Assembly (NCBI GenBank): GCA_016937155.1
Contig: JAFGWM010000024.1
Coordinates: 1 to 64,000, forward strand
Reading direction: 5' to 3'
Source of the DNA: Deltaproteobacteria bacterium
GTDB lineage: Bacteria; Myxococcota_A; Polyangia; HGW-17
DNA: 64,000 nucleotides
Shown: piece by piece, positions 1 to 64,000 of the stretch
Layout: each line of letters opens with the position of its first letter
How positions within the stretch are numbered: the first letter of the stretch is position 1
Translations under genes and position numbers: made by a program
Notes under the pieces: model-generated
The model's input: the letters and a program-made list of their open reading frames with translations, nothing else
Databases searched by the model: none
What the model was told of the DNA's origin: nothing

Positions 1-505
1 TATATAAAGTTTTATCGACATTAGTACCGACTACTTTATAGGTAGTACGGAATGTTGAAATAGCTGTAAAAGTAGCAGTACCTTTATTACTCCATGAAAA
101 AAACCCAACACACCCACCCGGGATGATATATTAATACTCTGCTAATTCTAATGTGGAACTGAGGGGGATCGAACCCCTCGGTGGCCATTGTTATAAACTT
201 TTAAAATAACGCGCTGTTGCCTTCTACCTTTTGTTATTTTATGCTTTTTTTATGATGTCTTAATCCCCTTTGTTACCATCTTGTTCCTTCTAATTCCTTC
301 TAGTTACATCCAGTCATGGCCGCAATACGGCCGCGAAAATATGGTAAGTCATTTTGCGAATTTTTTTAAATGCATGGACTGAAATTTAGAATAATGTATA
401 GAATCTCCCTGCTTTAAATATCATTCCGTATTTCAAATTCAGCCCCCATTGCGCAGGGGAAAAACAAAGATATTGAATTCTGGCATTTGTTTCTGCTATA
501 AATTT
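1..505. other. Left-end region without a supported gene
   Basis: No complete gene is visible. On the minus strand, positions 1-142 are an open frame of about 45 codons running off the left edge, but it has no start codon, so it may be a gene remnant or chance. A tRNA 3'-end-like fragment lies at 154-178. An 8-base inverted repeat (AAAATAAC at 203-210 and GTTATTTT at 233-240) follows it. The rest is AT-rich with short direct repeats of the type TTCCTTCTA around 285-305. The region reads like the junction of an inserted accessory segment. Confidence 0.4.
154..178 (-). repeat. tRNA 3'-end-like fragment, possible attachment-site remnant
   Basis: Read on the minus strand, the sequence folds as a T-arm (5-bp stem AGGGG/CCCCT around loop TTCGATC) followed by a 7-base acceptor 3' strand CAGTTCC and discriminator A, with no encoded CCA. 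The matching 5' acceptor strand GGAACTG is not found in the next 400 bases, so this is not a whole tRNA. tmRNA was considered and I saw neither its 5' end nor a tag reading frame. Duplicated tRNA 3' ends are the usual scar of tyrosine-recombinase elements that integrate in tRNA genes; that reading is inference. Confidence 0.4.
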
Positions 506-551
506 GTTGTAAATCAAAGAAGATTTAATATATTATTCTTATATTTACAAC
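506..551 (+). promoter_or_regulatory. Promoter and operator-like inverted repeat of the abiE operon
   Basis: A perfect 9-base inverted repeat GTTGTAAAT (506-514) / ATTTACAAC (543-551) flanks a promoter-like pair, -35 TTGTAA (508-513) and -10 TATTAT (531-536) with a 17-base spacer. The left arm covers the -35 box and the right arm sits at the expected transcription start, just before the ribosome site AGGAG at 552-556. AbiEi antitoxins are known to repress their own operon by binding inverted repeats, so this is a good operator candidate, not tested. Confidence 0.5.
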
Positions 552-560
552 AGGAGTTTC

Positions 561-1160
561 ATGAAAACTGTAAGAGATAAAATTATGGATATTGCTGAGA
601 AGAAATCTCTTTTTCGGGCACAAGATATTCTTGATGTTAAAAAACCACAGACTGAACTTTGTCGAATGGTCAATGATGGTACAATTATTCGTGTTGGTTG
701 GGGCCTTTACTCTCTTCCGGAGGCAGAAATTGGAGAAAATCATTCTCTGGTTGAAGCCATTAAGCTAAATAATGGAGGAGTTATCTGCCTGATTTCAGCA
801 CTGTATTTTCACAAAATTGGAACTCAACTTCCCTATGAAACATGGATTATGCGGCATAATCGTAATTTGGCATCTGATAAAAATCACTCTGTCCGCTTTG
901 TGTATTGCACTGGGGATGCATTTTCCTATGGTATTGAAAAACACATTATTGAAGGAACGGAAGTCAGTATTTATAGTCCGGCTAAAACAGTTGCTGACTG
1001 TTTCAAATATCGTAATAAAATTGGCATGGATGTAGCTATTGAAGCTCTTGTTGACGGTTGGAGTTCAAAAAAGTTTAGTATGGATGAGCTCTGGGCAGCA
1101 GTAAAAGTGTGTCGCATAACAAAAATTATTCAGCCATACATGGAAATGATTGCAAAATGA
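561..1160 (+). CDS. abiEi: AbiEi-like antitoxin, transcriptional repressor
   Basis: A 199-residue protein with a winged-helix N-terminus (about residues 1-60, ending in the loop RVGWGLYSLP) and the C-terminal AbiEi-type domain with the segment CLISALYFHKIGTQLP. In type IV toxin-antitoxin systems this protein does not bind the toxin but represses the operon and counters toxin action. The start is preceded by AGGAG five bases upstream. It overlaps the toxin gene by ATGA at 1157-1160, so the two are translationally coupled. The upstream inverted repeat at 506-551 is the probable autoregulatory site. The assignment to the AbiEi family rests on recognisable sequence and on the partner gene. Confidence 0.85.
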   Translation: MKTVRDKIMDIAEKKSLFRAQDILDVKKPQTELCRMVNDGTIIRVGWGLYSLPEAEIGENHSLVEAIKLNNGGVICLISALYFHKIGTQLPYETWIMRHNRNLASDKNHSVRFVYCTGDAFSYGIEKHIIEGTEVSIYSPAKTVADCFKYRNKIGMDVAIEALVDGWSSKKFSMDELWAAVKVCRITKIIQPYMEMIAK

Positions 1161-2080
1161 AAAAGAAACCGTTGAAGGAGATTAGTACCTCAGTAAGAGC
1201 GAAACTGCTCAATATATCAAGGTCAACTGGTAGAGATTTTCAGGAATTAGCTGCTCGGTATACAGTTGAAAGATTTCTAGCAAGGATGACTATAAGTAAT
1301 CACCGGGATCGATTTGTACTCAAGGGAGCCATGCTGTACATACCCTGGAAACTGGATGATAAACGCACTACAAAAGACCTTGATCTCCTTGGATTGGGAA
1401 GTTCTGATATGGAAAATATCAAGAAGGTATTCAAGGAGATTTGCGAAACTCACATTGAAGATGATGGTTTGATTTTCAATATAGAAAGCATAGAAGTGCT
1501 TCAAATTCGTGAGAAATCTATTTATGAAGGCGTTCGAATACTTATGGATGTATACCTTGAAAAAATGTCCATAAGGTTACAAGTGGATGTCGGCTTTGGT
1601 GATCCAATAATCCCAGCACCACAACCAACTGAATTTCCGGCACTTTTTGCTGAGCATGGCCCTGTCATTCGCGCCTATTCTCCGGAAACTGTTATTGCTG
1701 AGAAATTCAATGCAATGATTGTTTTAGGTATGGCTAACAGCCGTATGAAGGATTACTACGATATCTGGATGTTGAGTAAAAGTTTTAATATTGAAGCAAA
1801 TGTACTTCGGCTAGCAATCAAGCAAACATTTAATAAGAGACAAACAGCATTTCCAGATGCTGAGCCCATTGCCCTCAGTGATGAATTTTTCCAGAATGAA
1901 TCCAAACAAAATCAATGGAAAGGTTTTATAAGGAGGCAGAAACGAATTAACTCTGCCCCGGATTTACGCGAAATTGTCAAATCTCTGAGGATTTTTCTTC
2001 TTCCAATTGTAATTCAGTTGGATTCAGAATCAGTGACTATTAATACATGGACTCCTGAAAATGGATGGTCCTACAAGTAA
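1157..2080 (+). CDS. abiEii: AbiEii-like nucleotidyltransferase toxin
   Basis: A 307-residue protein of the AbiEii / DUF1814 nucleotidyltransferase family. Visible motifs are KGAMLYIPW then TTKDLDLLG (the metal-binding DxD-type site, about residues 60-84), a later Asp in the strand RLQVDVGFGD, and SRMKDYYDIWML (about residues 195-206), the conserved helical motif of the family. Family members transfer nucleotides and block growth, often as phage defence. Starting at 1157 rather than the upstream 1109 gives the ATGA overlap with the antitoxin gene and removes a tail that would duplicate antitoxin coding sequence. The gene appears intact, so the system may be functional. Confidence 0.87.
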   Translation: MKKKPLKEISTSVRAKLLNISRSTGRDFQELAARYTVERFLARMTISNHRDRFVLKGAMLYIPWKLDDKRTTKDLDLLGLGSSDMENIKKVFKEICETHIEDDGLIFNIESIEVLQIREKSIYEGVRILMDVYLEKMSIRLQVDVGFGDPIIPAPQPTEFPALFAEHGPVIRAYSPETVIAEKFNAMIVLGMANSRMKDYYDIWMLSKSFNIEANVLRLAIKQTFNKRQTAFPDAEPIALSDEFFQNESKQNQWKGFIRRQKRINSAPDLREIVKSLRIFLLPIVIQLDSESVTINTWTPENGWSYK

Positions 2081-2364
2081 TTTCTCTAAGATGCTATTTT
2101 GTCCCTTAGAACTATAAATTACTCATTGCCTTCATTTTCAAACATAGTGTGAATCTAAAAATCATTACATGTAAAGTTTACCATAATTTCCCGCCCAATT
2201 TCCGAATTTGTGGTTCGAAAACACTTCCAGGTTCGCTTGGAAGCATACAGGAACCATACAGGGAATGTGTTTGTTCGCGATCGAGAAAAAAGCGATCTGG
2301 TGGAACACTGGGGATCTTTACCACGATTGTGCAACTTTCCGCTGAAAAAACTAATAATAAGTGC
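2081..2364. other. Intergenic region after abiEii
   Basis: About 280 bases between the toxin gene and the transposase remnant. A frame open on the plus strand from 2149 looks noncoding before 2365. No convincing hairpin plus T-tract terminator was found behind abiEii. Nothing else is recognised. Confidence 0.4.
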
Positions 2365-3301
2365 ATGTTAGCAAGACTTATTGCCGGGAATGCTACAATT
2401 TTTGCAACAAGAAGAACCAGTGAACGAAGGTTTTTCTTCAAACCCAACAAAATGACAAATCAGGGTATACTTTACTGTCCTGGTCAGCTTTAATGAAGTT
2501 TCCATCCATCAGATTGCTTGTGGCTCTTTACATGAGTAACCACAGCCATCTCATTTATGAAGATGGCGATGGTGATGCTCCGGTGTTTACTGCAGAGCTT
2601 CATCGAAATATCGCCAAGTTCATGAACACAAATTTGAAGAGGAAGGAAAACTTCTGGTCGAGTGATAAGCCAAGCCTTCCTGTGCTAGGTGATAACAACG
2701 ATACACTAATGAAAATCGTATATACCATGTTAAACCCGGTGAAAGCAGGTCTTGTCCACCTTCCATCTTTGTGGCCGGGAGAGCAAAGCTGCTTCCTACA
2801 GATATAGGTAAGGATACCGTTATATAACGACCTCAGAAGTTTTTCAGAAGGAAAAACACTAAACTGCCTGAAAAGGAAACTATCAGGATTTGTGTACCGA
2901 AAGATTATGGACGCACTGCGGAAGGAAAATACAACTACCTCGCCAAGTACAAAGAGCATCTGGATTCCGAGCTGGCAATCATAATGTCAGAGCGAAAACC
3001 TGGTGACCGCTGGCTTGGAGTCGAGAAGATAAAGAAAGTGAGTCCCTTCTCCAGTCCCAATACTGACAACCCACTCTGGCATTTGAAGCCTAACTTCCTG
3101 TCAGCGGATAAATCCAAGCGTATTGAGATGTGGAAACGCTGAAAGTCATTCCAGATTTCCAACCACATTGCCTTCGATGAATTTTGCATGGGAAACCGAG
3201 AAGTGGAGTTTCCTCTCGGCATCCACAAAATACTTCTCCTGCAAAACGTACGTGTTTCCCTCGAACACGTCATCTTCGAAATATCACCACCCTTCGAGTA
3301 A
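2365..3301 (+). pseudogene. Decayed REP-associated-type tyrosine (Y1_Tnp) transposase
   Basis: The pieces of one transposase gene lie in order but in different frames. Frame one (from 2365, ending at the stop at 2493) has TRRTSERRFFFKPNKMTNQ; the next frame, ending 2807, has MSNHSHLI (the HxH metal motif) and NPVKAGLV; from about 2830 the frame shifts again and reads RKPGDRWLGVEK and similar; an in-frame TGA at 3140-3142 precedes the terminal block MGNREVEFPLGIHKILL, which ends at the TAA at 3299-3301. This arrangement matches IS200-like / RAYT proteins that I associate with myxobacteria. With at least two frameshifts and a stop, it should be inactive. Confidence 0.75.
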
Positions 3302-3680
3302 AATCCACAGCCTCCCTGACAACCTGCTTTATCCGTTAATCCTCCCTCGATTTCGCCTTTTTCTTTCAAGATAGATGATGAGCCAATCCAGAAGACGGCC
3401 TATTAAAGTGAATTAAAGTTAGTAGGAATAAAACAGGGCCGCCTATGCTTATCCAAAAACTTGAGTGAAGGGGAAGGAGCTATTATCTAAAAAAGAAATT
3501 ATGAGTGCGAGGAACCAAAAAAAATTTAAATCTCTGGCATGAGAGATATGCTTTGTCCCTTTCCATCAGATTTCCAACACCGGTATGCCTAAAAATGCCT
3601 TTCCATTTTTCAATGCCCTTAGGCAAGAAGTAATGATTAACGTGGAAATATACCGACCCATAGTTCCTTATCTGACAGAT
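3302..3680. other. Intergenic region between transposase remnant and tRNA-fMet
   Basis: About 380 bases. Short open frames exist on both strands but none shows start signals or family features; those on the minus strand from 3369 are antisense to the transposase remnant. No repeat or promoter was identified with confidence. Confidence 0.4.
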
Positions 3681-3717
3681 AAAAAAAAAGGCCTGAACTA
3701 TTTGTCCAGACCTTTTT
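3681..3717 (-). terminator. Rho-independent terminator of tRNA-fMet
   Basis: Stem arms AAAAAGGCCTG (3685-3695) and CAGACCTTTTT (3707-3717) pair with one mismatch and an 11-base loop; read on the minus strand the hairpin is followed by a run of nine T. It lies 10 bases after the tRNA 3' end. Confidence 0.8.
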
Positions 3718-3726
3718 AGTTGGGAG

Positions 3727-3800
<74 letters not shown>

Positions 3801-3812
3801 TCAACGGAGTGA

Positions 3813-3841
3813 CTTATACTTGTGTGGCATGTTATTGTCAA
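3813..3841 (-). promoter_or_regulatory. Promoter of tRNA-fMet
   Basis: On the minus strand, consensus -35 TTGACA (3836-3841) and -10 TATAAG (3813-3818) are separated by 17 bases and lie about 12 bases before the tRNA 5' end. Confidence 0.8.
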
Positions 3842-3893
3842 TGGAAAAGATAAAAAAAAAATATTTTTTTTTATTTTTATTGAAAATATTTTC

Positions 3894-3922
3894 TTGACAC
3901 TTCACCGGTGAAATTATATACA
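3894..3922 (+). promoter_or_regulatory. Promoter of tRNA-Gly with palindromic spacer
   Basis: Consensus -35 TTGACA (3894-3899) and -10 TATACA (3917-3922) with a 17-base spacer. The spacer contains a perfect 12-base palindrome TTCACCGGTGAA (3901-3912), which could be an operator or chance. An oligo-A/oligo-T stretch at 3852-3890 lies immediately upstream, resembling an UP element. Confidence 0.75.
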
Positions 3923-3958
3923 GTTTCTCGCATTGAGATGAGAGTCCTGATGCAGAGC

Positions 3959-4034
<76 letters not shown>

Positions 4035-4037
4035 GTT

Positions 4038-4068
4038 ACCCGAATCATTTAAATGGTTCGGGTTTTTT
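4038..4068 (+). terminator. Rho-independent terminator of tRNA-Gly
   Basis: Perfect 7-bp stem ACCCGAA / TTCGGGT (4038-4044, 4057-4063) with a 12-base AT-rich loop, followed by TTTTTT. It starts four bases after the encoded CCA. Confidence 0.85.
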
Positions 4069-4105
4069 CGTTTTGGCTCGTGATTTAGCCTTGAATGTTC
4101 CTAAT

Positions 4106-4837
4106 TCAGATTATCTCAATTGTCATATCGTTAGGAAAGATAAGATTTTCAGGCCATTGGATGCTCTTTGCCGTTTTTTCATCCGAATGAATGGCTACAA
4201 TTTTCACTTCTTTGTTTTCAGAAGCTAAAGAAAAAATTTCAGGTGCACTGATATGTTTAACATTCGCTATGGGTTCAATCAGGGTACATTCAGTAATGAA
4301 CATGTCACACAGCGGACATATCTTTTCTATTTCCGGTGTCAGTGTCGTATCACCGGTTATGGCAATCTTTTTTTCACCATCGTTGATTATGAAACCCAGA
4401 GAATCATCTGTATGATCTGTTTTAAAAGCTTTAATGCTGAAAGGTGTTGATGCAAGCTCCACAGTATCATCCGGATTGATTTCAGAGAAAACCAGATCAA
4501 AAGGAAAACTGATGCCAGGATACAACAGTTGGGTGAGCTGTTCCACGATGGTTTGAATTCGAGATGGGCCTGTTACATACAGCGGATTTTTTCTTCCAAG
4601 AGCATCTCTCATATACAGAAAAAGATATGGAAGCCCCCCGAAATGATCTCCATGGAGGTGTGTTATGATTATGTGATCCACACCAGAAATATCAACCCTG
4701 TCCTTCTCAATATTCAAAAGAGCCTGAGGAGAAAAATCACAAATTATATCAGATTCGTTGGATGATATTATTGTACATGCACCCGCCCTGCCCGTATAAC
4801 AGACGGCATTTCCTGTCCCTGTGAAAAGAATTTTCAT
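4106..4837 (-). CDS. Metallo-beta-lactamase-fold hydrolase, RNase Z / arylsulfatase-like group
   Basis: A 243-residue protein starting MKILFTGTGNA with the zinc-binding signature ITHLHGDHFGG at about residues 59-69, a later AITGDTT (metal-bridging Asp) and a C-terminal AIHSDE that places a final His ligand. The order of motifs fits the RNase Z-like branch, which processes tRNA 3' ends or hydrolyses phosphodiesters, but at 243 residues it lacks room for a clear exosite arm, so the substrate is open. The start at 4837 follows AAGGT and is preferred over an upstream extension rich in Met and Thr. It is interesting that it lies next to two tRNA genes, one without encoded CCA, but no functional link is proven. 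Confidence 0.7.
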   Translation of the reverse strand: MKILFTGTGNAVCYTGRAGACTIISSNESDIICDFSPQALLNIEKDRVDISGVDHIIITHLHGDHFGGLPYLFLYMRDALGRKNPLYVTGPSRIQTIVEQLTQLLYPGISFPFDLVFSEINPDDTVELASTPFSIKAFKTDHTDDSLGFIINDGEKKIAITGDTTLTPEIEKICPLCDMFITECTLIEPIANVKHISAPEIFSLASENKEVKIVAIHSDEKTAKSIQWPENLIFPNDMTIEII

Positions 4838-4856
4838 CGCAACATACCTTAGGATT

Positions 4857-5501
4857 CTAAAAATAACTCTGAATGCCGAAATATCCCAGATTGATATCCA
4901 GATACCGGTTGTCATCATCATCAATGAAGTAATTTATTTTTATACCCACATCCAGAGCAATATGACTGCTGAGGGGAAAAATAAGTCCAAAAGGAAAAGA
5001 TATAAGTGTGCCGGAAACATCATAGGAAGAACTGACTATCATACGGTCAGCCTTATAATTACGTTCGTCTATTTTTAGAGTATTATTGGAAGTGTTATCA
5101 GAGCCTGAACTTATATTCAAAAAACCACCCTCAATACCACCATAGATATAAAACCTGTCAAACTGATGATAGTATCTGGCCCCGGCACTGATGGCATAAC
5201 TCTTACCCAAGTGGGAAAAAGCATCACCACTCGGAACAAGTATCTCAACACTACCACTTAATGCCACGTTTTCTGTAATAAAGTAACCGCCAGCAGGAGC
5301 AATGGAAATCATTGAACCGGACAGAGAATCTCCAGACTCAGGAGTCACCCTGACATAATCACCGGATATGGTTCCACCAATTATAACTGTTCCTGTTTTA
5401 AGTTCCATAGGTCCCATTCGACCCTCAAGGGCAAATGAGGGTGATGAAAAGTTAAACAGAACCAAAATTGCTGACATAAGACTAAGAAGTAAGTGTTTCA
5501 T
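4857..5501 (-). CDS. Predicted outer-membrane beta-barrel protein
   Basis: A 214-residue protein with a signal peptide (MKHLLLSLMSAILVLFNF, cleavage probably after SFA) and alternating hydrophobic strands such as AISAGARYYHQFDRFYIYGG, ending in aromatic Phe (GIQSYF), as outer-membrane barrels usually do. Length and strand number suggest an eight-stranded barrel of the OmpX/OmpW or outer-membrane-beta-brl type. The start at 5501 has GGAG six bases upstream; the alternative ATG at 5513 overlaps that ribosome site. It lies just 19 bases upstream of the hydrolase gene on the same strand. The function is unknown. Confidence 0.65.
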   Translation of the reverse strand: MKHLLLSLMSAILVLFNFSSPSFALEGRMGPMELKTGTVIIGGTISGDYVRVTPESGDSLSGSMISIAPAGGYFITENVALSGSVEILVPSGDAFSHLGKSYAISAGARYYHQFDRFYIYGGIEGGFLNISSGSDNTSNNTLKIDERNYKADRMIVSSSYDVSGTLISFPFGLIFPLSSHIALDVGIKINYFIDDDDNRYLDINLGYFGIQSYF

Positions 5502-5568
5502 ATAAATCTCCATTTTCAGGGAAAGTAGTTCTATTACGTTTTAGTAATATTTGTCAAACAATAATATA

Positions 5569-7230
5569 TCAGTGCTCATTTGTGGGGAACTGAACCGGAG
5601 TAGAATACTCATCACCTTCAACTTGGTACTGCCCTCTAACATTTGAACCCCAGCACCACAACAACCCATCGTCAGTTATTCCACATGCATGGTTGTACCC
5701 CACAGTTATATCGGTAAAAATTGAGGTTGCATAAGGTTTTTCGACTGGTCCGGGTATTATATTATCCCCTGCTGCACCATTTCCCATACGCTCAAACCGG
5801 TCAGTACCCCAGCAGTATATATCACCATCCTGACTTAGAGCACAGGTGAATGCAGATGAATTGTCTCCCCCTACCACTTCAGTATCATCACGGCTACAGC
5901 TTATTTTCGAAAAGCTTACACCTTCAGGTGAGTCAACCATAACAGGAACAGATGTTTCCTGCTGAAGATTATGCATGGGAGATTCCTCCACTCCCAGCTC
6001 GTAATTATTATTCGCACCCCAGCACCATATTTTACCATCAGAATCAATTGCACATGTATGGATACCACATGCAGAAATATCAACAAACGGCACATCCTGA
6101 GCTACTGGTTGTGGAGCTGCAACATACCCGACTTCATATTCATTATTTCCAAGCTGTCCATAGCCATTATAACCCCAGCACCAGGCATTGGACTCTGTAT
6201 CAAGAAGACAAACGTGGCCTCTCCCGGATGAAATTTTTTCTCCGGTAAAAGCTGTTGATTCAGTAATAATGACAGGAACATCAGACTGAAAACTTCCAAC
6301 TCCAATCACTTCATCATTTGTTCCCCAGCACCATGGTTTACCATTGGTGTCCAGAGCACATGTAAAACTGTGACCTGCGCTTACATCTGTAAACAATACA
6401 TCAGATACATCAATTTCAACCGGTTCAGGAGAATCAATTTCGTCTCCAGTGCCCAGACGGTAATACTGACCATCTCCCCAGCACCATATTTTTCCAGAAT
6501 CATCAAGAAGGCAGGAGTGGGTGCCGCCAACTGTATACTTCTCCACAGTACCTTCAAAAACATTTTTTACACTGTAATCACTGGAAAAAGTCGTTCCATC
6601 ACCAAGTTGCCCCTGCCCGTTCAGGCCAAATCCGTACAGTGTACCCGATGAATCAAGAAGCATAGTATGGCCATAACCCCCTGCCGCAGATACAGCCAGA
6701 GTGCAGGCATCATCGGAGTAGGAGCACAAATTATCACAGCCAATAGCCCCTCCCCAGAATCCGAGATCCACACAGAAACTATCTCCCATTTCCTCACCAT
6801 CGCATTCCTCACCCTCCAGAAGATCCACATTTCCATTTCCGCATGCTATACATTCATCTATTACAATCGTGCAATCATCACCACATGAAATTTCACCACT
6901 AGCATATCCTAAAGCCTCACATGAAGCTTCCTGACCATTTTGCTGTGCAAACTCTTCTCCATCACACTCCTCTCCATCATCATCATTTAAAACGCCATCA
7001 CCGCACCTTCCAGCTGCAATACAGGAAGTAATTTCCAGTTTACATTCACTGGTGCAGGAAATGTTTCCCCCATGGTATCCCAATGACTCACAACTGTCGG
7101 TGAAAGTGTTTCCGTCACATTCCTCTTCACTGGTGTTTATCTGATCATCACCACACCTTGGAGGTATTTTATCATCTTCACAGCCTGATATACTGATAAC
7201 AATAATGAGAAAAGTTAAAAAAACTCTCAT
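5569..7230 (-). CDS. RCC1-repeat lipoprotein with Cys-rich N-terminal repeats
   Basis: A 553-residue predicted lipoprotein (MRVFLTFLIIVISISGCEDD, lipobox Cys near residue 17). After it come three Cys-rich repeats of the DUF4215 type (CGDDQINTSEEECDG, CGDGVLNDDDGEECDG, CGNGNVDLLEGEECDG), then about seven RCC1 repeats with the recurring W-C-W-G-x-N/G and C-A-L-D patterns, which should fold as a seven-bladed propeller. Bacterial RCC1 proteins of this type are cell-surface or secreted; the partner is unknown. The start at 7230 follows GGAG, preferred over 7260. The Cys-rich plus RCC1 design is common in Myxococcota-like genomes. Confidence 0.85.
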   Translation of the reverse strand: MRVFLTFLIIVISISGCEDDKIPPRCGDDQINTSEEECDGNTFTDSCESLGYHGGNISCTSECKLEITSCIAAGRCGDGVLNDDDGEECDGEEFAQQNGQEASCEALGYASGEISCGDDCTIVIDECIACGNGNVDLLEGEECDGEEMGDSFCVDLGFWGGAIGCDNLCSYSDDACTLAVSAAGGYGHTMLLDSSGTLYGFGLNGQGQLGDGTTFSSDYSVKNVFEGTVEKYTVGGTHSCLLDDSGKIWCWGDGQYYRLGTGDEIDSPEPVEIDVSDVLFTDVSAGHSFTCALDTNGKPWCWGTNDEVIGVGSFQSDVPVIITESTAFTGEKISSGRGHVCLLDTESNAWCWGYNGYGQLGNNEYEVGYVAAPQPVAQDVPFVDISACGIHTCAIDSDGKIWCWGANNNYELGVEESPMHNLQQETSVPVMVDSPEGVSFSKISCSRDDTEVVGGDNSSAFTCALSQDGDIYCWGTDRFERMGNGAAGDNIIPGPVEKPYATSIFTDITVGYNHACGITDDGLLWCWGSNVRGQYQVEGDEYSTPVQFPTNEH

Positions 7231-7336
7231 GGGTATCTCCTGATAAATAATTAATCTCACAAGATAGAGTTTATCGGCTATTTCAGATAGTGCAAAAGGA
7301 TTTTATTGGGTAACTGAGGATTTTTGAGAGGAAAAA

Positions 7337-9352
7337 TTATTTGATTTTATCAAGACCGCGACCAAGGATAACAAATTCAACACGACGGTTTTTAGCTCTA
7401 GCTTCGGCTGTCTTTCTACGATCAATAGGTCTGGATTCTCCATAACCCTTGGCAGTGAGCCGTGATGAACCAATACCATGATCAATAAGGTACTGACGTA
7501 CACTGTTGGCACGATCATCAGAAAGTTTGAGGTTGTAACTTTCGCTTGCTCTGTCATCTGTGTGACCCTGAATCTCAATCTTTGTGATTTTAGGATGAGC
7601 CTTGAGTGTAGCTACAATGGCATCCAGAATTCCGAAGCTTTTCGGAAGAATTTCAGACTTACCTGTTGCGAAATAAATCTTCTCATAGATCTCAATGGCT
7701 CCCTGGGTAACCCTGACTTTTCCCTTGTCGGGACATCCGTCCTTGTCTTCGAATCCGTTGAACGTTTCAGGCTCATTGGGACACTTGTCGACCACATCTA
7801 AAATACCATCCTGATCATTGTCGGGATCCGGACAGCCATCTTCATCCTGGAACCCGTCCATGTCTTCCTTGGTATCCTTGAAGTTATTTTTCTTGTCAGC
7901 ATCTCTTCCTGGACAAATATCCTTAAAGTCAGGGATTCCGTCTCCATCATTGTCCTTATCAGGACAGCCATCACTGTCTTCAAATCCATCTTTATCCTCT
8001 GGATCATCAGGACACTGATCCTTGTCATCAGGAATTCCATCACCATCACGGTCAGAAGAGTTGTCTTCCGGACAGCCATCCTCGTCCTCATAACCGTCTT
8101 TGTCTTCAGGCTCATTGGGACACTTGTCGAATTTATCGGGGATTCCATCCTGATCGTTATCAAGATCGGGGCAGCCGTCTTCATCCTGGAAGCCATCAAA
8201 GTCTTCCGGATCATCCGGACACTTGTCAACATCATCAGGATAACCATCTTCATCTCTGTCTCCGATGAAGGGTTCAAACACGAATGTGGCAAAAAGTCTG
8301 AAATCAGGTGCTCCAACATGATCACCAAGGAGACCGGTGATTCCTACGCCACCACCGATTGCCAGGAAGGAATTGGCGGCAAGATATAACTTAAGACCGG
8401 CCAAAGCTTCAACAGGCATTACATTTTTATTGTACTCCATTGCATAAGCAGGGTTGGTAAGATCATCATCTTTCCCTAAAGATGAAAGTTCAACACTTCC
8501 AAAAAGTTCACTTACAAAATGGACTTTTTCAGAAAGCTTATAGGTGAGGCCAACGCCATAATTCACATCATAAAGCTGACTCAGGTTCTGTGTACCGTTA
8601 TTATCCCTTGTTCCATCAAAATTACATGGACCATCGGTACAGCCAATCCAGCCGCTATTTTCAAGAAGTTCGTTGGAATCACTTCCCACACGGATCCTGG
8701 CGCCAAGGTTAAGACTCACAAATCCCTTGTTTTTACCAATTCGCTTGTCAACAACCATTTTAGGCCAGATGGTATATCCCCCTGTTCCCATGAATGCATC
8801 ATCATTTCCGGTAGGAAAACTCACACTCATCATAGCAGCAAGACCAACAGGATACTTGGATGACGCAAGAATTCTCCATTTTAAACTGAGATAAGCATCT
8901 CCAGCACCCTGAACACCATATTTCCCCTGCTCATCATAACCAAGTGGTGAATCTATACGCTGAGGGTTATCTCCCTGATCCCAAACACTTACATCTCTGG
9001 GAGTTGTCTGACCGCTGGAAATTGAAAACGGCATACCAACACCAAGTTCGAAATACTTAAATAGTCCGATTGAAAACTGAAGATATGCACTAAGCATCTG
9101 ATCAACAGTAAATTCCCGCCCGTTTCCTTCCAGTACAAGGGGATTCCATGCATTTGTAATCCCAAGAAGAATACTGATCTTCTTGTGACCCAGCACCTGA
9201 GTGGAATCAACACCGAAATGCCCTTTTGAGTCCATAGCAGGACGGAAAAGCTGCAAATCAACGGGACCACCCTGTGCGTTAACATTTCTGATCCCTGCAA
9301 GAGTAAAGATCATTGATGCAACTAAAATTATTAGTTTTTCTCCAGTTCTCAT
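7337..9352 (-). CDS. OmpA-family outer-membrane protein with thrombospondin type 3 repeats
   Basis: A 671-residue protein: signal peptide (about 1-26), an N-terminal beta-barrel-like region (about 27-365), a run of acidic calcium-binding thrombospondin type 3-like repeats (about 370-540, pattern D-x-D-x-D-G-x-x-D with CPDDPED), and a C-terminal OmpA peptidoglycan-binding domain with IYFATGKSEI, IQGHTDDRAS, LSDDRANSVRQYL and NRRVEFVI. It would tether the outer membrane to peptidoglycan, with the Ca-binding stalk spanning the periplasm. The start has a strong GGAGG six bases upstream. The repeat DNA itself is internally repetitive (about 7735-8260). Confidence 0.92.
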   Translation of the reverse strand: MRTGEKLIILVASMIFTLAGIRNVNAQGGPVDLQLFRPAMDSKGHFGVDSTQVLGHKKISILLGITNAWNPLVLEGNGREFTVDQMLSAYLQFSIGLFKYFELGVGMPFSISSGQTTPRDVSVWDQGDNPQRIDSPLGYDEQGKYGVQGAGDAYLSLKWRILASSKYPVGLAAMMSVSFPTGNDDAFMGTGGYTIWPKMVVDKRIGKNKGFVSLNLGARIRVGSDSNELLENSGWIGCTDGPCNFDGTRDNNGTQNLSQLYDVNYGVGLTYKLSEKVHFVSELFGSVELSSLGKDDDLTNPAYAMEYNKNVMPVEALAGLKLYLAANSFLAIGGGVGITGLLGDHVGAPDFRLFATFVFEPFIGDRDEDGYPDDVDKCPDDPEDFDGFQDEDGCPDLDNDQDGIPDKFDKCPNEPEDKDGYEDEDGCPEDNSSDRDGDGIPDDKDQCPDDPEDKDGFEDSDGCPDKDNDGDGIPDFKDICPGRDADKKNNFKDTKEDMDGFQDEDGCPDPDNDQDGILDVVDKCPNEPETFNGFEDKDGCPDKGKVRVTQGAIEIYEKIYFATGKSEILPKSFGILDAIVATLKAHPKITKIEIQGHTDDRASESYNLKLSDDRANSVRQYLIDHGIGSSRLTAKGYGESRPIDRRKTAEARAKNRRVEFVILGRGLDKIK

Positions 9353-9471
9353 ATTTTCCTCCAGAAACTGTCTGGCCTACGTTAGAAAAAGCAGGTGATT
9401 TTGTCAATATTTCAATAGTTATAAGTGAATTTTTATCAGTATTTACCCAAAAAAACTCAGAGTCCCTGATT

Positions 9472-11088
9472 TTAATATTCAAGAAGGATATCCGTCAGAC
9501 CAAGATTCAGAACATAACATCCCCTTGAGTAAACACCTTCATCATACTTGTAAACTGGTGTATCATGCTCCCCTAAGAGACATCCTCTCCTGAAATGCTG
9601 ACCATTAAAAGAAATAAGAATTCTACCGTTCAAAACCGGATATTCACAGATGAGATCACAACTGTCACCATCATCATTTGCCGCTGTAAGTATTGCATGA
9701 CCGGGACACTTGAGATCTGCACATGAAGGAAGAACAGGATATTCACCACGAAATTCTCTATCAACTGTCATATGCTCAAAGGTTCCAACTTCAGTTTCAA
9801 GCAGAGTCAGATCCATTGAATCTCCATCTGAATTTTCAAACTGCAGCTCCAGTTCGTAAGTTTCATTCAGATATTCAATGAGTGCACGCCGATAAGAATT
9901 CATTTCTTCTGGAGCGAAAACAGCAACAACCTGACCTCCATTTTCCAGAACACTGTTCATTTCATCAAGAGATGAAGCATCCACGCTTTGTTTTGGTTCA
10001 ACATTCATATGCACATCAGGAGTGAAGGGGAGCACTGTTCTGCTGGCGTGAGCGGTAACATCCTGTACTCGATTCATATTCACATAAAAGGTATAATGCT
10101 CATCTCCTCCGGTTTTCCCCATGGACAACTGATCAGAGGCTGTATCAATCCTGATGTTCAGCCCAGTGGTGGGACGATTTCTCAGAGGAACATCCTCATC
10201 CTCACGGTGGGCAAGCCACTCAAAGGCATTGAAGGCAAGACCATCATCATCTATGAAAAAGATGTAGGGATCACCAAACATGTTCTGATCACCGGCAACA
10301 AATACACCGCCCTCTCCATAACTAACTGCCTGAACCACAGCCTGAGGTCCCCACGGCTCACTTTCCTCCTTGCTCCAGTTACCGTAAAAACCAAAATCGT
10401 TTGATTCATCCCAGAAATCACCCCAGCCACTTTCAGAAGTAAAACCGGTTCCTCCGGGACCGTCAATAGGCCCGCCGGTCTGGAGACAGTACTCATAAAT
10501 ACCAGCATTAACCACGTGGTCAGTTAAATCCTGAACAAGAATCCACCCCAGACCGCTAACAGTGTGAGGCGAAACATCTATGGCGATTTCATATCTTATT
10601 TCAATTCCGTAGGGAGCCAGTAGAGGATTGGTCTTTTCAGCATGGCGATACACATTTGTGTGATCTGCAATAACAAAAAGACCACCACCCCCTTCAACCC
10701 ATTTTCTGACATCTTCTATTTCCTGTTCAGTAAAGTCCGGTTTATCACTATCCATCAGATTGATAAAAACAATGTCGTAATTTTTCAGGAGGTCAGATGT
10801 AAGTTTTCCACTTACAAGTCTGTCATGGGAATATCCGTTCTCATTCAGATGCCTGAAAATACGCCGGTATCCGTACATATGCGTATACAAGAAATCGGAT
10901 TCAACAAGTCCCAGAGTGGAATTCTGTTTTATTGCATGGACATTATCTTCAAGAATCCTGGTTACAGGACCTTCATAATCAACTGGAATTTCTCCACCTG
11001 TAACAACCTTTTCACCGGAAGAAGAATCATCATCACAGGCAACTGCCAAAAACACTATCATAAGCAAAAATAAAAATTTAGATTTCAA
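9472..11088 (-). CDS. Lipoprotein with DUF4350 / glutamine-amidotransferase-like domain
   Basis: A 538-residue predicted lipoprotein with the short signal MKSKFLFLLMIVFLAVAC and an acidic DDDSSS tether. Residues about 40-300 resemble the GATase1-like fold seen in DUF4350 proteins: YDIVFINLMD, VRKWVEGGGGLFVIADHTN, and FVAGDQNMFGD. No Cys nucleophile typical of active amidotransferases was seen in the usual place, so it may be a binding domain. The C-terminal 200 residues contain a Cys-rich segment (SCADLKCPG, DSCDLICEYP). The start codon is TTG at 11088 with AAGGTG five bases upstream; the first in-frame ATG would leave too short a signal peptide. The function is unknown. Confidence 0.6.
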   Translation of the reverse strand: MKSKFLFLLMIVFLAVACDDDSSSGEKVVTGGEIPVDYEGPVTRILEDNVHAIKQNSTLGLVESDFLYTHMYGYRRIFRHLNENGYSHDRLVSGKLTSDLLKNYDIVFINLMDSDKPDFTEQEIEDVRKWVEGGGGLFVIADHTNVYRHAEKTNPLLAPYGIEIRYEIAIDVSPHTVSGLGWILVQDLTDHVVNAGIYEYCLQTGGPIDGPGGTGFTSESGWGDFWDESNDFGFYGNWSKEESEPWGPQAVVQAVSYGEGGVFVAGDQNMFGDPYIFFIDDDGLAFNAFEWLAHREDEDVPLRNRPTTGLNIRIDTASDQLSMGKTGGDEHYTFYVNMNRVQDVTAHASRTVLPFTPDVHMNVEPKQSVDASSLDEMNSVLENGGQVVAVFAPEEMNSYRRALIEYLNETYELELQFENSDGDSMDLTLLETEVGTFEHMTVDREFRGEYPVLPSCADLKCPGHAILTAANDDGDSCDLICEYPVLNGRILISFNGQHFRRGCLLGEHDTPVYKYDEGVYSRGCYVLNLGLTDILLEY

Positions 11089-11162
11089 TTTAACACCTTA
11101 TTTCATTAAGAGAACATTCTCACTAATTATGAACCGGAAAGAAAACTGTGCCAGCAGGATAA

Positions 11163-13025
11163 TCATTTTTTTGCAAAGAAATGCAAAAAGACTGCTCTGA
11201 AGTTAAACACCATTATGAGGAACAGTATCAGGACCACAGGGATTTTCCATAAAACGCCCCAACTTCGGGGTGTTTCATTTCCAACAATTACGTATGCATT
11301 TGAAGGAATATTAACGGGGGGATAAAACTTGAATTTCCGGAGGGATTTAAGAGGAAGACTGTAAGTTGACTGAAGTTTTTCATGTTCCAGAACTGATGCA
11401 GTCATAGTACGCCTGACACCATTTTGTGAATATTTGAAAGTGCGTTTTGTTTCTTTCAGGTACTTTGGAAAATCAGTTCTGGTACCCGCAATCACAAGGG
11501 ATTCACCCTGAAGACTTATATTCCTCATCTCTGTGTTAAAAATAAAAGCACTCCGGGGTCTTATATACATTTCAGGATAAATATATTTACACTGTCCAGG
11601 TCCCTTGATTTTACTGTCACACTTCTTGACAATTCCACTTTTTGCAGAAATTGCCATTGCATCTTCAGATGGCATTCTCACGATAACTTCCCAATCCCCC
11701 TCATTTCCATCATAGGTGTTTGCGATCAGTTCAGAAGGTATTGAAAAAGGATAGTTTTTAAGTTTCAGCCAGTACAGAACATCCGGCAGCTCGGCAAAAG
11801 GCATCCACACCATGCCAAGTTTCAGACTGACACTTTTTGCATTACATTTTGCTCCCTCAATAATCATTCTGCCTTTTTTATCAAACGGAATTTCCGTCAT
11901 ACTGTTCATTTCAAGGATTCTTGTTCCGTATGGGACTTTGATAATTTTATCCCTAAGTTCAGATGTTTTTTCTGCGGTATCCTTTACTGAAGGTTTATTT
12001 CCTGTAGCCTTTTTGTCATGATTTATCACCACAGGTTTTTCAGTGCTTTTTAAAGGATCTGCTGCAGGATTTTTTACAGGATCTGTTTTTTCCACATGGG
12101 AGTTTCCGGTGACAGACTCATTCTCTGGTAAGGAATGAATATCCAAGGATCTTTCAATGATTACATCTCCACCTTTTTGACCATTGCAGACATCTGCCTT
12201 ATATGTTCCTGACGTTACAGATATTTCAGCAGAAATTTCTTTTTTACGGTTAAACGTCAGGATATAGTCACCCTCAAAATAGGCTTTAACATCAACCTTG
12301 AAATCCCCATGTGGTTTTATAACCCTTGAAGTATCTGTAATGAAAACACCGGTATTATTTTTGAGATTATCCTTGTTTTTGCGATACATTTCCAGAATAC
12401 GCGGAGGATCCTTCTCCTTGTCCATGAACATGGGATTGAATAAAATGTCCTGATCGAGATCTTTCATATTATTTTTATAGAAAGCCTGAATTCTGGCACC
12501 CTCTTTAACATCATCAATTTTAACAACTCTTCCTGTGTGAACTGTTGGAATATCACCAATAAATTGAGGTTTATCAGATGCCATCTTTACGATTACGCTG
12601 TTTTCAGTTTCCTGCAGAATGAAGTAAAGATAGTAACCACTGGCATTTTTCTGAGTACGGGGATGAAACAGTTTCTGCCCCCTTGGAACAGGAAGAATAC
12701 TCTGAATAATCGGCCTTCCTGAAATCTTTACAAACTGATTGCTCTTAAGTGTACCTTTTTCAATGGCCCGTGAAATATCACCAATATCCGTTGGGGAAGA
12801 ATTAAAAAGACCTTTGACTCCATATATAAAATCATTAAAGAAAAGATATATGAGAACACTGCTGAAGAAGATTACCGCTATGGACACATAGGGGTTACGT
12901 TTCCATTTCTTTGACCAGGATGGCTTGAAACTGAAATCCAGAGGGGCCTGTTCTTTCTCGCCTTCCTCGAAAAACTCGTTTTCGAGATCTGAATTTTTCA
13001 TATCATTATCTTTGTTTTCTGACAT
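11163..13025 (-). CDS. Large bitopic membrane protein of unknown function
   Basis: A 620-residue protein not recognised as any family. It has an acidic cytoplasmic N-terminus (residues 1-45), a membrane segment VSIAVIFFSSVLIYLFF (about 46-64), a large extracytoplasmic region with a Lys/Pro/Asp-rich linker (about 290-355), and a second membrane segment VVLILFLIMVFNFRAVF near the C-terminus. Two hydrophobic ends put the 500-residue middle in the periplasm. It starts at 13025 with GGAGG and AGG upstream and is divergent from the TPR-like gene at 13134, so both may share a control region of about 100 bases. Confidence 0.55.
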   Translation of the reverse strand: MSENKDNDMKNSDLENEFFEEGEKEQAPLDFSFKPSWSKKWKRNPYVSIAVIFFSSVLIYLFFNDFIYGVKGLFNSSPTDIGDISRAIEKGTLKSNQFVKISGRPIIQSILPVPRGQKLFHPRTQKNASGYYLYFILQETENSVIVKMASDKPQFIGDIPTVHTGRVVKIDDVKEGARIQAFYKNNMKDLDQDILFNPMFMDKEKDPPRILEMYRKNKDNLKNNTGVFITDTSRVIKPHGDFKVDVKAYFEGDYILTFNRKKEISAEISVTSGTYKADVCNGQKGGDVIIERSLDIHSLPENESVTGNSHVEKTDPVKNPAADPLKSTEKPVVINHDKKATGNKPSVKDTAEKTSELRDKIIKVPYGTRILEMNSMTEIPFDKKGRMIIEGAKCNAKSVSLKLGMVWMPFAELPDVLYWLKLKNYPFSIPSELIANTYDGNEGDWEVIVRMPSEDAMAISAKSGIVKKCDSKIKGPGQCKYIYPEMYIRPRSAFIFNTEMRNISLQGESLVIAGTRTDFPKYLKETKRTFKYSQNGVRRTMTASVLEHEKLQSTYSLPLKSLRKFKFYPPVNIPSNAYVIVGNETPRSWGVLWKIPVVLILFLIMVFNFRAVFLHFFAKK

Positions 13026-13133
13026 ACCTGTGTTCCTCCAGCAGAACCAAAATGCATAAATATGACAGCATGGTCAAGTGTACCGTTGAAAAAATGCAAT
13101 AAAACCGTATTATTTCTCTCCGGACGGCAAATT

Positions 13134-14045
13134 ATGGTATTTAACACTTCTTCTATACTTTCTAAACTCGTAAAGTTATCTGTTTTTGGAGTAATTTTTT
13201 CATTTTCTCTTCTGAGCGGTGAACTGGCCAGACAAAAAAGGAACATGATACCGGACAATCTGGATACTTTTTTTCTGCCATCCGGAAAAATGCTGTCTAT
13301 CTCAAGCATAGGATACAACCGAATGCTTGCAGATCTGATATGGATCAAAACTCTTATGTATTTCGGTGAGGAAATGAATGGTTACGTCAGACAAACCTGG
13401 CTGCCCACATATATCAGTACCGTCCTGACCCTCGATCCCATGTTTGAATTTGCATATGAATGGGCCGGAGCAGCAATGATTTACAGCGGTGCTGTTATTG
13501 ATGAGGATAATGTCAGAAGGGCAAATCATTTCTACGAAGAGGGACTTAAAAGATTCCCCGATAACTGGAAAATGGCTGCTGGAGTAGGTTTTAATTATGC
13601 CTATGAACTGCATCCTAAAGATCCTAAGGAAAAAAGCAAAAACAGAAGAAAAGCCATCAAATTCTTTCTAATGGCAGCAAAATCTTCTGATGCACCCACA
13701 TACGTGAAAGCTCTGGCTCTGACACAAATGGACAGAGAAGGCTTCAAACAGATGGCAGCGACATTTCTCAAGCAGTCTTATGCTGCTGCCAGGGATGAAA
13801 ACGAAAAACGTCTTTTGGAAGAAAAAATGAAAAACATCCTTGGAGAACGAGATATGTTTTTGTTGAAATACAATCAGGATCTTCTTTACAACAATTACCA
13901 CAAGAGTCTGTCATACGGAGATATAAATCTCTACATTCAACTTGGTCCAAGACCCTCTACCCTGAATGACTCCGGTACATCCGAAAATTCAACTGAATCT
14001 GAAAATGCTGGGAATATAAATAAGACATTAAAATCTAAAGATTAA
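13134..14045 (+). CDS. Membrane-anchored TPR-like protein
   Basis: A 303-residue protein with an N-terminal membrane anchor or uncleaved signal (LVKLSVFGVIFSFSLLSG), followed by helical repeats reminiscent of TPRs: FAYEWAGAAMIYSG, RANHFYEEGLKRFPDNWKMA, NRRKAIKFFLMAAKS, YVKALALTQMDREG. The C-terminus is Ser/Asn-rich and low complexity. The start at 13134 is preferred because the upstream alternative (13062) would add 24 non-hydrophobic residues before the anchor; GGACGG lies upstream. A scaffold role in the cell envelope is inferred only. I cannot name the family. Confidence 0.55.
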   Translation: MVFNTSSILSKLVKLSVFGVIFSFSLLSGELARQKRNMIPDNLDTFFLPSGKMLSISSIGYNRMLADLIWIKTLMYFGEEMNGYVRQTWLPTYISTVLTLDPMFEFAYEWAGAAMIYSGAVIDEDNVRRANHFYEEGLKRFPDNWKMAAGVGFNYAYELHPKDPKEKSKNRRKAIKFFLMAAKSSDAPTYVKALALTQMDREGFKQMAATFLKQSYAAARDENEKRLLEEKMKNILGERDMFLLKYNQDLLYNNYHKSLSYGDINLYIQLGPRPSTLNDSGTSENSTESENAGNINKTLKSKD

Positions 14046-14110
14046 ATTCACTTCTTTCTTTGTCCGTAATTCCCTTTTATAAAAATTTTTTACTCACTTT
14101 AAATAAAACC

Positions 14111-14204
14111 GTTGTAAACCTGTATAAAATTATTCACCAGTTGTATACAAATATTTACAACCGGTTATAATTATACACATTTTCTTAAAACATATTCCTT
14201 GACA
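14111..14204 (+). promoter_or_regulatory. Control region upstream of the small lipoprotein pair
   Basis: The 216-base gap before the first small lipoprotein is very AT-rich and holds an inverted repeat GTTGTAAA (14111-14118) / TTTACAAC (14154-14161) with a perfect palindrome TTGTATACAA (14141-14150) between its arms. A consensus -35 TTGACA lies at 14199-14204; the -10 box is unclear (AATTCT at 14222 with a 17-base spacer). It probably binds a repressor or activator; inferred from symmetry only. Confidence 0.35.
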
Positions 14205-14261
14205 TCAATATGAACATGGGCAATTCTAATGTTGCTAACAAACTAACACTATGGAGGTGTC

Positions 14262-14597
14262 ATGAAACATATTACAGCAATTTTACTAGCATCGGCGTTT
14301 TTATTTGCCGCATGTTCAACACAGCGGGTTTTAGTAGAATCGCATCTTCCAAACCAGGTCCGGCTGACCAGTCAACAGCAGGGCTGTAAATATCACAAAG
14401 GTGAACTGGTTGCTTATGGCGCATGGGGAGCCTGGGGTCAGAAGTCAACAGCAAATCTTGTTGAAGGAGCGAAAGGTCCAGTAAGAGTGGAATTTAAAAA
14501 CACTCCCGGAAGCTGGCTTTTAACAGCACTTTTATGTCCTTTCACACTCTGTTTTGTTCAGTTTAAAACCCTTGAAGTTTACGAATGTGCGGAGTAA
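14262..14597 (+). CDS. Small lipoprotein, Bor-like, paralogue A
   Basis: A 111-residue lipoprotein (MKHITAILLASAFLFAAC, lipobox FAAC). The mature part has PNQVRLTSQQQGCKYHKGEL, a short hydrophobic stretch LLTALLCPFTLCFVQF and the ending TLEVYECAE. Size, layout and the C-terminal LEVYEC recall the phage-derived Bor/Iss serum-resistance lipoproteins, but similarity is weak. It is followed five bases later by a second gene of the same design; the two look like an old tandem duplication. GGAGG lies six bases before the start. Confidence 0.6.
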   Translation: MKHITAILLASAFLFAACSTQRVLVESHLPNQVRLTSQQQGCKYHKGELVAYGAWGAWGQKSTANLVEGAKGPVRVEFKNTPGSWLLTALLCPFTLCFVQFKTLEVYECAE

Positions 14598-14601
14598 GAA
14601 T

Positions 14602-14961
14602 ATGAAAAAATTAATTTTTGTTTTAACTCTAGGTATGATTGGTATTATTGGTTCTTCCTGCACAACCGTGAGGATCGTAGCCCCTCCGGGAACTCAGGTA
14701 ACTCTGGCTAGCCGAAATGCAAAATGCAACTGGGTGAAAAGACGCAAAGTTGTTTATCTTTACGGTGTTCCACTTAACTGGACAGTTTTTAATGAACTTC
14801 TTGCCGGTGTGAGACAGCCTGTTAAAATCCAGATTTTAAACACATGGTGGGATAATTTCCTCTCAAGTGCTTCCTCTAGTCATGACAGAAAAGGTCGCAG
14901 CAGAAACGAAATTGAAATCAAAACTATGGACGTTTATTCCTGTGTTGAACCTGGCCTTTAA
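14602..14961 (+). CDS. Small lipoprotein, Bor-like, paralogue B
   Basis: A 119-residue lipoprotein (MKKLIFVLTLGMIGIIGSSC, lipobox GSSC). The mature part mirrors its upstream neighbour: PPGTQVTLASRNAKCNWVKR matches the GTQV/NQV..T...CK.HK region, then a YLYG motif matching AYG, and the ending IKTMDVYSCVE matches FKTLEVYECAE. The middle has a Ser-rich insert. The start at 14602 follows GGAG by seven bases. Cotranscribed with the first; the function is unknown. Confidence 0.6.
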   Translation: MKKLIFVLTLGMIGIIGSSCTTVRIVAPPGTQVTLASRNAKCNWVKRRKVVYLYGVPLNWTVFNELLAGVRQPVKIQILNTWWDNFLSSASSSHDRKGRSRNEIEIKTMDVYSCVEPGL

Positions 14962-15147
14962 ATTAAATTCTTTTTCCCCTCTCTGCAAATCTAAGAATCA
15001 ATAAATTTTATATAATTTCAGATATTTAATTTCATGGAGATACGGCTAAGTTTTCTCTGCAATACTGGAGCATACTTGACGTGGACTTTTTTATGGTCAC
15101 ATTTTTTCTATCAGTGCTGCTGACTCACTGAAAAATTGGAATCTTAC

Positions 15148-15846
15148 ATGAATATAAAACCGGTAATAGATCACGATATATGGAAATCAGAGAGTTTTCT
15201 AAATTCACATCTTCCTGATAACTTTCTTTTATCTGTATTTATCTATGCACTTATAGCGTGGGCTGTGACTGTACTTGATATGATGGTACCTTCCTTATCA
15301 AGAATTATGAGAGCAAATGGACACAATGTTTTCGAACAGGGAAGATATATTAATCTTGTCTGGGGAGTTTTTGCTCATGGGAGCATTTCACACTATCTTT
15401 CAAACATGATGTATATTGTAATTTTCGGAAGTCTGATAAGTGGATACTTCGGACACAGGATTTTCTGGTTCATGCTTTTCCCTGCAGCACTTATCACCCA
15501 TGGTATATCGCTCTACTCTTACAGTCCCAACACTACTCTGATTGGTTCAAGCGGGTTTGTTTTTATAATAATGCCTTACTGGATAATACTCCATTACTTG
15601 TCCACAAAGCATAATGACGGATTGAGAAGAGGTCTTAAAACTGCAGGATTTGCAATCATGATGCTCTACCCCATGAGCTTCAAGCCCACAACATCATACC
15701 GCACACATTATATAGGAATGATAGCTGGAATAATATTAGGACTCATTTCCGGACAGGTTTTGAAGAATGACATCAGAAGAAGAAACATTGAATACTGCAG
15801 TGAAAAAACTGTTATTAGGGATACGGGATTATTCCACAATTCCTGA
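15148..15846 (+). CDS. Rhomboid-family intramembrane serine protease
   Basis: A 232-residue membrane protein with about six hydrophobic helices. The rhomboid signatures are HYLSNMMY (the H-x-x-x-N of helix 2), LIGSSGFVF (GxSG with the catalytic Ser, helix 4) and YRTHYIGMIAG (catalytic His, helix 6). It would cleave membrane segments of other proteins. It overlaps by 18 bases, tail-to-tail, the gene of a protein carrying a C-terminal-type sorting tag. Since rhombosortases are rhomboids that process such tags, a substrate relation is conceivable but is inference. The ATG at 15148 is used rather than the TTG at 15136. Confidence 0.85.
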   Translation: MNIKPVIDHDIWKSESFLNSHLPDNFLLSVFIYALIAWAVTVLDMMVPSLSRIMRANGHNVFEQGRYINLVWGVFAHGSISHYLSNMMYIVIFGSLISGYFGHRIFWFMLFPAALITHGISLYSYSPNTTLIGSSGFVFIIMPYWIILHYLSTKHNDGLRRGLKTAGFAIMMLYPMSFKPTTSYRTHYIGMIAGIILGLISGQVLKNDIRRRNIEYCSEKTVIRDTGLFHNS

Positions 15847-18800
15847 TGAAACAGTGTAAACCTCAACGAAATATCTCAAAGCCGGATTTCCCAGAATATC
15901 CTGCTCAGCATGAAGATTGACTGCGTAATTTGAAATATAAAGTCTTGGACCCTTAAGTTCAGTATCAATATAGAAACCGAATGACCCTTCATATGGCTCT
16001 TCACCACCTCTGAGAATCGAAATATCCCAGATGGGATCATTCTCACTGAAATCATAAACACCAATATAAAGTTCCTGATTTGTGGCATCCTGCCAGATCA
16101 GAAATACTTTTGACCCGGCACTCTCGATTGCGGCATCGGCTCCGAAATAATGCTGTACAGGCATTGGAAGGCCGGAGTTATTATCACCGTCATCTTCACG
16201 GAAACCATCATCAATAAGCTCTTCCTGAACCTCGGATGTTGAAAGATTCAGTGAAGCAAAATAAAGAGATTTTTGCATAGAATCCTGGTATACAAAATGC
16301 ACCATATTCTGATCATCATCATCAATGGCATGTGATGCAAACAGTCCTCGGGGAAGAACTGTATCATCATTTGCAGTTACAACCATAGGTTCAACAAAAT
16401 CACCCCCGGACACCTCCTGATAACTGAATTTCAGAGTTTCCTCATACTGGTCATACCAGGAAATAGCGACTCTTCCATCGTCAAATCTTGTGTGTGAAAC
16501 AAAAAGACCTGTACCCTGAGGCCAGTCATCCACAACAGCATCAATATCAGGGAATGGATAGTCCACAGAATCAACAGTGAAAAAAGTCCAGTCAGACGGA
16601 CTCTGTGGCAGGGGTACATTTGCCTGAGCAAATCTTAGTTCACTTGTGAGACCAGTCCCTGAAACATTTGGAATATTATTAACCATATAAGCAACACTTG
16701 GCGCTTTATCAGAAGCTCTTATTGTCAGATGATTGAAAAATCCGGCACTTCCGAAATCAGTACCTGTGGGATCTCCGCCGTCATCAAGATCATAGGATGT
16801 AAAATTAGTACCATCGGTTGTGTATGTAATTCTCAGTGATCCGGTGGTGGTATTTCTATGGGCAATTATCGGCTGGCCAACTGTGAGCTCTCCAATTGAA
16901 GTATACTCACCAACATCTTCACCAGCGGCACTGATACCCCACCTCACATCACTTGTGGGAAGGACAACAGGACCTGCCGGAACACCATCAATAAATGACC
17001 AGTCATCGGGTCTGATAATCGCAGGATCTGTATCAGAAGGAAGAGCCTTTGCTATCATTAGATCTCCATAGGTGAGATTATAACTGCTGACCCAGGCATA
17101 CTGACCAATAACGGTTACACTGGAGTGAGGGCCGGGAATTCCCCAGGGAATATCGTTTACACAATCACAAAAGCCCCCGATACACAGTGATATTTCATCA
17201 TCAGGACAGGAAATTCCTGCACAGTCGTCATCAATGCTGCATGAAGGATTTGTATTGTTATCAACGGATTTTTTGTTATCAGCACATCCCGTGGTTATAA
17301 AAGCTGCAATGGCCAAAATACCAAGAGGAAGAATCAATTTTCGGCGAAGTTTAAATCCGGCAAAAACCATTCCCAGAATCAGGAACAGAGAAATACCGGT
17401 ATCTGAGGCTCCTTTGCCGGAAGAACTACAACCAAACATTGAGGTTGTATCTTCAAAAATAAGAGTTCTGGAGGTTACAAACACTTCATGAGTTGAAACG
17501 TTATCCATTTCATCCTTGACTCTTACCTTGAGTATACCTGCACTGGAATATCTGGAAGCATAATCTCCGTCGATAATATTAAAGGAAGACCATTCCGACC
17601 AGGTTTTTCCTTCCAGGATACTGTATTTGAGATCTGAGGAAGATGAAACAAAGTCGTGGCCATTCAGAGTAATTTCACCCTCTGAGCTTTCAACAGTAAG
17701 AGTTGGAGCAACAGTATCCAGAACGAATGGAAGGGTAACAACTTCAAGATTCAGACTTCTTGGATCCCCGGCTCTTCTTCCGCGTATTTCAACAGTGTGT
17801 TTTCCCTGCAGGAAAAGACCAAGATCCTCTATTTCAAGGGTATCTGTTCTTATGAACGGAGACCAGAGACCACGATCAATCCTGTACTGGTATTCCCCGT
17901 CATTACCGTCAAGAGACACAATAATGTATGGACGAGCATTATCAGTGCCCATTAAAGTTGCTCTCAATCTTTCAGGAGAATAAGTCACAGCATCTGTCAG
18001 TTGGGCATCAAAGAGGAAAGGATCCATATCCATTTTCTTTGTTCCCACACTTTTTGAAATTATCTTTGCGTTTATCAGTATCGCATCCTGGGCTGTGGAT
18101 GATTTAAACTCAAGATTGTCAAGTTGGACTATTTTCCAGGTGAGATAGTCACCGTTGGCGTTCAGTTTGGTTATCTCGAAGTTGGGCATCGGAATTGGCT
18201 GAAGTGCGCCGGTGAGCATTGGCATAATCATACCAAGAATTGACGGGAATATAGCTGCAACTTCCGCAGGATCCTCACGGATAAGATCACTGTTAAGAAC
18301 TCTGGCACCAATCAGGGATTCATCCACCGGTCTGAGTACCGGCATAACGGTAACATTACCTTCTTCGTCCACACCTTCTTCAAGATCCATCTGAAGGTGC
18401 ATATCAAGAGCAAGTGTAAGAGCTCTTGCATACCTTCCATTTACAAACGGGTAAAGATCGATCTGAAAATCCTGAAGATAAAGATCAATCAGACCACTGG
18501 CACCACCTGTACCCTGACCTACCTGGAACTGCAGTGCGTTCTGTGGTCTTATAACCAGTTGAAGAGGAGCATCTCCTGCTTTGGGATCTATAATTTCAGC
18601 CATGGACGGAATAAGAACAGAAAAAGTACCGACTTTCACGAGCTCATTATCTTCGGTTCCCATGGTGAGACATAAAGCACCACTGTTAACGATATGAAAA
18701 CCTGCAAGATTAAGCATATCCTGAGTGATTGCAACGCTGACATCTGCCATATCACCATTTTCAAAAACAAGAGCAGCCTGATCATACATACCACTGTACT

Positions 18801-19947
18801 CTTCAATTATTGCCCTTGTAAAAGTCTTCATTCTGTCGGCACTTGCACCACTCACTCCACTTACAACAGAAAGTCCCGTCTGGGTGAGATCAGGAGTTGC
18901 AATGGGGGGAATACATCTGGCTCCCTCTGAATGCTCAGCTACGGAAAATTCATTCTTGGTTTCCCCACGGGTATCCGGGTTTCTGTCAGAGTTAAACCCT
19001 GTGATAATACCAGCAGTGATACCGTGATTTTTAACATCAACATATCCACCACTTATCATCTTCATCTCAAGATTTGCATCAACACCGCTGAAACCTGCAG
19101 AAGCAAGGAAAGAACCCGCATTGATCTGTCCCTCAAGACCGATATCCGGGATTAACTTGTCTATGGTTGGCTGAAGAAGAGGAATAACAAGATTATTGGC
19201 TATCCAGTTTACAATGGCATCACCCACAAATGCATCAAGGATTTCAATATACTGACCAATATTTTCCAGGACCAGAGCATTGATGATACCGTCCACAAAA
19301 GGAATGCAGTTGTTAAGACTGGCCTCGAGACCACTTAGGTCAAGGTTACTCACGGAGTTGATATCCATTCGCAGATAGCCATCTTCGGGTCTTGTCCTGA
19401 GGCCCAGTGCCACACTTCCGGAAAACGGATCATCAACAAAACCAACATCGATACTGCACTGATCAGAAATATTTGAGCCGGCAACTATTATATCTATGTC
19501 AAATCCGAAATAAAGATTGGCCTGAATATCACCGTAGATTTCATCACAGACACTGGAGGACATCACTCCATCCTTGCACTGATCAATGTTGTTCGAGTTT
19601 TCAGTGTTGTCCACAAGAGAAAAATCCAGATCGATATTGGGAAGTTCAATTCCACATCCCAAAGGACAAAAATCAATACCGTAACTGTGACCACTGTCTC
19701 CAACCCAGAAGTTGGGTATAAATGCGATATGCCCGAACTCACCTTCAACATACTGTGGAAGAATTGTTTTGATGGTATCAAACCCGGACTGAGTGATTCT
19801 CAACTGAACACCGTTTTCGATAATCTGATTTGGTGGTAGAGGGCTGTCAAGAGGTTCTATCTCAGAACACCCACCACCGCTACAACTCATTGAAATAGAA
19901 ACAGAAAAAAGAAAAACAAAAGGTAGATAAAATCTGATTTTTTTCAT
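15829..19947 (-). CDS. Two-module lipoprotein with an internal MYXO-CTERM-like tag and second lipobox
   Basis: A 1372-residue protein. It starts at 19947 after GGAGGG and has a lipoprotein signal (FLFSVSISMSC). Module one (about 25-835) is rich in beta strands and Gly/Asp with low similarity to anything I know; it contains Ig-like stretches near 720-830. At residue 840 comes MFGCSSSGKGASDTG, a hydrophobic helix ISLFLILGMVFAGF and FKLRRK, which is exactly the layout of a MYXO-CTERM C-terminal sorting tag. Instead of ending, the frame continues with LILPLGILAIAAFITTGCADN (lipobox Cys at 888), then a Cys-rich segment (about 900-925) and about 450 residues resembling a propeller. An internal ATG at 17370 (residue 860) could give the second part alone. 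Confidence 0.75.
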   Translation of the reverse strand: MKKIRFYLPFVFLFSVSISMSCSGGGCSEIEPLDSPLPPNQIIENGVQLRITQSGFDTIKTILPQYVEGEFGHIAFIPNFWVGDSGHSYGIDFCPLGCGIELPNIDLDFSLVDNTENSNNIDQCKDGVMSSSVCDEIYGDIQANLYFGFDIDIIVAGSNISDQCSIDVGFVDDPFSGSVALGLRTRPEDGYLRMDINSVSNLDLSGLEASLNNCIPFVDGIINALVLENIGQYIEILDAFVGDAIVNWIANNLVIPLLQPTIDKLIPDIGLEGQINAGSFLASAGFSGVDANLEMKMISGGYVDVKNHGITAGIITGFNSDRNPDTRGETKNEFSVAEHSEGARCIPPIATPDLTQTGLSVVSGVSGASADRMKTFTRAIIEEYSGMYDQAALVFENGDMADVSVAITQDMLNLAGFHIVNSGALCLTMGTEDNELVKVGTFSVLIPSMAEIIDPKAGDAPLQLVIRPQNALQFQVGQGTGGASGLIDLYLQDFQIDLYPFVNGRYARALTLALDMHLQMDLEEGVDEEGNVTVMPVLRPVDESLIGARVLNSDLIREDPAEVAAIFPSILGMIMPMLTGALQPIPMPNFEITKLNANGDYLTWKIVQLDNLEFKSSTAQDAILINAKIISKSVGTKKMDMDPFLFDAQLTDAVTYSPERLRATLMGTDNARPYIIVSLDGNDGEYQYRIDRGLWSPFIRTDTLEIEDLGLFLQGKHTVEIRGRRAGDPRSLNLEVVTLPFVLDTVAPTLTVESSEGEITLNGHDFVSSSSDLKYSILEGKTWSEWSSFNIIDGDYASRYSSAGILKVRVKDEMDNVSTHEVFVTSRTLIFEDTTSMFGCSSSGKGASDTGISLFLILGMVFAGFKLRRKLILPLGILAIAAFITTGCADNKKSVDNNTNPSCSIDDDCAGISCPDDEISLCIGGFCDCVNDIPWGIPGPHSSVTVIGQYAWVSSYNLTYGDLMIAKALPSDTDPAIIRPDDWSFIDGVPAGPVVLPTSDVRWGISAAGEDVGEYTSIGELTVGQPIIAHRNTTTGSLRITYTTDGTNFTSYDLDDGGDPTGTDFGSAGFFNHLTIRASDKAPSVAYMVNNIPNVSGTGLTSELRFAQANVPLPQSPSDWTFFTVDSVDYPFPDIDAVVDDWPQGTGLFVSHTRFDDGRVAISWYDQYEETLKFSYQEVSGGDFVEPMVVTANDDTVLPRGLFASHAIDDDDQNMVHFVYQDSMQKSLYFASLNLSTSEVQEELIDDGFREDDGDNNSGLPMPVQHYFGADAAIESAGSKVFLIWQDATNQELYIGVYDFSENDPIWDISILRGGEEPYEGSFGFYIDTELKGPRLYISNYAVNLHAEQDILGNPALRYFVEVYTVSSGIVE

Positions 19948-20074
19948 AAGACCCTCCGGATTGGAAAGATAAAACACCAAGCGTTGGTTATTTTAGCCTG
20001 TTTTGGAGCTTTTCGCATTAAATTTTTATAATTATTTCTGGCCAACAACTGATTAAATAAATATATTGCACCTC

Positions 20075-23000
20075 ATGACTGATACTAAAACTGAACCCAG
20101 ACTGCTGTTAATATCAATTTTGCTCTTTTTATCAGGTGCTGCAGGCCTTGTATACGAGGTTATCTGGACAAGGATCCTCCATTATTCTTTTGGCTCTACT
20201 GAAATGGCAGCTGCCACGGTGCTGGCCACATTTATGGGTGGTCTTGCTCTTGGCGGTGCCCTTGGAGGTCGCTTCGCCTCAAAACTACGATATCCAATAC
20301 TGGTTTACGGAATTCTGGAACTGGTGATTGCTCTATACGGCATACTTTTTACTCCCCTTCTCTATCGTATGGATTTCATATATTCAATTACGGGAAGTGA
20401 TGGAGCCCCTTGGCTGCTTACCACACTCCGATTTACCAGTGGCATGATTATAATGCTCATTCCCACAGTGGCGATGGGGGCAACTCTTCCGGTACTGGTA
20501 CAGGGAGTTGTACGAAAAAATGAAGCCGGAAAGGGAATAGCTCTTTTATACTTCATAAATACCCTTGGAGCAGTTGCAGGAACTTTCGGTGCCGGATTTG
20601 CAATAATTCCCCGCTATGGTCTTGATAAGGGAATATATATCGCAGTTGGAACAGGAATTGTGGTTTTTGCTTTTGCTGTGATTATGCAGTGGAAACTGTT
20701 TAAACCATCAGAAGTGACATCTGAAACAACCACGGGAAAATCTTCCCTGAAAACCAGACTCACACCCTTCGCATTGAGACATGGAGTATATTTTGCACTT
20801 GGAATTGCATTCTTTAGCGGTCTTATCTCACTGTCAAACGAGGTGTTGTGGTTCCGGCTTCTGGGAATAATACTGGATGGCACTGTTTATGGCTTCAGCG
20901 CTCTTTTAGGTTCATTTCTGGCGGGACTTGCTTTAGGGTCGCTGTGGATAAGCACAAGACTTGATAAACACAAAGATCCCTGGTCATTATTTGTAAAACT
21001 TCAACTGGGGGCCGCACTGGGGAGTGTATTTACCATTCTTGTGATCCCTCTTATTCCATTCCTCGTCTCAGGATACATCAGTGGTACACCAAAAACTCCC
21101 GGTAGTGTGTTTTTCCTTAAGGTTATTCTTGTATTTTTTACCATTCTTGTTCCAACATTTTTTTACGGAGCATCATTTCCTGTTCTGGTACGGCTGGCAA
21201 GCGTTCAGGGAAAACTTTCAAGAGCTGCAGGAAACATATACAGCCTTAATACCATTGGCTGTATTCTGGGAAGTGCCCTTACCGGAATGATTCTGATTCC
21301 ATGGCTGAAAAACATAAATATGCTTCTCATGATTATGGTTTTCATGTCTGTGATCGTTGCGTTCGCTGCTATTTTCCTTGCAGGAGGAGCAGACACCGAA
21401 AAAGCTGCAATGAGGAAAATCAAACTGTTTGCATTTGTGGCTGTTTCTGTTTTGGGCATCGTAATCCTCAATCCGAATGTCAAGGTGGTACGTCTGGTAA
21501 ATTCCAGATACAGCATTGAAGATTATCAGCATTCCATTGGAAGCAGCGTCAAATCACTTTATGGAGATGACACTGACAGAAAAAATCTTGTATTCGAAGC
21601 TGAGGGGGCAGTAACTGTTGTCACGGTTCATAAACACAAGGATGGTGGCTACAGACTGCGTAATAATGGACTGAATGAAAGCTATCATGCTGACACGGAA
21701 CCGTTTTATGCTGAGGAAATACTATACCTCGGTGCACTACCTTATCTGCTGCATCCAAATCCATCAAAGGCTCTTCTGATTGGACTTGGTGGTGGTGGAA
21801 CCCTTGATGTTTTAAGCCAGCTGGAGTTAAAAAACGTTGAGGTAGCTGAACTGGAACCGGAAGTGGTTAAAGCAAGCCGAATAATGTTCGGGAAAAGAAC
21901 CCATCCCGTTGACAGACAGAATGTGAAACTGCGTCTTGACGATGGAAGAAATGCTCTTCTGAGACATGCAGTGGCAAATCCGCATACCTATGATCTCGTT
22001 ATTTCGCAGCCGTCCCATCCGTGGCTGACAGGCGCTTCAAATCTGTACACAATTGAGCATTTCAGGATTGTCAGGAAAAATCTGAAACCTGGTGGAATAT
22101 TCTGTCAGTGGGTAAATCTGTTCCGAATGAATGAAACCGGCTTCAGAAGTCTTTTGGCTGCGTTCACTGGTGTTTTTGAAGATGGACATATTTTTCAGGT
22201 GGATGAAAACAGTGTATTTCTAATAGGTTCCAATAAAAAATTACCTGTAAATACAGATGTTATATCAAAACACTTCACTGAAAAATACCTCAAACACACG
22301 ATTAAACACTATCAGAGCGGTCTTAACAGAGTTCTCAAGATGTACCGGATTGATTACGAAACTGCTAGGAAACTGGCAAAGGGAGCCAGAATTAACAGTG
22401 ATCACACTCCGGTTATTGAAACTGTACTGCCATGGGTGGGACACAACTCAATGTTCAACGTTACGAAATGGCTTCAAAAACTTGATATCCCATACTATCT
22501 GGAGCCACGTACAGTATCACTGAAAGGAAATTCCAAAGAGGTCTTCAGACAGTATATGAATTATCTTGGAAGTGATCTTGATATTCATTCTCAGGAGCCA
22601 TCAGCCTTAAAGTCCAAACTGGAGAGAATAAACCGGACACTTAAACGCTGGGAAAAATTCCTTGGAGATGATTTCTACAGAATAAAAGCTGATATCCATC
22701 AGAGGATTCAGGATTTCAGTACAAGTGCCATGCTATTGGCAAAAATAAAGGAACCTGAGGTAAAAGACCATAGACTCAGAGCATCCAATCTGTTTCTTGC
22801 AGGTAAATACTCAACTGCAGCATTCCTTTATGCAGTAATTCTCAGCATGGATAATCCCGGTTTTTTCACAAGGGCGCTGTTCAACAAATTATCCATGGGT
22901 TTCTTCAAAATCGGAAATGTCACAAAATCTACCTATGCGAATGGAGATCTTCGTGAATTCACACGGATAATTGAAAAACTGTCCATTCCTTTTCTGACCG

Positions 23001-23566
23001 ACCCGTTGATTACAACCCTGAAGATGGATCCACTTTATCTTGAACGCAGGAATGCAAACCTGTTTGAAATGTCTCTCAGAAAATCCTTCAGAAATAATTC
23101 GGTTATAAATGGAGATGAAGTAACTGCCTATCTGGATGAAGGCGGTGAGGACAGGTCCCTGCTGAAAAAAATTATCTACAATTATGTCAGAAACAGAGAC
23201 ACAAAAAATGCTGATTCCACTATGGTTATTTACCGGAACAGTTCTTCACTTTCTCCGGTTAATTTTGAACTTGCAAAAAAACTGAGAAAAATTGGTTCAG
23301 GTAACCAGGCTATCTATCTATTCAAAAAAGTTCTTGAGGATACTGATCATGGTATAGACAAGTCAGATATACTCAATGAACTTCTGGGAGTAATGATGGA
23401 AACATCTGAAATGAAAGGTTTTTCAAAATTATTCCTGATGTACAAAAAATACGGCACTTCTCAGGAACACAGGAAAGTACAGGAAGGTATTCTCAACAGA
23501 TTCGACCAGTTCAACAGACAACTGATCGAAAAAGGAATAGATCCCAAAGCCCTCCCTAAAAAATGA
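20075..23566 (+). CDS. Membrane-anchored spermidine-synthase-like methyltransferase-fold protein
   Basis: A 1163-residue fusion. Residues 1-455 hold about 12 membrane helices arranged as in the MFS-like half of the 'fused MFS/spermidine synthase' family (LLFLSGAAGLVYEVIWTRIL; SLSNEVLWFRLLGIIL). A cytoplasmic Rossmann domain follows (about 545-760): ALLIGLGGGGTLDVLSQL, VAELEPEVVKASRI, LRLDDGRNALL, YDLVISQPSHPWLTGASNLY, LKPGGIFCQW. The C-terminal 350 residues are helical and look like degenerate TPRs. Known relatives are of uncertain reaction; aminopropyl transfer is not established. No clear ribosome site is seen before the ATG at 20075. It converges on the kinase operon. Confidence 0.8.
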   Translation: MTDTKTEPRLLLISILLFLSGAAGLVYEVIWTRILHYSFGSTEMAAATVLATFMGGLALGGALGGRFASKLRYPILVYGILELVIALYGILFTPLLYRMDFIYSITGSDGAPWLLTTLRFTSGMIIMLIPTVAMGATLPVLVQGVVRKNEAGKGIALLYFINTLGAVAGTFGAGFAIIPRYGLDKGIYIAVGTGIVVFAFAVIMQWKLFKPSEVTSETTTGKSSLKTRLTPFALRHGVYFALGIAFFSGLISLSNEVLWFRLLGIILDGTVYGFSALLGSFLAGLALGSLWISTRLDKHKDPWSLFVKLQLGAALGSVFTILVIPLIPFLVSGYISGTPKTPGSVFFLKVILVFFTILVPTFFYGASFPVLVRLASVQGKLSRAAGNIYSLNTIGCILGSALTGMILIPWLKNINMLLMIMVFMSVIVAFAAIFLAGGADTEKAAMRKIKLFAFVAVSVLGIVILNPNVKVVRLVNSRYSIEDYQHSIGSSVKSLYGDDTDRKNLVFEAEGAVTVVTVHKHKDGGYRLRNNGLNESYHADTEPFYAEEILYLGALPYLLHPNPSKALLIGLGGGGTLDVLSQLELKNVEVAELEPEVVKASRIMFGKRTHPVDRQNVKLRLDDGRNALLRHAVANPHTYDLVISQPSHPWLTGASNLYTIEHFRIVRKNLKPGGIFCQWVNLFRMNETGFRSLLAAFTGVFEDGHIFQVDENSVFLIGSNKKLPVNTDVISKHFTEKYLKHTIKHYQSGLNRVLKMYRIDYETARKLAKGARINSDHTPVIETVLPWVGHNSMFNVTKWLQKLDIPYYLEPRTVSLKGNSKEVFRQYMNYLGSDLDIHSQEPSALKSKLERINRTLKRWEKFLGDDFYRIKADIHQRIQDFSTSAMLLAKIKEPEVKDHRLRASNLFLAGKYSTAAFLYAVILSMDNPGFFTRALFNKLSMGFFKIGNVTKSTYANGDLREFTRIIEKLSIPFLTDPLITTLKMDPLYLERRNANLFEMSLRKSFRNNSVINGDEVTAYLDEGGEDRSLLKKIIYNYVRNRDTKNADSTMVIYRNSSSLSPVNFELAKKLRKIGSGNQAIYLFKKVLEDTDHGIDKSDILNELLGVMMETSEMKGFSKLFLMYKKYGTSQEHRKVQEGILNRFDQFNRQLIEKGIDPKALPKK

Positions 23567-23598
23567 TATCTTACTTAGAAACTATACACAGATGAAAA

Positions 23599-25038
23599 TC
23601 AGTTAAGTCTTTCCAGTATTGCCACGACGTTTGGGGGTGAATTAACTGCAAGTTGACGAAGTTTATCAGAATCAAAAATCACAACAGTGGTGTTTTCAAT
23701 CGCTACATATTCACCATCTATCGCAATACCATGCAGTGCGTCCCTCATACCCACAAAATGATCGGGCCCTGTCTGAACAAAATCACCGGAAGGAAGAGTA
23801 AACTGAACTTTTCCATTCATAATCAGATATACATTTTCGGGAATCTCCTCGTCCTCAATGAGAACATCACCAGGAGAGACCATCATTATTGTGGTCATAC
23901 AACCAAGAATTTCATCTCTGACACTGACTTCCAGTTCCTGCATACTTTCATGCATGGAAAAGAAGCTGTCAAGCTGGTGCATTACTTTGGCGTTCTTTAT
24001 CCGGAAAGCAAGCTCCGGAAATTTTTCCATCAGTTCAAGAATTTTGCTTCCATGAAATTTCCAGACTTTTGTTTTTTCAGTTGGAGAGACAAGAGATGCT
24101 GTGCATGCCAGTGTACCCGGAGGAGAAAGAACACTGCTTTCACCAAGAAATTCACCGGGAAAACATGATCGCACAGTTCTCGGAACATCAAAACCCTCTA
24201 AAACAACATCCAGAAGGCCACTTTTTATAATAACCACCCATTGAGCACTGTCTCCCTCACGGATGATTGTTTCTCCGGTATTCAGATTTACCTCCTGGGC
24301 GACAATCTGGAGCTCTGTTATGGCACCTTCAGGAAGACCTGCAAACATGGGAACATCAGCCAGATTTTTCAGTGGATACATACGTTCCACTGTTTTTTTC
24401 ATAATGGTGTATATACTTGTTTTCTCAAACTCTTCAACACCGATCAGTTTTTCCACACGATCAGCAATTTTGAAAATCAGTTCCACCTGAGCAAGATTAG
24501 CGTATTCTCTCGTGGCAGCTTCGAGATACTCCAGAGCAAGATCACGATTTGTCAGAGCTATTTCCAGCAAACCCATTTCATGAAGTATTGCACCTCTGGT
24601 CACTGGGTCCTGAAGCAAAAGAGGATAAAGACCTCTTGCTTCCAGCAAAGAATCCTCATCTCCTTTTGACAACAGTTCATCAATTCGTCTTCTTGTTTCT
24701 TCCGGATCAAAGGTTTCTGACTCATCATCAGCCATATCCATGAAAAGATCACTGAAATCATCACCACCATCTGATGAATCTTCCATCTCATCTTCGACAA
24801 TCTGTCTGATTTTATCGACTATATCCTGTTTGGAAATTATGCTGATAAGATTACCATCAGCATCTATTTCAACAACACCAACAGTTATTTTCTCAGTATC
24901 CAGTTCAAGATGAACTTTTCCCCCCCAGCTTCGTCCTTCAGCTCTTCGTAAAACACCAACATCTCCAAGAGTCAGAAAAGTACCAAAACGATTATATAAA
25001 AGAAGTTGAAGGGTTTGTATCGCTTCATTTTTTTTCAT
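23599..25038 (-). CDS. Double cyclic-nucleotide-binding-domain protein
   Basis: A 479-residue soluble protein. Residues 1-85 form an unrecognised alpha/beta domain (FLTLGDVGVLRRAEGR; KVHLELDTEKITVGVVEID), followed by an acidic stretch (about 85-115), a TPR-like region (about 120-190), then two cNMP-binding folds: MFAGLPEGAITELQ...GETIIREGDSAQWVVIIKSG (about 225-345) and VSPGDVLIEDEEIPENVYLI (about 350-475). Neither retains the full PGE..GE.AL..PR.A cassette, so ligand binding is unsure; PGEFLGESSVLSPPG in the first is closest. It is the last gene of an operon led by a Ser/Thr kinase; probably a signalling adaptor. Confidence 0.75.
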   Translation of the reverse strand: MKKNEAIQTLQLLLYNRFGTFLTLGDVGVLRRAEGRSWGGKVHLELDTEKITVGVVEIDADGNLISIISKQDIVDKIRQIVEDEMEDSSDGGDDFSDLFMDMADDESETFDPEETRRRIDELLSKGDEDSLLEARGLYPLLLQDPVTRGAILHEMGLLEIALTNRDLALEYLEAATREYANLAQVELIFKIADRVEKLIGVEEFEKTSIYTIMKKTVERMYPLKNLADVPMFAGLPEGAITELQIVAQEVNLNTGETIIREGDSAQWVVIIKSGLLDVVLEGFDVPRTVRSCFPGEFLGESSVLSPPGTLACTASLVSPTEKTKVWKFHGSKILELMEKFPELAFRIKNAKVMHQLDSFFSMHESMQELEVSVRDEILGCMTTIMMVSPGDVLIEDEEIPENVYLIMNGKVQFTLPSGDFVQTGPDHFVGMRDALHGIAIDGEYVAIENTTVVIFDSDKLRQLAVNSPPNVVAILERLN

Positions 25039-25041
25039 GAT

Positions 25042-25611
25042 TCAATTACCCCATGAAACTTTGTCACCAATTTTTAACTGATTCTTCTTTGCAAATCCTG
25101 CGTTAACTTCAAGAACGTACATTGCCTTTTCCCTGGGAGAAAGAACCGTCTCGTCATGAGGATTTGCATCCTCAATAATTGCGACTATTTTTTTATCCCT
25201 GTCAATGAATAACATATCAAGGGGAATAAGTGTATTTTTCATCCAGAAACCCATTCGCTGCATACGTGGATACACAAAAAGCATTCCTTCACTTTCCGGC
25301 ATACTTTTCCTGAACATTAACCCCATCTGCTGCTGACTTTCAGAAACAGCAAGCTGAACTGATACCGTCAGGGTTTTTCCGGAACTGCTGGAGTGAATTT
25401 TAAGTATTTCAGTATCAAGGCCGTTCTGAGGTACGCCTGCAGTTTCTTTTTTATCAACAACAGATGTCTGATTATCATTTTTTTCCACGGAAGGGTTATA
25501 CACTGACTTCTTACACCCGGCAAAAAATCCAATCTGAACCGATAAAAACGAAATTACTATAAACTTATTACTGAAAAAACGGGTGGGTATCCGCTGAGAC
25601 GGTGGAAGCAT
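25042..25611 (-). CDS. DUF192-family lipoprotein
   Basis: A 189-residue protein with a hydrophobic N-terminus and lipobox FFAGC near residue 32, a linker, and a DUF192 domain (about 70-187) with MGLMFRKSMPESEGMLFVY, FWMKNTLIPLDMLFID and VLEVNAGF. DUF192 proteins are small beta-barrel domains of unknown function, often exported. Its ATG shares the A of the preceding gene's TGA (TGATG), and its stop is three bases before the cyclic-nucleotide-binding gene, so it is tightly embedded in the operon. Confidence 0.8.
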   Translation of the reverse strand: MLPPSQRIPTRFFSNKFIVISFLSVQIGFFAGCKKSVYNPSVEKNDNQTSVVDKKETAGVPQNGLDTEILKIHSSSSGKTLTVSVQLAVSESQQQMGLMFRKSMPESEGMLFVYPRMQRMGFWMKNTLIPLDMLFIDRDKKIVAIIEDANPHDETVLSPREKAMYVLEVNAGFAKKNQLKIGDKVSWGN

Positions 25612-26744
25612 CAGAATTTGCCACTGAGCCCTATTCCCCCGCCATTTTCCAACGGGAAAGGCATAATCATTACAGAACCAGCTGAATCTGAATTGACAGA
25701 TGTCTTTCCTTCCACAACCGGTTCCTTACCACCACCAACAAAGTAAAGTACTGCACCAGTTACAGCCAGAGCACCTGCTGTGATATAAAGCGCGATACTT
25801 GCTGTCATGGCTGTCTTGTAATTGTCATAGTGAGTTTTAGCTTCACTGTCTGCCCATAGAAGATTAATTGAATCTGGAGCGGGACATGTTTCTCCAGGTT
25901 TTACAAAACACCTGTTTATTTTGCTGTCATCAGCTGTGGGCTGGAAGACGGATTCTTTTTCCATGTACGCAAAAACATTTGCTCCCGCTCCCAGAACACC
26001 TACCAAAACCCCAACTCCAACAACACTAAGCCCGATTTTACTCATCTTTGTATAATTTTTCTTTACGGGTTTTTTCTCGGGTAATGTTATTTTGGTTCCA
26101 TCCGGGGGATTATTTTTACCCTTGGTCTGATATTCCTCCAGCTTTTTATTTGAAGCCTTCAATTGTGCTTGAGTCTCCTGAAGAACCCTTTTAATTTCCG
26201 CCATCTCTTTTTCACTTACCCCACCCTTTGCCACTGCTTCAGAGAGCTTCTCAAATTTCTTCTGAAGTTCATCAACCTTCCTCTGGGCATCCTGAGCATT
26301 TTTATCAATAACCTTGGTGTCAACGGGCTTTTTATCGCCGTCAGGAGTTTTCAGTTTCTTATCCTTCAGACCCTTGATCTCGCCAAGTCTCTTCTGAATT
26401 TTCGCCACAAAATTTTTATCAACCTTTACCTGATCGCTTGTCAGTAAAATCTGGTAATGAATTGAGGCCTTGGTGTACTGACCGAGTTTATCAAGAGCTG
26501 TTGCATACTGATACCTTGCTCCTGCACTTGAAGGAACAAGTTTCAGAACACAGTCGAACGCTTCCATAAACTTGATAAAATCGCCCTGATTTTCAAAAAC
26601 CTTTCCCATCTGAAAGTAGGTCTTTGCATTTTTCTTGTTCATTTCAGCATCAGAAGTAGGTGTCGGACAGAAAAGCTTTTCCCCCCTAGCCTCAAATGAA
26701 AAAAACAGACCGGATATAATTACAAATATTCCAATAAATTTCAT
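25611..26744 (-). CDS. Coiled-coil TPR protein with C-terminal membrane segments
   Basis: A 377-residue protein with a signal peptide (MKFIGIFVIISGLFFSFEARG), two or three TPR-like helical pairs (about 35-115: AKTYFQMGKVFENQGDF; ARYQYATALDKLGQYTKA), a long Lys/Glu-rich coiled coil (about 140-215), and two hydrophobic segments (IGLSVVGVGVLVGVLGAGANVF and ASIALYITAGALAVTGAVLYFV). Its layout fits Myxococcota-type proteins encoded next to PEGA kinases. The ATG at 26744 has GAGG six bases before it, preferred over the GTG at 26756. The next gene starts within its stop codon. Confidence 0.6.
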   Translation of the reverse strand: MKFIGIFVIISGLFFSFEARGEKLFCPTPTSDAEMNKKNAKTYFQMGKVFENQGDFIKFMEAFDCVLKLVPSSAGARYQYATALDKLGQYTKASIHYQILLTSDQVKVDKNFVAKIQKRLGEIKGLKDKKLKTPDGDKKPVDTKVIDKNAQDAQRKVDELQKKFEKLSEAVAKGGVSEKEMAEIKRVLQETQAQLKASNKKLEEYQTKGKNNPPDGTKITLPEKKPVKKNYTKMSKIGLSVVGVGVLVGVLGAGANVFAYMEKESVFQPTADDSKINRCFVKPGETCPAPDSINLLWADSEAKTHYDNYKTAMTASIALYITAGALAVTGAVLYFVGGGKEPVVEGKTSVNSDSAGSVMIMPFPLENGGGIGLSGKF

Positions 26745-26757
26745 ATTCTGCCTCACA

Positions 26758-28353
26758 CTATAATGCGTTAGGATCGAACATACTGGACATGGGTTTTTTC
26801 ATGGTTACAACCTTCATGACTGTATGCTTCATGATCTTTTTTACACCAGTATGCTTCATAGTGAAAGTATGTTTTTTGATCTTTTTTCCAAGATAGGAAA
26901 TTTCAAAGTTTTCCTTATCCGGAGCAAATGTGAAACTCCAGTTTTCATAGCCCTTTGCGGTAACTGAAACATTTACCATTTTTTCACTTCCAGGTAAGGA
27001 AAATGGCATAGTCTGTTTTACCCCGTTTAACAGAACGGTGGCTTTTGCAGGGAGATTTTTAACTGTTACTTTTACCTTTTCCGGAATCACCTTCATGGGA
27101 GGTTCAACTTTCATTTCAGGTAACATTTCAGGAATTTTTTCTTTTTTATCAGGCTCCACCACCACTTTTTTTTCAGGAACCGGCTTTTGTGCAACAGTCA
27201 TTTCCTCTTTGGAGTTTTTACCGCCGAAAATAAGATAACCACCGACGGAAGCGGCAATAATTCCACCTATAACTATACCGGCAATCATGGTTTTCTTTCC
27301 ACCGGTTTTATAGGGAACAACCTCTCCCGTGGTTATAGTGCCGATGGGAGTTTCCTTTTTAGAGTGTTCCATTGCAGCAGTTACAAGTTTAGGATCTGTA
27401 ATCGCCGGGGTTTCATTCCTGCTGGGCAGTCTCTCGTTGGTCTGAATACCCTCGTTTCCCTCACCGGTGAAGAAACCGGTTATGTTGCTTCCCTGATAAA
27501 ACTGCATGAGGTCTGTCCTGAAAGCTGCACAGTCGGGATATCTCTCATCACGATTCTTTGCCATCGCCTTTTCTATAACTGCAGTAAGTTCAGGAGGGAT
27601 ATCACTTCTTATCTCAGAAATTGGATGATGTTCCCCTGCCACTATCTGAAGTAAAACCCTGTTGTAATTGGTATCATAGTAGGGAAGTCTGGCACTTAGA
27701 AGTTGATACAGGATTACACCGACACTGTATATATCAGCCCTTCCATCGACCTTTTGACCCATTGCCTGTTCAACACTCATGTAATACGGTGTTCCCATTA
27801 CAGTACCGGTTCTAGTCAGAGACATATTCTGCTTGTCAAGAGTAAGAAATTTTGAAATTCCGAAGTCCAGAATTTTGACCTGAGGCACCGGATTCTTGTG
27901 TCTTTTATGCAGATAAACATTTTCAGGTTTCATGTCTCTGTGGACAACGCCCTTATTATGAGCAGCCCCAAGTGTATCAAGTATCTCACACACTATAAAC
28001 GCTGCTTTCTGTACAGACATTGGGCCTGTTGATTCCAGATGTTCATCCAAACTCTGTCCATCCAGAAGTTCCATGGCAATAAACGGTGAACCACTGGAAT
28101 CAGTACCGGAATCTATAATCTCAACAATATTTGGATGACCGATGAGAGCAGCAGCCTTGGCTTCTCTTCTTATTCGGGCAAGGATCTCTTCATTGTGGGC
28201 ATATTCCTGATGCAGAATCTTAACAGCAACCCATCTGTCAGTAATTGAATGCTGAGCCAGATAGACCTGACCCATTCCGCCTTCACCCAAAAGCCGTTCC
28301 AGCCTGAATTTTTCAATTATTTCACCACTTCTGTCCAGCAATTGTCCATCCAT
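26758..28353 (-). CDS. Serine/threonine protein kinase with PEGA-like extracytoplasmic domain
   Basis: A 531-residue transmembrane kinase. The N-terminal catalytic domain (about 15-285) has all key motifs: GEGGMGQV, VAVKILH, HRDMKPENV, DFGISKF and GTPYYMSVEQ (the APE motif is altered to SVE). After a Pro/Thr-rich linker comes a membrane segment IAGIVIGGIIAASVGGYLIFG (about 350-372), a Lys/Pro-rich spacer, then a PEGA-like module (VTVKNLPAKATVLLNGVK) and a His/Met/Lys-rich tail (KHTGVKKIMKHTVMKVV). It heads a four-gene operon. The start at 28353 follows GGAG by six bases, better than the GTG overlapping that site. Confidence 0.9.
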   Translation of the reverse strand: MDGQLLDRSGEIIEKFRLERLLGEGGMGQVYLAQHSITDRWVAVKILHQEYAHNEEILARIRREAKAAALIGHPNIVEIIDSGTDSSGSPFIAMELLDGQSLDEHLESTGPMSVQKAAFIVCEILDTLGAAHNKGVVHRDMKPENVYLHKRHKNPVPQVKILDFGISKFLTLDKQNMSLTRTGTVMGTPYYMSVEQAMGQKVDGRADIYSVGVILYQLLSARLPYYDTNYNRVLLQIVAGEHHPISEIRSDIPPELTAVIEKAMAKNRDERYPDCAAFRTDLMQFYQGSNITGFFTGEGNEGIQTNERLPSRNETPAITDPKLVTAAMEHSKKETPIGTITTGEVVPYKTGGKKTMIAGIVIGGIIAASVGGYLIFGGKNSKEEMTVAQKPVPEKKVVVEPDKKEKIPEMLPEMKVEPPMKVIPEKVKVTVKNLPAKATVLLNGVKQTMPFSLPGSEKMVNVSVTAKGYENWSFTFAPDKENFEISYLGKKIKKHTFTMKHTGVKKIMKHTVMKVVTMKKPMSSMFDPNAL

Positions 28354-28365
28354 TTTTATCTCCAC

Positions 28366-28665
28366 CAGTTTTCTTAGATCAGACTGAATGTATTCATCAA
28401 CAGGTAATTATCTCTAGTCTTAATAACCTGATTTGAATGTTTTTCAAGCTGATATATGTATACACCCATATCCTATCGGCTGCAAATGCAATTATCTGAA
28501 AATAATCACTATCAGATATATTATCTTTTAGCAGGAGATCTCTCCTTTTCCAAAATTAATGAAAAAAGTTGTGTTCAAAAAATTGCCACAAATACGAAAT
28601 TGGGGTTATCTGAAATCCATAAATCACTAATGGCATAGTTTTGCCCCTTTCAGGAACCATCTGGT
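28366..28665. other. Divergent intergenic region between kinase operon and murJ
   Basis: Three hundred AT-rich bases that must contain promoters for both directions. A 60-codon frame at 28456-28638 on the plus strand has no ribosome site and looks like chance. No clear consensus promoter, operator or terminator could be picked out. Confidence 0.4.
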
Positions 28666-30246
28666 ATGAAAAAACAGGTCAATATCGTAAAAGCCGCAGG
28701 CATAGTTTCTATTTTTACGTTACTCAGCAGGATTTTTGGTCTTGTGAGGGATATTGTTATTGCAACTATTTTCCCTAAAGCAGCAACAGACGCCTTTTTT
28801 GTGGCATTCACAGTCCCCAACGTCCTCCGTAGGCTTCTGGCTGAAGGAGCACTTACCATCAGTTTTATCCCTGTATTTACTGATTATCTGAAAAAAGACA
28901 GTCAGGAAAGTCTGGATTTTGTATCAAGTGCATTCACTGTCACCGCAGTGGTTGTATCGGTAGTCTCATTGATAGGGGTTTTGATTTCTCCACTACTGGT
29001 GTGGATGTTCGCAGCAGGATTCAGAAATGACCCTGTTAAGTTCGCCAATACAGTCAACCTGACAAGAATAATGTTCCCGTACATTCTTTTTGTCTCACTC
29101 ATGGCCCTGAGCATGGGTGTACTTAATACTCTCGGACATTTTGTAATGCCTGCAGCAGCTCCGGTGTTTCTCAATCTCACTCTCATTGCATCCGGAATCA
29201 GTGCCCCTTTCCTGGGAAGATGGATAGGAATTTCACCGGTATTTATCCTTGCCTGGGGCGTACTCCTCGGAGGTGTCGTCCAGTTTCTGGTCCAGCTTCC
29301 ACCCATGGTGAAAAGAAAATACAGACCATCCTTCAAGCCAAATTTTAAACACCCGGGGGTACGGAAAGTGATGCTTCTGATGGCTCCAGCCCTTTTCGGA
29401 CTGGCCATCTACCAGATAAATGTCATCCTTTCAAGACTCCTTGCCAGCTTTCTTGAATCAGGTGCCAACAGCTATCTGTACTACAGCCAGCGACTTATTG
29501 AATTTCCGATGGGAGTTTTTGCTGTAGCGATTGCAACTGCTGCCATGCCCAATCTCAGTGATCATGCAAGTGAAGGTCAACTGGATAACCTCAAAAAAAC
29601 ACTGAGATCCTCAATGGAACTTACATTCTTTGTAATTCTTCCATCCATGGTTGGATTACTGGTGATTTCAATCCCTATAGTGAGTGTGTTTTTTCAGAGG
29701 GGACGTTTCGACTACGCCATGACCGTGGAAACATCAAAATCCCTCATTGCCTTCGCTGCAGGACTTCCCGCAATGGCTATTGCAAGACAGGTTGTTCCGG
29801 CATTCTACGCTATGAAGGATAGTAAAACACCCGTCATATCAAGCACAATTGCGTTAATAGCATACATAATTTCCGGTCTGACTCTTATGTGGCCAATGTC
29901 ACATGCAGGACTTGCTCTTGCAATATCAATCAGCGCATGGGTAAACGCTATGACCCTTCTTTTCATGTTCCGTAAAAAAACCGGTTCTCTTGGTGCGGCG
30001 GAAATGCTGAATCCGGTACTGAAAACCGTTCTGGCATCACTCCTGATGGGCGCTGTATCGTGGGGAGGCTGCCGTTTTGGAAACTGGCAACTTGGTGGAA
30101 ACAATATAAGAAATGTTGCAGTACTTGGATCCACTGTAACCATAAGTGGTATTGCCTATCTTGGATTTTCAATCATTCTTGGTATGAACCATGGTGTAAA
30201 AATACTTTCAACTGTAAAAAGAAAACTTGGTTTAAAAAAGTCGTAG
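28666..30246 (+). CDS. murJ: Lipid II flippase MurJ
   Basis: A 526-residue polytopic membrane protein with about 14 helices of the MviN/MurJ family of MOP exporters. Characteristic segments are SIFTLLSRIFGLVRDIVIA, FFVAFTVPNVLRRLLAEGAL, ALFGLAIYQINVILSRLLAS, LYYSQRLIEFPMGVFAVAIA and QVVPAFYAMKDSKTPV. It moves undecaprenyl-pyrophosphoryl lipid II across the inner membrane for peptidoglycan synthesis. AGGAA lies upstream of the ATG. It is a single gene, facing a lipoprotein gene on the other strand. Confidence 0.95.
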   Translation: MKKQVNIVKAAGIVSIFTLLSRIFGLVRDIVIATIFPKAATDAFFVAFTVPNVLRRLLAEGALTISFIPVFTDYLKKDSQESLDFVSSAFTVTAVVVSVVSLIGVLISPLLVWMFAAGFRNDPVKFANTVNLTRIMFPYILFVSLMALSMGVLNTLGHFVMPAAAPVFLNLTLIASGISAPFLGRWIGISPVFILAWGVLLGGVVQFLVQLPPMVKRKYRPSFKPNFKHPGVRKVMLLMAPALFGLAIYQINVILSRLLASFLESGANSYLYYSQRLIEFPMGVFAVAIATAAMPNLSDHASEGQLDNLKKTLRSSMELTFFVILPSMVGLLVISIPIVSVFFQRGRFDYAMTVETSKSLIAFAAGLPAMAIARQVVPAFYAMKDSKTPVISSTIALIAYIISGLTLMWPMSHAGLALAISISAWVNAMTLLFMFRKKTGSLGAAEMLNPVLKTVLASLLMGAVSWGGCRFGNWQLGGNNIRNVAVLGSTVTISGIAYLGFSIILGMNHGVKILSTVKRKLGLKKS

Positions 30247-30286
30247 AACTGATTTGATTATAAACTGCTTTCGGAATAGCCCCGGT

Positions 30287-31399
30287 TTACTCGGCCAGAT
30301 ACTGGCATTTAGAGGTTCCTGTATACACACCGGTATAGGTGTTTGTCGGCATTACCCCCTCAAGCCATATCCACATATCATGGGTGGCAGCAAAAAAATC
30401 ATAGTGCATACCGTTTATCCATCCACCCACATCATCAGCTCTGAAACAGCCATCGTGAACATAACCGCCCACACCATCTATTTCAGGAATTGTAATTCCA
30501 TCCCAGCCCTCTGCATAGAGCACTGTCCCGGACTGAATAAGATCCGAATCCACTGCCCAACTATGAAGTGGAATCAAAGCATTCTGTGAACTTCCCATAC
30601 CCCATGGAAAATTCACTGAATCGAGAATCTGGTAACATACAATACCACCTGTGGGACAGCTGCGTCCGCAACTGCAGCTTGTGGCATAATTTAAAATCCT
30701 TCCGTCGGAAAGTTTTCCGCTACCCTCAATACATATATCATCACTGAAATCACTGGAAACATTTACAATAGGGTTACAGCTTGAATCATAAAGAGTGGCA
30801 TCACTTCCAGACGGGTAATCAGACTCCATCGCCAGATAATAAAAGGTGTTGTACATATTTCCGAAAAATGTTCCAGGATCACTGTCATCAATGGTTATCA
30901 CAATAGAATCTGAAGCAACAACACTGCCGTTTGAATCAAATCCCTGAAGAACAATATTTCTGGCATATCCGGTTCCACTGAAAGTATAAGTCAGTGAAGT
31001 GTTCACAGCAGGATCCCAAGGATCAGACAGCGGCCAGTCATCAGCAAGAATCTGTACCGTTGCAACATCATTGTATCCAATTGTAAAAATAACAGGATTT
31101 TCAACGCTGGAACCATCAGAAGGAGATAAAATTTCCACCGAGGGATTCTCCGTAATATCTCCATCGGGCAGTGCATCGTTTTCGATGATATCTTCGATCA
31201 CATCATTTTCGGCATCTGCTCCTGCATCATTATTGTTCGTGTTTATATTATTCGTTGCGTTATTTGTAACACTGTTCGTGGACGTGTTGTTATTGGTGTT
31301 CGTATTGTTATTATCAGGATTTACAGTTTCAGGATCACAACCGGAACTGAAAACGACTGATGCCATAAATATAAATAAATAAATTTTATACATATTCAT
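30287..31399 (-). CDS. 3D-domain lipoprotein with Asn/Thr-rich linker
   Basis: A 370-residue predicted lipoprotein (IFMASVVFSSGCDPE, lipobox Cys near residue 21). A low-complexity Asn/Thr/Asp linker follows (about 25-85), then an Ig-like stretch (about 90-175). The C-terminal third has the double-psi 3D motif: SGTVLYAEGWDG, CFRADDVGGWINGMHYDFFA and DMWIWLE, as in MltA/YabB-type lytic domains, with the conserved Asp residues present. A Cys-rich segment (SCSCGRSCPTGGIVC) sits in between. It may act on peptidoglycan or another polymer; this is inferred from the domain. AAGG lies seven bases upstream of the ATG. Confidence 0.7.
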   Translation of the reverse strand: MNMYKIYLFIFMASVVFSSGCDPETVNPDNNNTNTNNNTSTNSVTNNATNNINTNNNDAGADAENDVIEDIIENDALPDGDITENPSVEILSPSDGSSVENPVIFTIGYNDVATVQILADDWPLSDPWDPAVNTSLTYTFSGTGYARNIVLQGFDSNGSVVASDSIVITIDDSDPGTFFGNMYNTFYYLAMESDYPSGSDATLYDSSCNPIVNVSSDFSDDICIEGSGKLSDGRILNYATSCSCGRSCPTGGIVCYQILDSVNFPWGMGSSQNALIPLHSWAVDSDLIQSGTVLYAEGWDGITIPEIDGVGGYVHDGCFRADDVGGWINGMHYDFFAATHDMWIWLEGVMPTNTYTGVYTGTSKCQYLAE

Positions 31400-31689
31400 T
31401 CACATACCTTCCCAAAAAACCTTCATAAAATTCTAGCAGATCGGATTCTGGACATCAATGAGCATTACTTTGAGATGCCAGAATTTTTTTCAGTTTTGTA
31501 AAAGAGAACTAAACATGCTTCGCTGATAACGGGTCAATCCAAGTAACTGGAACAACAGATTTAAGTATCATATCATTAAGTTACACAACAATACACATAA
31601 GTGTCGTAAGTGGAATCAATAACTCAGCTTGAAACCTTTTTTTTTTCTGACAAAATGCATCAGATTTTTTGGTGAAAGGATCGCTGAGT

Positions 31690-32970
31690 ATGAGCGGCAA
31701 CACGTATTTTAATCATGCATATGCAGGTATTGAGGCAATATCAATATTTGTGCCGAATCATTATTTCCCCATTGAGGACCTTGCCAGAGTCAGGGGTGTT
31801 GATGAAGAAAAATTCACTATAGGGCTGGGATGTAAAAAAATGTCTGTTCTGAGTCCTTTTGAGGATCCGGTTACAATGGCTGCAACTGCCATGAAAGACC
31901 TGATCAGGAAAAGTGGTATATCAAAGGATCAGATAGGATGTCTGGTTGTGGGTAGTGAAAGTGGAGTAGATGAATCAAAACCGATAGCTGTGTACCTCCA
32001 CGAGATGCTTGGCCTTGAAGACAACTGCAGATGCTTCGATATTAAAAACGCATGCTATGCCGGAACTGCAGCCCTGAGAAGTGCAATGTCATGGGCAATG
32101 ACACCAGCATCAAAGGGAAGAAAAGCAGTTGTAATAACAACTGACGTTGCCTACTATGATCTTGGAAGTCCAGGGGAACCCACTCAGGGTGCCGGAGCCT
32201 GTGCAATGCTCATAGGAACAGATCCGGGGGTGCTTTCTCTTGATACTGCAAATGAAGCGGTTCATACCAACGAGGTTATGGATTTCTGGAGACCGGCCTA
32301 CCGCAACAGTGCTATAGTCAACGGACACTACTCTCTTGAATGTTATCTTGAAGGTCTGCGTAAAACCTGGTCACTGTACAGGGATATGACATCCTACCGA
32401 ATGAAGGATTATGATTATTTGCTGTTTCATACACCTTTTCCCAAGATGGCATGGAAAGCCCATAATCTGATTTACAAACTTGAAGGTGGTTTCAAAGCTC
32501 TGGGTATGACTGAGGAGGAAAGCTTCAACACAAAAGTACTTCCCACACTCAAGGCAGCACAGGAAATGGGAAATATCTATACCAGTTCTATCTTTGCAGC
32601 AATCACCTCACTTGTTGAATTTCATGACATGAAACCAGGAATGCTTCTGGGAGTATTCTCGTACGGAAGCGGAAGTTCATCAGAATTTATTTCCGGAACC
32701 ACGGGAAAAGCAGTTAAAAGCTGGGCCAATAGAACAGGTTTATCTCATTATCTGTCAAGACGCAGAAAAATTTCCTATGATGACTACGTGCTTTACAGAG
32801 CAGCTTACGAACAGAGAATGAAAGATGGATATTTTGTAAATCATGAACCTTCAGATGAAAATCCTTTTGTATACCTAGGAATAAAAAACCATAAGCGACT
32901 TTATTCTTATACAGCACAGGATTCTGAAGATGTAAAAACCATCGGTCTGACCAAACCGCTTCAGGGATAA
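31690..32970 (+). CDS. mvaS: Hydroxymethylglutaryl-CoA synthase
   Basis: A 426-residue thiolase-fold enzyme that condenses acetyl-CoA with acetoacetyl-CoA to give HMG-CoA, the second step of the mevalonate isoprenoid route. Catalytic residues are visible: Glu in VVGSESGVDESKP, Cys in DIKNACYAGTAAL, and His in LLFHTPFPKMAWKA. The G-S-G-S-S segment near the C-terminus (FSYGSGSSSEFISG) is also typical. The ATG at 31690 follows AAAGGA by nine bases; the upstream TTG and GTG codons are less likely. No other mevalonate gene lies in the window. A mevalonate route is unusual for most Gram-negatives but known in Myxococcota. Confidence 0.93.
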   Translation: MSGNTYFNHAYAGIEAISIFVPNHYFPIEDLARVRGVDEEKFTIGLGCKKMSVLSPFEDPVTMAATAMKDLIRKSGISKDQIGCLVVGSESGVDESKPIAVYLHEMLGLEDNCRCFDIKNACYAGTAALRSAMSWAMTPASKGRKAVVITTDVAYYDLGSPGEPTQGAGACAMLIGTDPGVLSLDTANEAVHTNEVMDFWRPAYRNSAIVNGHYSLECYLEGLRKTWSLYRDMTSYRMKDYDYLLFHTPFPKMAWKAHNLIYKLEGGFKALGMTEEESFNTKVLPTLKAAQEMGNIYTSSIFAAITSLVEFHDMKPGMLLGVFSYGSGSSSEFISGTTGKAVKSWANRTGLSHYLSRRRKISYDDYVLYRAAYEQRMKDGYFVNHEPSDENPFVYLGIKNHKRLYSYTAQDSEDVKTIGLTKPLQG

Positions 32971-33098
32971 CAGATTCAAGGGAACTAATTTTCTCCCAAA
33001 TCAATATTCAACGGCAGGGGTTATTAAGCAGTGGAGTAAAATTATCCTGTTGAATAATTTAAGTTATTTTAGTAACAATGCAACACCGGGAGGGAAAT

Positions 33099-34964
33099 AT
33101 GTATCTGCTGCTTTTAACAATGCTTTTATCAGGAAACAGTAACAGCGCCGGTGTGGAAATCACTGAATTTCACAGAAGTGTTCACGTGGAAAAATCAGGT
33201 GCCAGTACCACAACCGATTTAAAAACTTTCCGTGTAACATCATCAGTGGGTATAAAAAAACTTATTACTCACCGTTTTGACTATGATCCTTCCACAAACA
33301 GAATAAAAATTGCCGGTATCAGAAGAATAAAGCCTGATGGAAAAAGCTATCCCCTTAGTTTTACAGTAAAGGATGCTCCTCAGAGTGCCGGCTGGATTCT
33401 CTGGAGATTCAGAATGAAAATAGTGACACTTCCTCCTTTGGAAGTGGGAGATTCCCTTGAGATTACCACAGTAAAACAAGGGTTCATGATTGCCTATCTT
33501 AGAACTGAAGATGAATTCATCCCACCAATGAGGGGACATTTTTACGATCAGATAATCTTCGGAGAAGAATCCTATCCAGTAAAATTTCAAAAATATTCTG
33601 TAAGTGTTGAATCCTCAATGCCATTGACTTTTGGTGTATATAATGGAGCTCTGATGTCAAGTATCAGCCATAAAGGAAGCAGGGTAATCTACACCTGGTG
33701 GAAGTCAGGCATGAAAGCGTTCAAACACGAATCCAGAGCGCCTTATGGAAGTGATTATCTGCCAAAAGTTGTTATGGCAACAGTAAAAACATGGCCTGAA
33801 AAAAGTCGATGGTTCTACAACGCAAATAAGGATCAGTTCAAGGTTACACCTGAAATTCAGAAGAAAGTTAATTCGATAATCAGGGGAGTTAAAAAACCCG
33901 AAAGGAAAATGACACTTCTGAACAGGTGGGTTGCCAATAACATAAGATACAGAGGGTTTTCCAACGGTCCCACTGAAGGATATACTTTACACAGCGGACA
34001 GCAAGTTTTCAACCAGAGAGCCGGTGTGTGCAAGGATATTGCCTCCATGCTGATCACCATGCTTAAAGCTGCGGGTTTTGAGGTCTATCCGGCAATGACC
34101 ATGGCAGGAGCACGGGTTGAAAAGGTTGCGGCTGATCAGTTTAATCACAGTGTTGTGGCTGTGAAAATGCCTGATGGAAAATTCCATATGCTGGATCCCA
34201 CATGGGCTCCAAAATCTAAATTCGACTGGTCATATGCTGAAAGACAGCAGAACTATGTAGTGGGAACACCAGGTGGGGAAAAGTTAATGATTACTCCTCC
34301 CTCACTTCCGGAAGAAAACCATCTGTCGGTGCAGGCTGTAAGCTCAATAATAAAAAACAAATATAAAAGTTCGTGGATTATTAAAGGCACGGGTTACAAA
34401 GATACTTCTCTTCGCAGAATGATAGGCTATTCTTCCATCGGAGAAAGAAAATCCACTGTGGAGAAACTCATTAAAAGAATAAAATCAGCAGTTGTTGAAA
34501 AAATATCATTTCTTCCCATAGACAAATATGAAAAGGACATGGAACTTAAAATTTCATGGAATTCCAGAAGAAATACTATTGAATTACCCGATGGAATACT
34601 GCTTACACCTTCAGTTCTGGCTGCACCATTAGCTTCCGGCAGACTGATGCCATGGTTTAATTTCAGAGGAAAAACACGAACAGCACCAGTAATGCTCAGA
34701 ACCAATCAGAAAATAACAGTTTCTGAGAAAATAACCTTTGAACGCAAAATAGCACTGGAGAGAAGTTCAAAAAGTGGCGAATTCAAATCCAGATATATGT
34801 CTGTAAAATGGGATTTCAAGGTAAACAATAGAGTACTTGATATCAAAATGGTGGTTATTTTCCCCTCCAGGAACATTCCTGCGACTGAATGGACAGAACT
34901 TCTGAGGGGCGTAAAGATTGTCAAAGATTTCATGAATGAAAAATTAGTAATCAGATTCAAATAG
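33099..34964 (+). CDS. DUF3857 / transglutaminase-like exported protein
   Basis: A 621-residue exported protein with signal peptide (MYLLLLTMLLSGNSNSAG), an N-terminal beta-rich DUF3857-like domain (about 20-235) and a transglutaminase-like papain fold (about 260-385). The triad is readable: Cys311 in RAGVCKDIASM, His350 in QFNHSVVAV, Asp366 in HMLDPTW. The C-terminal 230 residues are beta-rich (DUF3858-like). Substrates of such bacterial proteins are mostly unknown; protease or amidase activity is expected. GGGAGG lies five bases before the ATG at 33099, preferred over 33078. It is followed by a degenerate relative. Confidence 0.85.
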   Translation: MYLLLLTMLLSGNSNSAGVEITEFHRSVHVEKSGASTTTDLKTFRVTSSVGIKKLITHRFDYDPSTNRIKIAGIRRIKPDGKSYPLSFTVKDAPQSAGWILWRFRMKIVTLPPLEVGDSLEITTVKQGFMIAYLRTEDEFIPPMRGHFYDQIIFGEESYPVKFQKYSVSVESSMPLTFGVYNGALMSSISHKGSRVIYTWWKSGMKAFKHESRAPYGSDYLPKVVMATVKTWPEKSRWFYNANKDQFKVTPEIQKKVNSIIRGVKKPERKMTLLNRWVANNIRYRGFSNGPTEGYTLHSGQQVFNQRAGVCKDIASMLITMLKAAGFEVYPAMTMAGARVEKVAADQFNHSVVAVKMPDGKFHMLDPTWAPKSKFDWSYAERQQNYVVGTPGGEKLMITPPSLPEENHLSVQAVSSIIKNKYKSSWIIKGTGYKDTSLRRMIGYSSIGERKSTVEKLIKRIKSAVVEKISFLPIDKYEKDMELKISWNSRRNTIELPDGILLTPSVLAAPLASGRLMPWFNFRGKTRTAPVMLRTNQKITVSEKITFERKIALERSSKSGEFKSRYMSVKWDFKVNNRVLDIKMVVIFPSRNIPATEWTELLRGVKIVKDFMNEKLVIRFK

Positions 34965-34981
34965 ATTTCAGGATTAATAAA

Positions 34982-36730
34982 ATGATTTCAATACATATAT
35001 TACTTTCACTAATTATAAACAGTCAGACCACTGATTCTGAAATATTCAACCGACAATGGGAAATTAATGAGAAGTCAGGTCTGGTATCAGTTGATTATAA
35101 AAGCACAGAAACAGTAAATACCGCACTGGCACGTGACTCCTTTCTGGATAAGAGAGTCCGTTTCAACAAATCATGCCAGAAAATTTCAATGGATGGATAC
35201 ACTGTATTCACTAAAAAGAGAGTGCCTTCACCATCTCAGGCTATAAATACTGTGACACCTTATGGCTATGAGAAAATTCCGGGAGGTACTCAACTTAGAG
35301 AAAAAATTCTGTCTCTGGTTGGCGCTGCAGATTATTCTCAGACATTTACGCATTACAGACTCAGGGATACCAGTGTTTGCCGCCAGGTTTTTGAAAAAAT
35401 AATACCCCTCAGGTATCCCCGTCCGGTAAAGGAAATAAAAATAACTATTTCAGGAAATCTTTCTGTTCAAACCATCTGGATGCCATCCCAGTGCACCTTG
35501 TCTAAATCAGGCACTTCAACAGTCATAACATGCAAATCTCTTCCGGCACTCGGATACAGAAATCTGCTGGGTAGGAAAGTCTCCATGTCTCAGGCAAAAA
35601 TGAGAAAACTTCCCAGAGTTATAATTTCCGCGTGGAATCAGAAAAAACTTTTAGAACATCTCAAAAATATGGAAAATGCCACACTTGCTAAAATTCACAA
35701 ATCCATGACAGTGGGCCTTCAGGCAAAACTCGAAGAGGCTGTTACTGTCACCGAAAAAATAAACACCATATACAAATGGACCACCAGTAATTTTAGGCAT
35801 CTTCCGGAACTGGATTATCCAAGATCCATAAAAAATATAATCGCAACAAAATCATGTGATCATACTGAAAAAGCACTTTTAATTGCAGCACTGATAAGGA
35901 ACCATATTCCTGAACTGAAAAATATCAGCCTCATTCATGCTTCTGATACACCGACTGTTCCCAACAGAATTTTCTCAATGAATACCTATTCCAGAAAAAA
36001 TATCCTTATTGAAAATGGTGCATCAAAACTCATTCTTGATATCTCCAAAGGATCATTAAGCTCATGTGGCCTGACTGGAGGCAAATACATCTCAGTTTCC
36101 AGATTAAAACCTCATACTTATGCAGATATCTCAGGAATTAAACGGATACTTAAAATGAAAGGTGTTTTAAAGAAAGATAAAATTTCCTTTAGAGGAACCT
36201 ACTATTTCAGTGGTACTACATCAGACTGTTCTGTTCCGTTGAAAAAACTGAATATTAAAACATCAGAATGCAATTTCATTGAAAAATCTTCATCATATTC
36301 ACTGATTTCTTTCAGAGCATCTCAGAGTTTTAGTGGGTTATACACTGAAATTAACGGTCTGACATCTATCGGAGGAGATATTAAGCCCGGAGTGGATAAA
36401 AATTACAATATCGCATATACCCTTAAAAAAACTAATCTTGATGTTTCAGTTGAAATTGATCTTGGAAACAGAAAACTTTTCTCCCTGATACTTCCGGAAC
36501 AGACATTCAAACCAAGAAGTAACAAACTTAACGGAGCAGTTTATGGAAAAACATTCAGTTATACATACAGCTTCGGTAATGGAATTGTAAAAATGCGCGC
36601 AAGATATTTTACGAAATACACCGATGTGCTTCCGGAACATTTCGGTATAAAAAACAGTATGTCCATAAAAACCCTTGGTCAGGAAATCCGTAATTTCGGC
36701 AATATGGGTATAGTCATAAATAAACAATGA
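34982..36730 (+). CDS. Transglutaminase-like protein, apparently inactive paralogue
   Basis: A 582-residue exported protein with the same order as its upstream neighbour: signal (MISIHILLSLIINS), beta-rich N-domain, a papain-like segment (INTIYKWTTSNFRHLP then ATKSCDHTEKALLIAALIR), and a beta-rich C-domain. Cys292 is kept and an Asp is kept in LILDISKGSL, but the stretch expected to carry the His reads SMNTYSRKNILI with no His. It therefore may be a pseudoenzyme or bind the active partner. Cotranscribed 17 bases after the first gene, and overlapping the RDD gene by ATGA at 36727-36730. Confidence 0.7.
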   Translation: MISIHILLSLIINSQTTDSEIFNRQWEINEKSGLVSVDYKSTETVNTALARDSFLDKRVRFNKSCQKISMDGYTVFTKKRVPSPSQAINTVTPYGYEKIPGGTQLREKILSLVGAADYSQTFTHYRLRDTSVCRQVFEKIIPLRYPRPVKEIKITISGNLSVQTIWMPSQCTLSKSGTSTVITCKSLPALGYRNLLGRKVSMSQAKMRKLPRVIISAWNQKKLLEHLKNMENATLAKIHKSMTVGLQAKLEEAVTVTEKINTIYKWTTSNFRHLPELDYPRSIKNIIATKSCDHTEKALLIAALIRNHIPELKNISLIHASDTPTVPNRIFSMNTYSRKNILIENGASKLILDISKGSLSSCGLTGGKYISVSRLKPHTYADISGIKRILKMKGVLKKDKISFRGTYYFSGTTSDCSVPLKKLNIKTSECNFIEKSSSYSLISFRASQSFSGLYTEINGLTSIGGDIKPGVDKNYNIAYTLKKTNLDVSVEIDLGNRKLFSLILPEQTFKPRSNKLNGAVYGKTFSYTYSFGNGIVKMRARYFTKYTDVLPEHFGIKNSMSIKTLGQEIRNFGNMGIVINKQ

Positions 36731-37251
36731 GCAGAAAACATTTTCAGGAGATTTTAAGCTCCACAATAAGCAGTGATGATTACATGGTTATTTCAGCATC
36801 AGGATTGAAAAGAACCGCTGCTTTTCTGGTTGATTTCCTCCTCTTTTTACCGTTTATGTATTTCGGCTGGATTTTCACCACAATGCATTTCAAGGGTGCA
36901 TCAGTAGAACATCAGTCACTCGCATGGTATGACCAGATTTCCATCATTCTGGCATCATCCCCCGGGATGTTTGCAGCTGGGTGCATGTCTATTGTCACCA
37001 CTTTCAGCTTGCTTAGATTCCTTTGTTCTGTGTCATGGGGAAAAACACCCGGTATGTATCTTTCAGGCATAAGATATCATTTCTCCGGAGGTGGCAAGCT
37101 CTCTCCTGTAAGAATGTTCTTTAGAGAAATTCTTTCAATGACACTTACGATGTTTTTAATGTCCACTTGGATTTGGGCTTTTTTTGATGAAGGATTCAGA
37201 CCACTTCACGATAAGATTTCCGGAGTATTCCTGATTTCAGAAGAAAGGTGA
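36727..37251 (+). CDS. RDD-family membrane protein
   Basis: A 174-residue protein with three or four hydrophobic helices and the RDD hallmark order: GLKRTAAFLVDFLLFLPFMY (Arg then Asp in helix 1) and a later FRPLHDKISGVFL (Asp near the end). The function of RDD proteins is not settled, though some act in ion or compatible-solute exchange. Its first codon overlaps the stop of the inactive transglutaminase-like gene, so it is part of that operon. Its last 46 bases overlap mnmA on the opposite strand. Confidence 0.8.
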   Translation: MSRKHFQEILSSTISSDDYMVISASGLKRTAAFLVDFLLFLPFMYFGWIFTTMHFKGASVEHQSLAWYDQISIILASSPGMFAAGCMSIVTTFSLLRFLCSVSWGKTPGMYLSGIRYHFSGGGKLSPVRMFFREILSMTLTMFLMSTWIWAFFDEGFRPLHDKISGVFLISEER

Positions 37252-38327
37252 ACTGTCTGGATCCAGCCACCACCCACAACCAGATCGTCCTTATAAAAAA
37301 CAGCAGCCTGGCCTGGGGGAACTCCCCTGAGTTTCTCATGAAAAATGACTGTAGCTGTGGTTTCATATAAAGGAAGAACAGTTCCTTTAACAGGGGGTGC
37401 CTTATATCTTGTCTGGATGTAAAAATCACCTTTCAATACTTCATTACGACTCCAGACACAATGGGTTAGATCCATGGAGCGTATCTCCCCCTCTGTTTCA
37501 TCTCCCACATAAAGAGTGTTGGTTTCAGTATCCTTTCTGATAACATACAGAGCTCTTTCAGAAGCAATCCCAATCCCTTTTCTTTGCCCTGCAGTATAAA
37601 ATTCAAGACCCCGGTGATAACCAAGAAAATTGTTTTGCATATCTCTGATAATTCCCCTTTCGGTGAGTAGTGATTCACGTTTAAGGAGCTCATCAAAACT
37701 ACCGGGAGAAAAACATATATCCTGACTTCCAGTCCTGTTGTGCTCAAAACCCAGTAAGGATGCCGTTTCCAGAGCATAATTTCGGGTATGCTCACCCATA
37801 GGGAAGATAATACTTTTCCTGACTTCAGGTTTTATCCTCCAGAGAAAGTAACTCTGATCCTTTTTTCTGTCTACACCCCTCTGAATATATCCATCATAGG
37901 TTATTCTGGCATAATGACCTGTGGCCATATAATTAAAACCCAGTTCCCTGATTTTTTCATACAGTAAACCAAATTTTATTTTGCGGTTACAATACACACA
38001 AGGATTAGGGGTTCTTCCAACTGAAATTTCTCTCCTGAAACTCTCTATAACTGTACTTTCAAACTCCCTTCTGAAATCCAATATAACCAGTGGAACTCCC
38101 AGAAGGTCAGCTCCCTTTTCCACTTTTTCATCAGTTTCCACATCTGCAAGTCTGGCATGGACCGCAGTTACAGTATTTCCAGAATCAATTAACAGCTTAC
38201 CCGTAGTAAGACTGTCAATTCCTCCACTGAATGCAAGAGCAATATTTTTTGTCAAGGCAGATCCATTCTCCTTTTTTCGGAAAAAATTTCCGATTCTACG
38301 AAAAAAGTTTCCTGTATTTGCAGTCAA
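37206..38327 (-). CDS. mnmA: tRNA-specific 2-thiouridylase MnmA
   Basis: A 373-residue ATP-pyrophosphatase that thiolates U34 of Lys, Glu and Gln tRNAs. Motifs are PP-loop AFSGGIDSLTTG, catalytic NPCVYCNRKIKFG, ATGHYARI, DQSYFLWRI, the second catalytic Cys in GSQDICFSPG, and FYTAGQRKGIGI. The PP-loop is slightly atypical (GGIDSL for GGVDSS). No in-frame ATG precedes the PP-loop. The open frame begins with TTG at 38327 without a clear ribosome site; another TTG at 38255 is possible and would give the usual short N-terminus, so the start is uncertain. Confidence 0.93.
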   Translation of the reverse strand: MTANTGNFFRRIGNFFRKKENGSALTKNIALAFSGGIDSLTTGKLLIDSGNTVTAVHARLADVETDEKVEKGADLLGVPLVILDFRREFESTVIESFRREISVGRTPNPCVYCNRKIKFGLLYEKIRELGFNYMATGHYARITYDGYIQRGVDRKKDQSYFLWRIKPEVRKSIIFPMGEHTRNYALETASLLGFEHNRTGSQDICFSPGSFDELLKRESLLTERGIIRDMQNNFLGYHRGLEFYTAGQRKGIGIASERALYVIRKDTETNTLYVGDETEGEIRSMDLTHCVWSRNEVLKGDFYIQTRYKAPPVKGTVLPLYETTATVIFHEKLRGVPPGQAAVFYKDDLVVGGGWIQTVHLSSEIRNTPEILS

Positions 38328-38454
38328 TATTCAAACATAAATAAAAATTCAATTCCCGGAGATCTCAACACATTGAAATAACATATATATTTTTTTATTT
38401 TCAAATCACACATTACGGCATTTCATTTGCATGGAAAATCACACAGGAGTGTAA

Positions 38455-39087
38455 GTGTGCATGAAAAAGCATAAATATCCAGCAGGAAAAAAACCAAAAG
38501 TTTCTTCCCAGAGTGGTTTTACGATGATTGCAGTTTTTCTCATTATGATTGCAATGGTCGGAGCCGCGAGCACTGTATTACTTAGTACCCGCAATAACAT
38601 CCGCGGTGCAGGCCAGGTAAGAGAAAAAGTTGTATCCAAATATGTAGCTGAAGCAGGAGTTGCTTATGCCAAAGCAATTGTTCTCGCCAGATGGTCCAGT
38701 ACCACCAAGTGGGGAGATGTGCTTACTACTCCTCCACCAGAAGCCGGTGTATACCGGGATTTCACATATGGTGGAACCGGCGGAACACCCCTGGTTAAAG
38801 CCCGCTATTATTTTCTTGCTCAGAATAACACTGATGATCCAAGCATGGTGGCCACTACAGATCAGGATGGGAAAATAACCCTTAAAGTATGGGGAGAAAT
38901 CCTCGATCCTGGCAGTACAAGTCCAATTGTGATGTCCTCTTCATATATTGAGGTTCAGATTTACAAGGAAGACGGTGGTTTCAAGACTATGGGTTATACA
39001 GCTCAAAGCCACGGGGGAAGCACCCAGTCCGGAATTAATACTTTTGATGCTAACAGTGTAGACTTTACAAAATCCACAAGTTTCTGA
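38455..39087 (+). CDS. PilX-like minor pilin
   Basis: A 210-residue protein with a basic leader (KHKYPAGKKPKVSSQSG) and a type IV prepilin-like junction G|FTMIAVFLIMIAMVGAAS, although the usual Glu at position 5 of the mature helix is replaced by Ala-Val. Such Glu-less, PilX-type pilins are common in minor-pilin clusters. The rest is a Gly/Thr-rich globular domain. It opens the plus-strand pilin cluster containing PilY1. GGAG lies upstream; GTG at 38455 (five bases from it) or ATG at 38461 could be the start. Confidence 0.75.
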   Translation: MCMKKHKYPAGKKPKVSSQSGFTMIAVFLIMIAMVGAASTVLLSTRNNIRGAGQVREKVVSKYVAEAGVAYAKAIVLARWSSTTKWGDVLTTPPPEAGVYRDFTYGGTGGTPLVKARYYFLAQNNTDDPSMVATTDQDGKITLKVWGEILDPGSTSPIVMSSSYIEVQIYKEDGGFKTMGYTAQSHGGSTQSGINTFDANSVDFTKSTSF

Positions 39088-39096
39088 GGTGTGATT

Positions 39097-39597
39097 ATGA
39101 CTAAAATTCTCTTTACTTTCATTCTGCTACTGTCCTCTCTGACTGCAGCAAATGCTTTTTCCACTCCCAGAGGAAGATATCTCAGGGGCCAGAGAATCTA
39201 CCGTGAGAAATTGTGGAGATGTGCAATGTGGTGGAGAAGGCTTGGTGATATTAAAAGTTCATCCGGGAAATGGCTTACAAACGGTACAGACCTGGTTGAT
39301 GAGTTAGGGAAAAAATCAGATATGTACATACGCAGATGGCTGCTTTCTCCTTCAAAGCTGCCACCCCGTGTAAACTGTCAGGTTGGCACTTTTCACCATG
39401 AAATCGAAGTTGTTGATATGATAAACTTCATACGCACAAAGGCAACCAATCCTCCGAGAAAACCTGTTATCAGAAGAAAAGTACTTAAAAAATCAAGAAT
39501 AAGACTTCTGAAAACTCATGCAATTCTGAGACAGCGAATGAAGGCAATGAAAGAAATAAAAAAACTGAGATTTTCAAACCGCTTAAGGACCCGATAG
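39097..39597 (+). CDS. Basic exported protein of unknown function in the pilin cluster
   Basis: A 166-residue protein with a signal peptide (MTKILFTFILLLSSLTAANAF), then a mature part of unusual composition: many Arg, Lys and Trp (YREKLWRCAMWWRRLG), two Cys only, and an Arg/Lys-rich C-terminus (VIRRKVLKKSRIRLL). No family was recognised. It is placed between the PilX-like pilin and PilY1, where clusters usually encode pilins, so it could be a cluster-specific partner of PilY1. The ATG at 39097 has GAGG seven bases upstream. Confidence 0.55.
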   Translation: MTKILFTFILLLSSLTAANAFSTPRGRYLRGQRIYREKLWRCAMWWRRLGDIKSSSGKWLTNGTDLVDELGKKSDMYIRRWLLSPSKLPPRVNCQVGTFHHEIEVVDMINFIRTKATNPPRKPVIRRKVLKKSRIRLLKTHAILRQRMKAMKEIKKLRFSNRLRTR

Positions 39598-39612
39598 GGT
39601 CAGGAGGATACT

Positions 39613-42600
39613 ATGAGAAAACTTCTGACGGCTTTTATTTTTGTCATATCGGTCCTGACTGCAAATGGAGCAACTGCTGCTGAAAAGGATTTTTTCAGTG
39701 TTATTAACCGGTTTCTCCCGGTGGCCACTTCAACCTATTGTTATAACGAACTGGACAGAACCACCTATGATACAGGTTTTGCCGACAGCGATTTCACCTC
39801 CACAATGAGTGTGGATATTGTAAATGGTAAAATTGTCCTTAATACCGACCAGAGAGCCCTGGGTAATACAGATCGAATACTTATCAGAACAAGACAGAAT
39901 CTGACAGTTAAATATGTTTATGAAAGTGCAGATCAGAGCCAGACACTTGGCTGGTTTTTGTGGGACTCAAGAGCATCACAGTTCACTCAGGAAAACGGTT
40001 GGAATTACACTGAACGCGGCTGTGCAGACGATGGCGATTGTGATATGGGTGAAACATGCAGATACTGCATTGGAACATGTGCTGCAGTAAAAACATGCGC
40101 TTATCCAAAACTGCAGTTAAGGGACAACACAGGCATTACCGGCACAGGAAATGGTAACGGTGTTTATGACTGGTTTGAAAAACTTTTTACTAAACCAAGT
40201 GGTGTAACCGATATTTACACAGTCCCGTCCCTGTTCAGACCGTTTCCTCTTTATCGCCCGTATTCAAACAACTGGGCCGATATGTATCAGTTGTGGGTGT
40301 ATGATTACTACAATCTTGATGGAAACAGTTTTGACGATGGTGGAGTTTATCCACATATCTCCAACTATATAGAATGGCTTGTTGAAACAGGTGGTGGATG
40401 GTTATATCTCCTTGCTGACGATGACACTGATTATGAAACAACTGTTACCTGCAGAAGCTGGGATTATGGGGAGCCTGGATGCTACTATGCAGTTCAGCAC
40501 TGGCAGTGGGGAACATTCGTATTACCTCCTTACAAGGATTATTACGGGAGTTTCAATGGAGTGCCTGACTATGATGTAAACGGCGACGGATATGTAACCA
40601 GTGATGACAGAATCGTTGATATGGGCACATTCGATGCTGGAAGTGAATTGATTTTCTTTATTAATTCATACTACAGAAATACTCTTGCAAGATATGAAAG
40701 TGTTGGAATGAAAAAATACTATAACTGGTATTTCAACACTATCCGTGTGGCTACAATGCCATATTTTTCCAAATCAATACTGAACCCTGACTATCATACA
40801 AGTGGAGATAATATCAGACAGCTTGATATTGGCTGTTCATTCACATTTTCCAACGGTTCTCCCGGACACACCTGCTCCGGCATTATGGGCTGGCTTGATC
40901 AGGCAGCCATCAATCGTCTTAATACATCCGATTACAATTTTCTCGTTCTGCCCCATGAAGTGAAAACCTTCAATACAATTCAGGACGGCATCAGAACTCA
41001 TGTTATTCTGGGTGCACCTTCCACTGATCCCACAAGGTGGCTTCTGGGGTTTGAGCAGCTTTATGATGGAGGTCCCGGTGGAGAAAATAATTCGGGTAAC
41101 GACTACAACGATGTTGTTGTTCTGGTGGAAAGACAAAACGGTGGTGAGGCAGTTTCTGATCTGGTCGTTACAGAAATTCCTTCGTCCCAGCTTGATAATA
41201 CAACCATTACCAAGGTAAAAATAACAAAAAATGATTATATCCCAATTCCACCATGCACTTTGCCTCCTGAAACAAGAATTGACTATTATATAAGTGTTGG
41301 TGAAGACAGTTTGGGTAATCCCATCTGGATTCTGGTTGAGTTTCCCACAGGAAGCAATGAGGCCACAATAGATCTTAGTGCGCTTGGGTACACCGGTGCA
41401 AAACTGAAGTGGAAAGTGGAGATAATTTCTCCAAACGAGCAGTGTCAGCCTCAGGTAAACGATGTCAATATCGGTTATGAAGCTCTGGTAGGGGGAGATT
41501 ATACTTTCAGTACTCCAATTCCTATCTCAAATGTGATGTTCAAAGGAACTCTTGAAACTCCTTCCTCATCATGGACTGTAAGCGGAAATGATCTCAGGAA
41601 CCGCGGACATTTCTACATGTATGAGCTGTATGATCCTGCAGATCCCACATCCACAAACGTAACAACTATCTGGGATGCCGGACAGAAACTATCCACAAGA
41701 AACCCTGACACCAGAAATATCTTCACCAACTACGGTCTTACCCGAAAGGATTTTACCGCTGGCACCGACACCTGGCTTTTAAGGGAAATCCTGTCAACTT
41801 CTGAAAGAGCCATTAAACATAACGGCAAACCGGTATATGACATCAATGCAGACGGATACTCAAATGATAATGACGCCAGGCAGATTATCAACTGGACCAG
41901 AGGAAAGGAATACCCTATTGGAACCCAGCCCACGGTAATACCCAACAGAGCCTGGCCTCTGGGTTCCATAAGAAGGAGTACCGCTGCAATTGTAACTCCT
42001 CCTGGAACACCTGCATGGCTTCAGGGAACTGGAATTACACCTGCTCTTAAAAGTTCATACACGACATGGGCTACAAATCCCACAATTTCAGAAAGAGACA
42101 CCATTGCTGTGGTTGGTGCTCAGGATGGCATGATTCACGCCTTTAATGCCGGGAAATACAGATATGGCGATGATCCCTCAACCGGTGGAATAACCGAACA
42201 GAGAGGTTACTTCCTGAAATCCGGCTCACTTCGTGAATACGGTGACGGTTCTGAAGCCTGGGCATGGATACCAGCCTCACAGCTTCCAAATGTTAAGAAT
42301 AATTATATCAAAACCTACTATCCTGAAACCCACCCCTGGGCTCAGGTTGATGGAAGTGTAACTCTTGAAGACGTGCTTTACTATGACAACTGGACAACGG
42401 GTGTTTTCTTCAGCCATGGTTCACAGCATCCCTATATAAGCGCTCTGAATGTTACTGATCCGTGGAATCCACAGCCCATGTGGGAAGAAGATTGGACAGA
42501 GATGCATTATAACGGGACATATCAGCCACCTGCAGTAGCATGGTTTAACTCCAACAAATATGGTGGACGTGGAAAAACCTGGGCAATCGCAACCACAAGC

Positions 42601-43419
42601 GGTATGAGTGATAATTACAATGACATATATCTCTACATAATAGATGTGGATGACGGTGATACCCTCCCCTACGGAAAAGTTAAACTCAATACCGGAGGTG
42701 GAAATGAGGGACAGAAAGCTCTTGGTGTCTGGGGAAGTCCCGTAGCTATTGATTTTGATGGTGATGGATACACTGACAGATTTTATGTTGCCGATACTAA
42801 CGGAAGAGTCTGGAAACATTACATGAATGGTTCAAATCATAACTCATGTCTTGTTGCCGATGTGGGTCCTGAACCCATTTTCACAACCCCTGCATTCAAG
42901 GTTGCCAAGGATACCGGCACCGGACAAACTGTTGTGGCCTTTTATTTCGGAACCAGTGATCATCCTGATCTGAATGACACTGAGGTCACGCCCTATAATT
43001 TCTATGCTTTTGTTGACCGTGATGCTGATCTTCAATGCTCTGACGCAGAAATGATCTACAACTTTCCACTGCCGGCGGATGAAAAAGTATGGGCAGATGC
43101 ATTCATAAGCGGTGATGAAGTTTATGTGGGTTCTTCCACAGGCAAGAAAGCTGACATCTGTGATGAGGATACAAGTAACCCTGGTACCATATATACATTC
43201 GCTCTGGATGCCAGTCCATCGGGGTTACCAGTTCAGAATTCACCAGCAGTAAGCGCCGGAGGAAATGTCGTTTCCGGTCTCATTGTTTATGATGAGCATC
43301 TTTTCGTAAATTCACTCGGTGGAAAAACAAAAATCATCGGTGGTGATGACTGGAACAATGTCTCCGGAACCGATAGCGCATTTTCCGGTGTGGAAGATGT
43401 CTACTGGAAGGAACAGTAG
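39613..43419 (+). CDS. pilY1: PilY1-like pilus tip adhesin
   Basis: A 1268-residue exported protein (signal MRKLLTAFIFVISVLTANGATA). Order of parts: N-terminal domain with a Cys-rich insert (CADDGDCDMGETCRYC, about 137-160), EF-hand/dockerin-like loop DVNGDGYVTSDD (about 320), a DUF4114 domain (about 440-510; LLGFEQLYDGG and GNDYNDVVVLV), second EF-hand-like loop DINADGYSNDND (about 744), then the PilY1 propeller (about 825-1260) with VVGAQDGMIHAFNAG, AWAWIPASQLPNV, DVLYYDNWTTGVFF and the Ca site FDGDGYTDRFYVADTNG. PilY1 controls pilus extension and adhesion in a calcium-dependent way. GGAGG lies five bases upstream of the ATG. The DUF4114 fusion is notable. Confidence 0.88.
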   Translation: MRKLLTAFIFVISVLTANGATAAEKDFFSVINRFLPVATSTYCYNELDRTTYDTGFADSDFTSTMSVDIVNGKIVLNTDQRALGNTDRILIRTRQNLTVKYVYESADQSQTLGWFLWDSRASQFTQENGWNYTERGCADDGDCDMGETCRYCIGTCAAVKTCAYPKLQLRDNTGITGTGNGNGVYDWFEKLFTKPSGVTDIYTVPSLFRPFPLYRPYSNNWADMYQLWVYDYYNLDGNSFDDGGVYPHISNYIEWLVETGGGWLYLLADDDTDYETTVTCRSWDYGEPGCYYAVQHWQWGTFVLPPYKDYYGSFNGVPDYDVNGDGYVTSDDRIVDMGTFDAGSELIFFINSYYRNTLARYESVGMKKYYNWYFNTIRVATMPYFSKSILNPDYHTSGDNIRQLDIGCSFTFSNGSPGHTCSGIMGWLDQAAINRLNTSDYNFLVLPHEVKTFNTIQDGIRTHVILGAPSTDPTRWLLGFEQLYDGGPGGENNSGNDYNDVVVLVERQNGGEAVSDLVVTEIPSSQLDNTTITKVKITKNDYIPIPPCTLPPETRIDYYISVGEDSLGNPIWILVEFPTGSNEATIDLSALGYTGAKLKWKVEIISPNEQCQPQVNDVNIGYEALVGGDYTFSTPIPISNVMFKGTLETPSSSWTVSGNDLRNRGHFYMYELYDPADPTSTNVTTIWDAGQKLSTRNPDTRNIFTNYGLTRKDFTAGTDTWLLREILSTSERAIKHNGKPVYDINADGYSNDNDARQIINWTRGKEYPIGTQPTVIPNRAWPLGSIRRSTAAIVTPPGTPAWLQGTGITPALKSSYTTWATNPTISERDTIAVVGAQDGMIHAFNAGKYRYGDDPSTGGITEQRGYFLKSGSLREYGDGSEAWAWIPASQLPNVKNNYIKTYYPETHPWAQVDGSVTLEDVLYYDNWTTGVFFSHGSQHPYISALNVTDPWNPQPMWEEDWTEMHYNGTYQPPAVAWFNSNKYGGRGKTWAIATTSGMSDNYNDIYLYIIDVDDGDTLPYGKVKLNTGGGNEGQKALGVWGSPVAIDFDGDGYTDRFYVADTNGRVWKHYMNGSNHNSCLVADVGPEPIFTTPAFKVAKDTGTGQTVVAFYFGTSDHPDLNDTEVTPYNFYAFVDRDADLQCSDAEMIYNFPLPADEKVWADAFISGDEVYVGSSTGKKADICDEDTSNPGTIYTFALDASPSGLPVQNSPAVSAGGNVVSGLIVYDEHLFVNSLGGKTKIIGGDDWNNVSGTDSAFSGVEDVYWKEQ

Positions 43420-43420
43420 T

Positions 43421-43900
43421 ATGAAAGAGAACTCTTTTCGTAACCAAAATGGAATGACACTGCTGGAAATTCTAATTTCGTTCACTGTCCTGTTCATCGG
43501 TATGCTCACTCTGTTTAAGGTTATAACAGTTGCCAGCAGCACAAATCTGAGTTCAAGAAACATCCAGTCTGGTATCACCAAAGCACAGGATCACCTTGAA
43601 GCACTTAAGGAAGTACCAGTTCAGACTCTGGCCTGTCTTGCATCAGGAACCGCTCCTTCCGGTTGTCTCTCCTCATGTGTTTCAAACGGTGCAGATGTTA
43701 ATCACTGTAATCTTGCTCTGGGACTGGATACTGTACACAACAGCGATGGTCATGGGGTAACATTCACCCCCTCTTTCGGAGTGGTTGGTGGACCATATCC
43801 CAACACATATGAAATTGAAGTTCTTTCCCAGTGGCAGGGAGAAGAAAATCCTCCAAGAGTTCATAAAATCTATCTTAAAACGGTGGTATACAGACAATGA
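43421..43900 (+). CDS. PilV-like minor pilin
   Basis: A 159-residue prepilin with the classic cleavage and helix QNG|MTLLEILISFTVLFIGMLTL (Glu at position 5 of the mature part) and the PilV-type polar C-domain with several Cys (ACLASG, GCLSSC, HCNLAL). It begins two bases after the stop of pilY1, with AAGGAA upstream, so it is cotranscribed. It ends by ATGA overlap with the PilW-like gene. The listed longer frame starting near 43319 lies inside pilY1 and is not used. Confidence 0.85.
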   Translation: MKENSFRNQNGMTLLEILISFTVLFIGMLTLFKVITVASSTNLSSRNIQSGITKAQDHLEALKEVPVQTLACLASGTAPSGCLSSCVSNGADVNHCNLALGLDTVHNSDGHGVTFTPSFGVVGGPYPNTYEIEVLSQWQGEENPPRVHKIYLKTVVYRQ

Positions 43901-44940
43901 AACATAACGGTTTTACCATAATTGAATTGATGATTGCTGTATTCATTAGTAGCCTCGTGATTGCCGGGGCCTTTAACATCCAGACTGTTTTCAATCAGAC
44001 CTCCCAGCAACAGGAGGAAATAAGTGATATGCAAAATACCCTGGATGGTCTTAAAAACTATATGAGACGCACGCTGAAAAATTCAGGAGCAGGCATGGCG
44101 ACCAATGTTGAAATTCGCTCATGCAGTGGTGCCACAGAAATTTTACCTGTCATTAATATTCATAACCGCAACAATTATCCCGTATGGAGTGATTTTGCTG
44201 ACGGTGGAACTGATAATGATCCCGACTGGATTGAATTCATTCATCCAACCAGCGTTGCTGTAACCAGTGTTTATGACTGGTTCTCTCCTACATGGGCAAA
44301 AGTATACTCTACAGTAGGATTTACTGCAGGTGATGTTGTTGCTGTTAATGTAGGTGCGTTTAGCTGTATAAGAAGAATTAACTACATACTCAATTCAAAC
44401 CCGAGTTATCTTGGCTGGTACTCCAGAGGTGGAGCTTACTGTATCAATCCTGGAGATGATAGTCATCCTTCATGTGGAATTTCAAACAACACATATAACC
44501 CAACTCAGACCGTCACAATAACCAGTCTTGGAGAATTTCCCTTCCAGGCTCTCAGAATTGACAACACAACCTACAAAAGACCAATTCTGATGCATGGAAT
44601 CAGAACTGAACAGAATGGACAAAGCACATACACATGGTCTCCTTTAGCTGAGAATGTGGAAGATATGCAGATAGCGTGGCACCTTGACACATCTGTTCCA
44701 ATGGATGAAAGAGGAGATATCTGGATTAATTCAAGGGATCCCCTGCCCACTGAAAACGGAAGAATCAGAAGTATCAGAATCAGTCTTGTGGTACGAACCT
44801 TCAGAGATAACAGTAAAATCCGCAGTTTCCGTCCAGCTTTTGAAGACAGGACTGCAGGTACTCCTGACAATTATAAAAGACGTACCATAACATTTAATAT
44901 CAGCATGCCTAACAGACCGATTACAGGGGGTACATTATGA
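43897..44940 (+). CDS. PilW-like minor pilin
   Basis: A 347-residue prepilin with leader MKHNG|FTIIELMIAVFISSLVIAG and a long C-domain, the length and layout typical of PilW (ISDMQNTLDGLKNYMRRTLK as the amphipathic helix; SIRISLVVRTFRD near the end). Minor pilins prime pilus assembly with PilX and PilY1. It overlaps both neighbours by ATGA (43897-43900 and 44937-44940), so translation of pilV-pilW-fimT is coupled. Confidence 0.85.
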   Translation: MKHNGFTIIELMIAVFISSLVIAGAFNIQTVFNQTSQQQEEISDMQNTLDGLKNYMRRTLKNSGAGMATNVEIRSCSGATEILPVINIHNRNNYPVWSDFADGGTDNDPDWIEFIHPTSVAVTSVYDWFSPTWAKVYSTVGFTAGDVVAVNVGAFSCIRRINYILNSNPSYLGWYSRGGAYCINPGDDSHPSCGISNNTYNPTQTVTITSLGEFPFQALRIDNTTYKRPILMHGIRTEQNGQSTYTWSPLAENVEDMQIAWHLDTSVPMDERGDIWINSRDPLPTENGRIRSIRISLVVRTFRDNSKIRSFRPAFEDRTAGTPDNYKRRTITFNISMPNRPITGGTL

Positions 44941-45476
44941 AAAATAATTACCAGTATGGCCTCACTTTGGTCGAGCTTCTGGTGGTTGTCGCTATAATAA
45001 GCATACTCAGTGCTATTGCCCTTGCAAATGTGAATGTGCGACGCAACGAGGATCAGATAAGAGAGGCTTCATACAAGTTTTCAGCTCTTGTTTCCGAAGC
45101 CAGAAGGCAGGCTCTCAGTTCGAGATCAGTAGTCATGTTCAGAGTGAGTGCCACCACAATTCAGTGGTGTGTGGACACCTGTTATGTAAACAGCGGATTA
45201 CCAAAGAGTATCGAACACAAATTTGATTACACTAAAATTATCAAATACGCCAGAGAGGCTGTGTTACCCGGGATGGTTCCGTCAAGCTTACTGACACTCC
45301 CCGGGGGATGGACCCATTTTTACATACAACCCGATGGAACTCTTGTGGGATATACAACCGATACAACCCCAAGGGGAATTACTCTTTATTTTCAACATGA
45401 CAAGGATTCTTCAAAACAATACAGGACAGCAGTTCTTCCCATTATTGGAAAGGGTCGTGTCTATCCGAAATGGTAA
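44937..45476 (+). CDS. FimT/GspH-like minor pilin
   Basis: A 179-residue prepilin with leader MKNNYQYG|LTLVELLVVVAIISILSA and the GspH/FimT signature in which the helix continues as FSALVSEARRQALSSRSVV. FimT-type pilins are linked to pilus assembly and, in some species, DNA binding in natural transformation. It is the last gene of the cluster. Its stop is directly adjacent to that of the facing zinc-ribbon gene (45477), with no room for a separate terminator. Confidence 0.85.
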   Translation: MKNNYQYGLTLVELLVVVAIISILSAIALANVNVRRNEDQIREASYKFSALVSEARRQALSSRSVVMFRVSATTIQWCVDTCYVNSGLPKSIEHKFDYTKIIKYAREAVLPGMVPSSLLTLPGGWTHFYIQPDGTLVGYTTDTTPRGITLYFQHDKDSSKQYRTAVLPIIGKGRVYPKW

Positions 45477-46616
45477 TCAGTTATTAATTTCTTTTCTAAG
45501 TTTAGCCAGACGTTTTTCCCGCCATTTGGCAAATTCAGTTCCCTTACTGAAACTTCCATCCGGTGACAGAACATCCTCTTTGGTCTTTTTCTTCCACTTG
45601 AGACTCAACAGAAAATCAACAGCGGCTCCTTCATCGTGCTCAAAAGCAGCGTGAATAGCCTCATCAAAATCAAAATGATCACTGGATGAAATATGATTTA
45701 AAACCTGAATATCCCTTATGGCGGCTAACTGGAGAAGCTTCTCAACATCCTCAAGTTCTCTTTTTTCAGCTCCATCATCCCAGACATTTGACTCATAATG
45801 AACAAGTTTTGCATCAGTATGTTCCTCAACCGTTCTTACTGGAGCAGGATGTTCATCGTTTAAAACTGTATAGTAGTCTTTCCAGTACTGCCTGATTATA
45901 GCATTTCTATTTTTTTGATCCCGTAAGGCAGGAAAACGAAACTTGTGAAAATCGTCTTCAGCTTTTTTCATCCTGAAATACCCGTCAATTGTCATGTTTC
46001 TGGCATGATTGATAATACCGGCATTAAACCACGCTGCGCTGGCTAAAGTCGGTTTGATTTCATTCAGACTTCCACAGTGAGGACATGTCTCGTTTAAATT
46101 CTGATATCTTATTTTTGTTTCAAGAGCACCACCACACTGGGGACAGTTGACTGGAATATCTTTTTCTTCAAGCATTTTTTTTCGGAGAATATCAGCCCAC
46201 TTACCACCGTTTCTGATTTCAAGAGTTTCTGACATTTTCTCTATGTTATCCATAACATTTCTGGAATCATCATAGAGTTTCCACCAGAGTTTATAGATAA
46301 TACTGTTTTCGCTGGATTTCACCTTCAGATTATCCTGAATGTCCTCCCATTCCTGCTCAAGTTTTTCCACACCGTTTTCAACCTTTGTCGAGAGTGCTGA
46401 AAATCTCCCTTTCACTGCACTGAATCCAGCACTTACAGCACCATAATCATATGGATAATTATCAATAAGTTCTCCAATACCCTGATTCACTTCATCCTTA
46501 ATTTCATCAACTCTGGAAAGTATCTTCCCTTTGAATGAATTATATCTTTCCACAAGTGGAATCAGTTTTTCTCCAGATTGTTGCCCCAGTTGTTCAATTA
46601 ACTTTTCAAATGCCAT
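45477..46616 (-). CDS. Coiled-coil protein with central zinc ribbon, unrecognised family
   Basis: A 379-residue soluble protein. The N-terminal half is helical and probably coiled coil (about 1-145), followed by a zinc ribbon with CPQCGG and CPHCGS (about 158-185), then a helical C-terminal half with charged repeats ending in KWREKRLAKLRKEINN. No membrane segment or signal. It is the last of three genes transcribed together; its start at 46616 follows AGGA by eight bases and comes two bases after the previous stop. I do not recognise the family. The mix of coiled coil and zinc ribbon suggests a scaffold or nucleic-acid-related role, unproven. Confidence 0.55.
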   Translation of the reverse strand: MAFEKLIEQLGQQSGEKLIPLVERYNSFKGKILSRVDEIKDEVNQGIGELIDNYPYDYGAVSAGFSAVKGRFSALSTKVENGVEKLEQEWEDIQDNLKVKSSENSIIYKLWWKLYDDSRNVMDNIEKMSETLEIRNGGKWADILRKKMLEEKDIPVNCPQCGGALETKIRYQNLNETCPHCGSLNEIKPTLASAAWFNAGIINHARNMTIDGYFRMKKAEDDFHKFRFPALRDQKNRNAIIRQYWKDYYTVLNDEHPAPVRTVEEHTDAKLVHYESNVWDDGAEKRELEDVEKLLQLAAIRDIQVLNHISSSDHFDFDEAIHAAFEHDEGAAVDFLLSLKWKKKTKEDVLSPDGSFSKGTEFAKWREKRLAKLRKEINN

Positions 46617-46617
46617 T

Positions 46618-47175
46618 TTAAAAATCCTGTCCGCAGAAACTGCATGAAGGCTTACCCGGTCTAAGTCTTGGCGCACCACAACCATTGCAGGTATTTACAA
46701 AGGCTTCAGTTGAAATTGACTTTTCGTCCGCTGCAGTTTTGCCTCTGCTTTCAGCTGCACTCATTGCTTCTGAAAACATACTTTTTTTAGGAAATACTCT
46801 TGAACGGTAAAATACAACAGAGTCATCCAAAGAGTCATCAAGACCCCTTATGAATCGATCCTTCATTTTTTCGGAGGAATCATCTGTACACTTCACAAGT
46901 TTTAACTTTTTCCTGCTGCTTTTTATAATAGCAGTGATCACATCCCTAAACTCAGTTATCGGAGCACCGTGCAGCATTGAGCTGGATACAAAAAGCCGTT
47001 TTCGTTCTGATAATTCCAAGGGAATAACTTTAAAGTGAGACATTAGCTCAACCCAGTCCTGAGAAGGTTCATCAGGACCGGATTGAGAAAGAGCGACTGT
47101 AATAGCCTGGTGCAGATAACTTCCTGTCCAGTGTTCAATTTCCCTGATTCTGGTTTCAGGGAGATCAGAACTCAT
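46618..47175 (-). CDS. Small protein with C-terminal zinc ribbon, unrecognised family
   Basis: A 185-residue soluble protein. The first 150 residues are alpha/beta-like (FKVIPLELSERKRLFVSSSM; FRDVITAIIKSSRKKLKLVK), and the last 25 form a zinc ribbon CNGCGAPRLRPGKPSCSFCG. It overlaps the upstream gene by ATGA (47172-47175). The N-terminal part might be a nucleotide- or nuclease-like fold, but no catalytic motif is evident. The function is unknown. Confidence 0.55.
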   Translation of the reverse strand: MSSDLPETRIREIEHWTGSYLHQAITVALSQSGPDEPSQDWVELMSHFKVIPLELSERKRLFVSSSMLHGAPITEFRDVITAIIKSSRKKLKLVKCTDDSSEKMKDRFIRGLDDSLDDSVVFYRSRVFPKKSMFSEAMSAAESRGKTAADEKSISTEAFVNTCNGCGAPRLRPGKPSCSFCGQDF

Positions 47176-47906
47176 ATTTGAATATCTCCATCCTGATCGC
47201 TGCCACTTAAGTACTGTGCTTTGTATTTTTCCATAAGGTCCGCATGCTTCATACCAAGTTGATAGTCAGCTACAAATTTAGCACTCCAGTAGGCTCCATA
47301 ATTTGATACGTCAAGAGCCGTAATTCCAAATACCTGCTGAAGTTTCATATTTACATCAGCTCCGGTTTCACCCCAAGCTGCCTGTGCCCCTGCGATTTCA
47401 CCATATTTTTCAAAACTGACGGGTTCAGGTCCTGCAGCATTTACATTCTGAGCCTGTGAGAATGCATTTCCGTAAATTGTAGCTATTGTAGCAGTTGTAT
47501 CTCTTGCCATTCTGGCCTGAAACTCATTATTAACCCTGTCGTAAAGAGCTCTGTCCATGCCAAGAGCACTAAGTTTCTGTACCTGAGCACCCTCATCAGG
47601 TGTTGAAATCATCATTGAAGCTGCCTGTGCCCACACTTCAACGGTAATTCCCTCACATGGAGCCACAAGACCAGGATCCGCAGCTATTGTGGCTGCCTGT
47701 TTCGCTTTAATATCAGCATGAGCCTGATCCACCATGGCCTGAGTCTGACGTCTCATTTCCTCTTCTTCCGCAGCTTTTCTCGCCGCTTTCTCTTCAGGAG
47801 ATTCTTTTGGCTTCTCAATTTTATCCGGAGGGGGAGGTGCCGGATTTGTCATTTTCTGTACTGCCTTGTTTTTTGCTTTCCCAAATAAAAAATCAAATAT
47901 TCCCAT
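47172..47906 (-). CDS. Unrecognised soluble protein opening the zinc-ribbon operon
   Basis: A 244-residue soluble protein. It begins MGIFDFLFGKAKNKA, has a Pro/Lys/Glu/Ala-rich charged linker (about 22-75), then a helical domain: GITVEVWAQAASMMIS, LSALGMDRALYDRVNNEFQARM, TATIATIYGNAFSQAQN. The N-terminal MGIFDFLFG start is shared by many unrelated proteins of secretion or immunity contexts. The start at 47906 has AAAGGT close upstream, preferred over 47951. First gene of three; no recognised function. Confidence 0.5.
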   Translation of the reverse strand: MGIFDFLFGKAKNKAVQKMTNPAPPPPDKIEKPKESPEEKAARKAAEEEEMRRQTQAMVDQAHADIKAKQAATIAADPGLVAPCEGITVEVWAQAASMMISTPDEGAQVQKLSALGMDRALYDRVNNEFQARMARDTTATIATIYGNAFSQAQNVNAAGPEPVSFEKYGEIAGAQAAWGETGADVNMKLQQVFGITALDVSNYGAYWSAKFVADYQLGMKHADLMEKYKAQYLSGSDQDGDIQI

Positions 47907-48159
47907 ACCTTTATTTCCTTTCGTTTTAATAAAACCGCTAATGATTAGCACTTAAACAGCACAAAATGTCAACTAAAAAAAATATTGAACTATATAATTT
48001 TTATTTGATTTTAGAGCAGGAACTGCTTCCGGAGCTTCCTTACATTAATCTTTTTCAAACCACGTATTTAAGAGTTTATCTGTTCTATGGTTGAAATTTT
48101 TTCTGAAATCATACACCCTGTGTTGTGTAAAATTCAACTTCATATTTTTTGGAGACGTC

Positions 48160-50205
48160 ATGCAATTAAATCAGGAAATTATAGACTTTCAGAATCAGAT
48201 TAAAACTGGTATTCCCGAAATCCTTCCCCCTCCTGCCAGTTTGAATCCCCAGTTAAATCATGCCCCTTCAAGGGTTCAGGTTTTATCCGAACCAGAGAAG
48301 ATTCAGTCTTTGACAAATGCGCTGAGATATTTCCCCCAAAGCTGGCATAAGGAACTGGCACCAGAGTTTGCAAAAGAACTGTCCTTGTGGGGAAGAATCT
48401 ACATGATGAGATTCAAACCATCATATTCCATACATGCAAGACCCATAGAACATTATGGTGCAAAATCTGTAAAGAGTGCGGCAATTATGCTCATGATACA
48501 GAATAATCTTGATCCTGCCATTGCGCAACATCCTGAAGAATTAATCACTTATGGTGGAAACGGTGCGGTTTTTCAAAACTGGGCGCAATATCTCATCACC
48601 ATGAAGTATCTTTCTGAAATGGAGGATGATCAGACTCTGGTGTTATACAGCGGTCATCCCCTCGGCCTCTTCCCCTCAAGTGTTGAAACACCAAATCTTG
48701 TGGTTACTAATGGGATGGTAATTCCCAATTATTCTTCCAGAGAGCATTATGAAAAATTCGCATCAATGGGGGTGACTTCATACGGTCAGATGACTGCTGG
48801 CAGTTTCATGTACATAGGACCTCAGGGAATTGTTCATGGTACAACTATTACTCTTTTGAATGCTGGAAGATTATGGCTGGGAACAACTGAAAACCTCAAA
48901 GGAAAGGTATTCGTAACATCCGGACTTGGTGGAATGAGTGGGGCTCAGGGGAAAGCAGCGGTTATTAGCGGTGCTGCGTCAATTATAGCTGAAATCAATC
49001 CTCAGGCAGCGGAGAAGCGTCATTCCCAGGGGTGGGTTGATGTAATTACTTACGACGTGGATGAAGCTCTGCAAAGATGTGACGAAGCCCGGAAACAACA
49101 AAAACCTGTTTCAATTGCTTATGTTGGAAATATCGTCACACTGTGGGAACGAATTCTTGAAACAGGTTTCAAAGTGGATCTGGGAAGTGATCAGACATCA
49201 CTCCACCTTCCTTTCAGTGGTGGCTATTATCCTGATTCGCTATCATTTGAAGAGTCAAACTCTCTGATGTCCAGAAATCCCGAAAGGTTTAAACTTGAGG
49301 TACAGGCGTCCCTCAGAAAACATGTCAGACTGATAAATGCACTCTGTGAACGCGGAATGAAATTTTGGGATTATGGTAATGCATTTTTGCTGGAATCATC
49401 CAAAGCTGAAGCTGATATTACTAACCCGGATGGCTCTTTCTATTACCCTTCCTACGTTGAGGACATTATGGGTCCTATGTGTTTTGATTATGGTTTCGGC
49501 CCGTTCAGATGGGTGTGCACATCCGGCAATCAGAAGGATCTCCAGAAAACAGATGAAATTGCAGCTGGCGTTCTTGAAAACCATCTTGAACTTGCCACGG
49601 AAGATATAAAACTTCAGGTAAGTGATAATTTACACTGGATTAAAAATGCCATGGATAACAATCTGGTGGTAGGAAGCAAGGCCAGAATACTCTATGCTGA
49701 CAGCAAAGGGCGAATTGAAATCGCCAGAGCATTCAATAACGCGATAAGAGACGGAGTAATATCAGCGCCTGTAGTTCTTGGAAGAGATCATCATGATGTA
49801 AGCGGAACCGACTCTCCGTGGAGAGAAACTGCCAATATCAAGGACGGCAGTCGTTTTACCGCTGATATGGCTATACAAAATGTCATTGGGGATGCAATGA
49901 GGGGAGCTAGCTGGGTCAGTATCCATAACGGCGGAGGTGTTGGCTGGGGAGAGGTCATTAACGGAGGATTTGGAATGGTTCTTGATGGAACTGAACTGAG
50001 TGAAAAAAACCTGGAGAGTATGCTCTTTTTTGATGTCAACAATGGACTGGCAAGAAGAGCCTGGGCCAGAAACAAGGGAGCTGTAGATACAGTTCGCAGA
50101 ACTCAGGAAATTGATCCCAGACTAAAAATCACACTACCCCATGAACTTCCTGATTCTGAACTCCTTATAAATTCAATTGACAGGGCATATCTGAAAAATG
50201 ACTGA
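48160..50205 (+). CDS. hutU: Urocanate hydratase, long form
   Basis: A 681-residue NAD-dependent enzyme that hydrates urocanate in histidine breakdown. Conserved blocks: RPIEHYGAKSVKSAAIMLM, TYGGNGAVFQNWAQYL, SGLGGMSGAQGKAAVISGA, DYGFGPFRWVCTSG (catalytic Cys region), RDHHDVSGTDSPWRET, and SIHNGGGVGWGEVINGG. Typical bacterial HutU is about 555 residues; this N-terminally longer form resembles the animal and trypanosome type. No other hut gene is in the window. GGAG lies five bases before the ATG at 48160. Its last 8 bases overlap the ABC transporter gene. Confidence 0.93.
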   Translation: MQLNQEIIDFQNQIKTGIPEILPPPASLNPQLNHAPSRVQVLSEPEKIQSLTNALRYFPQSWHKELAPEFAKELSLWGRIYMMRFKPSYSIHARPIEHYGAKSVKSAAIMLMIQNNLDPAIAQHPEELITYGGNGAVFQNWAQYLITMKYLSEMEDDQTLVLYSGHPLGLFPSSVETPNLVVTNGMVIPNYSSREHYEKFASMGVTSYGQMTAGSFMYIGPQGIVHGTTITLLNAGRLWLGTTENLKGKVFVTSGLGGMSGAQGKAAVISGAASIIAEINPQAAEKRHSQGWVDVITYDVDEALQRCDEARKQQKPVSIAYVGNIVTLWERILETGFKVDLGSDQTSLHLPFSGGYYPDSLSFEESNSLMSRNPERFKLEVQASLRKHVRLINALCERGMKFWDYGNAFLLESSKAEADITNPDGSFYYPSYVEDIMGPMCFDYGFGPFRWVCTSGNQKDLQKTDEIAAGVLENHLELATEDIKLQVSDNLHWIKNAMDNNLVVGSKARILYADSKGRIEIARAFNNAIRDGVISAPVVLGRDHHDVSGTDSPWRETANIKDGSRFTADMAIQNVIGDAMRGASWVSIHNGGGVGWGEVINGGFGMVLDGTELSEKNLESMLFFDVNNGLARRAWARNKGAVDTVRRTQEIDPRLKITLPHELPDSELLINSIDRAYLKND

Positions 50206-51157
50206 TAAACCCAATCCTCTGGTTATAGAAAATATTGAAAAATCGTTTCAGACAGGTTTTTTAAATCTTAAAAAAGTTAAAGCTGTCAAAGGAATAAGCC
50301 TGACTATAAAAAGGGGAGAAATATTCGGTCTTCTTGGGCCCAATGGAGCTGGTAAAACCACAACTCTGAAAATGGTTACGGGACTGATTTTTCCAGACAA
50401 AGGAAAAATATCCATTTTTGGCAAATCATCAAGCAAAGCCACTGCCAGATCGGAAGTAGGATTTCTTCCTGAAAATCCATGGTTTTATGATTACCTGACT
50501 GCCAGAGAATTTCTCTCTATGGCAGGAGGAATTTTTTCAATCCCATCGGATACTGTAAAAAAACGCTCTGAAGAACTGCTCGAAAAACTTGGAATTGCTC
50601 ACGCAGCAGATATTCCAATGAGAAAATATTCCAAAGGAATGCTTCAGCGTGCTGGTCTTGCTCAGGCTCTGATCAACAACCCCGAGCTTATAATTCTGGA
50701 CGAGCCCTTAAGCGGACTGGACCCTATCGGAAGACGAGAACTCAGAGAAATAATTCTGGACCTGAGAAAAGAGGGAAAAACAGTGGTCTTTTCAAGTCAT
50801 ATTCTGGCTGATGTGGAAGATATCTGCGACAGCGTTGCAATTATTGCAAAAGGCAAATTGCGGGAGACGGGAAAACTCTCTGAGTTACTGCTGAAGGGGC
50901 AGTCATATTTTGAAATTTTTGCAACCGGGGTTCATAATACCATCTCAGAATTATGCAAATCTGTTGATGAAACTGTGGTTGTTGAAAAAACTATTTCAGG
51001 AACTCGAATTCAGGTTTCCACATCTGAAATTTCCAATAATATCCTTAAAAAACTTGTTATGGAAAATATCGAGATAAAAAAATTTGATTCCCATAAAAAA
51101 TCCCTTGAGGATCTATTTATGGAATCCAGCAGCAATAAATCCGATGAGGAGAAATAA
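50198..51157 (+). CDS. ABC transporter ATP-binding protein
   Basis: A 319-residue ATPase with Walker A GPNGAGKTTTL, signature YSKGMLQRAGLAQAL, Walker B LIILDEPLSGLDP and the H-loop SSHILAD. It belongs to the ABC-2/DrrA-type exporters; the C-terminal 90 residues are the extra domain of that group. It overlaps hutU by 8 bases, so it is likely co-translated. The partner permease follows at 51159. The substrate is unknown. Confidence 0.9.
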   Translation: MTDKPNPLVIENIEKSFQTGFLNLKKVKAVKGISLTIKRGEIFGLLGPNGAGKTTTLKMVTGLIFPDKGKISIFGKSSSKATARSEVGFLPENPWFYDYLTAREFLSMAGGIFSIPSDTVKKRSEELLEKLGIAHAADIPMRKYSKGMLQRAGLAQALINNPELIILDEPLSGLDPIGRRELREIILDLRKEGKTVVFSSHILADVEDICDSVAIIAKGKLRETGKLSELLLKGQSYFEIFATGVHNTISELCKSVDETVVVEKTISGTRIQVSTSEISNNILKKLVMENIEIKKFDSHKKSLEDLFMESSSNKSDEEK

Positions 51158-51158
51158 A

Positions 51159-51950
51159 ATGGGAGCGATTTTTTCCATTGGACTGAATACATTCAGAGAA
51201 GCCATCCGGAGTAAGGTTTTTTATTCCATGGCTCTTTTTGCAATTTTAATCGTTATAACCGGTCATTTTCTGGCAGATATTTCCCTTCATCAGGAGAAAA
51301 GAGTCCTTCTTGACATTGGAACCGGCCTGATCAGTTTTTTTGCTCTGATGCTTTCCATATTCACAGGTACAAGTATCATTTATAAAGAGATTGAAAAGAA
51401 AACGATTTATCTCATTCTCTCTAAACCTGTGGAAAGATGGAAATTCATTGCTGGAAAAACAGCAGGTCTACTGGCCACTATTTTCACAGTAGTGGGAATT
51501 ATGCTGATATTTTTCCTTCTTGAACTCTATCTGATGAGAATATCTCCAGGAACAAATATCCTGAAAGCCACAATACTTATACTTTCAGAAGTTATTGTTG
51601 TTGTAGCAATCACAATATTCTTCTCATCTTTCACATCACCGTTCATAACCGGAATGCTGACAATCGGAATGGTGGCCATCGGAAGACTTCTCCCTGATCT
51701 GAAACACATCATTCAAATGAAATATGAACCTGATTTTATCAGGAGTTCGGTGGAAAGCCTTCTGCAGATTTTTCCCCAGCTTTATCTGTTCATTCCCAAT
51801 GGACATGATTTCAATGGAGTACATGTTTCAATAACAAGTGATTTTGTAAACTGGAGCTTTACGTTCTGGAGCACTGCGTATGCACTGACATACAGTGGTA
51901 TATTTTTATTTCTTGCATCGATCATTCTTTCCAAGCGCGATCTTACATGA
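51159..51950 (+). CDS. ABC-2-type permease
   Basis: A 263-residue membrane protein with six helices in the ABC2_membrane arrangement (AIFSIGLNTFREAIRSK at the N-terminus, FTGTSIIYKEIEKKTIYLILSKP, then a last helix ALTYSGIFLFLASIIL). It forms the transmembrane part of the exporter with the preceding ATPase. GAGGAG lies seven bases before the ATG; the longer frame from 51084 overlaps the ATPase gene and is rejected. It ends in ATGA overlap with the next gene. Confidence 0.85.
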   Translation: MGAIFSIGLNTFREAIRSKVFYSMALFAILIVITGHFLADISLHQEKRVLLDIGTGLISFFALMLSIFTGTSIIYKEIEKKTIYLILSKPVERWKFIAGKTAGLLATIFTVVGIMLIFFLLELYLMRISPGTNILKATILILSEVIVVVAITIFFSSFTSPFITGMLTIGMVAIGRLLPDLKHIIQMKYEPDFIRSSVESLLQIFPQLYLFIPNGHDFNGVHVSITSDFVNWSFTFWSTAYALTYSGIFLFLASIILSKRDLT

Positions 51951-52429
51951 AACTGAATGCTAAAAAACTGGTAATTTTCTCAGGTATTTCAGCTCTACTG
52001 GTTGCAGTAAGCTTATCAGCAGTTGCTTTGAGAGTCTACCAACTGAGGAACACCACCACTTCAGACCCCGGTTATGATGCATGGTTCAACGCATCACAAA
52101 AACTTCCTTTTTCAACACTGAAGGAAAATAATCTGCAAAAAATCCTTATTTCCGGAAAAGTTCCCGAAATTAATAAAACTGTCTACATGCTTGCAGCAGG
52201 TCTTAATGACGGTTCATTTTGCCGAAATATTCCCAGGCCACATGGAGTAAACAGATATTTATCTTTTATGAGTGCATTTTTTTTCATTTTTTTTATCCTC
52301 AGTGTGGTGCTTTTTATTTACAAAGTTTTTAATAAATCGTTGAAATTCAATGTGTCAGCCTTCAGAAAATTTGGTCCCTTGTGTATTATCACTTTATTTC
52401 TCTGGATGATACTGGCCAGAGTTAGTTGA
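51947..52429 (+). CDS. Small membrane protein of the ABC-exporter operon
   Basis: A 160-residue protein with one N-terminal (LVIFSGISALLVAVSLSAVAL) and two C-terminal hydrophobic helices (AFFFIFFILSVVLFIYKVF; LCIITLFLWMILARVS), leaving about 70 residues between them outside the membrane. No family recognised. The ATGA overlap with the permease gene implies it belongs to the exporter. Confidence 0.6.
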   Translation: MKLNAKKLVIFSGISALLVAVSLSAVALRVYQLRNTTTSDPGYDAWFNASQKLPFSTLKENNLQKILISGKVPEINKTVYMLAAGLNDGSFCRNIPRPHGVNRYLSFMSAFFFIFFILSVVLFIYKVFNKSLKFNVSAFRKFGPLCIITLFLWMILARVS

Positions 52430-52442
52430 CAGGAGTATAAAA

Positions 52443-53006
52443 ATGCTGATTGCCCCCAGAGATACCGGATGGCTGGAAGTTATTGCCGGCCCGATGTTCA
52501 GTGGAAAAACAGAGGAGTTGATACGAAGGCTCAGACTGGCTATGTATGCAAGACAGCGTGTGGTTGTATTCAAACCTTCACTTGACCAGCGTTTCAGTGA
52601 ATCCGAAATTGTCAGCAGAAATCAGATGAAACTGGAAAGTGTAAGTCTTACATCAACTGACGAAATACTTGCTCTAAGTGAGGACAAGGATGTAGTTGGA
52701 ATTGATGAGGTTCAGTTCTTTGATGAGTCAATTGTTGAAATAGCTGAACGTCTTGCAGCTATGAAAAAAAGGGTAATTATTGCCGGACTGGATCTTGATT
52801 TTAAAGCCATACCTTTTGACAATGTTGCCAGACTCATGTGCCTTAGTGAATTTGTTACAAAAACTCTCGCAATATGCATGGTATGTGGAAATCCAGCATC
52901 AAGAAGCCAGCGTCTTGTTACCGGTGGTGAAGAACGGATACATGTTGGGGATGTGGAAAGCTACGAAGCCAGATGCAGACGATGTTTTTCCCCAAACCCC
53001 ATTTGA
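52443..53006 (+). CDS. tdk: Thymidine kinase
   Basis: A 187-residue type II thymidine kinase that phosphorylates thymidine in pyrimidine salvage. Motifs: P-loop GPMFSGKTEELIRRL, GIDEVQFFD, GLDLDFKAIPF, a zinc-binding pair CMVCGNPA and CRRCF, and the lasso-type stretch near residue 50. AGGAG lies seven bases upstream. It is 13 bases behind the small membrane protein, so it may be read with the exporter operon. The window also holds a double deoxynucleoside kinase at 61225. Confidence 0.95.
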   Translation: MLIAPRDTGWLEVIAGPMFSGKTEELIRRLRLAMYARQRVVVFKPSLDQRFSESEIVSRNQMKLESVSLTSTDEILALSEDKDVVGIDEVQFFDESIVEIAERLAAMKKRVIIAGLDLDFKAIPFDNVARLMCLSEFVTKTLAICMVCGNPASRSQRLVTGGEERIHVGDVESYEARCRRCFSPNPI

Positions 53007-53092
53007 TTTACCTCCATACAAATATCCTCTCCCATTAAATAGTTATTTCTTTGAGTTTTTTTACAGGGAAAGTCGTTTAATACTTATGAATT

Positions 53093-54076
53093 CTAGAGGA
53101 GTTCCTTACCATGACCGGCACTTCCGAGGACATTTCTGTTTTTGTGAATTATTAATTCTTTCAGAGCATCTCTTGCAGGTCCAAGATATTTTCTGGGATC
53201 AAATTCTGAAGGTTTGGTTGCAAGAACCTCTCTGATCTTCCCTGTCATTGCGAGTCTCCCATCACTATCGATATTTATCTTACACACAGCACTGGTGGCA
53301 GCTTTTCTAAGTTGATCCTCGGGAATACCAACGGCACCGTCAAGATTTCCGCCGTATTTATTTATCATCTGAACAAATTCCTGAACCACACTGGATGCTC
53401 CATGAAGAACAATGGGGAAGCCAGGTATTCTTTTCTCTATTTCTTCCAGAATATCAAATCTCAAAGGAGGAACAGTTTCCCCTTCCTTGAGTTTGAATTT
53501 ATAAGCGCCATGGCTGGTTCCGATTGAAATGGCAAGAGAGTCAACACCGGTTCTGGAAACAAAATCCTCAACTTCATCAGGATTTGTGTAATGACTCTTT
53601 TCAGACTGAACTTCATCCTCAATACCGGCAAGAACACCAAGTTCGCCTTCAACAGTAACATCATAAGCATGAGCATATTCCACAACTTTTTTAGTGAGAG
53701 CGATATTTTCCTCATAAGGCAGATGGCTACCATCAATCATGACAGATGAGAAACCTGTTTCAATACAGCTTTTTGCCAGTTCAAAGCTATCTCCATGATC
53801 AAGGTGAAGCACCACAGGAATCTGAAGACCAGCTTCCTTAGCCATTGCAACTGCTCCTTCAGCCATATAAGTAAGCAAAGTCTGGTTGGCATAAGCTCTT
53901 GCACCCTTGCTTACCTGAATAATCACAGGGCTGTCACTTTCCGCACATCCCATAATGATAGCCTGAAGCTGTTCCATGTTATTAAAGTTATATGCAGGGA
54001 TTGCGAACCCACCCTTGTGTGCGGCTTCAAACATTTTTCTTGAATTTACCAGACCAATATCTTTGTAATGAACCAT
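53093..54076 (-). CDS. fba: Class II fructose-bisphosphate aldolase
   Basis: A 327-residue zinc-dependent aldolase of glycolysis and gluconeogenesis, cleaving fructose 1,6-bisphosphate. Conserved parts: FAIPAYNFNNMEQLQAI, VVLHLDHGDSFELAKSCIETGFSSVMIDGSH (zinc and substrate ligands in HLDHGD), VEGELGVLAGIEDEV (zinc ligand Glu), SLAISIGTSHGAYKF, and IVLHGASSV. The length matches the FbaA-like shorter class IIB branch. No strong ribosome site; GGG lies 13 bases upstream. It faces thymidine kinase. Confidence 0.94.
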   Translation of the reverse strand: MVHYKDIGLVNSRKMFEAAHKGGFAIPAYNFNNMEQLQAIIMGCAESDSPVIIQVSKGARAYANQTLLTYMAEGAVAMAKEAGLQIPVVLHLDHGDSFELAKSCIETGFSSVMIDGSHLPYEENIALTKKVVEYAHAYDVTVEGELGVLAGIEDEVQSEKSHYTNPDEVEDFVSRTGVDSLAISIGTSHGAYKFKLKEGETVPPLRFDILEEIEKRIPGFPIVLHGASSVVQEFVQMINKYGGNLDGAVGIPEDQLRKAATSAVCKINIDSDGRLAMTGKIREVLATKPSEFDPRKYLGPARDALKELIIHKNRNVLGSAGHGKELL

Positions 54077-54138
54077 AATTTATCAACCCATTTCCTTTCG
54101 AAATATTTTTCTTTTATATTTTGAATTATTTTATGAAG

Positions 54139-55635
54139 TTATGGCATTATCGCACTGATGGCAAGAACTGTATATCCATCAGGCGTACGTACCTTGTAAT
54201 TTGCGCTGCTTGTGATATCAAATCTGAACCACACTGTAACTCCGGGATTTATAGTAATCGTTCCAGGAACAGAAAACTTGAATGTCGTGGAGAAGTTGGT
54301 GCTAGCTGCAGGATAATACCCGGGAAGCCAGAAGGGATAGTCCTCTTGAGTCTCTAATACCACTGTTGAATTATAGTAATCATTTTCATTGGAGGAGTCA
54401 CCGGTCTGACCGGAAGTATCGAGATCCACATCAAAATATACGATTCCATCAGAACCTGTGTATGTATTCAAACCGGGGATACCATTTCCGATGTGATGAT
54501 TGAAAGTAACTATAATCGGACTTGCAGGATCAATACTGTTTTCTTCCACCAGAGAAACGCTAAGATCTCCATCCACGGGAGTGAAAACAGCAACAGATCT
54601 TTCAACGAAATACATCGAATCAGGAGTGGTTGCATAAACCCTCAGATAATACTTTTCATTAAATTCAATATCCTCAGGAAGATCAAAATAAATCAGAGAT
54701 CCCTGTACTGTGGGTTCTATAAGCCATGATGCGCCACCCTGAGTTTTTTCCATAAGTTCAACTTCGATAGTGTCTTCACTGACTTCTCTACTGAAATTAA
54801 TGTAAACGGTGTCTCCTGGACCGTAGGTCCCAGGAAAAATCGTTGAACCTGTAAAATACGGCATAGTGGAATCAGAAATGGAGAGAGAACCACTGTATAC
54901 CCTTGAAAGTTTGATAACCTTAATTGTTTCAGAATTAGTCCTAAGGTTGTAACTGACTGTGGTGCCGTTAAAATCAGGGTATCCGTCACCATCTGAATCA
55001 TACTCGGAAATATTGACGGTAACAGCATTATCAGAATAAATCTGATTTGTCGCAGGAAGTTCATCAAACTGAACAATACCCAGAGTATTTGTGTTCTGGC
55101 TATCAGTTGTCTGACCCTGTCCATAAAAGTTTCCCCACTGATCAATGGTGACAAAAACCGGGTCAGCATTAACCTGCACAGGAATACCCTCCACAGGCCT
55201 GCCATCATCATCAATTACTCTGAGTCTCAATACGCCTGTGCTGTTTACAAGCCAGGTTGGAGGCACAGTGGCTGTGGGGGATGCATAGGGAGTATCCGAT
55301 TCGGATTCGCTGAAGGATACCACCTGTCTGGCGCTGTAATAATTTTCGGCATCATAAAGTACCACAATATTTCCAGTGGCAGGAACATCTGCAATGGAAT
55401 AAATACCTGTTTCATCTGTAGTAACAGTAAATACATTTCCTCCACTGATTACTGTCACTTCTACTCCTGCAAGTGGAGCATCTGTTGATGCATCAAATAT
55501 CACTCCACCTACAGTTCCGATTATTTCCACCGGATTTACTGTAATATTTTCATCGAATGTCTGTTTTCCATCATCACATGCTGAAAATAACCCCAGCAGC
55601 AAAGCTAACAAAATACCAATTCTAACATTTCTCAT
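54139..55635 (-). CDS. Lipoprotein with carboxypeptidase-regulatory-like and Ig-like domains
   Basis: A 498-residue lipoprotein (MRNVRIGILLALLLGLFSAC, lipobox FSAC). After a short tether comes a carboxypeptidase-regulatory-like beta sandwich (about 40-130; VGGVIFDASTDAPLAGVEVT, TDETGIYSIADVPA), then a second similar repeat (about 135-250; RLRVIDDDGRPVEGIPVQV) and a bacterial Ig-like/SbsA segment (about 280-420). Structural, probably surface-exposed. The start at 55635 follows GGAGG by seven bases; the GTG three bases earlier is less likely. Confidence 0.7.
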   Translation of the reverse strand: MRNVRIGILLALLLGLFSACDDGKQTFDENITVNPVEIIGTVGGVIFDASTDAPLAGVEVTVISGGNVFTVTTDETGIYSIADVPATGNIVVLYDAENYYSARQVVSFSESESDTPYASPTATVPPTWLVNSTGVLRLRVIDDDGRPVEGIPVQVNADPVFVTIDQWGNFYGQGQTTDSQNTNTLGIVQFDELPATNQIYSDNAVTVNISEYDSDGDGYPDFNGTTVSYNLRTNSETIKVIKLSRVYSGSLSISDSTMPYFTGSTIFPGTYGPGDTVYINFSREVSEDTIEVELMEKTQGGASWLIEPTVQGSLIYFDLPEDIEFNEKYYLRVYATTPDSMYFVERSVAVFTPVDGDLSVSLVEENSIDPASPIIVTFNHHIGNGIPGLNTYTGSDGIVYFDVDLDTSGQTGDSSNENDYYNSTVVLETQEDYPFWLPGYYPAASTNFSTTFKFSVPGTITINPGVTVWFRFDITSSANYKVRTPDGYTVLAISAIMP

Positions 55636-55680
55636 CACTGGTCCTCCTGAGAGTTAAAAACCCTTTAATAAATTAAATTC

Positions 55681-56943
55681 CTATCTTAAAAGTTTAGCTC
55701 CGGTACGGGGATAATATTCCGATCCCGAAGTGGCAATTATTATCGCAGTGATTGTTCCAGCAACAATCACGCCACCAATCCCCCCCACTGCAGGCCAGAA
55801 ATATCTGCTCTGGGGAATTTTCTTCAAACTACTGAACATCACCGATAAAGCACCTGGTTTTTTCTTCTTTTTCGGCCATTTCCCATTTAGAGGCACACCG
55901 GTAAACAACCTCTTTATAAAATGTCGCTGCTCCTCAGGTGTTGAATTCACGGCGTCAAATGTCTTTTTTATTTCATTCAGTTTGCTTGACAGCCTTGAAT
56001 CAAAAAGGAATGCAGTAACTTCAACCGAATTTGTTCCGGCAACCTTCATTATCATGTATACCATCATATCAACTTTGGCTTTTCTACAACTGTCGAGGAT
56101 ATTTTTTCCCGCACTCTTGTGTGAAAGCTCCATTCTTGAGTTGATGAGACTGTTCAGAATACCGGTTTTATTGGGTTTCATCACAATATGAAGGGTTTTA
56201 CCGGTTTTTGCATCAATGGAAAAGTCCTCCACAGCCACTTCATATCCCGGAAGGGTGGCAACAATAACAACATTTCCATGAGGTGCACTTTTAAAGGTGA
56301 CTGGAGCGGCACCCTTCATTTTAGTCTTATAATAAATTGTAGCCCCCGGAGGCTCTGTTGTAACAACAAGCTTTCCTCTGCCTTTTTCAAGAAAACCTTC
56401 TCTTACTTTCTTAACAAAGGTCGCCATCTGATCAGGAAATGATTTTTCATCTGCTTTTGGTTTCCATGCCAGATATTTAAGGAGATATTTTTCTGCGGCA
56501 GTTTTATCATTCAGAAAATATGAAAAAGCCGCAAGATTTTTAAGAGTATTACGGAACTTCTTCTTTCCTTTTTTTCCTTCCATCGCAAGAGCATAATGGT
56601 TTTTTTCATAGACTTCCATAGCCTTGCTGAAATTATCATATGCACTCTGCAGATCCCCAGCCTTACCTGCTTTCTTACCTGCCTTGTAGAAAGCAGCTCC
56701 TTCCAGAAGCTGGTCACTTGCAGGAAGAGGCATCGAAAGGGAAACCTGTTTCCATTCAATTATTTCACTGTATCCTAAAGCCCCCTCCATGGAACTTTTA
56801 AACTTCAGAATTGCATCAGATGATTTTCCCTCAATGAAAAAATGAGAACTGACCTGAGGTTTTGGAGAAGTCTTCTGAGCATTGGAATTTCCATGATATA
56901 AATGGAAAGAAAGAAATATGATCAGATAAGAAAAATGTCTCAT
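55681..56943 (-). CDS. TPR and PEGA-domain membrane protein
   Basis: A 420-residue protein with signal (MRHFSYLIIFLSFHLYHGNS), TPR-like helices (about 85-150; FYKAGKKAGKAGDLQSAYD, ALAMEGKKGKKKFRNTL), a PEGA domain (about 195-260; GKLVVTTEPPGATIYYKTKM, GYEVAVEDFSI), a helical part, and a C-terminal hydrophobic segment FWPAVGGIGGVIVAGTITAII. This TPR + PEGA + membrane anchor design is frequent beside Ser/Thr kinases in Myxococcota, though none is adjacent here. The start has no strong ribosome site. Confidence 0.65.
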   Translation of the reverse strand: MRHFSYLIIFLSFHLYHGNSNAQKTSPKPQVSSHFFIEGKSSDAILKFKSSMEGALGYSEIIEWKQVSLSMPLPASDQLLEGAAFYKAGKKAGKAGDLQSAYDNFSKAMEVYEKNHYALAMEGKKGKKKFRNTLKNLAAFSYFLNDKTAAEKYLLKYLAWKPKADEKSFPDQMATFVKKVREGFLEKGRGKLVVTTEPPGATIYYKTKMKGAAPVTFKSAPHGNVVIVATLPGYEVAVEDFSIDAKTGKTLHIVMKPNKTGILNSLINSRMELSHKSAGKNILDSCRKAKVDMMVYMIMKVAGTNSVEVTAFLFDSRLSSKLNEIKKTFDAVNSTPEEQRHFIKRLFTGVPLNGKWPKKKKKPGALSVMFSSLKKIPQSRYFWPAVGGIGGVIVAGTITAIIIATSGSEYYPRTGAKLLR

Positions 56944-57147
56944 TATAGTTACCACAATTTCCGTAATGGAATAAGTTATCCCTTCCACTACATCTTTTCA
57001 GAGATGAAATAATACCTGCCCTGAGGATAAATTGCAAATAGTAAAAAAACAGGTTGTTTAGTCTCTGTTTTACCGCAATACTTCCAGAAACCGGGAGTTT
57101 ATTCAATTTTCTATTCCTGGTAACAATATAATTCAGGAGAGACAGCA

Positions 57148-58737
57148 ATGTCTATTGATGTAGATGTAACTGCAAATTCAGATGTTGAAATAACTGTTGT
57201 CAGCGACCTGCATATCGGTGCAGGAAGAAGACAGGAAACTGCTTCGTTCTCCAGACATGAAGAATTTTTTTATGATGTTGAATTTTCTCTTTTTGTGGAT
57301 CACCTGATTCAGAATTCAAAAACCAGCGGGAAACCACATATTCTTGTCCTCAATGGAGATGTTATGGATTTTCTTTCCGTCACTGATGTCCCGGTTCGGG
57401 AAGAAATAGAATCCATGAATATTCCTGTCACCAGAAATGAAATGAAGTTTGGACTTGGAAGCAGCGAAAACAAGGCATTATGGAAAACCAGAATCATCCT
57501 GAAGGGTCACAGCGATTTTTTCATGGCTTTAGCCAGATTCCTGATGGAAGGTCACAGGGTTGTCTACATCAGAGGAAATCATGATCTTGAAATTTACTGG
57601 GAGAAAGTAAAAACCGAACTTGAAACCTTTTTAAAAAATTGCCTGATAAAACTTGGCAGCACGGATGGAAGTGAAATTTCCGGATGGGAAGTCAGGCAAT
57701 GGTTCTTTTTTGAAAACGGGGTTTATATTGAACATGGGAATCAGTATGATGAGACAAACGTCATCACAAGCCCGCTTTGTCCACTGCTTCCTGATGGAGC
57801 CTATGGCGGAAAGGAACTTTTACTCGATTACCCTGTTGGAAGCCTTTTCGCCAGATTTGTTTACGGTCCAATCCGTGGGCTTGATCCTTACAGAACCCAT
57901 GTTATAAGCCTTGCTCAGTATCTCAGTGTAATGAGGACTTATAACCTGTGGGATTTCATAAGAACTCTTCACCTCAACTTTCCGTTTTTCCTGAGAGCAA
58001 TAAGAAATTCTCTTGAAACCGGGGGAACCAAAGCTAGAGAATTTTTAAAAAGGCACATCATTGAAAGAAAGACACGTGCTCAGTTAGCCGGGATAAATGA
58101 AAAACAGCTTAAAAAAATTGATTCCCTGAGAGCTCTTCCCCTTGGTCACAGTGGATACGAAATTTTTATAAGAATGTTTAGACCATTTCTGATTCAAATG
58201 ATCATTCTTTTTTTCCTGGTGATCACATCAATCTTCGGCTGGATTTTAACATTTACAACACTCTCTTCAATACTTTCCCACAGCGTTTTTGGCAAAGCCT
58301 CCACCATAAGTGTGCTGGCAGTTCTAACATTTGTGGGAATATTCTTTCTGTTTGCCAAAATTGGTAAAGCTATTTATTCTTACGAGGATCCACTGATAAT
58401 AAATACCAGAAAGAATGCCGGAAAAATTTCAGAAATAATCAAACCGAGAGTCATCGTTATGGGGCATACCCATGTTTGCGAAAAAGTTATTTTTCCAAAT
58501 GGATGCATATATATAAACACTGGTACATGGATACCCTATCCCGGGCCATGGGACCTGCTTAAACAAAGAGCGCGTCAGTTTACTTTCTGTCGCATAAGCT
58601 CTGATAATTATGAGCTTCTTCAATGGGATCCCGTATTGAGGTTGCCTGTTCCTCCACTTATTCTGGAAAATTCCAGAAAGAATCCCTGGGAAAAGGTCAT
58701 CGGAGATGATTTCATTCCTCCGGAAGAAAAAAATTAA
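57148..58737 (+). CDS. Membrane-associated calcineurin-like metallophosphatase
   Basis: A 529-residue protein with the five metallophosphatase motifs in order: SDLHIG (about 20), LNGDVMDF (about 70), RGNHDLE (about 145), IEHGNQYD (about 195) and a C-terminal GHTHVC (about 435). Between motifs four and five sits a 240-residue insert with two or three membrane helices (FLIQMIILFFLVITSIFGWIL; SVLAVLTFVGIFFLFAKI). The motif set resembles UDP-2,3-diacylglucosamine hydrolases (LpxH/LpxI-type), but the insert and length are unusual, so lipid A synthesis is only a hint. GGAG lies eight bases upstream. Confidence 0.75.
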   Translation: MSIDVDVTANSDVEITVVSDLHIGAGRRQETASFSRHEEFFYDVEFSLFVDHLIQNSKTSGKPHILVLNGDVMDFLSVTDVPVREEIESMNIPVTRNEMKFGLGSSENKALWKTRIILKGHSDFFMALARFLMEGHRVVYIRGNHDLEIYWEKVKTELETFLKNCLIKLGSTDGSEISGWEVRQWFFFENGVYIEHGNQYDETNVITSPLCPLLPDGAYGGKELLLDYPVGSLFARFVYGPIRGLDPYRTHVISLAQYLSVMRTYNLWDFIRTLHLNFPFFLRAIRNSLETGGTKAREFLKRHIIERKTRAQLAGINEKQLKKIDSLRALPLGHSGYEIFIRMFRPFLIQMIILFFLVITSIFGWILTFTTLSSILSHSVFGKASTISVLAVLTFVGIFFLFAKIGKAIYSYEDPLIINTRKNAGKISEIIKPRVIVMGHTHVCEKVIFPNGCIYINTGTWIPYPGPWDLLKQRARQFTFCRISSDNYELLQWDPVLRLPVPPLILENSRKNPWEKVIGDDFIPPEEKN

Positions 58738-58840
58738 GTCAGTTGTGATTTTTTTCTCTTCATCACGATTGACTTGGCAGTTTCAGTGATTATCTGTCAT
58801 TGTCGTAATTTTAAAGGTTTTATTACCTGAAAATATTAAT

Positions 58841-58868
58841 TTTGTACTTTGTACTTTTTACTTTTTAT
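58841..58868 (+). repeat. Heptad tandem repeat before groES
   Basis: Four consecutive 7-base units TTTGTAC, TTTGTAC, TTTTTAC and TTTTTAT end two bases before the ribosome site TGGAGG (58871). Such short tandem repeats between promoter and gene can vary in copy number. Confidence 0.5.
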
Positions 58869-58882
58869 ATTGGAGGTTTGAA

Positions 58883-59155
58883 ATGAAAGTAGTTCCTTTT
58901 GACGAAAGAGTTGTTGTTGAACATGAAGAACAGGATATCAAAGAAGTAGGTGGAATTATCATCCCTGAAAGTGTAAAGGAAAAACCCCAATACGGAAAAA
59001 TCTGTGCGGTGGGTACCGGAGAACTTATCAGCGCCATGGTTAAAGTCGGAGATAAAATTCTTTACAATAAGTATGCTGGAAGTGAATTTGAACTTGACGG
59101 CAAAAAAATACTTATTATTTCCAAGGACGATATTCTCGCTAAAATTTCCGAATAA
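58883..59155 (+). CDS. groES: Co-chaperonin GroES
   Basis: A 90-residue protein with the GroES fold: VVPFDERVVVEHEEQ, the mobile loop KEVGGIIIPESVKEKPQ, then GKICAVGTGELI and VGDKILYNKYAGSEF. It caps the GroEL folding chamber. GGAGG precedes the ATG by eight bases. The gene stands alone; the next gene is a radical-SAM-like protein, not groEL, which is unusual since groESL is almost always an operon. No CIRCE element was seen upstream. Confidence 0.93.
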   Translation: MKVVPFDERVVVEHEEQDIKEVGGIIIPESVKEKPQYGKICAVGTGELISAMVKVGDKILYNKYAGSEFELDGKKILIISKDDILAKISE

Positions 59156-59305
59156 AAAAATTTCTTCACCTTTTTTTTCCCCTTAATATTCAAATCTTTC
59201 ACGCCGAAAATCATCATTATGTAACGATGATGGCGCCATTTTTACACTCAATGGATAATATAAGAGAGTTGATGTTGACAAACAACTTCTCAAGGAGTGT
59301 ATTTG

Positions 59306-60781
59306 ATGGCCCTAAATTCTCAACTCCCTTCAAAGAAATTTAAAAATACAAACAAAAAAGTTTCCATTGTGATTCCTTCCCTAGGTGTAAAAAATCTTAC
59401 TCCTGAAATGGATCTGAAATTCACCTGGTTTGTACAACTTGCCACTGAACTGGATGGCCATGGTATTGAAACTGTTGTATATAATGAAAATTACTCCATA
59501 ATTGACTATCTTGAACTGTTACATTCTTCCCTGGTGATAATTGACGTTGATGCCCCACACGCCATGAAAGGATATGCTCTTGCTGATGCATTACAACGGG
59601 AGGGAGTAAATTGCATGATACATACTGCTTCTTCCATCGACCTCATCAGAGAATCTCTTGAAGTCTGCTCTAGGGTGACTGATACTTCGGACAATCAGAA
59701 ACTTAAATCCTTTGCCATTGAAATTCTCAAAGGGGAAATGATTGCTGATGAAAATTTCTTTACAGATTTTTCACTCATTGCAAAATCAAGGGAATTTATC
59801 AGGAAAACTGAGTCTGTATTTTCACAGACTATTCCAGATTTTTTTCTTGTTCACTCATGGGATGAACATCACGCCCTCAAACGCCCCAGAATACCCGTGG
59901 TATTTTGGGAAAACCGTCCTGTTTCATCTATTCTGGAGGAAATAAAAATATACCGGAATGAAAAAGTTCAATTTGTTTTTTCCGGTCCGGATCTTATGAA
60001 GAATGTGGATCTAATGAAGTCCTTCCTTGAAAGTATTTCTTCAATGAGAGAAATATCCCATTCCAACTGGTCAGCAACAATACCACCATCATTTGCATCA
60101 GATGATGAACTTGCATCTCTGATGAAGAGAACAGGCTGCAGTGGAATTGATTTTGAGTTCAGATCCCCCGACGATATAAATTTTTCAGGTAATGCAACAG
60201 GTTATAATCCCGGAGATCTGATGAAAAACATAAAAAATATTAACTCCCGCAACATCAATGTTAAGGGGATCTTCACATGTGGATTTGAGAGTGAAACTAT
60301 GGACTCACTCAGACAGTTGCTGGAATTTGCACTTGAATCTGGTGTTAATGATGCCGAATTCAATCTTCATACAGCACTTCCTGGCTCTCAGGAATACAAA
60401 AGTCTCGAACTGGATGGAAAAATAACTGTCTCGAACTGGTCACTTTATGATGGAAAACACGTAACTCTTACCAGCACATCGGTTTCTCCATGGGAACTTC
60501 AGGCATTTCTTTCTATGGCAGAACGAAAATTTTATACCCCCAAAAGGCTTATGTCCAATATGCTGAGAGGTCACTTCTTAGTCGCAGCGGAAATGTTTAC
60601 TCATAGAAATTCAGGCTTAAATATGAGTAAAATAAATTCGCTTTTCAAAGCTGCACTCAGGATTTCCAGAAAAAATCCGTCTGTTCCATTCAGGTTTGAT
60701 CTTAAACCTGCTTTCACGGATATATACAGACATGTTAAAATCGCCTCAGGAATTCTGGGACTCGCTCAAATGGCCAACTGA
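59306..60781 (+). CDS. Radical-SAM-like protein lacking the CxxxCxxC motif
   Basis: A 491-residue soluble protein with the organisation of B12-binding radical SAM enzymes: an N-terminal cobalamin-domain-like half (KVSIVIPSLGVKNLTPEM; HSSLVIIDVDAPHAMKGYAL) and a TIM-barrel-like half ending with the family's typical blocks MKRTGCSGIDFEF, GIFTCGFESETMDSLRQLLE, TALPGSQEYKSLEL and NWSLYDGKHVTL. However the segment where CxxxCxxC should be (about 205-245) has no Cys at all; the protein's Cys are isolated. Cluster-dependent SAM cleavage therefore seems lost. The start at 59306 has GGAG eight bases upstream. The function is unknown. Confidence 0.7.
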   Translation: MALNSQLPSKKFKNTNKKVSIVIPSLGVKNLTPEMDLKFTWFVQLATELDGHGIETVVYNENYSIIDYLELLHSSLVIIDVDAPHAMKGYALADALQREGVNCMIHTASSIDLIRESLEVCSRVTDTSDNQKLKSFAIEILKGEMIADENFFTDFSLIAKSREFIRKTESVFSQTIPDFFLVHSWDEHHALKRPRIPVVFWENRPVSSILEEIKIYRNEKVQFVFSGPDLMKNVDLMKSFLESISSMREISHSNWSATIPPSFASDDELASLMKRTGCSGIDFEFRSPDDINFSGNATGYNPGDLMKNIKNINSRNINVKGIFTCGFESETMDSLRQLLEFALESGVNDAEFNLHTALPGSQEYKSLELDGKITVSNWSLYDGKHVTLTSTSVSPWELQAFLSMAERKFYTPKRLMSNMLRGHFLVAAEMFTHRNSGLNMSKINSLFKAALRISRKNPSVPFRFDLKPAFTDIYRHVKIASGILGLAQMAN

Positions 60782-61224
60782 CTTCTATTTTATTCACTAT
60801 CGGAATACCACGACATCGGGGATCTCTTTATTTGTGAACTGCTAAAATTTCTTCAGTAATAATTTTCTGTCTGTACAGCAAAGTTATTGAAATTAATACT
60901 TCTTTGAATTTAGCACATGCTTTCCAACAAACATATGTATTATCAAAAAGTTAGAAAATTCTGGCAATTCAACCTTTAGTAAGGGCTTACTTTGCTTTTT
61001 AAAATCCATTGAAATCTTAGAGCTGAATGACTCTTGCTTGAATTGATGAATTTCATTTGCTACATAACATAGCAACTACCTGATACTCACTAGGTTCATT
61101 GCTTTTGCCGGCAATATAAAACAGGCACCTGACAGTGCTTTTGTCTGAACCTTACATTTCGGGAAAAATGATAATCAGTGAGTTTCTATTTACCAGAAAT
61201 TCAAAGCCGGACAGGACAGGAAAT
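60782..61224. other. Intergenic region before the deoxynucleoside kinase gene
   Basis: About 440 AT-rich bases. A 60-codon minus-strand frame at 60893-61075 lacks start signals and family features. The frame of the following kinase gene is open from 61135 but reads unlike the family before 61225. No terminator or repeat was found. Confidence 0.4.
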
Positions 61225-62625
61225 ATGGAAAATCTAAGGATAGGAATTGTCGGAAATATAGGAGTAGGAAAATCAACGCTGGTAAAAGCTGCGAGTTCCG
61301 AACCCTATAAGAATATACTACTGGAAACACTGCCGGGGCGTAGTATCTCTGATAATGTGAGTGTTTTTGAAGAAGAGTTCAATCCTGAAGTACTCGATGC
61401 ATTCTATAAGGATCCCATTTCCAATGCTTTTATGGCACAGATAGAATTTTTTAACGGTCGTCTTGATAGACAGAAAAAAATTCAGCACTGTCATGGTATT
61501 GTGCTTGAAGACAGAACACTCAGTGAAGACTACTATATTTTTGGTCTGGCTCAGAAAATTCTTGGAAATATGTCAGATGAGGAATTTCTTGCATATCAGC
61601 GTACATTTGAACTCATGACAGAGAAAATCGGCGAGCCGGATCTTATCATCTATCTTAAGGCCGATGTCGAAACATTAAAAAACCGGCTTTCTGAGCGGGG
61701 TCGCGAGTCCGAAAAAAGTATTCCTGAGGGCTATCTTAAACTCCTGAATGAACTTTATGAAAAATTTATAGACAGACATGTCAATTGTCCTGTAATAACT
61801 ATTGACGCAACTGAGAACTTACCCCTTGAAATTTATCTTGATAAGACCGTAAGAAAAATTGGAGATGGAATCCGGGATTTAAATCTGAGAATCACCACTC
61901 CCGGCATCAGCGACTGGGTAACTCTTCCATTGACCAAGGCAACACTTAAAGCAATAGATGCTGAAACCAGTCTTGAAAGCTATCTCAGGGAAAATCCCAC
62001 ACTTATCACTATCGCTGGAAATGTCGGTCTTGGAAAAAGTACTCTGACGGCCCTTATGGAAAGAAGTCTCAAACTTGAAGGCCTTTACGAAAGCCCGGAG
62101 AAGAATCCCCTTCTGGAAAAATTCCTTGGAGACAAACCTCAGTATTGCTTTGATTTACAGATGCATTTCCTGAAAATGAGAGCTGAAATGCAGATTAGAG
62201 GCCATGATGAAAAAATGAGCTACGTCATGGACAGGTCACTTCCTGAAGATTTGCTGGTTTTCTGTTACCAGTTCAGACAGGATGGCCACCTCACTCAGAA
62301 TCAACTGGATCTTCTCACCAGTGAATTCAAACGTGCCTGTGATCAGATCCCATCCAGTGATTTAATGATAGTCCTTAAGGGCCCAAGTGAACTTGCCTGG
62401 GATCGAATTACACAGCGGGGACGCCTCATGGAAATGGAAGGCGGCTGGGTAAAAAGTGAAATTGAAAGTCTGAACAAATGGTATGAAACTTATGGGGCTA
62501 ACGTGGTTGATTACGGTTATCACCGTGGAAAAGTTCTTGAACTTGATGTGAATATCCTCGATTTCACAAACCGAATCCATGTAGGCTACATCTTTGACCT
62601 CATCCTGAAAACTCTTAAAAACTGA
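61225..62625 (+). CDS. Tandem-fused deoxynucleoside kinase
   Basis: A 466-residue protein containing two complete deoxynucleoside kinase domains. Domain one (about 1-225): P-loop GIVGNIGVGKSTL (residues 10-18), LEDRTLSEDYYIF (DR[ST] motif) and LID RLSERGRESEK. Domain two (about 255-466): P-loop TIAGNVGLGKSTL (265-273), MDRSLPEDLLVF and LID RITQRGRLMEMEG. Each alone would have the usual size of a bacterial dAK/dGK-like salvage kinase (about 210-220 residues). The two halves are diverged, so they may prefer different deoxynucleosides or form an internal dimer. The start at 61225 has AGGAAAT just upstream. Confidence 0.85.
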   Translation: MENLRIGIVGNIGVGKSTLVKAASSEPYKNILLETLPGRSISDNVSVFEEEFNPEVLDAFYKDPISNAFMAQIEFFNGRLDRQKKIQHCHGIVLEDRTLSEDYYIFGLAQKILGNMSDEEFLAYQRTFELMTEKIGEPDLIIYLKADVETLKNRLSERGRESEKSIPEGYLKLLNELYEKFIDRHVNCPVITIDATENLPLEIYLDKTVRKIGDGIRDLNLRITTPGISDWVTLPLTKATLKAIDAETSLESYLRENPTLITIAGNVGLGKSTLTALMERSLKLEGLYESPEKNPLLEKFLGDKPQYCFDLQMHFLKMRAEMQIRGHDEKMSYVMDRSLPEDLLVFCYQFRQDGHLTQNQLDLLTSEFKRACDQIPSSDLMIVLKGPSELAWDRITQRGRLMEMEGGWVKSEIESLNKWYETYGANVVDYGYHRGKVLELDVNILDFTNRIHVGYIFDLILKTLKN

Positions 62626-62697
62626 ATTTTCTCTGTTTATCTTTTCACAATGTGTTATTAAATTTCATCGAATCTGGAATTCCGGCAGGAGATGCTG

Positions 62698-63345
62698 ATG
62701 AATAAAATAATATCATTCGTATATGTACTGGTTCTTGGAACAATCGCCGCATTTTTATCTATTGAATCAACAAGAGAGCAGTTTGTCCTGATGACACGAA
62801 ACTATCCATTCTTAATGGGATTTCTGAAAATCGGGATTCTCGGAACAATGGGTGAACTGTTATCCGGCAGAGTGGTAACCGGAACATGGAAAATTTCTGG
62901 AGTATCAATACACCAGAGGTTTCTTATCTGGGGATTTTTCGGTCTGGCGTTTACCGTTGTCTTTCCTATGTTTTCAATGGGTGTTGAAGGATTACTCAGG
63001 GCATCACTTCTACCGGGAAAAAACAGCACTTTCCTAACAGCATTTTGGAAAAGCTTTTTCATGAATATTATTTTTGCACCACCCATGATGACTTTCCACA
63101 GGCTTACAGATACACTCATAGACAGAAAAATGCTTTTTAAAAAATGGCCGGCTGTGGAAATTTTTCAGAATATGAACTGGGCAAACATGATAAGGGTTGT
63201 CGGTTTTTCGTGTATCTGGTTCTGGATTCCAGCTCACACTGCAACTTTCCTTCTTCCACCTGAATTCAGAGTCTTAAGTGCAGCACTGCTATCTCTTGCG
63301 CTGGGTTTGATACTGGGATACGCAAAAAGAAAATCTCTTCAGTAA
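62698..63345 (+). CDS. Mpv17/PMP22-like membrane protein
   Basis: A 215-residue protein with four or five hydrophobic stretches and the blocks FPMFSMGVEGLLRAS, NIIFAPPMMTFHRLTD and IWFWIPAHTATFLLPPEF that recall the Mpv17/PMP22 family (P..W..P-type turn and FLLPPEFRVL). This family is mostly eukaryotic with scattered bacterial members of unknown function. The ATG at 62698 has AGGAG six bases upstream. It overlaps the diguanylate cyclase gene tail-to-tail by 7 bases. Confidence 0.5.
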   Translation: MNKIISFVYVLVLGTIAAFLSIESTREQFVLMTRNYPFLMGFLKIGILGTMGELLSGRVVTGTWKISGVSIHQRFLIWGFFGLAFTVVFPMFSMGVEGLLRASLLPGKNSTFLTAFWKSFFMNIIFAPPMMTFHRLTDTLIDRKMLFKKWPAVEIFQNMNWANMIRVVGFSCIWFWIPAHTATFLLPPEFRVLSAALLSLALGLILGYAKRKSLQ

Positions 63346-64000
63346 TCCATAACTGTTTTATTTCGACCTGCTCTTTTTGCCCTGTATAGATTTTCATCAG
63401 CCTTCTGAATAATTTCCTCAGGAGAATATTCACGTCCTGCCTGGGTTGTACATATTCCAAGACTTATGGTAACAACGATTTCATTTCCTTCTGCAGAAAC
63501 AGGACTTGAGCAAACTGTATTTCTTATTCTTTCTGCTATTTCAAAGGCAGATTTCGCATTTGTATCCGGCAGACAGACTGTAAATTCCTCACCACCGTAT
63601 CTCGCAAAAATTTCATTTTTTCTCACATTGGATCTGATTCTTGAAGCCACTTCCTTGAGAACAAGATCCCCCACAAGATGTCCAAAATTATCGTTCAGGA
63701 CCTTGAAATGATCTATATCAATCATAAGGAGACTCATTCCAGATGAGGTATTTCTTTTTAGCCTCTCAATTTCTCTTGTGAGATACTCCATAAGATATCG
63801 TTTATTATATGCATCTGTCAGAGCATCAATTATTGTGAGTTTATACAGGTTGTCATGATATTCAGCTTCAACGTCCTCCCCGCTCAGAAATTTAAGCAGC
63901 ACCTGACCAATACGAATTTTCGCACCGTTTTCTATTTTCATTTTTCTGCGGATAACAGATTCATTGAGATATGTTCCGTTTGTTGAGCCCAGATCACTTA
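63339..64000 (-). CDS. FHA-GGDEF diguanylate cyclase (5' part outside the window)
   Basis: The gene is cut by the window's right edge. The visible 220 residues start inside an FHA domain (SDLGSTNGTYLNESVIRR then KIRIGQVLLKF), which binds phosphothreonine, followed by a GGDEF domain: DALTDAYNKRYLMEYL, LLMIDIDHFKVLNDNFGH, RYGGEEFTV (active site) and ISLGICT. It makes cyclic di-GMP. The inhibitory site upstream of GGEEF reads RKNE instead of RxxD, so product inhibition may be weakened. FHA plus GGDEF links threonine phosphorylation, such as by kinases of the window's type, to c-di-GMP. Confidence 0.9.
   Translation of the reverse strand, partial: SDLGSTNGTYLNESVIRRKMKIENGAKIRIGQVLLKFLSGEDVEAEYHDNLYKLTIIDALTDAYNKRYLMEYLTREIERLKRNTSSGMSLLMIDIDHFKVLNDNFGHLVGDLVLKEVASRIRSNVRKNEIFARYGGEEFTVCLPDTNAKSAFEIAERIRNTVCSSPVSAEGNEIVVTISLGICTTQAGREYSPEEIIQKADENLYRAKRAGRNKTVMDY

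Follow-up and report, generated by a model that had tools for sequence, protein, structure and literature searches.

A MYXO-CTERM-type tag in the middle of a protein, joined to a second lipoprotein signal: a probable precursor of two lipoproteins conserved in Myxococcota

Polyproteins are, to our knowledge, rare in bacteria. One bacterial membrane polyprotein, the cytochrome b/c1 precursor FbcH of Bradyrhizobium, is cut at an internal signal sequence; our literature search found no paper describing this precursor. From Haloferax volcanii, Abdul Halim is said to have described in 2017 an internal archaeosortase substrate, in which a tripartite sorting tag situated away from the C-terminus is processed, and we know of no lipoprotein signal following that tag. 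MYXO-CTERM tags have been shown to be cut by MrtX (PMC11980579). The authors of that work call internal tags rare, and for MXAN_5598 of Myxococcus xanthus, which contains one, they propose a fusion of two genes and a processing of the N-terminal part; internal tags are already on record (PMC11980579). The main text of the same paper does not describe phylum-wide conservation, split genes or a general rule joining tag and signal, part of which its supplementary tables may list.

The window, by which we mean the whole stretch of 64,000 nucleotides analysed here, contains a fused ORF whose parts are collected in Table 1. No stop codon separates the two halves, and after residue 888 the translation goes on for 484 more residues. 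A TTG at 19980, 33 nt upstream of the start, is a possible alternative start and would lengthen the product to 1383 aa. The Cys closing the N-terminal signal is nearly invariant in position in the alignment of N-halves (A2). Residues 837-870 read MFGCSSSGKGASDTGISLFLILGMVFAGFKLRRK; the order of the tag signature, namely a Cys, a hydrophobic helix and an Arg-rich cluster, is found at residues 840-870, about 500 residues before the end of the protein. Residues 871-888 follow as LILPLGILAIAAFITTGC, and here one can recognise a basic n-region, a hydrophobic helix and a small residue preceding a Cys (KLRRK-LILPLGILAIAAFITTG-C), the features of a lipoprotein signal. In this lipobox a T stands at -3 instead of the preferred L, a point against reading the gene as a two-lipoprotein precursor; sequence rules served to recognise the lipoboxes and the helices. 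A Pfam search of the protein returned no family. A sequence-only reading of this DNA had seen a sorting tag in mid-protein, directly followed by a second lipoprotein signal. The translation agrees with this description, and the junctions of the homologues make it more than a chance resemblance.

Table 1. Features of the fused gene, with positions in the window
Feature	Position	Strand	Basis
Fused ORF, 1372 aa	15829..19947	(-)	Translation; open and full length in relatives
N-terminal lipoprotein-type signal, residues 1-22 (MKKIRFYLPFVFLFSVSISMSC22), ending at Cys22	19882..19947	(-)	Sequence by inspection and conservation
N-half, residues 22-840: putative BPI/LBP/CETP-like (TULIP) region, then Ig-like part, ending at the tag Cys	17428..19884	(-)	AlphaFold2, Foldseek, weak Pfam
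Internal MYXO-CTERM-type tag, residues 838-870 (Cys840, helix, KLRRK)	17338..17436	(-)	TIGR03901, homologous junctions, invariance of C840 and R869
Internal signal-peptide-like helix, residues 871-887, lipobox TTG/C	17287..17337	(-)	Sequence; [GASN]C in homologues; standalone C-half genes begin with such a signal
Internal ATG (Met860)	17368..17370	(-)	Start proposed earlier; no SD-like sequence, not conserved
C-half, residues 888-1372: Cys-rich start, then putative beta-propeller	15832..17286	(-)	AlphaFold2, Foldseek

The profile TIGR03901 gives the window protein 15.3 bits, to be compared with a curated cut-off of 20. Thus the earlier naming of a MYXO-CTERM tag holds for the layout and for the invariance of C840 and R869, while the profile match of this one protein stays below threshold. 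It is the homologues which carry the case for the tag: in 68 of 86 junctions the profile is matched with E <= 0.01, and one homologue (L011) reaches 28.4 bits, above the cut-off. Ten matches were counted in the window's own genome, through profile searches of a draft assembly in 85 contigs, and eight tags could be located unambiguously outside the fused ORF. All eight are terminal, with a stop within 2-9 residues after the basic pair, so that the sole internal tag among those located is that of the fused ORF (the weak match L048 was not placed). The same genome encodes a myxosortase-like CPBP protease (L055), which scores below every curated myxosortase cut-off (90.8 bits against 100 for Mrt_core, 96.7 against 250 for MrtP, 90.6 against 195 for MrtC) and which is its best candidate for the enzyme cutting the tag.

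Relatives from the same genus (72% identity), family, order and, at about 30% identity, class have the whole fused frame, and in none of them does a stop interrupt it. Besides the window protein the frame is open in 13 homologues, 12 of them full length and one (L007) cut by the end of its contig, and C840, R869 and C888 are invariant in these 14 aligned proteins. Fused homologues lacking a conserved Cys/RR segment, or a stop codon lost by sequencing error, would have refuted the sequence-only reading; what the relatives have instead is an open frame and these three invariant residues. A family model, whose counts include a paralogous group of similar layout, matches 196 of 290 genomes in a sample of the class and 222 of 379 in one of the phylum. 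The named relatives are MAGs of uncultured Myxococcota and Deltaproteobacteria; many of the genomes surveyed are MAGs, and a few frames are cut by contig ends.

To describe the junction we applied a fixed rule (a Cys, a helix, a basic pair, a helix and [GASN]Cys within 30-90 residues) to 86 distinct fused ORFs, of which six lie outside the class. The rule holds in 86 of 86, and a hairpin of this kind occurs elsewhere in only one of the same 86 ORFs. Because the junctions were already assembled when we formulated this rule, it is the latter count which serves as the informative control. In an 87th fused ORF (L210) the same layout is visible by eye. Over the 86 junctions the distance between the two Cys varies from 34 to 88 residues (median 55), the net charge between them is always positive, from +2 upwards (median +6), and the second Cys is preceded by G in 66 cases, by A in 14, by S in 4 and by N in 2. 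Mean column identity is 19% in the junction, as against 40% in the N-half and 39% in the C-half, a rough comparison, the alignments of the halves comprising 25 sequences each. The junction thus drifts in sequence while its features stay, as expected of a signal which is removed or cleaved.

The sequence-only reading had raised the question of whether relatives encode the halves as separate adjacent genes, and this is the case in three genomes (L144, L199, L192), each split exactly at the junction. In these pairs a canonical tag closes the N-half and the C-half opens with a lipoprotein signal of its own, so that the tag is terminal and the signal N-terminal where both are internal in the primary product of the window's fused gene. 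In L144 the N-half ends in ...GGGCGCSVPRGDTNTGWLFAVPSLAGIAAFGWRRRSSRRDARTKAVK before its stop, the two genes overlap in TGATG, and the next gene begins MNARTCLVGALALTLAGVANPGC; in L199 a GTG start shares bases with the stop (GTGA), and the signal of the following gene ends in FQGC; in L192 an ATG lies 18 nt after the stop and opens MSKTRLALLAALAALAFGC. Eight further N-half genes (L020, L124, L193-L198) end in a terminal tag, and no adjacent C-half was found beside them; for one of these (L196) the contig runs out at this point. G106 has a C-half, with a signal of its own, on another contig. An apparent split in G057 (L203) was not counted, because its N-half frame contains the junction hairpin and breaks further on. 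A tree of 97 N-halves requires the label fused or unfused to change at least eight times, all these changes being forced by well-supported branches, and a fused and a split form (G336 and G460) are sisters within one genus. The tree has no fixed root, and either state, fused or split, may be the ancestral one.

The AlphaFold2 model of the N-half (pLDDT 79.1) finds its best Foldseek matches in BPI (1bp1, E 6e-19), LBP and CETP, with a TM-score to 1bp1 of 0.58 by target length and 0.36 by query length. The TULIP families LBP_BPI_CETP and JHBP of Pfam match weakly, each in 2 of 25 homologues, and a sequence-only search of the PDB with the N-half gave no useful match. The model suggests a two-domain BPI-like TULIP fold, with a putative role in lipid handling. 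Full-length BPI-like TULIPs of bacteria are known in DUF4403 (PMC6791001); this fold is therefore not new to bacteria. For the C-half, the model (pLDDT 85.0, the junction helices being of low confidence) resembles PLL/PHL lectins and sialidases in Foldseek, which suggests a beta-propeller.

As regards the neighbourhood, a Rhomboid-family intramembrane protease (15136-15846, (+), Pfam E 1e-10) is convergent with the fused gene and overlaps its 3' end by 18 nt. We rejected it as a dedicated processing enzyme: it is not adjacent in the nearest relative (L002), and the rhombosortase models do not match it. A motif screen picked out no rhomboid ORF beside the fused gene in other loci. The divergent neighbour (20066-23566, (+), 1166 aa) joins a membrane part of MFS-like aspect to a spermidine-synthase domain and ends in a long C-terminal part, and several relatives have a hydrophobic ORF at the same divergent position. 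Two small overlapping ORFs, 14262-14597 and 14554-14961 (+), have lipoprotein-like starts and similar short sequences, and are possibly tandem duplicates; Pfam assigned no family to either.

The join between tag and export signal recurs in unrelated families. In two genome censuses (G154 and G296), 8 of the 8 internal tags followed by more than 150 aa run directly into an export signal. Of the 66 tags found at E <= 0.01 in the complete genome G154, 58 are terminal. Among the 8 internal ones, five lead directly into an export signal, and three are followed by tails of 39-117 aa rich in Arg. A lipobox follows the tag in the fused TULIP/propeller family, in a NIDO/MopE protein, in an amidase joined to a second lipoprotein and in a heparinase-like protein, while in an Ig/OmpA protein it is a type I signal. 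Reading through the stops of the 58 terminal tags revealed no in-frame lipobox. Six of these 58 genes have a lipoprotein-like start within 60 codons downstream in another frame, and five of the six share the same relative frame, as expected from stop/start overlaps. This suggests that overlapping stop/start pairs may be a common forerunner of the fusions. In G296, which belongs to another class, 16 of the 19 tags examined (of 23) are terminal and the three internal ones all lead into an export signal. Finally, an ORF of 3056 aa in G410 (L282:5849-15016, (+)) contains two internal MYXO-CTERM tags, each directly before a lipobox (LAASGC and VTIGC), which would make three lipoproteins in one frame. 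One signal of this survey, that of L257, has a longer loop and escaped the automatic lipobox test, yet it is clear on inspection by eye.

The domains of this 3056-aa ORF are FG-GAP and cadherin-like/Big_9. At L279:1047-3332 (-), an Amidase_3 protein with a signal and a MYXO-CTERM tag is fused in frame to a second lipoprotein of TolB-like look. At L276:3-2780 (+), a heparinase-like enzyme with its MYXO-CTERM tag is in frame with a second lipoprotein, which resembles another polysaccharide-acting enzyme.

In our view, this gene makes a single precursor from which two lipoproteins would arise, a myxosortase cutting at the tag and signal peptidase II at the lipobox, and we would give this reading a probability of roughly 0.7. 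The N-half would be directed into the Sec pathway by the lipoprotein signal at its start and so be exported; the tag helix would stop the transfer, the Arg cluster staying in the cytoplasm, and the next helix would restart export as an internal signal peptide, so that the C-half is exported too. A myxosortase-type CPBP protease would then cut after a lipidated Cys840 and signal peptidase II before a lipidated Cys888. The products, in a 1:1 ratio, would be a TULIP-like protein with a lipid at both ends and a propeller lipoprotein, the helix-loop-helix linker being discarded. The fused frame, the conserved signals, the natural splits and the recurrence in other families are observations, while the topology, the lipidation, both cuts and the final location are our inference. 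Three readings had been proposed earlier (a polyprotein, an internal start, a membrane hairpin); the polyprotein, with its predicted cleavage, is the best supported of them, by the conserved features of the junction, by the splits at this very point and by the recurrence in unrelated families.

If the junction were left uncut, a two-helix hairpin would hold a single long protein in the inner membrane, both halves being periplasmic and both Cys possibly lipidated. The helix-Arg-helix layout, the charge and the stability of the fusion over the phylum would fit such a protein. It would leave unexplained why an invariant Cys stands on each outer side, in exact tag and lipobox motifs, why the sequence of loop and helices drifts, why separate genes are split at the junction and why N-half genes, paralogues included, end in the tag; hence we regard an uncut protein as unlikely. 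Gram-negative bacteria generally possess signal peptidase II, and one may imagine a single cut, for example by this enzyme at C888, the N-half being held by two helices or by the tag helix. The weak HMM match of the window's own tag would agree with a single cut, but C840 is as invariant as C888 and most homologues have canonical tags, which makes it about equally doubtful.

The internal ATG at 17370, from which the sequence-only reading had considered a separate translation of the second protein, does lie 28 residues before C888. It is nevertheless placed inside helix 1, is not preceded by an SD-like sequence, and its conservation already fails in the nearest relative. Just 2 of the 86 fused junctions have an ATG together with such a sequence, and the split genes show clear stop/start overlaps instead. 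We abandoned this start, and two proteins made from it or from another start in the tag seem very improbable. An error of assembly or a chance recent fusion of neighbouring genes deserves even less credit: although the assembly is a draft in 85 contigs and unfused relatives exist, the same stop-free frame is present in independent genomes across class and phylum, which refutes this explanation for the family.

For the two-lipoprotein precursor, a join which is conserved phylum-wide and which recurs in unrelated genes suggests that lipoproteins may be made as precursors and then cut apart. We lean towards a wider view, in which Myxococcota use a general polyprotein strategy: the join of tag and export signal would be a removable cut-out module, employed across many unrelated families and in one ORF even a second time, at which myxosortase and signal peptidase separate surface or envelope proteins made in fixed ratios. 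Such a standard module, if real, would be a new way of making exported proteins in fixed ratios, with a formal parallel in viral glycoprotein precursors which have an internal signal. It speaks against the cleavage that a fused and a split form might both be workable as long as their halves remain associated. The natural pairs of the two forms offer material on the action of myxosortase and signal peptidase II at internal sites. The annotation would also have to be corrected if the cleavage is real, one gene then giving two mature proteins and three lipidation Cys. Some members of the Myxococcota exchange outer-membrane lipids and proteins, and our results point towards a conserved envelope protein of this phylum which is BPI-like and may handle lipids.

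The names of the models NF033207 (midcut-by-XrtH) and NF058595 (lipo-invert) imply, respectively, sorting in mid-protein and an inverted lipoprotein-like anchor. Both match weakly at some junctions, and our literature search found no paper describing either family. We rejected NF058595 as the family of this protein, since it scores 14.9 bits against a cut-off of 37 and its matches scatter over genomes, controls included. FbcH differs from the fused ORF in that it involves signal peptidase I and respiratory proteins and has no sorting tag, and the internal substrate of Haloferax volcanii in that it is archaeal and ArtA-dependent. Like the fused ORF, MXAN_5598 has an internal tag and then a second exported part, which is an outer-membrane beta-barrel/OmpA part unlike the C-half of the window (PMC11980579); a protein with the same domain make-up in our survey (L270) has a type I signal after the tag and no lipobox. 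With the MYXO-CTERM/MrtX pathway of Myxococcota (TIGR03901, PMC11980579) the window protein shares the Cys, the helix, the Arg cluster and an N-terminal signal. It departs from that pathway in carrying its tag in the middle of the protein, where the tag runs directly into an export signal.
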